From positions 1 through 34,285 of the forward strand of contig LXFE01000834.1 of assembly GCA_001929475.1 (NCBI GenBank): DNA of 34,285 bases, in the 5' to 3' direction. The translations under genes were made by a program, and so were the position numbers. The DNA comes from Neolecta irregularis DAH-3. Taxonomy: Eukaryota; Ascomycota; Neolectomycetes; Neolectales; Neolectaceae. Position 1 is the first letter of the stretch. Each line of letters starts with the position of its first letter. Below are positions 1 to 34,285 of the stretch, in pieces. The notes below the pieces were generated by a model. The model was given only the letters and a program-made list of their open reading frames with translations, was not told the DNA's origin and did no database searches.

Positions 1-1
1 C

Positions 2-623
2 CCGCTCTCCCCCCACGACGTCCCCCGCCGCCCCCAGTACGCAAAATGGTCCCCCGACGAGGACGTCCTCCTCAGAGCCGCCGTCGCAAAGCACGGCACC
101 TCAAAGTGGTCCATGGTCGCCGCCTCCGTCCCCGGCCGCACCCCCATGCAGTGCTCCACCCGCTGGCAGGGCGCCCTCAACACCAGCATCCACAAGGGCC
201 GCTGGGGCGTTGACGAAGACGCCATCCTCATAGACGCCGTCGACAAGTGGGCCCGCTACGCCAGGTCAAACCCCCACGACGAGGCCACCTCCTCCATCCC
301 CTGGTCAAACATCGCCGCCCTCCTCCCCAGGTCCCGCACCGGCATCCAGTGCCAGGCCAGATGGAGCGAGGCCCTAGACCCCTCCGTCAGAAAGGGCAAG
401 TGGACAAAAGACGAAGACGAAATGCTCATGCTCGGCGTCCAGAAATTCGGCCGCTGCTGGATAAAAATTGCTGCCGGCGTGCACGGCCGCACCCAGAGAC
501 AATGCAGAACAAGATGGATGCAAATAAAGTCGTCTTTTGGCCTATTATATCTCCTGACTATCTAGAAGTAGAGAAAAAAAGCAAGCTCAGTCCGCTTCAA
601 ATCTTTCTCAAGATGACGAGTAA
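2..623 (+). CDS. Myb-like DNA-binding protein, three SANT/Myb repeats (5' partial)
   Basis: The reading frame is open from base 2, so the gene starts outside the window. Three Myb repeats are visible, with Trp-spaced helices: repeat 1 around KWSPDED...TRWQGAL, repeat 2 around GRWGVDED...ARWSEAL, and repeat 3 around GKWTKDED...TRWMQI. Repeat 2 has an insertion of about 15 residues between its first helix and the next Trp. A 37-nt intron (529-565) with a CTGAC branch site removes an apparent stop and joins a short Lys/Gln/Ser/Asp-rich tail ending at TAA 621-623. Multi-repeat Myb proteins are nuclear DNA-binding transcription factors of the Bas1/SNAPC4 type. Which one this is cannot be told. The exon is very C-rich with mostly C-ending codons, unlike the rest of the window. 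Confidence 0.8.
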
Positions 624-841
624 TGGAGTCCTATTACTCTTACCCGTTTAGATTTTATATACCAGCTTTACTACCTTATTGTTTTAGTTCTATTTCTAGT
701 TTGTTCTAGTTCGTTCTAGCTGGCTCTGCGTTCTAGTTCGTTTTATTTCTATTTATATTTCTTTTTCTCCATTCTTTCCGTTTTACTTTATGTGTTTTTC
801 TCCTGTCGATCGAGCCTGCACTTTGTCGCGCTCTCCACAGG

Positions 842-996
842 TTTCACTTTTTTCACTGTTTCACTTGAATTTTCACTTTCTTCACTTTCTTCACTTTTCT
901 TCACTTCCTTCACTTCCTTCACTTTTCTTACTTTTCTTCGCTTTTCTCACTTTTCTTCACTTTTCTCACTTTTCTCACTTTTCTCACTTTTCACTT
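842..996. repeat. TTCACTTT/TTCTCACTT pyrimidine-strand simple repeat
   Basis: About 155 bases are built from variants of TTCACTTTC and TTCTCACTTT, almost pure pyrimidine on this strand. Open frames across it encode only Phe/Ser/Leu/Thr low-complexity sequence and are not genes. It is the first of three different repeat blocks between the Myb gene and the next gene. Confidence 0.9.
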
Positions 997-1012
997 GGAC
1001 TGCGTTTTGCGC

Positions 1013-1190
1013 GCCAAATTTCATAGAACGTGGCTTTTAAAAAATTCGAATTTTCAGCGCGCGTTTAGTGCCCTCCACATTTCATAACATTGGCCTTGTA
1101 AAAAATTCAAATTTTAAGCGCGCATTCAGGGCAACGCCGCTCCGCCATCGGATACGGAAATTCAAATTTTCAGCGGCGTTTGGTGCGCTC
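1013..1190. repeat. ~60-bp tandem repeat with AAATTCAAATTTT core
   Basis: Three copies of a unit contain an AAATTC[AG]AATTTT palindromic core followed by [CA]AGCGCGC and an upstream ATTTCATA...GGC. The cores lie near 1041, 1101 and 1157, so the period is 57-60 bp. A fourth partial core (TTTTGAATTTTAAG) lies near 1192. The sequence between cores is GC-rich, giving alternating AT and GC blocks. Confidence 0.75.
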
Positions 1191-1307
1191 CCTTTTGAAT
1201 TTTAAGAAAAGCCACATTTCATGAAATTTGGTGCGTTTTGAACGCACCTTGCCTTTTTCTGTTTCAGATTTCTTTCTTTTCTTTTACTTGTTTCAGATTC
1301 GTACAGA

Positions 1308-1520
1308 ATGTTCAATACGTATCCACGTATCCACATATCGTATCCACGTTTCCAATACGTGATCCATATCTTATCCCATACCGTTATCCATACATGTTAT
1401 AAATACGTGATCCACATGTTATCCATATGTTATACAATACGTGATATCTTATCCAATACCGTATCCATCATCATTATCCATATCTTATCCAATACCGTAT
1501 CCAATATCCATCAGAATGCC
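1308..1520. repeat. Degenerate ATCCA/TATCCAATAC repeat block
   Basis: The stretch is filled with variants of GTATCCA, TATCCATATCTTATCC, AATACGTGATCCA and TATCCAATACCGTATCCA. There is no fixed period and no coding potential. With the two preceding blocks it gives the interval 842-1520 a subtelomeric or heterochromatic look. Confidence 0.75.
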
Positions 1521-1703
1521 GGCTACTGTCCAATACTGTTGACTATTGCAATTGATACAGTACCCCGCTATTATTCAAGAGAATAGTTACCATTTATACT
1601 TGCCGTCTTGATATTACATACTATTCAGGCGTATACTGTGTGACGCTTTGATACGTGTCTCATAGATTAGATACCATCCAGGATTGGCTGACCACCCTCC
1701 ACC

Positions 1704-3730
1704 ATGTCATTGTTTCTCGATATCGACTCTACCGTATACACCCACCCACTCCACATCTATCAAAAGAAAATCTTGAATTTTCTCAGTCCTCTGAAAACTC
1801 TTGCCCTCGAAGTCGGCAGACACTGGTTGACGGTATTCCAATAACCATCCACTCTAACCCACAGAAAGGACGTGACTTTGTAATAAACCCTACCCCCGTA
1901 AAGAAACTCGAAACTGCCTTGGCAAACTCAAAGACGTTTGAAGAATGGGCCCAAATCGCATATACACTCGACCAGTACCACTCTTCTTGAATCATCTAAT
2001 CATACAGGATCCTAGGAAAAGACCTATGGAGACAAAATCCCACAAGCAGTCACTACGACTACAAACTTATTGCTGAAAAACTGCGAAATCTGATCGATGC
2101 TAGAGTCGACGGTGACGTGCAAACTCTCATCTACATCCTCCGATCAGGTAATCACCCGCCTGCAACGAAATTAACTTTGAGGTCTCTTTCGAAACTTGGG
2201 CAACGTGTCTATCAAAGAATTGTTCAACAAGTCCTTTTGTGGAACAAAAGTCCTCATTGAAGAATACGTTCAAGAAACATGCGATGCACTCACTTTTATC
2301 AATAACCTCCACGGCCCCGATTTATCTGCTCAAGCACAACTCGATTTCTTCCACGATACAAGACAGGGTTTCGGCTTGACCGCGGTCGTTTTACATGGCG
2401 GAGCAATGTTTGGCGTATTCCATCTGGGTGTAGTAAAAGCACTGTACTCGAGAGGTCTCTTGCCAAGGATAGTCACCGGGACTGCCGTCGGTGCAGTTGT
2501 CGCTTCGTTGATTTGTATACACACAGACCAAGAACTCCCTGTTGGCTCCACCTCTTCATCCCGCTAATCCCGCTAGGAATTCTTGACTTCGGGTGGAATT
2601 GATTTAACTGCCTTTCAAAAGAGGAGCAGGGCAGGTGCATTTCATCGAAAAGTAAAAAGGTTTTTACAGGAAGGCAAGATTGGCAGAGGTACGGTTGTAA
2701 CATTTAGGGTTTCTTTTAGATATCAAAATCCTCGACGACCTGTTACAAGCCAACATTGGCGATCTTACATTCGAAGTTTGCCAAATGTAAACCGGAAATA
2801 CTAATTGTAGGACGCGTACAATCGTACCCGCAGAGTACTAAACATCACCGTCTCGTCGACCGGAAAACATCAAGTTCCTACGCTGCTAAACTTTCTCACC
2901 GCTCCCAATGTCCTCATCCGATCAGCTGCATCGGCAAGTAACGCTTTATCGGGATTATACGAACAATCTGATCTCCTATGTAAAGACGAACTCGGAAATA
3001 TCGTCCCGTGGTGTCCGGCAGGGGGTACCCATTCCCGTTGTATTCGCTGATTCCCAGAAATCAAATGGAGAAATTGGACAGAGGCCAATTTAAGCGAGGA
3101 CGAGTCTCCATATACTCGAATCTCGGAACTGTTCAACGTGAACCACTTTATTGTAAGCCAAGCGTGGCCATACTTGGGTACTTGTTCCCAGATCAAGCGG
3201 GGTTAAATGAAAGCACCCTTTATCAGTCCGGATATATACCAAAGTGACCATCCCGGGAAAATGGCCGCTGCTCAAAATAAAATCACGCGGTTACTGACTA
3301 TGGAGGTACAGCATCGAGTAAGTCAGTTAGATACCCTCGGTCTGTTACCCTCCGCCACTCGACGATTCCTCCTCGACGATACAATTCCCGGTGAAAAAGT
3401 CACACTAGTCCCCAACATCACACTTAAAGTTGTGTTTTTTCAAATTCGAGCTAACGCCCAGGATTTCCAACAGTTGTTTGAAAATCCGACAAGGGAGAGT
3501 ATCGATTATTGGATTTTGAAAGGCGAACAGAGCACTTGGCCCGCGATAGCTCTAATCAGAGCAAGATTGGCCATTGAACTTACCTTGGACACACGTATTT
3601 CTATCCCTGATAAAGCCAACTAAATGAAGTATACACTGATCTACGAGCAGCACCCCCTATTCAAGAAACACCATTCTATGGATCATCACCGTCTCGCCAA
3701 CCACGAAAACGAGGCGCAAGTCTTTCGTGA
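1704..3730 (+). CDS. DUF3336 + patatin protein, TGL3/4/5-like, predicted catalytically inactive
   Basis: Eleven exons joined by ten introns of 31-36 nt. The order is a DUF3336 region (FEEWAQIAY..., DLWRQNP...DY, LIYILRSG), then the patatin domain. The oxyanion loop HGGAMFGVFHLGV is intact and the tail region (LFNVNHFIVSQ, YWILKGEQSTWPAI) matches fungal triacylglycerol lipases of lipid droplets. The nucleophile elbow reads GTAVG, with Ala at codon 2484-2486 where the GxSxG serine belongs. The position of the catalytic DG(S) motif reads WRNWT, with Asn at 3072-3074. Both dyad residues are therefore absent although the frame and splice sites are intact. The start ATG at 1704 opens a typical N-terminus (MSLFLDID). 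The end assumes a last intron at about 3604-3638; without it the protein stops at 3623. It may act as a lipid-droplet pseudoenzyme or a regulator; that is inference. Confidence 0.88.
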
Positions 3731-3876
3731 TGCCACTTCTTTTCTATATTTAATTCATCGCTGTATCTCTTTTGCACCAATAGTCCCGCTTCCACCTGGT
3801 GCGGAAAACGTGATTATCGACCGATTATTTGGGTCAGGCGAAAGTGTAGGCCATGATGTCGCGCTCCCTTGATTCA

Positions 3877-4912
3877 TCAGTGCATGTCTTGGAAAGGGGT
3901 GTTTATTTTGCCTTTTGTCAATACGAGTTCTATTTTTGTGGGTAGAATGATATACTTGGACCTGATTGGATCAATTTGCTAGATGTTTATTAATTGTGTT
4001 GTCTTGGGGATTTGATACGTCATATAACGGTATGGTTGATTTATATCTTTGGTTTCCAGAGAATAAAACATCCACTTGAATCTTTGGCCGTTAAAATAGA
4101 AAAAAGTGGAACAAAAATACCTCGGTTTGTGAAAATTTGATTTCGGTCTTGTCGGATTCTGCTTTTTTGGCAAATATCGAAACGATGACTTGACCTGGCG
4201 TTTGATAAAAGTCCGTTCTAACGTTTAGTGGGAGTCTATATTACAACGGTACCTGCACTCTGTTAAATTATCACTTGGTCCATCAAGAGTTCCAATGAAT
4301 AAATGTCGATCGACTGTACAGCCTCTGATTTTGAGAAACTCGTCGAATTCAAGAACTTTTCGTTTACAACAACTGTACCCTTTTGATCCTTCATGGAAGA
4401 TTGGTTGGCCGGGGTGGAATGTACACTTGTCTTGGCCTCTGCTTATTTGATCCGAGACAAATTCAGCGTTACACGCTGTGCGTTTACATTTCGCACCTAC
4501 TTGAATCGGGATATCAGCTGGATCTTGATCCAGCGGTTTTGCTTGTGGAGGTTCTGAAATAATTTGTTTCACTGACAGAGACGCGGGTTTTGCGGCTGCT
4601 GAGACTTCAGTCCGGTTTACCATCTTTTCACGAGCCGTAGTAGATGTAGTGGGACCTGATTGACGGGTCTCTTGTTCAAGTGAATGAGATCCAGTTGAAC
4701 AGCCCGGTAGTTCCAAGAATTCCTCAAACGAAGTCACTCGTTTTTTGCAACATGTATAGCCTAGAGCGGTTAGCAATTTGATTGAAGGCTATATACTTAC
4801 CTTTGAGTCCTTCGTGAAAGACAGGCTGTCCGGGATGAAAAGTACAGCCTCCTTCTCTAGTCTTCTCTGGATCAAATTCCTTTCCACATCCCTTTCGAGT
4901 ACAAACAGCCAT
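3877..4912 (-). CDS. CHORD-CS domain co-chaperone (CHORDC1/RAR1-like)
   Basis: The protein has two zinc-binding CHORD modules. The first starts at the N-terminus (CTRKGCGKEF...[23 protein letters not shown]) and the second is central (CKRTACNAEF...[23 protein letters not shown]). A CS domain follows, spread over three further exons (CRTDFYQTPGQVIVSIF, then RYKSTIPLYD, then SKYIILPTKIELVLTKGK), ending at TGA 3877-3879. Introns of 40, 35, 38 and 40 nt join these in frame. The domain order CHORD-CHORD-CS is that of Hsp90-binding proteins such as animal CHORDC1. The start ATG at 4910-4912 lies directly before the first zinc cysteine. Its 3' end faces that of the TGL-like gene 146 bp away. Confidence 0.92.
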
Positions 4913-5054
4913 TTTCTCTTTTGTGTTTTTTGGGGGGCGGTTAATTAAAAGTGGAAAAGTCGGTTAGTGTTGCTCTGGAAAAATCTAGAAATTGCTCTCA
5001 GGCGTCATTACATGTGCAAATAATAAACACCATCCTATCACATTTTACACATCG

Positions 5055-7595
5055 ATGATTAGACCACCCAAAAAATCATTTTTCTCGCCAACAACCCGGT
5101 TCCTTCGACCAACCCGTATTCTGCCCAGAACAACTGCGCTCAGACCGGTTATTGCCAATGTCCGCCAAGTTCGAGTACCTTCGATTACAACAATACGAGG
5201 CTACGCTACCGGTCCACCAAACATCAAGATGAATATGGGCCAGGAGTCGAAGCCTGGGGAGGCACTAAAGACTTATGGTATCGATTTGACCGAGCTCGCG
5301 TCAAAGGGAAAATTAGACCCGGTTATTGGACGAGACGAAGAAATCAGGCGCACGATACAAATTCTGTCGCGGCGAACCAAGAATAATCCAGCTCTAGTGG
5401 GTCCCGCGTATGTTGTAGTGATCTAGAAAAGTGTTGACTTGATAGCGGCGTGGGAAAGACTGCAATCATGGAAGGTCTAGGTATATCTTTACCTCAAGCA
5501 AATAATCTAACGACAAGCTCAACGAATCGTACGGGGAGAAGTACCTGAATCAATGAAGGAAAAGCAAGTAATTTCGCTCGACCTGGGGTCTCTCATCTCC
5601 GGTGCAAAGTATCGAGGAGAATTTGAAGAACGATTGAAAGCCGTAATCAAGGATGTTGAGAGCGCCCAAGGCCGTATCGTTCTCTTTATCGACGAATTGC
5701 ATGTTCTTCTTGGGCTTGGAAAGACAGAAGGAAGCGTTGATGCAAGTAATATGTTGAAACCGGCCTTGGCTCGAGGACAACTACAATGCTGCGGTGCAAC
5801 AACTTTGGAGGAGTATCGAAAGTATATTGAAAAAGATGCTGCTCTCGCCCGTCGTTTCCAGCCGGTACAGATCCTCGAGCCCTCGGTGCAAGATTCGATA
5901 TCCATCTTGCGGGGCTTAAAAGGTAAATGGTATTCTTGCTTGAATTGCTGACGGGAAAAGAAAAGTACGAAGTGCATCATGGCGTTCGCATTACTGATGG
6001 GGCTCTCGTTACAGCTGCTACATATGCCCACCGCTATCTTGCCGATAAAAATCTTCCCGATTCCGCTATTGATTTGGTCGACGAGGCTTGTTCGTCCCTT
6101 CGTCTGCAATATGAATCGAAGCCCGATGCCATTGAAGAGCTAGACCGTCAAACAATGACAATACAGATCGAACTCGAAAGCCTAAAGAAGGAAACAGATG
6201 TTGTATCAAGCGAACGCAGAGAAAAATTAGAAACCCAGCTCAAGAAAAAACAAGGCGAATTGTCGAGACTCACAAAACTTTGGGAAGAAGAACGGTAGGA
6301 CTGCAAATCGGATTGTCAGTTGACATGTCAGAGCTGAACTCGAAAAAATCAAGAAAGCAAAGGAGCAGATAGAGGAAGCCAAAATGAATCTTGAGAAAGC
6401 GTTGCGAAACAACGATTATGTCCAGGCTTCACAGCTACGCTTCGCTATCATCCCCGAACTTGAAAAGAAACTTGAACGAGTAAATGGAGCTGAGACGACC
6501 TTACTTCACGATTCTGTGACCAGCGATGATATCGCCCGTGTCGTTTCAAAGGCCACCGGTATCCCGACCAATAACCTTATGCGAGGTGAGAAAGATCGGC
6601 TTCTCAATATGGAAAGCATTCTTCGCCAGTCAGTCATCGGGCAGGACGACGCAATCACTGCAGTTTCCGCTGCCGTCAGACTTTCGCGAGCGGGTTTATC
6701 CGACTCAGCTAGGCCTACAGCTAGTTTTATGTTTATGGGACCAACAGGAACAGGTAAAACCTTACTCAGTAAGAAGCTTGCAGAATTCTTGTTCGACGAT
6801 GAGAACGCAATGATCCGGATTGACTGTTCAGAGTACCAAGAGAGGCATAATGTTGCCTTGCTTACTGGTGCTCCCCCCGGTTATGTTGGATATGAAGAGG
6901 GCGGCCAATTGACGAACTCTATAAGACAAAGACCATATTCTGTTATCCTTTTCGATGAATTTGAAAAAGGTTTGTTCAAAGTTGCTGTCATCTACTAAGG
7001 ATATAGCCCATCGCGACGTATCAAACGTTCTTCTTCAGGTTTTGGATGAGGGGTTTCTAACGGATGCACAAGGACGCAAAGTTGATTTCCGGTCTACGAT
7101 AATTATTCTCACATCTAATCTCGGATCAGAACTTCTTACTGGGACAATTGTTTCGGAGGAAGTCAAACGGCAGGTAGTGAATGTAGCAGAGAATACGTAC
7201 CCACCCGAGTTTATCAATCGACTGGACGATATCGTTGTGTTTAATCGACTTTCCGTAGATAACATACGTAAAATAGTCGAACTTAGACTGGACGAAGTTC
7301 AAGTACGTCTCTCAGATAGGAGGATCACCTTGGACGTCGATAAGACTGTAAAAGATTGGCTTGCAACAGAAGGATTCTCCGAAATATACGGTATAACATT
7401 TGCTTTGCTATTAATAACAATTTAGGCGCTCGATCCTTGAACCGAGTGGTCTTGAAAAAACTACTCAATCCTCTTGCAGACAAACTTCTTGCTGGTCATG
7501 TTCGTGGAAATGACAGAGTAAGAATCCAAATGTCACCGGAAGGGACCGGACTTGATATTATACCACGTCAGAAACAGAATGAGGGTGATTCATGA
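5055..7595 (+). CDS. HSP78: Mitochondrial Hsp100/ClpB disaggregase Hsp78
   Basis: An AAA+ unfoldase of the mitochondrial matrix that works with mtHsp70 to resolubilise aggregated proteins. An Arg/Thr-rich mitochondrial presequence ends near RGYATG. The protein then enters AAA-1 at once ([13 protein letters not shown]), so it lacks the ClpB N domain, as Hsp78 does. AAA-1 has Walker A GPAGVGKT, pore loop [10 protein letters not shown], Walker B VLFIDELH and arginine finger ALARRF. A full coiled-coil M domain follows. AAA-2 has GPTGTGKT, pore loop GYVGYEEGG, Walker [10 protein letters not shown], finger FINRLDD and sensor-2 YGARSLNR. Six introns of 36-38 nt were placed, all with matching phase. 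ATG 5055 is chosen because the frame from there gives the presequence. The loop before the AAA-2 pore reads [12 protein letters not shown] where homologues usually have [12 protein letters not shown]. Confidence 0.95.
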
Positions 7596-7636
7596 TTTTT
7601 GTCTCCCTGCACATGCAGAAAATGCATGTACAAATG

Positions 7637-8749
7637 TTAAAATTTATTGTCAGCGGTTAATGGTACAAATTCTTTCTCGGGTTTAACAAACTGAAACCCC
7701 CGTTCTTCGAGTTTTTCGTGAACGACTTTACTTGACTTCCAGTTCGGCTGTCGAATCATAGCTACTTCCCAGGCTTGCCGCTCATTTTCATATGTTATTC
7801 TCCGCAATATTCCAGTACCTTCAACGAAACGAACCAATCCTGTTCGAGATCTGGAAATTATAAACCATATGTAAAACCAGGATATGCAAAGAAAACACCA
7901 AGTACCTAGGCCTAGCAGAATAGGATAAATTGATTGATTGAGTTCGATTCCAGCATAAACTAGTAGATATGAAATGCCTTTTCCCGCTAATAGTAATCCG
8001 GAAACCGGTATGAGAGCAGTTAATATCGCTCTCGCTGTATTGTACTGACGGACTGCATCAGATGCGTAACATAAATCAATGACTTTCTCTGTGGCTTCAA
8101 GATCACCAACTGTAGTCGTTGTCTGCAAAGCTATCACTGCCGAAGGGTGAGGTATGACAGGCGACTTTGTCAACGGAGAGTGCTTATGTGGTTGAGCCAT
8201 GTATAAATTCAATCCAATTAAAACTGAAGCCGGCGATTTGAACATTTTTGCGAGCATCAGGTAAGAAAACAAAGCGAGTGGTGTTTTAATTCCTGCATGC
8301 CTTACGATTCTTGTTCCGATATCAAGATGCGATTCTTCTTCAGGCTCTGAGAGGCCTAGTAGCTTCGAAGTAGATGAATGATGATGTTTTCCAAGTGTCT
8401 TGGGTGTTTTTAGAGGAGCAATTTGCGAGGTTGTTAATGCTTCAAGAGCTTCGACCACAAGACTATTCGGCGGCGATGATTTGGACAGAAGATCCACTTG
8501 AATCTTCCGCTTTAGATGAGGTAAGTGGAGTCGAAAGAGGTTATGTTGGCGGATGAGCGGCCTCCCTGAAGGGTCTGTCGATTTCTGAGATTGTTCTACT
8601 GGGGCATGTAAATGATTTTTAATCGGTTTCATAGTTGAATGTGTTCCTCTGTGTGACAGTACCGAGCGCAAAACTGGGTATACGGACATTGATAAACGGT
8701 CTGATGTTCGAAGTAACATGGCATTTGAAAGATTGCGAACTTTGATCAT
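7637..8749 (-). CDS. Unrecognised protein, probable mitochondrial membrane protein
   Basis: A single 370-residue open frame, the longest uninterrupted one in the window. I do not recognise the family. The first 35 residues are rich in Arg, Ser and Leu with no acidic residue except one Asp, which fits a mitochondrial targeting sequence. The middle is basic and Ser/Thr/His-rich. Two strongly hydrophobic segments follow in the C-terminal half (around ILTALIPVSGLLLAGKGISYLL and ILLGLGTWCFLCISWFYIWF), then a soluble tail of about 70 residues with Trp, Arg and Glu. A GTAAGT...CAG pair just upstream (about 8765-8812) could be a 5'-UTR intron. It converges on HSP78, with 41 bp between the stop codons. 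Confidence 0.7.
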   Translation of the reverse strand: MIKVRNLSNAMLLRTSDRLSMSVYPVLRSVLSHRGTHSTMKPIKNHLHAPVEQSQKSTDPSGRPLIRQHNLFRLHLPHLKRKIQVDLLSKSSPPNSLVVEALEALTTSQIAPLKTPKTLGKHHHSSTSKLLGLSEPEEESHLDIGTRIVRHAGIKTPLALFSYLMLAKMFKSPASVLIGLNLYMAQPHKHSPLTKSPVIPHPSAVIALQTTTTVGDLEATEKVIDLCYASDAVRQYNTARAILTALIPVSGLLLAGKGISYLLVYAGIELNQSIYPILLGLGTWCFLCISWFYIWFIISRSRTGLVRFVEGTGILRRITYENERQAWEVAMIRQPNWKSSKVVHEKLEERGFQFVKPEKEFVPLTADNKF

Positions 8750-9193
8750 CGGGAGATGTATTCTGATAAGTACAGAATCCTTCTTAATGTATTTCTCGAT
8801 ATGTACTTACCTGGTCACGAAAATACCTCGGTGGTCGGAAAAGAAATCTAGTGATAGATAAAAAACAATCTTCGACAATTCTTGATTCTGTTGGAGTGAT
8901 CCAAAACTAGACAATTGGCTTAAAAATATTGGAATCTTGGAATCGTGGATACATCAACCATTTCCCATGACAAACAAAAATTGTATCAGCAAGATTATGA
9001 AGCAACTTGCAATGGCAGCCAGGATTTAGTCCTGATCTCTGTTAAAGCCGCTTGGCAAAAGAATAAAGCCAAAAACGTAGAATACGTGATCTAACTTGTG
9101 CGACTCAATTTCAATAATTAGGCAGTATATATACACGAGCAGAAATATGAGTGCTGTACAGCGATCTGTCTGCAAGTCTGGAGAAGCAAATAT
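8750..9193. other. Intergenic, no gene seen
   Basis: About 440 bases between the start of the orphan gene and the 3' end of TIM8. A probable 5'-UTR intron donor and acceptor lie at about 8765-8812. I see no coding or structured element in the rest. Confidence 0.6.
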
Positions 9194-9540
9194 TTACGTT
9201 CGTTTGTTCGACAGCTGGGAAATGAGGAGCTTGTTCATCTCTGTATACCTTTCAACACAATTTATTATACAAGTCTTGGTGCTGGCGCTCATACTACCGT
9301 CAATTTTCGTAACGCATTGTTTGAAACAGCTTGCCATTAGTTACAGCTGCAAATTTTGGAATATACATTTCCGTGAATTTGTGACATACTTGTGGTTCAG
9401 AAATTGCCGGCAAGCAGAAACATACATGATTGGAATTGAGCACGAGCGGACTCTTTCTGTAGGAAAGTCTGTAGTTCTGCTTTTGATTTCTGGTCTAACT
9501 GCTGTATTTGTGGCTCAAGATGTTCTGCGTGCTCAAACAT
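9194..9540 (-). CDS. TIM8: Small Tim chaperone, Tim8 family
   Basis: An intermembrane-space chaperone subunit that, with Tim13, escorts hydrophobic precursors to the TIM22 and SAM machineries. Three exons of the minus strand are joined by two 37-nt introns. The N-terminal helix reads LDQKSKAELQTFL, then QFQSLCHKFTEI, then the twin CX3C signature: CFKQC, a 14-residue spacer, and CIINC followed by VERYTEMNKLL. The length (about 90 residues) and the first motif context (HKFTEICFKQC) fit Tim8 better than Tim13. ATG 9538-9540 gives a full-length N-terminus; TAA lies at 9194-9196. The larger open frame running the other way across this region is a shadow of this gene. Confidence 0.9.
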
Positions 9541-9908
9541 GTTGGTTGGAGGCTGTTGGGTGCACCAAGTTTCAGATCCAAGGACCTCCAAACATGCAAT
9601 GAAATGATTTTGAGATGGTCGCAGTTGGTCTTGGAGCTTTGTCACGCTGCACCAAAGACTGTATTCCTTAAGACTACTTCCAAGGAACTGGTGGTCAGTC
9701 CTTTTGCAGATTTTCTTTCTTCCCACCTGTCCCCATTCCAGAGGAATGTAGCCGTACACTCTCTACCGAAAGTCATCTAAAGTCAACTTGTTATCACAAG
9801 CATGTGCATCCATGGTTCTACAAACTGCTACGTGTCCATCACGTTACCCAATATCATGGCATTGCGGTCTATATAAACCTCCAGGAACTGTTTACTGTTT
9901 GCTTCACA
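9541..9908. other. Divergent promoter region between TIM8 and the calpain gene
   Basis: About 370 bases separate the two divergent start codons. Apart from the TATA-like site near the calpain start, no element is recognised. Confidence 0.5.
9869..9878 (+). promoter_or_regulatory. TATA-like box before the calpain-like gene
   Basis: CTATATAAAC lies about 35 bp before ATG 9909. It is a plausible TATA element and supports that start over the in-frame upstream ATG at 9804. Confidence 0.35.
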
Positions 9909-12457
9909 ATGTCAGCTAAAAAAAGTATCAGCCTTTATTCTGTCAAATCCGACATCACGGAAGACAACCCCAAGACACCTGCTCCTGCCTGCAGGCTTAG
10001 GCCCCTGATTGAACTTCAAGGTCTGCACGAGGCCAGAATAACGTCTGCATCTAGTTCGGAGGATGGAGCTCCGATGACGGGGGAGGCAGAGATTCTTGTG
10101 GAAACTTGTACTGCTGTTCCGCTAGTTGTTCAGGCAGAGCTCAGTAACCCGATCCAGGAGGACATTTTCCAAGGGATTGTCCAAGTCAGGGAGAACTCTA
10201 TACGGAATCCTTCAATTTCTAGACTTCATGAGACGCCCCGCTCCTTCTTCACAACCAATGGCCTCGAAAATTCCATTAACGTATGTGGATCTTCATCCTC
10301 AAAGCTTGTCGGTTAGGAAACTCGAGAGAAAGTAGGCCTTATTTCAAAAGAATGCCGCGAAAAGAATCGTCGTTTTCGAGACCGTCATTTTGATCTTGAG
10401 AACGATCCCGCATACTGCCTTATGAAATTTGGAGGACTGGCCCCAGAAACGGAACCAGCAGGAGCTCTGCGAATTCACCGGGTACATACTCTCCACCAGA
10501 GAGTATAACCAATGAAGATCTTTGAACACCCGCAAATTTTCGTTAATGGCGTGTCTGCTGGAGATATTGTTCAAGGCGGGCGTAAGTTGAATATAAACAA
10601 TTGATGTTCTGATATGGTAGGCGGGAATAGTTGGTTTCTCTCTGCAGCTGCTAGTATCGCCTCTATTCCGGGTATGATCGAACGTATTTGTGTTGCACGG
10701 GATGAGGAGATTGGAATCTATGGGTTTGTGTTCTTCAAAGACGGGGAATGGTATTCTTCTTTATCTCAGCTACTTCTCTGAACCAGAGGATTTCGTCTAT
10801 TGTCGACGATTTTCTCTTTGTCAAGAGCGAAACCTTCGAGCAGGCTCAGCTCCCAGCCGACCGACACTGCGGGAATCCAAAGAGGATGGTCGAATCCTCG
10901 AACTCCAGAGGCTCTTCGGCACTGTTCTTTTCTCAGTGCGCCGATGACAATGAAACCTGGCTTCCGTTGCTCGAAAAAGCCTACGCTAAAGCTCATGGAG
11001 ATTATCAAAGCCTCTACGGCGGCTATCCCGGTGATGGAATTGAGGATCTAAGCGGAGGAGGTGCTAGTCATGTTTATCGGCGAGTGACAGTTTAGTCACT
11101 GATCAACTTTCTACTTCCGATATTCTTGACGAGGATGCTTTTTGGACAAACGAACTTCTACGAGCCAATAAAGATCTCCTTTTTTCATGTTGGGTAGCTG
11201 AATCTCACGGAGAAGCTATTATTGGATCAAATGGTCTTGTACATAATCATGCCTACAGTGTTTTGAAGGCTGTCGAAATTAAAGGTCGGAGACTTTTGAT
11301 GATTCGGTAAGTTCTTTGCAGAACCGCAGCTTATCTATACAGAAACCCTTGGGGAAACACCGAATGGAAAGGCCGATGGAGTGATGGAAGTTCTCAATGG
11401 ACTCCAGAATGGATGACCACCTTGGGACACAGATTTGGCAATGATGGGGTTTTCTGGATGGAATGTAGGCAGATCTTCTGCGATTCTTGCTTATGATTAG
11501 ACAGTGACTTCTTCCTAGAATTTAATGTCGTTGACCGAACTCGTTTATTCGATGGTACGTGGACGATCGAATCTCACTGGATGGAGGTGAGACCGAATTT
11601 TCCAGCAACTTTCGACGAATTTTCTTTTGAGCTCACGGTCACTATTGATACTGAAGCCGTGTTCGTCCTGTCACAACTGGATCGGCGATATTTTTCAGGC
11701 CTGCAAGGTCAATGGGACTACAAGCTTGAGTTCCGCATCCTTAAAAAGGGTAGCGATACTTATTCCAGTCGAGCATCTGCACCAGGGTTTGATTACCGAT
11801 CCATCAGCACGGAACTTCCACTTGAAGCCGGAACCTACATTATTTACGTCCGTATTGATCAGAGACTTCGATCAGGAGCTGCAAGTTTCCTTGAAGTTAT
11901 ATCAAGACAGGATGTTCGAGCGATTGGTAAACTTTTGAGAATTGCTAAGAACTATGAGGACGGACGTAAGCAGGTAACATATTTTGTATAAAAATGCAGC
12001 TAAGCTCCAGGCATCCAACGTCTCCGATAGGGAAGAAAACATCTGGAATGCAATTGCTTGTTGTCATGGATCTCTAGATGGTAAACGACCTACCGCGAGA
12101 CACTCGTTCAGGGTATCAGAACCTACTGAAATTCAAGGAGATATCCCAGATAGAAGACCTGAAGCTCCGAAAGTTACCATTGGCCTCCGAGTTTATACGC
12201 ACGATCCGAAAGCTCAGATTGAAGGACATATCAATGGCCTACCGAAACTTTCTAGTCGTCCAAAGTGCGGTACAACCACTGTTACAGCCGGATACCCGGT
12301 TGCATCGAAATTAGTTGCCAGGACCATTGATACAGTCTCCCAAATGACGCCAAACAATAAAACAAACTTAGACAAGGATCTACTAACTCGATCAGGCACC
12401 AAGTCTGGCTTCATGTCCAGGTTGATGTCGCCTCGTCATAACATTTTGACTTCCTAG
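9909..12457 (+). CDS. Fungal calpain-like protein with Cys-to-Ser in the active site
   Basis: Calpains are Ca-dependent cysteine proteases. An N-terminal Ser/Pro/Glu-rich region is followed by the calpain catalytic core: KECREKNRRFRD, FVNGVSAGDIVQG, then GNSWFLSAAAS where active members have GDCWFLSALAT. The nucleophile codon 10629-10631 is AGT (Ser). The catalytic His (VHNHAYSV, CAT 11248-11250) and Asn (RNPWGNTEW, 11344-11346) are kept, as is the oxyanion Gln. Domain III follows (WTPEWMTTL...FWMEYSDFF, VFVLSQLDRRYF). Introns are 34-39 nt. The first (10281-10316) removes the only in-frame stop and the last (about 11965-11998) leads to a Ser/Thr/Lys-rich tail ending at TAG 12455-12457. Family membership is clear; proteolytic inactivity is inferred from the missing thiol. 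Confidence 0.9.
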
Positions 12458-12657
12458 AGTCGTTTTGAGACTAAGAATTAGAAGAATGCTGGCGGATTAT
12501 TCATGACAAATGTTGTACTTTTCGTCTGAGTCGTTGTACTTTCAATTATCATACGAAGAAGGTCTTTACATTTAGGATTTAATGAATTATAAACACTAAA
12601 GAAATGAAAATATTATCATGCCTGTTTTCCGAGACATATGCGTAGTAATGCCATTGT

Positions 12658-14535
12658 CTACAAATCCAGATCGTTGTCAACATTTGTACCAACGAACGCC
12701 CGTTGAAGAAATGTCCGCCATAGTGTAAGGCTGTTTTTCTTCGCAGTTTTTATCTCCTTCGTACTTCCGATGTCCACGCCAATACGTCTCGCTAGTTCAA
12801 TATAACTCGAAACCGTCAAATCTTTCATATTATAAGGGGTTTTGTCAGTTGCGTAAAGTGGTTCATATTTGAATTTTCCTCCTGCATTTATTTCTGTCAG
12901 ATTTGCATAGTACTGCGTATAGCGAATAGGTGTAAGTGCTTGATAATCATATGCAGGGCCACGAGATTGACCCTTTGGTGGGTCATCGGGTCGACTTTTG
13001 CTTTGATGTCTAACTAGGCGATTCCTTTTTTTGGTCCTTTTTTTCTTGAAAAGACCTTCAATCTCGTTTTCAGAAAGGATGGAGAGGCTACTGTTTGTAA
13101 TAGAAAGGAACTCCTGGATGTAGGTTGTTTCATCCATGCCTTCAACATCCGCATTCGTCTTGAAAGAATCCGGACCTTGTACGACTAGGGCATGTCGGGA
13201 TGTGGATAGACGCGTCTGTTCTGAGTTTTCGTCTTGATGCTTAAGCCCTTTGGTTTCATATTCCAAGATTCGAAAGCCAGGGTAATAGTTTGGGATAACT
13301 GATGGAACGACGTTAGCAATTGCCCATTGTTCGTCATTGATATTTTTATGCTTCTTTGCAAATTTCTGACATTGCTCTTTGATTTTCTTGAGCCATCCCT
13401 AATAGTTAGACAAGATAAAACTTCTCAGAAAACATGCTTCTGCCCCGCCTTTCATTGTTGTTTCCTTCTCGTGTAGGAAAATGAAAAAGTCAACATTTGA
13501 ATGTCCGAAGACGCTTCCTATAATAACATCTCGAAATTGTTTTGTCCAAATGTCATATTTTTTCCAGCAGCTGGGCGAATAGCTACCTTTCCTGGGTGCA
13601 ACATGACCAGTAAGCCAAACTTTGACTCCACGATCACGGTACTGATAGAGTTGATTTTGAAGCCATTCGAATTGTTGAAACCCCGGTTCTTCAGGCCAGT
13701 CACATCCATCAACAGCGCCGTTATTGTCAAACCAATATATCGTATTCAGAGATATGACCGCAAGTTTATTTGGGATTACTTCGTTGGTAAAATAAACTCC
13801 GTGCTCGACTTCGTGAAACTGGGATTCTGGATAGAATGGACGCCATATCTTGGCAAATCTGCGTGTCGTAGGATTTGGACCGGCAGCAATGATGTTGTCT
13901 ATATATTCAAACGAATCTCAGAAAGGGTATATACGCGGAAATATGTCATTATTCCCGAGACCTAAAGTAATAAGCGCAGGGATACATATATGCATACTCG
14001 GGATGATCGGAATACTCAGCGGTTTTATGGGGTCATCCGTTTTGAAGACTTGGTAAAACATGTCTGCAATTTGCTCATTTAGATCTGCAATTTGCGATGG
14101 GCTTCGTGGAAAATTCTCGTCATTATCATGTCTGAATTTCTTTATTAGCAAGATCAAACTCATAAACGAATACCTGGCGTTATCTCCAGTCCAAACGACA
14201 AAATCAATCTTGTCCTTCCAGTCTCTCTCAATAGTCTTAAATGTTTCGTTCACAAGAGACCAAGGAGCGTCGCAGTCTGAGAGCGGAGCACCGTACTTCC
14301 CAGAGAGTTGGTCGGTTCCCCCTTTGTATTTACGGCGCGTTTGTATAGGATATTGGTGACAATGATTTTCAGTAGTTGCGCCGATGATATAAAATGGATC
14401 TGGATGCAAGTCTGTTAAATGCAGAAATCTCCCGTGAAGTGCAAATGAAAGCCTACCTAACAAGACTAGAAGAAAGTGAAGCGGGGCCTGGAACGCGTTA
14501 AAAGGGGTTATACAACCCAGATACCATGCGAACAT
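12658..14535 (-). CDS. PPN1: Vacuolar endopolyphosphatase Ppn1
   Basis: Cleaves inorganic polyphosphate internally; in yeast it is a type II vacuolar membrane protein. A hydrophobic N-terminal segment (about residues 15-35) can be the signal anchor. The metallophosphoesterase motifs follow in order: HLTDLHPDP, KYGAPLSDCD, WTGDNARHDNDE, SLGNNDIFP, WLTGHVAP, and FGHSNVD. The family C-terminus is present (YNMKDLTVSSY, LWRTFLQRAF). Introns after GDNAR and before LGNND, and two further short ones, restore the frame. The metal ligands appear complete. The last motif has DFF where DHF is usual. The frame is open upstream to 14637 without an ATG, so ATG 14533-14535 is used; an upstream exon is possible. 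It converges with the calpain-like gene. Confidence 0.93.
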
Positions 14536-14687
14536 TGGCCAAAGGAACGATGTCTGAAAAGAAGGGCAGGAGACCGTAGAATGTTTGACAATAGGGACCC
14601 TGGAAGTAGCGGAATTAGTGGAGGTTGTACAGGCCAAGAAACAAAGACAGTTCTACAACATATTCAAGTGACTGTTTCATAAAGAAG

Positions 14688-14909
14688 TTATTTTACAAGA
14701 GTTATAACGAATAGATAGCTTCCTTCAAACCTGAAATACCATTTCCAACGATTCAAACACTGAAAGCGACGTATGGCGCACAAAGAAAGAACTCCACCTC
14801 CAAGAACAAACCATCCTATTCCCATCATCAAATGATCCAAGATAAAAAGAATGAAGAAAAGCGATACTCCGTACACATCACGCGTATATTCAGTTCGATT
14901 AGGCGACAT
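14688..14909 (-). CDS. Small unrecognised membrane protein
   Basis: A 73-codon frame starting at ATG 14907-14909. The N-terminus is polar (MSPNRTEYTRDVYG), then two adjacent hydrophobic segments appear (VSLFFILFILDHLMMGIGWF and VLGGGVLSLCAI), then a basic, aromatic tail. Two membrane passes are likely. I do not recognise the family. A GTATTTCAG string within the tail might mark a short intron, so the C-terminus is uncertain. It lies 15 bp downstream of the CRIB gene and on the same strand. Confidence 0.45.
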   Translation of the reverse strand: MSPNRTEYTRDVYGVSLFFILFILDHLMMGIGWFVLGGGVLSLCAIRRFQCLNRWKWYFRFEGSYLFVITLVK

Positions 14910-14924
14910 GGCGGTGATCGCAGT

Positions 14925-15259
14925 TTATAGATAGTTTTGTCCCGGTGGCTATAATTGAATAAGTGCTTGCAACGAGTCTAATGCATACTTTTGAAGCGGC
15001 CCTGGGCGGGCTCGATGGAATCACCGTGGTCTTTTCGGGATTCCCTTCCTGAAAAATCAGTCAAATTCGCTGGTCAAGTCCTACTTTCTGAGCATCGTTG
15101 ATTCCCATATGTGAAGTATGCTGGAAATTCGTAGGTTCTCCGATCATCCCTTTTGTTATACGACACCTGAGCCATCAGTCTATGAAGCTGTATATGAACA
15201 AACCTCGAAGACTCGTCTTCTTGTGGTTGGAAGCAGGGGAAAAGGAGCGCCAGCGACAT
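14925..15259 (-). CDS. CRIB-domain mini-protein, CDC42 small effector (SPEC)-like
   Basis: Rebuilt from four exons joined by classic short introns (37, 36 and 40 nt) whose phases agree. The protein has about 73 residues. A short N-terminus contains a Cys (MSLALLFPCFQPQEDE), then a CRIB motif GMIGEPTNFQHTSHMG, then a Pro/Ser/Lys-rich tail ending at TAA 14925-14927. The CRIB consensus I-x-x-P-x-x-F-x-H-x(2)-H-x-G is satisfied. MIGEP..F.H..H.G is very close to the core of animal CDC42SE/SPEC proteins, which are also tiny, with N-terminal cysteines that place them at the membrane. The expected role is binding GTP-Cdc42 or Rac at the plasma membrane in polarity control. Open frames on the other strand over 15098-15548 are shadows or leader sequence. 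Confidence 0.82.
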
Positions 15260-16567
15260 TTTTCTCGGGAACAGCTTGCGAAATGACGGGAGGCAAATAG
15301 ATATAGATTGGCCAGTGCAGGCGACTGCGCAGGCGGAAAAGGCAGAGGGGAGTGAGAGAGTTGCAGAGCTGTTGCAAAAGACAAAAAGACAACGAACTTG
15401 GGTCGGCAGCCTAAAGGTGGTTTGTTGCGCGTTTCATTTAGATATTCAGCCGCATACAAGTATCACACGAAGAATTCATAGAATATACAGGGGTATGCCT
15501 CATGTGTACTTTCCCATAGAAGACGGAGAAACTAGATTGCTATCGTGATTTCGATCATCAGGATGATCCGGGTTAGTGGATACTCAAGCTCTGGCTACAT
15601 TCATGTATGTCCATACAATCTCAGTCAGGATCGACCAATTAGGCTGTTTAATATGAATCAGGGAGAACCGTGTTCATAAGCCTGTCACCGAGAACTGCTA
15701 GCGGCACTTCCAGAACCTAGCTAAATAACATCTGCATCATATACAGACAAAACCACGTCATACACAGGTCTTATTGTCAGGAGGAAATAGAACGTTAAAA
15801 TATATCGATGGCGTTACACAATTGCTTATGGGAATAATATTGTGGTAATGTCCCAAACACGGCATCCAGTAGCGACACAGTGGTATCTTTGTGTTCTTGA
15901 TGCTAGGACTCATACTTCCATGACATACTAGTAGGTGATCTACATTAAATATCCATCAAGTATCGTGAGCAGTAACATGGTTGATCTTCAATTCTCGTTC
16001 ATCCTTTTGAGGCTTATCTTTAGCGATCTCTCTCGTACAGAAAGGATAGTCACTCCAAAGGTACCCTAATAGGGGCAACCGTATTAAAACATAAACTTCA
16101 CCAAACTCGGAAAAGCTTGAGGGATAAATACATCTATTATAACCCCTATTTTAAGAGGGTTTGGCTAAGACTGCTCGCCTTTCAAGGGGGACACATCGTG
16201 AAAGTCACCGCTAGATTCAAGAGCGCGATGGGTTTTATGCTGCCATTAATCGTAGGTATCCAAGGATGAAGGTCAATACACGAAGGTTAATATGAAGGAA
16301 CATGTTTCTCTAGCCCCAGTCATCCGCCATCTGTGAGTAAAAATCACCGCAGCCGAAACACATCTTAATGTGTTGAAAATTCAGTTCTTACCAAGGTTCT
16401 ATTCAAATATCGCTTGGAAAAATATCTAACACTTTCAATGTATTAAACTTTTGGCGGTGTTTTGAATATATCTGTGACTGGCTTTTCATTTCTCACCAAC
16501 GCAACACCGAACCCAACAGTCCGGAAGAGACCCGCACACCTTTCTCGCCCAGCGCCAACTATACAAC
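15260..16567. other. 1.3-kb intergenic region
   Basis: The first 250 bases form a pyrimidine-rich (minus-strand) leader or promoter of the CRIB gene. Open frames exist there but lack family features. From 15550 to 16440 I see no gene. An 8-bp inverted repeat, AATAGGGG (16068-16075) and CCCCTATT (16143-16150), is the only obvious structure. The last 120 bases are the promoter and leader of the uL1 gene. Confidence 0.5.
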
Positions 16568-17329
16568 ATGAGGTAAATAGGTTCTTCTGTTCCATATTAA
16601 TCAGCAGTAAAATTTCTGCACGAGATGTTCGAATCAGCATCAGAGAACTCTTGAATGGATCCGAAACGAAAAAGCGAAATTTCGTCGAAACCGTGGAACT
16701 CCAGATTGGATTAGCAAATTACGACCCCAACAGAGATAAGCGCTTCAGTGGAAGTGTTAAATTGCCCTATGTTGCTCGGCCACACTTGAATATCTGTATT
16801 CTTGGGGATGCTCATGATCTTGATCGAGCCAAAAGCTGTGGCTTCGAAGCTATGAGCGTTGAAGACTTGAAGAAACTCAACAAAAATAAAAAGCTCGTAA
16901 AGAAGCTAGCCAAAAAGTACGATGCTTTCGTTGCCTCTGAAGTCTTGATCAAACAAATTCCGCGACTTCTCGGGCCAGGTCTTTCCAAGGGTAGGCATTC
17001 AGTTATTCATTCAAAACTTACAAGATAGTCGGAAAGTTTCCTACCTCTATATCACACAGCGAAGATCTTGCCGCCAAACTGAATGATGTCAAGTCGACTG
17101 TTAAATTTCAGCTCAAGAGTGCGCCTTATCACATCACCCATCACTGACAATTTTAGAGGTTCTCTGCTTGGGAGTCGCTGTTGGAAACATCGCTATGACT
17201 GAGGACCAACTCTTGTCCAACATCATGCTATGTATTAACTTTCTGGTCTCTCTACTTAAGAAGGCCTGGCAAAATGTTGGCTCACTAGTCATCAAAAGTT
17301 CTATGGGAAAACCGTTCCGCCTTTACTAA
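16568..17329 (+). CDS. RPL10A: 60S ribosomal protein uL1 (L10a)
   Basis: A component of the L1 stalk of the large subunit, which controls release of E-site tRNA. The start exon holds only ATG AG, followed by a 31-nt intron, as is common in ribosomal-protein genes. The protein reads [66 protein letters not shown], then [11 protein letters not shown] and the conserved end MGKPFRLY with TAA 17327-17329. Two later introns of about 38 nt restore phase. The length fits the family (about 217 residues). Confidence 0.96.
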
Positions 17330-17481
17330 ATAGTATACTCTTTATATATCTGAATGTTATGGAATAGACAACCAATCATGTCATGTGTAACCAATGCTTT
17401 GTTTTCCGACAGAGTGGATATAACTTGAGCGTGGCGGTCACACAACACCACCTCCTTTCACCTCCAATTATCTCATTTAAC

Positions 17482-18560
17482 ATGGCCCAATACCATAATG
17501 TCCGCCCAACTTATGGTGGCAATGCCTACCAACCTCAGAGCGGTAGCGGGTTTGGAGAGAGTAGCGATATAATCTCGCAAGTGCGAGCACAAACTTCCAA
17601 AATTGAAGATATACTCGATACTATCTCAGAGCCGATTAAGCCGTGGGTCAATTTCGTCATGCCATAGCTGATGTAATAGTTATCTTCCGGGGATTGGTCG
17701 CTTCCTGATTGTTGTGACTTTTCTGGAAGATGCGCTGAGAATCTTGACACAGTGGAGTGATCAAGTACACTACCTCCAGCGATTCAGAGGCATGTGGTGG
17801 GGCGTAACCCATATGTTTCTACTTCTGAATGTGACTGTACTGCTTATTCTGCGCTTCGTGGCTCAATACAGGCAATGTTCGCAGGATCTGTTCTTGTTGT
17901 CATACGAAAGCATTCCGAAGTCGCTGTCGGCGCACTTCTCGGCGTCGTCGTCTCACAAGCCTTTGGTTATGGATTGCTCTTTAATCTGTCGTTCTTCCTC
18001 CGGTATGTTATTTGTAGACATGTGCCTGACAAGTTAGAAATCTTAGTGTCATCGGGGGTCTTTTGATGGTTCTTTCAGACAGTCTCTCCCAACGGAAAGC
18101 TCTCTTTGCCGGTCTTCCATCTCTTAGCGAAACAGATCGAAAGAAATACTTCCAGCTAGCTGGCAGAGTTCTGTTGATTTTCTTGTTCATGGGATTTATA
18201 CTCGAGGGACAGTGGTCTATATTACGGGTTATTATCAGCGTCATTGGGCTAGTCGCGTGTGTCATGGTTGCAGTGGGTTTCAAAGCTAAATTCTCGGCCA
18301 CCGTTCTTGTTATGATGTTGAGTGTATTCAATGTCCTTATCAACAACTTTTGGAGCGTAAATACTACACATCACACAAGAGATTTCCTCAAGTATATCAC
18401 TACCAAGATCATTACTGAACCAAGATATGATTTTTTCCAGACACTTAGTATTGTGGGTGGGCTCTTGATGTTGGTAAACATGGGACCCGGTATCTCGCTC
18501 ACTAATCCTGTCTGATCAATAGGTGGCATCTCTGTTGATGAAAAGAAGAAGGTATACTAG
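17482..18560 (+). CDS. ERV29: ER-to-Golgi cargo receptor Erv29/SURF4
   Basis: A multi-span COPII cargo receptor that packages soluble secretory proteins. A polar N-terminus leads to IKPYLPGIGRFLIVVTFLEDALRI, the family hallmark, followed by several hydrophobic spans, KALFAGLPSL, YFQLAGRVLLIF, AVGFKAKFSATVLV, FLKYDFFQTLSIVGGLL and GPGGISVDEKKKVY. The C-terminal KKVY is a KKXX-type ER retrieval signal. Five introns of 33-41 nt were placed. One of them (33 nt, after FLK) has no stop and a length divisible by three, so its retention would insert 11 residues. ATG 17482 follows an in-frame upstream stretch without family similarity. Confidence 0.95.
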
Positions 18561-18651
18561 AAGATGTTTGACATTTGTACCTACCAAAGACGACAAATCG
18601 AGAGAAATTCAGATGGAAAATAATAAATATGTTTTACATCATTTCGCTATT

Positions 18652-18944
18652 TCAGTCTAGATTGTTAAGCTGTTTCTCCAGATCTTGTTCTGTTATTTTA
18701 TGCATCAATTTTTCTTCGTCATTTATATGCAATACTGGAACATCGAATGCGTACATGTCGTGAAACTTCTTGTTTTTCGGGAGTTTGATGTTAATTTCCT
18801 CGAATTCGAACGGGATCTAGATCAGCCAAAAGATTGCCCTAGTCATACTCTGTTGCGAACATTCAAAATTGAAGTCTTTGCGGAGTGGCAAAGTGAACAT
18901 GATGGATGCGAGAATAAAGCTAACCGAGGGATCCGATGTAGCAT
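18652..18944 (-). CDS. Glutaredoxin-like (DUF836) protein
   Basis: Two exons joined by a 32-nt intron give about 86 residues: LALFSHPSCSLCHSAK with a CxxC redox motif, FEFEEINIKLPKNKKFHDMYAFDVPVLHI with the cis-proline (VPVLH), and a short C-terminal helix. This is the thioredoxin-fold glutaredoxin-like family (yeast YDR286C type), a probable thiol oxidoreductase without a known substrate. The gene ends (TGA 18652-18654) about 90 bp from the ERV29 stop, tail to tail. No single open frame shows it, so it is easily missed. Confidence 0.85.
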
Positions 18945-19442
18945 TTGGTGGAGTTGGAATCAAAATTCGGTCATACAAAACGCAGCCGTCGACTTGATAT
19001 CACAATCTCACGCTGCCTCCATATATCATTTACTGTAGTCCCAGCCTCCATTAGATGTCCAAACTCCATTGAATGGATAGACTGGACAACTCCAGATAAT
19101 TGCTCCCCTCCCCTCATATTTTCTGACTTGTTCTCGTTTCTACAGATTAGCCTTGTGGCCTTTGATTATACTACTCTCGCTTTTCTCTTTATTCAGTATC
19201 TTTCAAGCTTGTCTATAAATACTAGATGTGTTGGACGTTCTAGCGTCGGAAAATTTAACCTAGAGTTCCAGTTCTAAGCTCCTTCATCGAGAGATCTTTT
19301 TACAACCTGTGCGTATCAACTCTAACTCAGAAATAGTTCACGAGACAAAAGCAAGAGGGAAATGTCTATATAAAATATCACAATTCTTCTCTGCTAGCCA
19401 TATCACAAAACATTTAAAAAGAAAATATGAAAATCCATATGC
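18945..19442. other. Intergenic, no gene seen
   Basis: About 500 AT-rich bases between the start of the glutaredoxin-like gene and the 3' end of the next minus-strand gene. Short frames on the plus strand have no recognisable features. Confidence 0.5.
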
Positions 19443-20261
19443 TCACTTTCTCTTTGGTTTCCCGACGATTTGCCACCCATTATCGCTTTCTTGTTGTATC
19501 CGTTCAAACGCCTTATGATCTTCCCATACTTCTTCGTCCCCACTTTCGTTTCGTTCGACGACGATGGGAATGATGACGTTCTCAGGGAGTTGCCGTTTCT
19601 CTGTGAGTATTGTAGATGAATCCTTGTCCTGTTTAGAACCTAAGACCCACGGATTCTCCAGTTGTGCTTGTTGGATATCAGACCGAGTACGTGGCATATT
19701 CTTAAGTAGATCCGAATCAAGTTTCCGCTGATGAAGTCTCAGCTTGTGTTGGCGTTCTGCTTCAAACTGCGCTTTCATAGCTTTTTGCTCTTCTCGTTTT
19801 TTCTGATTTTGTCGTTGTTTCTTGGTCAATTTCTGTTCGATCTTGGGTTTTTTTGCTGTGTTGGCATTGGCATCTGACCCCGACGAAGTGATCACTAGCG
19901 TACGGGAAGACCCAGTTGATTCTAGCATTGTATAGATTGCCCTTGAAGACCCCGCAGAACGTGACGATGATGGTCTTCGAGATGATTCACTGCTCCTCTC
20001 AGAAAGCCGGAGTTCACGAACAGCACTGGTGCTATCAGAATCCGTTGCCGTCGTCTCGCTCTTTGTCTTGTCTGCTGCGCGTTTCTTGCGTTTCCTCTGT
20101 ATTTCTGAGGGAAAGTTTCCTGGTAAATCTACTTTTGTGGCGTGATGGTGCGAGTGATCATGAGGCCAGATCTTACGCAGAGTCTGAGGATTGTAGTAGA
20201 AGAAAAAAGATCCACCAATGACGAGGAACACGCTCCAGTTGACAATTATTGATGCAGACAT
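19443..20261 (-). CDS. Fungal conserved protein of unknown function, N-terminal membrane anchor
   Basis: A 272-residue intronless frame. A hydrophobic N-terminal segment (IIVNWSVFLVIGGSFFFYY) is followed by a His cluster, a Lys/Arg-rich stretch, a long Ser-rich disordered region, a Lys/Gln/Glu/Arg coiled-coil segment starting LTKKQRQNQKKREEQKA, and a C-terminus with two short Trp motifs (EEVWEDHKAFERIQ and NGWQIVGKP). The architecture (anchor, disordered linker, LTKKQRQ.Q.KR coiled coil, terminal W..V) matches a set of uncharacterised fungal proteins that I recall only by pattern. No function is known to me. ATG 20259-20261 directly precedes the membrane segment. Confidence 0.75.
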   Translation of the reverse strand: MSASIIVNWSVFLVIGGSFFFYYNPQTLRKIWPHDHSHHHATKVDLPGNFPSEIQRKRKKRAADKTKSETTATDSDSTSAVRELRLSERSSESSRRPSSSRSAGSSRAIYTMLESTGSSRTLVITSSGSDANANTAKKPKIEQKLTKKQRQNQKKREEQKAMKAQFEAERQHKLRLHQRKLDSDLLKNMPRTRSDIQQAQLENPWVLGSKQDKDSSTILTEKRQLPENVIIPIVVERNESGDEEVWEDHKAFERIQQESDNGWQIVGKPKRK

Positions 20262-20282
20262 TGCAGAGTAGAATGGGCGATG

Positions 20283-20351
20283 GGTAGAGGTTAGGAGACT
20301 ACGTGTTCCACTGATGGAAAAAGTGGGGGGTTCAGGTCACCCCCCTCTACC
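20283..20351. other. Three-stem inverted-repeat structure upstream of the 19443-20261 gene
   Basis: An outer 8-bp perfect stem, GGTAGAGG (20283-20290) with CCTCTACC (20344-20351), encloses two hairpins: TTCCA (20306-20310) with TGGAA (20315-20319), and a G6 run (20325-20330) with a C6 run (20340-20345), loop TTCAGGTCA. It lies 22-90 bp upstream of the minus-strand start codon, so it may be in the 5' leader. It resembles a three-way junction but does not fit a tRNA. Confidence 0.45.
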
Positions 20352-22275
20352 TTTTGGCGATCAAAGGATATGATTTGAGACGCTTTGAAACATGTCTCAC
20401 GTCAATTGCACAGCTTCCTCACACTAAAGCTCTGAGGTGGCACAGACATGATTCAAGCAGTCATAGGAGGATAGTTCTCCCAAAAGGAGAATTTCCCTTT
20501 GATGTTATATATTTTTCGGTCTTTGTCTGACCGCTCCATATGGCTGTTTTTTTATGTTATGCAAGTAGCGCCGTACCTGCTCTTTTATCAGGACATATCA
20601 AGGCAACAACCAACAAATGTTTTCTGTTTGTTCCAAATCAAACTCTACCAATGAGACTCGCCTGTTACCCTGGCAACAACAGCAGGATCAGCACTTGACA
20701 CAGTCTCAACCTTCACTATAAGCCACCAAAAAGCGTCGTCACAAGGTCAAACCTGTCACCTATTCTTGATACATGATTGGTTTTGAATGGTCATTCTCTG
20801 TGTAACAACATTTCTGAACCACACATTCCATAATCACTTGAATGACTCTTGAATGAAAAGCACTGCCTGATCATGCACTGTAGCTTAATTTATCCTGGTT
20901 TATTCAAGAGCTAGCTCTTCTAAATTAAATGGCAAGTGAGCTGATATGCAAACTCTAATTGAAAGCAATGATCACTGGTCCAGCCTTGACGCTGATATTC
21001 TACAGTTTAGTTTCTTCTTCCGTGAGAACGAAGGAAACCTTTCCCATAAGATTTGCTGGTGTGGTACAGCGCGATATTGCTAACTGGGTGAATTGCGTTG
21101 ATAACTTGTCGATGAAAGCATAAACTAGCTCGGAAATACTTTTGACTATCATACTGCAGGAACAATTGCTTCGGTTCCCTCGATTGTTAACGGAAGAAAT
21201 GCTTGAAGCCCAAGATTAGGGCTTGTGGGACAGTATATAATGAATACCACGGTGAGGTAAATAGGGATCGAGCAGACTGCAGTAAATTGTACCTTAAATG
21301 CAGATCGAATGAATGTATTGTGTCTACTTATATTAGCACATATCGATGATCCACGAAAAACTTGACTTCCCCTCGGTTATGAGGATATTTGCAGCTGCTA
21401 CGATGATAGTCTTGTGCATAGTAAGAGTTACCGCGTCTAAGTATGCTGAAATACCCACTGACACGAGAAATTATGCCAATATCGACCATTGCAGCTATAA
21501 AAGAACTGAACAGGATTTTCTCGCAGATGGAGTCCGCATACCGACTGAATAACTGTACTTAGTGTGGTGACATGAATAGCTGCAGTCTGTCGGTTAACAG
21601 TCGTTCCATCTAGCTGATGCTTAGTGAAACACCAGCTGCAATGAGCTGATCAGGAGCAAATTGGCGAAACCTAGCTTATTGAAAGTTTCTTCGAGATATT
21701 CCAGCGTTAAGGCGAATTGCCACATAATCCACAAGGCTTATCGGAACATTGAAGAATGTTCAAGTCACTCATGGCTTTCCCCTATCCAATCCACACACAG
21801 CAGAAAAGGAGTGGCGAGAACTGGTACAAAGAGCAAGCAAGATATATCCAACAGATATCATCTTGCGACGAATCTTTGTCTTTCCAGGGGAACTTGATGG
21901 GAGAGCAGAAAGATGAACAAGGCAACGGAGTCAGTTGATGAAAAAAAGCCAAGTTGCAAGCGCTATCAAGCCGGAATCAGCCGGATCTTTATACGAACAG
22001 CCCCAAAGTGTTTCCCACAAGTTTCTGATGAAGTGAGGCTAGAAGTTTGCCAGTGTCAGACTCTACTGTCCGGAATCAGGGGTCACTGAGGAGCGAAGAT
22101 AGGGAGATGAGGAAGTTGTACCGTCCAATACAAATTGCTTCCACTCAAGGATGATGAATGAACAACGGAGTGATTGAGTTCACCATGGTTACTTCAAGTG
22201 GTTCGCATTAAATCGGTGCAATAATTTGACTAATCGGCCGTCCCCGCCTCCTCACAAACTGCCTATTCGTTCGAC
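20352..22275. other. 1.9-kb intergenic region with no convincing gene
   Basis: Short, mutually contradictory open frames occur on both strands. A perfect 14-bp palindrome, AAGAGCTAGCTCTT, lies at 20906-20919. A weak candidate for a small secreted protein is at 21379-21552. Nothing else could be supported. Confidence 0.5.
21379..21552 (+). CDS. Possible small secreted protein (weak)
   Basis: A 57-codon frame. The first 20 residues (MRIFAAATMIVLCIVRVTAS) look like a cleavable signal peptide, followed by a polar segment of about 37 residues with a single Cys. There is no homology that I recognise, and no supporting element other than the signal-like start. It could be chance. Confidence 0.2.
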   Translation: MRIFAAATMIVLCIVRVTASKYAEIPTDTRNYANIDHCSYKRTEQDFLADGVRIPTE

Positions 22276-24802
22276 ATGCCACCATTATTTGTCGCCCCAT
22301 TACCATACGATCCCGCCGGAAGATGTGTAGTGCGGAAGCTTCTGGTCGCTAATCGAGGAGAGATTGCCTGCCGTGTTATCCGATCAGCTAGAAAAGTTGG
22401 AGTCTCAACAGTCGCGATATATACCACTCCGTAACGGGTGTTCATTAGCATTTCAATTGACTTGAAGAGATAAAGACAGTCCACACGTTCGATTAGCAGA
22501 TGAAGCTGTACATATCGGAGATATTGGAGAAGTCAATCCGCACATGAATGGACAGTTTTTGGTCGAAACCGCAACGAGAGTGGGAGCAGATTCAATCCAC
22601 CCTGGTACTTCCTTTTGAGGTGTCTGTTTTGAATAGAGGTTATGGCTATTTGAGTGAAAATGCTGGCTTTGCAAAACTCGTTCAAGATTCAGGGCTACTT
22701 TTTGTTGGACCTTCAAGTGAATCAATCAGTCTCCTCGGCAACAAGGTGATCTCAATACTTTCGCAGCGGCTGAATATTTAAGGCTTCCGCAAAGGAGTAT
22801 CTTTCAAAGAACGCATCGAATGTTCCTTTGATCCCAGGATACAATGGCTCAAACCAAACACCCTCATACCTTTCTTCACAAGCTATCGCGATTGGATTTC
22901 CCGTCCTTATCAAAGCGGCTGCAGGCGGAGGTGGGAAAGGCATGCGAATTGTCAGGTCATCCAAAGGAATTGAGGAACTTATTGCACGAGCTGGCTCAGA
23001 GAGTCAGCGTTCTTTTGGATCCAGTCACTTGCTGGTCGAGAAGTATATTGAAAAAGGAAAGCATATAGAAGTCCAAATATTTGGCGATAACAGGGGCAAC
23101 ATTGTTTGCTTTTTTGAACGCGAATGTTCTGTTCAACGAAGACATCAAAAAGTTATCGAAGAAACGCCTAGTCCATGGATATCAAATGGCGTGCGGCAAA
23201 GGATGATGGCAGCTGCTACAGAGATTGGACGATTGATTAAATACGAAGGCGCTGGTACAGTCGAATTTATTGTTGACATCGAATCTTCACAATTCTATTT
23301 CTTGGAAGTCAATACCCGTATTCAAGTCGAACATCCAATCACAGAAGAGACCGTAGGGGTCGATCTTGTTGCACTACAACTTTATGTTGCTGCGGGCGGT
23401 CAATTGGACCGACTGCCTGAACTTCGAAGCCTCAGGCAGACTGTGCGGTCTCCTGCGTCAAATTTCGTTTAATGAACCAGGGTCATGCTATTGAATGTAG
23501 ATTATGCGCAGAAGACCCACATAACGATTTTCTACCTTGCACCGGCATCATTCGCAGATGGAACACCGCAGAAGAACTTGTGAAAACCCATATACCAGGT
23601 CTGCGCTATGAAACCGGGGTAGAGACAGGTTCGGCATACTCTTTACTGGTTTTCAAAGCTAGGCTCCGAGATATCAGTCTTCTTCGATCCTATGATATGC
23701 AAGATCATTGTTCATGCAGAAACCCGACGACAAGCTATTCACAAACTCATATTCGTTCTTCGTCATACAGCAATCCTCGGACTCGTCACCAATCAAGGAT
23801 TCCTCATTTCTTGTCTCGGGCATGAGGAATTCCATAAGGGAGAATATACCACTGGGTTTATTGATTCATTCAGAACTGAGTTATTATTCCCCCCTCCGCG
23901 CCCTCTTCTTACCGGAGAGCTGGCTATTGTACCATCGCTGTTACTTCGTCACATTCGACAAACGATGAGAGCAAGATCGAGCTTTGACACTTTGTCTGCA
24001 GGTTGGCGGAATAACCAATACGATGTGTCTTCCAAACATGTCGACAGCATTACTATTGATCCCTCGACCCTACCAGCGGCCGTCTTCGTACAATATGAAA
24101 AGGATTATGTCCTTGTCTGGGATGAACCAGCCCCAATGAAGTTTGAGGGAAAAGAGTTTCTCAATAAGGTCGGTGGTCAACTTATCTTACGATATTACAA
24201 TACTTTACGCACTCGAAAAGGTCTCGAAGGCCGAACGGAACAAGATTGGCCCTTTGGAGTAGATAAAAATATGAAGAAATATGATTTTCATGTCGATGAT
24301 ATCAAAATCGACTTCATTCGTGGGAAATGGATGACTGCAGATATGCGACTCTCAATCAACGGAATTCAACGGACATATTTCGCTGCGACGGACACATCTG
24401 TCATTAGCTCTGCGATGGCCGTCCAAAACGTATTCGTGCTCTCCAGTGATGTGGGGTTTGGAATCAAGTTTTCTCGACGTAATTTATTAACATATGCTGG
24501 CAAGCTGGACGAGCGAATCAGTGGAGAAGACTTGGAAGGTGTGACAAAACAAGTCATCCGAAACTAATACAGCAGGTGGCGAAAAACGATATTTGACACC
24601 GATGCCCTGTAAGATCTTGATTGTTCTTGCCTCGGACGGTGCAAGAATTTCCAAAGGAGACGGGCTTGTGATAATGGAGAGCATGAAGACAGAAGTCAAA
24701 ATCGCTGCTCGGACAGCAGGGCTTGTCAAGATGAAAGTGAGGGCCGGACAAGTCCTTGGAGAAGGTGAGACCATCTGCGAAATAGAGCAGGATGAAGATT
24801 AG
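22276..24802 (+). CDS. Biotin-dependent acy-CoA carboxylase alpha subunit (MCC-like)
   Basis: It carries the biotin carboxylase and biotin-carrier halves in one chain, like 3-methylcrotonyl-CoA carboxylase alpha. Motifs in order: [31 protein letters not shown], the ATP-grasp glycine loop [57 protein letters not shown], and a linker region of about 250 residues. The biotinyl domain has TPMPCKIL and IMESMKTEV with the biotin lysine at 24686-24688. Seven introns of 33-38 nt were placed. The biotin motif is SMKT and not the usual AMKM. I see no clear mitochondrial presequence. Propionyl- or geranyl-type carboxylase cannot be excluded. Confidence 0.9.
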
Positions 24803-26090
24803 ATCCTTATAACCTGGTCTATAATCTATATTGAAAGGTCCTTATTTCATGAATTGTTCCTATGAATCGCTCTGTTCTTTTTATCATTCTATTAGAATAA
24901 TAGTCATACTGTATTTACAACAACTGGAACACATGGTCAACTCTAGTGTCTATGTCGATAATGAAGTATTTCTACTATTTATAGAAAAGTGGTGCAGATT
25001 ATCTTGAGTGATTATCAGTACTAAAAATATCTTCTCTCCTGCTATAATGACTGATAATGCCAGTGGATACTAAGTTGATTGCTAACTAGTAGAATCCGGG
25101 GTTCTGGTACGTGGTACGCTAACTACATTACCTCACTCGCAGTTCTACATTATAATACGGGTCTTTGAGCAACGATGCCCTTGCAGAAAATTGGCAGATT
25201 AAGAATAATGAGGCAGTATATATTCATATGTAGTTAGTCGTGTACTATACATATCAGACAGGAGCAAATCACTTAGAAACTAATCAGCAATACTAACACC
25301 CTCGCTCAACATATATAGACAGGAACTAATCAGTTTGAAACTAATTAGCAGTAGTAACACCTTTGCTCAATAATGGCAGTATTGATCATAACCTATATTG
25401 CTATCAACAATAGGTATAACTATGAAACCTGAATTGATAATCTAATACACTGAAAATTTCTAAAAGAATGGCGGAGATTTATGATACGTTGGGGAAATCT
25501 CAGTGAGAAATTCACATGAATTTGACTTAATAATCACTGTCAAGCTGTGGGCTTATTTCTAAGAATTCCGACTTACCTGTCACGATCAGTTCCATCTAAG
25601 CTTTCGGTTCATTCATATTTCTTGATCCACATTAGTAGAGTTCCAATGAAATTTTCGGTGAATTATGTGTATTATGGTAATTCGTAGATGGATGCTTAAA
25701 GTGGCCGTGTTGTATATGAGATGATCTCAAGGCGGTACGCCTCTCAATCGGAATAAAAGGGAACAATGGAGTTCAAAAGGCAGTACAATGAGTATAGGCC
25801 AGCCAGAATGAAGTTAAGTTGCTGGACTTCCGAATGTTCCAATTAATCAATAGCACGGATCATGGCTCTGGGCCGTTGTCACAACTTCATAATATGGGAT
25901 GAATTCGCGCTTCGCGCAGGTTTCAAGATTCTTTATTAAATACTGACAGGTCATGTCAAAGACATGTATGAAATCTCGCTATTGTCTGAAACGAGAAACT
26001 CATGGACATATATCGCAGATTAGGTTTGTTTGTTGTTCGACCACACGAGTTGAACTGGACCCTCAAGGGAAAACCCGCCTGTACGCTGAG
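24803..26090. other. AT-rich intergenic region
   Basis: No coding stretch is recognised. It contains an imperfect 61-bp direct duplication (25257-25377) and a small GCGC-TTC-GCGC hairpin near 25908. Confidence 0.5.
25257..25377. repeat. Two-copy 61-bp imperfect tandem duplication
   Basis: Unit 1 begins GACAGGAGCAAATCA at 25257 and unit 2 begins GACAGGAACTAATCA at 25318. Both continue GAAACTAAT[CT]AGCA...TAACACC...GCTCAA. Divergence is about 20 percent, so the duplication is not recent. Confidence 0.7.
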
Positions 26091-28551
26091 TAAAGGTCAC
26101 ACAGGATATAAGGACGTACCAGGGCTAGTCAGCCAAGTATTCATCCAGTAACTGAGAAGATAGGATACGCTTTTATATGCCATGATTGCTTCGACCCAGC
26201 AGCACCCCTTTGTGATTTTATACTTATTACTCCATTTAACTTCACGATCTTGTGAAACATCATCGTGGAGAATTCTTGCACAAAGAAAGCCACTGAGCTT
26301 CTGTAGGTCACTGGAAACATGCTCAATACATTCTTCATGAGTTCGATAAAACTTGATTTCATTAAGCGATCTCGTCGCATCGGTGGTCTATTGTCAAAAA
26401 GATTCCTGGAACTGACTTGCTGGAAGAACTGTCTTGATACGAAGCATCTCGCTCATATCGAAGCAAACGGACCAAGTATAAACCAACTGATCATTGGTCG
26501 TGAACTCGATGATCAAAACTGAGTCGCGAACCAGTGGTTGAGAAGCCATCGAAGGAGAAAAAATGACTGGCTATGGCCAAAGGCAATATTTTCCGGAATT
26601 CCCGTCCAGGACTGAGCTCAGACCGTCGATCTAAATGACTGGTCTTGTCTCTTCCTTCTGTTTAGACCCATATCAATGATGAGAGGGAAACGGTCGTCGA
26701 AAATGACTCCTAGTGACCTGGCGGTCTTTAGAACACAGTGCGTTACTCGGCCTTTGTGCTTGCTTAACAAAAGGAACACATAATAGCCTGCTACAGTCTA
26801 GCTCGGAAGGGATAGATGAAGCATAAAGGCCGGACTCGTCGAGAAAGTTCCTAATAAAAGAAAATGCGAGTTACTGTAGATGTGATTGCGCTGGTATTAG
26901 TATCATTCCACCCCGGTAGCCCGACTATGATTGAGCAAATGCGAGATTTATCTTTTTTAGTAGGAGGTTGAAACTAATTGGCTCTGGACCTCCTTCGACC
27001 GATGCTCGTGCTGCTGTGGCAAAACCGTAACTTGAAAGATTTCTCACCGGAATTACAGATTCGATTCTTGAAAGGCATGTCTGAGAAATAGACTTTAGAA
27101 TCACGCGTAGAAGCTATCCTGTCGAATGTATAGTCATTATTTATACTGTTTCTTAATAAGAACATCTTGCATATCTTGCTTTGTTTCAGTGCTGACGATG
27201 CAGTAGTAACTTTCAAGGCTGAGTCTGAAGACCCGGAATACATGCGGGCAGCCTAGAAGTCTCGTTCCTTCTTGAGTTGCAACTGCGGCGTCAGATTCAT
27301 TTGCCACCCGGCACATTGTCACCCCGCAATAGTACGATTGTACTCACGCCATAGATAACTCCAACAAACGCAGTCATTTCATCTTGAAATCAATTCAAGC
27401 TTTGTCATGTCCTGACGTTGGGAACTGAAGATTTGTTTTATAGATTGAACCGAGGATCTCAACCCCTCTTTCGAGCAATCAGTTTCAACTGGCAATCATT
27501 GCTCATGCTACACATGGTGTAATATTGTCATCGATGAAAGACGTCTTATCAAGCGAAAACACTGCAGAAAGAGTAGCAATGCTTCAACTCTTTAAATTTG
27601 TTATATATTTCAATCAGTTCGAATACTGAACAGGGCCAGAATGGGTAGGCCCAAAGAATAACTCTTACTGAGTATACAGATAGTATTGACTCTCTATGTC
27701 ATCGTGAATAAGACGTCCAAACTCAATAGCTACAAGGAGGCTTAAATTCTTGAAGTGGGATTTTTCGCTGCACCAGAAATGATATGCTTTGAATTCAAGA
27801 AGGAAATACCAACTTTCATTCTAGGTTCGAACCAGAATGACAAGACAGGCACTGGTTATCCTGATTTTGACGCCCAGCAATCCTCTGCGGAACTTAAGCA
27901 TGTACCACTATTTTATTATCCGGAGCTAATAACGAGATATAATCTTCAACTGAGGGTGTGCAATCTGGTTATTGTCTTTCTGCCGACAAGTTTCTGGCAG
28001 TTTTTTAAGACGGTTATCGTACTACACAGAAAGTCGCAATTCGCTCTACGAGTCGAGCTTTGATCATGTTATGATGTAACGATTCGATGTTGGAATAATT
28101 GCGAACTTGAGCTGGAAATTTTCATGGGCTCAAGTTTGCCGTTTCGCTCAGGATCTTCTTATTCTGCATCGTGTTTAAGTGGAGAGAATGGTGTCTCCTT
28201 ACCATTTGATATTTCACTTCCTGTATCAATGGTTGATAAACTGATATAGTTGACTGAACGGATCTCACTTGGCGATGCACTCCACCAGTCTCGAAGTCTG
28301 GTTCAATAGTGGTTTGATTTATTGAACTATTCTCGTACTAGGAATATAGCGCATTATTTCCTAAATTGGACATTTTCAAATTCCGCACCTTTTTCGTAAC
28401 CTCTTCTTTCGACAAATGACTTCAGGGTGGTCTCAATTGTTCCTCTGCAAGTAGATAGAGAAATCTATCCATGATATCAACTGGGGTTTGAGTCGTGAAT
28501 ACCCTTGGTCTCATAGTCTCGTCAGTTCTATCGAAGATCATTGCTTCCAGA
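26091..28551. other. Gene-poor region with coding-like fragments on the minus strand
   Basis: Open, protein-like stretches without family identity occur on the minus strand. One at about 26095-26390 is about 95 codons long and includes EIKFYRTHEECIEH and KWSNKYKITKGCCW. Another at about 28450-28575 includes NNDLEAMIFDRTDE. A third at about 28122-28340 ends in ETANLSP and a stop at 28122-28124. I could not join them into one consistent gene. They may be exons of an unrecognised gene or remains of a dead one. Confidence 0.3.
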
Positions 28552-28892
28552 TCATTGTTTCCTCTTCGCAGTCAGCGAAAATGAAATCGCTTTGGCAAAT
28601 TGATCAACCCTAGGGCTGGAGAGACCTTCTATTTTTTGCTTAGTCGTGCTGTACTGTGTCGGCTCTACCATTATATAAATTCCTGCTTCTCTTCTGGAGA
28701 TAGTCACAAGGTTTCAAAATGTACAGAAAATAACCCTTACTGCCCGTAGGGATTCTTTGAGAACGGTAACTCTGGATGTATCAGCGATATACGTCTTATT
28801 TCTTGATCTCTTCTCAAATCCTGCCTGGTTTTACGCAACCACTTTAATCTAGTTGTAATGTATCCAATGGCCCTTCTTACCACTTCTTGCAT
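28552..28892 (-). CDS. Candidate two-exon gene, unrecognised
   Basis: ATG 28890-28892 opens a basic, helical exon (MQEVVRRAIGYITTRLKW...HPELPFSKNPYGQ). A 47-nt GTAAGG...CCAG intron joins it in phase to a second exon (REAGIYIMVEPTQY...ISFSLTAKRKQ), which stops at 28552-28554. The product would have about 96 residues and no recognised domain. Against it, its start codon lies only 2 bp from the proposed start of the divergent histidine kinase, so at least one of the two starts is probably wrong. Confidence 0.28.
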
Positions 28893-28894
28893 TG

Positions 28895-31768
28895 ATGCTT
28901 GAATTATCGCTTACTGGTATTTCTGTTGCCATCGAGACAGCAATCGGAGAGCTAGTTACTCGGGGCATAAACAGCAAACCATTTTTGCCAACTCAAGCAG
29001 AATCTCTCGGCACGAAAGAAGTTCTAGCGGATCGCGCTAGCGGGTTTAACTTTTGGAAGACGGTGTGCTGGCCCGATGATATCATCCTGTTGCTGATTCT
29101 TTTTAAAAGCTGCATTTGGTCCATCCATTTTCCTGTCATCCTTGCTATGAACATCGTGATCCCGATGCAATTCAACATTATTATTACTGGACTGAGTGTT
29201 ATTGTGACGATCATTGCAAATTTTCTCAATTCTGCAATTGACACTCTCGTTCGGATGTTCAGAAAATATCCTCTTTATTATGCTGTGGATGCTGAGACAG
29301 ATCCAATCGATCATACTGAAAATGATTCTGTCTCCAGCCAGTCTCCTCGGGGCCTGAACAGTAAATCCGAAGATGCACTTGAAGGATTGATCAACCCAGA
29401 CACAATCTCTGGTTTGGATCAGCGAACTGCTGCAGAGCAAAAAAGGGGCATTTGCTGTCAGATCACGCTTGCTATTATACTTCGGGCTTTTTGTCTCAGA
29501 GTGAGCATTTGCACAGTGCACTACAGGGGTATGTTAGCTTCAAAGCTTTACTGAATATGAGAAATATGGGCCACGGGTTTCGATAGGATATTAGAGTGGA
29601 ACAAATCTCTGGTCTGTCTATCATTCCTACCTACTTGGGGATTATCCATTGTCGCATTAGCATTTAGTAGGTATGCCGCTACTTACTTGTCTAAACGTCT
29701 AGTACCCAGAGAAATCAATCAAGTACGTATCTATACGAGCTGGCGAATTAATCCTTAGGTCCAGCAAATCTCCTTCTTTATAGCTGCTTTATATGTCAGT
29801 CTGATCCATTACCTTGGTGTGCCACAAAACCATATTCTGTTTTTTATTATTAGGTATGTGGGCTGCTACGTTCCACACATCAGTAGCCCTATCGTATGAC
29901 CGCTCAATGGTCATGCGATCTTCTGGAATCACTTTCACGGTTGCATTAATCGCAATCGGATCCTGCTTTTTGAGTTACATACTACTTGCTCATTTCGTGG
30001 TAACTAGTCGGAAAAGGTAACCCCATAAAGTGTTCTAGTCCCTCAAGGTCAGCTTAGCAGACAAAGTCGCCACCAAGCAAAATTTCTGGAAGGTCATTAC
30101 CCAAAAGCAAGCTGCTGAGAGAGCTAATTCTATCAAAACCGAATTTATCAGCATTGCATCTCACGAAATTCGAGTGGGGCACTCTCATTGTCAACAACTG
30201 ACAGCAAGACACCGCTTCATGCGATTAGTGGATATGCAGATCTTTTGGAGGCGTCTCATCTCTCTGTGGAACAAGCGACATACGTTCAAAATATTGTTAA
30301 TGGTTGTCGCTTGATACAGTTAATAACAAACAATGTTCTTGATTTCGCAAAGCTTGAGCGCGGCAATAAAGAGACGGAAGCAAATCCAGCTAAAACCGAA
30401 ATACGAAAACTGATCCAGAGCGTAGTCAATGCCGCAGGCGAAAAGAAAGGCGTCGAGATCATCGCCAGCGTGAAACCTTCTGTAGCTGGTGACTTTCTTG
30501 TTGATGAGGTCTATTTAACAAGGGTGTGACGAGTCACGTAATATGAGACTAATGGGTAGGTTCTCATGAATCTCCTTTCCAATTCCCTAAAGTTCACTGA
30601 ATCTGGAAGCGTGGTGGTCGAAGTTTACTTTTGCTGCTCAGAAGGTAAATCGAATTTAGTAATAAAAGTACGCGACACTGGAATTGGTATGAAAATCTAT
30701 AAATGTTATTCCACAAACGTCTTAGGAATTCCAAAAGAGTTTTGTTCTACAATATTCGAACCATTTCGTCAAGCAGATACCAATCTAACGAGGAAGCATA
30801 CCGGCACTGGTTTGGGTATTTGGATTTCCTGCCTTTGTTCAACTATCAGGTCTTGCAATCACCAAGCAACTGGTCAATCTTATGTTCGGCACCATTGTTG
30901 TCAATAGTACTATCGAACAAGGCACAGAGTTCACTGTTACGATACCCTCCGAACTCGGCTTTCCAGCTGACGATACCACAACAAGTTTTATGATAAACCT
31001 CATCTGGTCGGATGAGTTAATAGGTGAAACAATCAGGATTTTCCTCGAGTCTTGCAGTGCCGGGTGTACTCGAATCGAGCCTTCTTTGTTTCAAGCTTTT
31101 GACGATTCGGTAATTGTTTCGAATGTCCTGATTGATGAAATGTTACGCGTGAAAAGAAGGATATTTCTATACCTGGATACAGACACTAAATGCCTTCCTT
31201 CAAACATCATAGTTCTACGGCGTCCGATCATTATTCATTCACTTATAGGCCTAATAAACGCATCGTCCGAGATTATCACACCTACTTCCTTTGACACCTT
31301 AAATCCGGTTCAAGGTGTTAGAATGTCATCTTACGGTGGGAAGTCAGTTCACTTTCAAGCATCGGTTAAAGTATTACTAGTTGAAGATAATACAATCAAT
31401 CAGCAGCTTGGAATCAGGCTTCTCGAACAACTGGGATATGAGGTCGGCGTTGCAGAAAACGGGAGGATCGCTCTCGATAGACTATCTTCAGAGAAGTTCG
31501 ACCTTATTTTGATGGATTCTCAGGTACCCTACACTCTTCAGTCTTTCCTGATGTTGAGATGCCGGTCATGAACGGGTTCGAATGTATGAGAGCAATCCGG
31601 AACTCCGAAAGGATATCTGGACGACATATCCCAATCATTTCACTCACTGCAAATGTTTCCTCTCAGTCTCGTCAGGAGTGCCTGGAAGCTGGAGCAGACA
31701 TGTTTCTACCAAAGCCATTGAGATTACATGAGTTGAAGGAAGCTTGCATAGCCTTCACAAAAGCTTAA
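28895..31768 (+). CDS. Hybrid histidine kinase with MHYT-type membrane sensor
   Basis: A multistep phosphorelay sensor. The N-terminal membrane region has three MHYT-like repeats: SIHFPVILAM (about 29120), VHYREIWATGF (split by an intron after CAC TAC at 29519-29524) and IHYLGMWAATF (29804 onward), each followed by a membrane span. The kinase core has H box ASHEIRTPLHAI (His 30163-30165), N box LMNLLSNSLKFT, G1 VRDTGIGIP, F box FEPFRQAD and G2 TGTGLGLAI. A linker of about 150 residues with no clear motif leads to a receiver domain (LLVEDNTINQQL, phospho-Asp ILMD at 31515-31517, MPVMNGFE, ISLTANVS, FLPKPL). About nine introns of 33-39 nt were placed, with one inside the H box. All residues for autokinase and receiver function are present. 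The exact start is uncertain. Confidence 0.9.
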
Positions 31769-32009
31769 TGAGTTTATTATTTTCTTTTTTCCCTTTAGAA
31801 TTTGAAGGTCTAGATCTAATGCATTTCCGATAGGTTGGAAGGACGTTGGGAAAAGTCTATATTGATAATATTGGGTCCATATAAACATAAATTGGAACTA
31901 TCCCGATTCTCTATTCGCTGCATATATAAGTTAAATAATTTCACTGATGGATTTTCAGATGATTGCTGCCTCTTCAAGTCTAGCTCTCTGAGTCTAACTT
32001 GCTTTCGAT

Positions 32010-32542
32010 CTAACAAACATCTTGCTGGCCCGTTATTCTTTCCCATCCATCATGACCCTTACGCTCTATAAATAGGAGCCTAATGCATAATTTCAGTTTT
32101 CCTGGAAAGAAAAGTGCGAGTACAATGAGCCAGAGAACTATGCGACAAACACAGCCTACTATCGACCGAGGAGGGATGTGGCCTCTGATGGAGGTAGCAT
32201 CTCTGAATTCGAAAGGAATTTGAGCGCCTAGATGTTCAATTGCTACACGAAGACCAGAAGTAAATCCGTCCTCATGAAATCTTAACACATGCTAAGTCAT
32301 GCCATGAAAGAACCTAGTTTACCATAATTTGTCCAGGCTCCGGCAAAAAAACGTCAAAGGTCAGTGAAACATACAAATTGACAATGAAGTTTATTTTGCC
32401 CAACCTCAATATCTACTGTGTTGGCATGACCTCCTAAGCGATTGTCTGCTTCAAACAAATGAACTGTGTGTTCAGAATATTCATTCAAAGCCCAAGTTGC
32501 AGCTAAACCAGAAACCCCAGAACCAATAACAGCGACCTTCAT
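32010..32542 (-). pseudogene. FAD-dependent amine-oxidase-like oxidoreductase, internally deleted
   Basis: The N-terminus ([19 protein letters not shown]...[11 protein letters not shown]) is a good FAD/NAD-binding Rossmann start of the COG2907-like flavoprotein family. Within about 70 bases the sequence jumps to the family's C-terminal end: FFAGAWTNYG, then FHEDGFTSGLRVAIEHL, then a hydrophobic tail. The middle of the protein, some hundreds of residues, is missing. At the next intron the join needs TAT GG before the donor but only TAT G precedes GTAAAC, a one-base frame loss. I therefore read it as a dead remnant. Confidence 0.75.
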
Positions 32543-32674
32543 GCTCAAGCTTGCAACAGATTAGTAGAACGATTTTCGACTACTACCAGAAAGATCGGCG
32601 ACAATTGGAAAATTGTACTAACGTAGAGGCTTGGGGGTGGTTGAGATGTTGGCGCCCCTAACCATCTTCCAAAT

Positions 32675-33553
32675 ATGGACTTGGATCCAACCACTGAAGC
32701 ATTTCAAAGCTACGAGACGGATTTCAAACTGGTCCTTGCAGATGTCTCCCAAAACCTTGATCAGGCGACAGAAGAAAAAGGGGGTAGAGTCACATTTGTG
32801 GAAAGCGAGTTGAAATATAGAGCCACGAAAGGCCGCATTGAATGCTGCTCAGAGGGCGATCGACGAAGCACTGGAAATCGTAGGGCTTATCAATAACAAG
32901 GTCAGTTTTAATAAGTCTAGTATGGACAAATGGAATTCGAGGTAGCCAATATACCACAAGGATCAAGGGGAAAAGTAAATACCCGCTTACGCACCAATAA
33001 AATAGACCTTGATAGATTTAAAAGGGAAATCGTATATTTCTTTTAACTCAGGGTTGTTCTGAAGCTGTAGAGTAAACTTCGGAGTGAGGCAGACCGGGAA
33101 TCTCTGTTAGGAAATCGGTATACTGATCCAGATGATATTGATGCACTCGATCAACGAGTGAGGCTTCTCAGTGGAACGGATCGTTTGGAACGAAGTAGTC
33201 AGCGATTGAGAGACAGTCAACGACTTGCGCACGAAACCGAGGGCCTTGGAGCCGGAATTTTAACAGATCTGAGAGGTCAGCGGGAGCAACTGCAAAATAC
33301 TAGAGATATGGTAAGAAATCTGAGGCAAACCCAACCCTAATCTGGCAGCTTCTGGAAACGGACGGATATGTTGACAAATCTGTTAGGACACTGAAAGGAA
33401 TGGCTCGAAGGTGTGTTTTTCTTGTGGCAACTGCCCTCTATCTAATCATCGGGGCTAATGATTAGGATGGCTACGAACAAAATGATCACTAGCTCAATTA
33501 TCGCTGTACTCACCATTCTCATACTTGTTGTGATATATAACAAGTTTGCGTGA
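32675..33553 (+). CDS. VTI1: v-SNARE Vti1
   Basis: A Qb-SNARE for Golgi, endosome and vacuole fusion. Six exons, with introns of about 48, 41, 39, 38 and 55 nt. The N-terminal three-helix bundle is visible (FQSYETDFKLVLADV, AALNAAQRAIDEALEI, GQMEFEVANIP, LRTNKIDLDRFKREI). The SNARE helix follows (TDRLERSSQRLRDSQRLAHETEGLGAGILTDLRGQREQL) with the Q-layer glutamine, then VDKSVRTLKGMARRM. A C-terminal membrane anchor (SSIIAVLTILILVVIY) is followed by four residues and TGA 33551-33553. ATG 32675 gives the expected short N-terminus. Confidence 0.94.
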
Positions 33554-34285
33554 TTAAACAACTTTGTCGTTACTGTTAGGGATAGCATCACGGTGGAACT
33601 ACATCTATCTTGGCTCCATGGCTGAAGGTGTTCCTCGCTGCAGATAGTATGCGGAATTTCACAACAATCACAGTTTTCATTTCGGATTTTCTCTTGTTAG
33701 CTATTTAGGTCAATTTACAACTTAATCTTATTTCAATGTCATCTTCACCATCTGAAGCTCCATCATAGATCTCTTCAATTCAATTCGTAGATAATCATCT
33801 TGTGCTGTCTCACACTGCACGGTTTATTTCTCCTCAATATAAGCTTCATACTGTAAAGGTGCATAAATATTGAAATGCCATTCTAAGAACCAGAAGGCTT
33901 ACATGAAAAATGGCAATAGAAATCGCTTAATTGCCACATATCTTATCCCCGCCCATCTACCAAAGGACCCCACATTATAGAACGACAAACATGTCTTCTT
34001 TACCACGACCATCATTTTGAAATGAAATAGTTGACCTTTGCACATCAAAATCATTACGGAGCTGCCACAATAAAGATGTAGATCATAAAATTGATCACGG
34101 GATTGAGAGCAAGTACAAACTTCTGTAACATTATGCTTCTCATTGAGTAGGATTGTGTATTTTGGCCTTCGAAGCACGAATGACATTCTTTTAAACCAAC
34201 GAAAGGCTGGTTCGAGGTTATATGAAAGAGTAAGATGATTGACTACATCGTCCTAAGAATCGCTTTTATTCATATATATATATAT
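33554..34285. other. 3' flank, no gene seen
   Basis: AT-rich sequence downstream of VTI1. A 95-codon open frame on the minus strand (33899-34186) has no recognisable features and is probably chance. Confidence 0.45.
34272..34285. repeat. AT dinucleotide microsatellite at window end
   Basis: At least seven AT units run to the last base, so the true length is unknown. Confidence 0.85.

Follow-up and report, generated by a model that had tools for sequence, protein, structure and literature searches.

The window analysed here, a 34,285-nt stretch of contig LXFE01000834.1 of Neolecta irregularis DAH-3, carries a calpain gene on its plus strand at approximately 9909-12457, which spliced-model translation resolves into nine coding exons, the ATG at 9909 being our guess for its start. 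The exons and the 36-nt intron listed below were read from that translation, and the residue frequencies refer to the 203 aligned homologues described further on.

9909-10280, 10317-10481 and 10518-10581, plus strand: calpain exons 1-3
10621-10750, 10789-11060 and 11096-11306, plus strand: calpain exons 4-6
11343-11464, 11501-11965 and 12000-12457, plus strand: calpain exons 7-9
10572-10574, plus strand: oxyanion-hole Gln codon (QG..G), Gln in 201/203
10582-10620, plus strand: 39-nt intron within the active-site motif, GT...AG (GTAAGT...GGTAG), which splits an Arg codon
10626-10628, plus strand: AAT, translated as Asn where most calpains of the group have Asp (Asn in 16/203)
10629-10631, plus strand: AGT, translated as Ser in place of the catalytic Cys (Cys in 200/203)
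11248-11250, plus strand: catalytic His codon (NHAYS), His in 200/203
11307-11342, plus strand: 36-nt intron preceding RNPWG
11344-11346, plus strand: catalytic Asn codon (RNPWG), Asn in 200/203
11501-11965, plus strand: exon with most of domain III (calpain beta-sandwich)

Next to the calpain gene, long frames lie on the minus strand at 12658-14652, which we take to read like a metallophosphoesterase or endopolyphosphatase-type protein; two of them, 12658-13398 and 13918-14652, gave no Pfam match. Frames with HisKA and response-regulator domains at 30128-31768 on the plus strand probably belong to a single hybrid histidine kinase that introns interrupt. Pfam matches were also found for the frames 2-565, 2181-2564, 4225-4788 (minus strand), 5511-5948, 23623-24564 and 33071-33337, comprising Myb repeats, DUF3336 with patatin, CHORD, AAA, biotin carboxylase C-terminal and V-SNARE, and these Pfam-matched neighbours look like ordinary fungal genes.

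The best match of the spliced protein is the deposited product of the same gene (P0001, 801 aa), which is named ‘Calpain-type cysteine protease ADL1, partial [Neolecta irregularis DAH-3]’. P0001 is identical to the nine-exon model in GNSW and the rest of the active site, including the residues across the 39-nt intron, and departs from it only by an upstream extension without a start and at the last intron, which its letters would place at ∼11974-12010 compared with 11966-11999 in the model. We set the second intron at 10482-10517 and retained it because it restores the family alignment through R-I-H-R-I-F-x-x-P, because the unspliced frame hits a stop, and because P0001 has the same residues there. 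Splicing of 10582-10620 yields I-V-Q-G-G-R-G-N-S-W-F-L-S, and P0001 also reads QGGRGNSW, so the motif that the initial annotation had read across this intron is borne out, as are the AGT codon for Ser at the nucleophile and the retention of His in NHAYS and Asn in RNPWG. The next AG (10629-10630) was considered as an alternative acceptor and rejected; with it the intron would be 10 nt longer, the reading frame would change and the motif would disappear.

If the Ser codon were a base error or an assembly artefact, the true codon would be TGT. The sequence comes from a single assembly, for which wild fruiting bodies served as material (PMC5309816). The reported coverage of this 14.5 Mb genome is nevertheless 199-fold, and 99.4% of its 5,546 genes have RNA support, a figure that applies genome-wide and not gene by gene (PMC5309816). 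The Asn next to the Ser is moreover a natural residue of the family and the reading frame stays open elsewhere in the gene, and we therefore regard an error at this codon as extremely unlikely.

Peptidase_C2 (PF00648) matches residues 172-457 with an E-value of 7e-60 and 203 bits against a cut-off of 23.8, and on this profile evidence membership of the calpain family is not a matter of chance. The predicted fold has the calpain core followed by a beta-sandwich domain III. This agrees with the earlier statement that domain III remains, whereas the Pfam profile Calpain_III (PF01067) lends it no support, giving no match at E up to 1. The same profile was without a match in the 8.96 Mb Neolecta assembly, and equally so in 14/14 control genomes, and domain III alone as query recovered only the Neolecta protein itself among 434 candidates. 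The penta-EF-hand domain of classical (PEF) calpains was not found, Peptidase_C2 being the only domain given by Pfam at E up to 1. In a search for a second calpain, PF00648 matched only this gene in the 8.96 Mb of assembly searched (14.5 Mb published) and matched none of the 14 control genomes; given this coverage and the matchless controls, a single match is no proof that Neolecta is without another or an active calpain, PalB/RIM13 included. Nor was a second Neolecta protein present among the best 120 of 2015 protein matches.

In place of the Cys-His-Asn triad of active calpains, the Neolecta calpain has Ser-His-Asn, and alignment places the oxyanion Gln and both active-site Trp residues beside the retained His and Asn. 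We located the aligned calcium-binding positions by the mu-calpain numbering of the core calcium ligands, and in the alignment to mu-calpain the ligand positions conserved in the group are retained. Where mu-calpain has the calcium ligand Glu333, Neolecta has Val; because this position varies across the whole group (Gln in 56, Glu in 48 and Val in 35 of the 202 others), this change left our confidence unaltered. Judged from its sequence, the site apart from the nucleophile resembles the sites of ordinary calpains in its group. Thus, as in a calpain pseudoprotease, a catalytic residue is replaced in a gene that is otherwise conserved and intact.

The survey for GNSW covered 203 homologues, which comprised the best 120 of 2015 matches and 83 new proteins among 95 from a motif-centred search; these were picked by similarity to the Neolecta calpain, and the prevalence figures cover them and not all 2015. 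The nucleophile was Cys in 200, Thr in one (P0136), Arg in one (P0203) and Ser only in the Neolecta protein (1/203), and the 83 proteins that the motif-centred search added to the 120 brought no further Ser. Immediately before the nucleophile we found Asp in 185, Asn in 16 and Thr in two (n = 203). Asn is hence the second commonest residue, and because the other 15 Asn-bearing proteins (of 202) all carry an intact Cys, the Asp-to-Asn change is an ordinary one. The metagenomic calpain P0136, with Thr at the nucleophile and His and Asn retained, is another single-residue loss. In P0203 (Pleurotus djamor ONZ45_g8452) all three triad residues are replaced, by Arg, Arg and Ser. Its paralogue P0090 (ONZ45_g8446) has the Cys; the gene numbers are close and the contigs of equal size, and the two probably form a gene cluster in which one copy is dead.

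The initial annotation had inferred from the adjacent Asn that the whole motif has drifted, a claim we do not uphold, since Asn is common there together with Cys and columns near the active site are no more changed than distant ones. Conserved columns were changed at 3/31 positions near the site and 15/107 far from it (p 0.76, best 120 matches, near-site windows chosen by the analyst), and where near-site columns reach a conservation of 80% or more, the protein departs only by D253N, C254S and T382S. Moreover, of 51 columns with a conservation of at least 98% across the 202 other proteins, Neolecta keeps 49 and departs only at the nucleophile and by F236I. Within the best 120 matches, it has 5/74 departures at 98%-conserved columns, the most of all 120, and 6/94 at the 95% level, tied for the most with the Cys-bearing P0020. 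In the full set of 203 its deviance ranks 18th (98% columns) and 21st (95% columns). As the most deviant protein of the best 120, it may thus be under somewhat loosened constraint. In a tree built by a quick method from 120 rows of the core only, its terminal branch is long and emerges from a polytomy of 42 rows, and hence its precise origin is uncertain. The branch measures 1.16 changes per site, similar to the branches of isolated Cys-bearing lineages (P0020, 1.22; P0013, 1.20; P0100, 1.10). If, as a crude model, all constraint is taken to have ceased when the Cys was lost, a constraint-free period could fill at most ∼8–11% of this branch. Either the fold has been kept for a reason, or the Cys was lost recently.

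Under recent loss, the gene would have ceased to function and be drifting towards a pseudogene. AGT is one base away from TGT, so that a single change was enough, and no close relative showing whether the Ser is kept was found among the matches listed (the best 120 of 2015). The long branch and the larger number of departures than in other top matches point the same way, and a gene that had lost its function only very recently would still look intact. Against this, all nine exons and ∼750 codons of the spliced model are open with usable splice sites, and the near-complete retention of the nearly invariant columns (49/51) also argues against decay. We consider recent loss rather unlikely.

Ser-His-Asn could alternatively work as a slow protease, an esterase or another hydrolase. 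His and Asn of the triad are retained together with the oxyanion Gln, near-site columns have not decayed, and related folds have taken up other chemistry. Silicateins have Ser as their nucleophile. These cathepsin-L-like proteins are described as combining a papain-like fold with chemistry other than that of the proteases. Mouse calpain 8 with an engineered Cys-to-Ser change is, however, reported to have an intact structure and to be inactive, in line with the earlier description of this change as the inactive calpain mutant, and SERA5, which has a natural Ser, is described as without detectable protease activity (PMC4671257). None of D253N, C254S and T382S is an obvious compensation. A serine-dependent calpain therefore seems very improbable.

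We consider it quite likely that the gene makes a calpain pseudoprotease which keeps calcium-responsive binding. The initial annotation had also preferred a natural Cys-to-Ser pseudoprotease over a serine-dependent variant, and with the cleft otherwise intact this remains the best reading, although without the motif drift that accompanied it. The Cys-to-Ser change would have arisen on the Neolecta lineage. Calcium would still bring the two core halves together, as it does in active calpains, and the cleft could hold peptides or protein partners; with a papain-type His-Asn, however, a Ser hydroxyl presumably could not cut them at a useful rate. Hence the protein may serve in calcium-responsive binding or scaffolding, a kind of role that has been proposed for calpain-6, and SERA5 was shown to act without enzyme activity. 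A more specific form of this idea, which we hold to be possible but doubtful, is a calcium-gated ‘trap’, in which the complete and closable cleft seizes substrates or partners without cutting them, in what is possibly the only calpain of its clade there.

A literature search on Neolecta and calpain together found nothing, and the one paper found for calpain and Taphrinomycotina is, by its title, not on Neolecta calpains. Inactive calpains have been described before in other organisms, and incomplete triads have been published for hundreds of proteins, fungi included: a 2012 study that aligned 1234 UniProt calpain proteins is reported to have found 344 without at least one triad residue, in plants, animals, fungi and protists (PMC3315469). 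The Neolecta case is cleaner than the other cases compared, because only the nucleophile of the triad is changed. If the pseudoprotease reading is true, the protein is a natural copy of the standard laboratory Cys-to-Ser calpain mutant with only the nucleophile altered, and could thus be used to separate the binding roles of calpains from their cutting roles. Moreover, Neolecta is described as a genus of multicellular fungi within a group made up mostly of yeasts (PMC5309816), so that loss of the protease activity with the protein kept would be informative about the calpain functions that fungi require.

The closest known proteins are fungal calpains without a detected EF-hand, for example those of Tuber and Rhizophlyctis, which are alike in core and domain III at 39–49% identity (119 other listed of 2015 matches) and share the domain order and the conserved calcium-ligand positions, but have Cys in 200 of the 202 others examined where Neolecta has Ser. 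Two members of this same group, Pleurotus djamor P0203 (Arg) and metagenomic P0136 (Thr), also have the nucleophile replaced, and P0203, unlike the Neolecta calpain, has lost His and Asn too. Calpain-6, Drosophila CALPC and C. elegans CLPR are natural inactive calpains whose cores likewise have an incomplete triad (PMC3315469, PMC3563603), but they belong to animal subfamilies. Calpain-6, as the initial annotation noted, has another residue at the Cys position, reported as Lys compared with Ser in Neolecta, and is described as stabilizing microtubules (PMC3563603). Natural Cys-to-Ser changes in many brown algal calpain sequences were reported in 2026; the canonical Cys is absent from these and from oomycete calpain-like proteins, as it is from Neolecta, but in them the His has changed as well, and a different Cys and His are proposed as alternatives, whereas Neolecta keeps His and Asn (PMC13413365). 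The papain-like domain of Plasmodium SERA5 shares with the Neolecta protein a natural Ser at the nucleophile, and the published account has it active once Cys is put in, finds no phenotype from Ser to Ala, and assigns it a non-enzymatic role, although SERA5 is a parasitophorous vacuole protein and not a calpain (PMC4671257).
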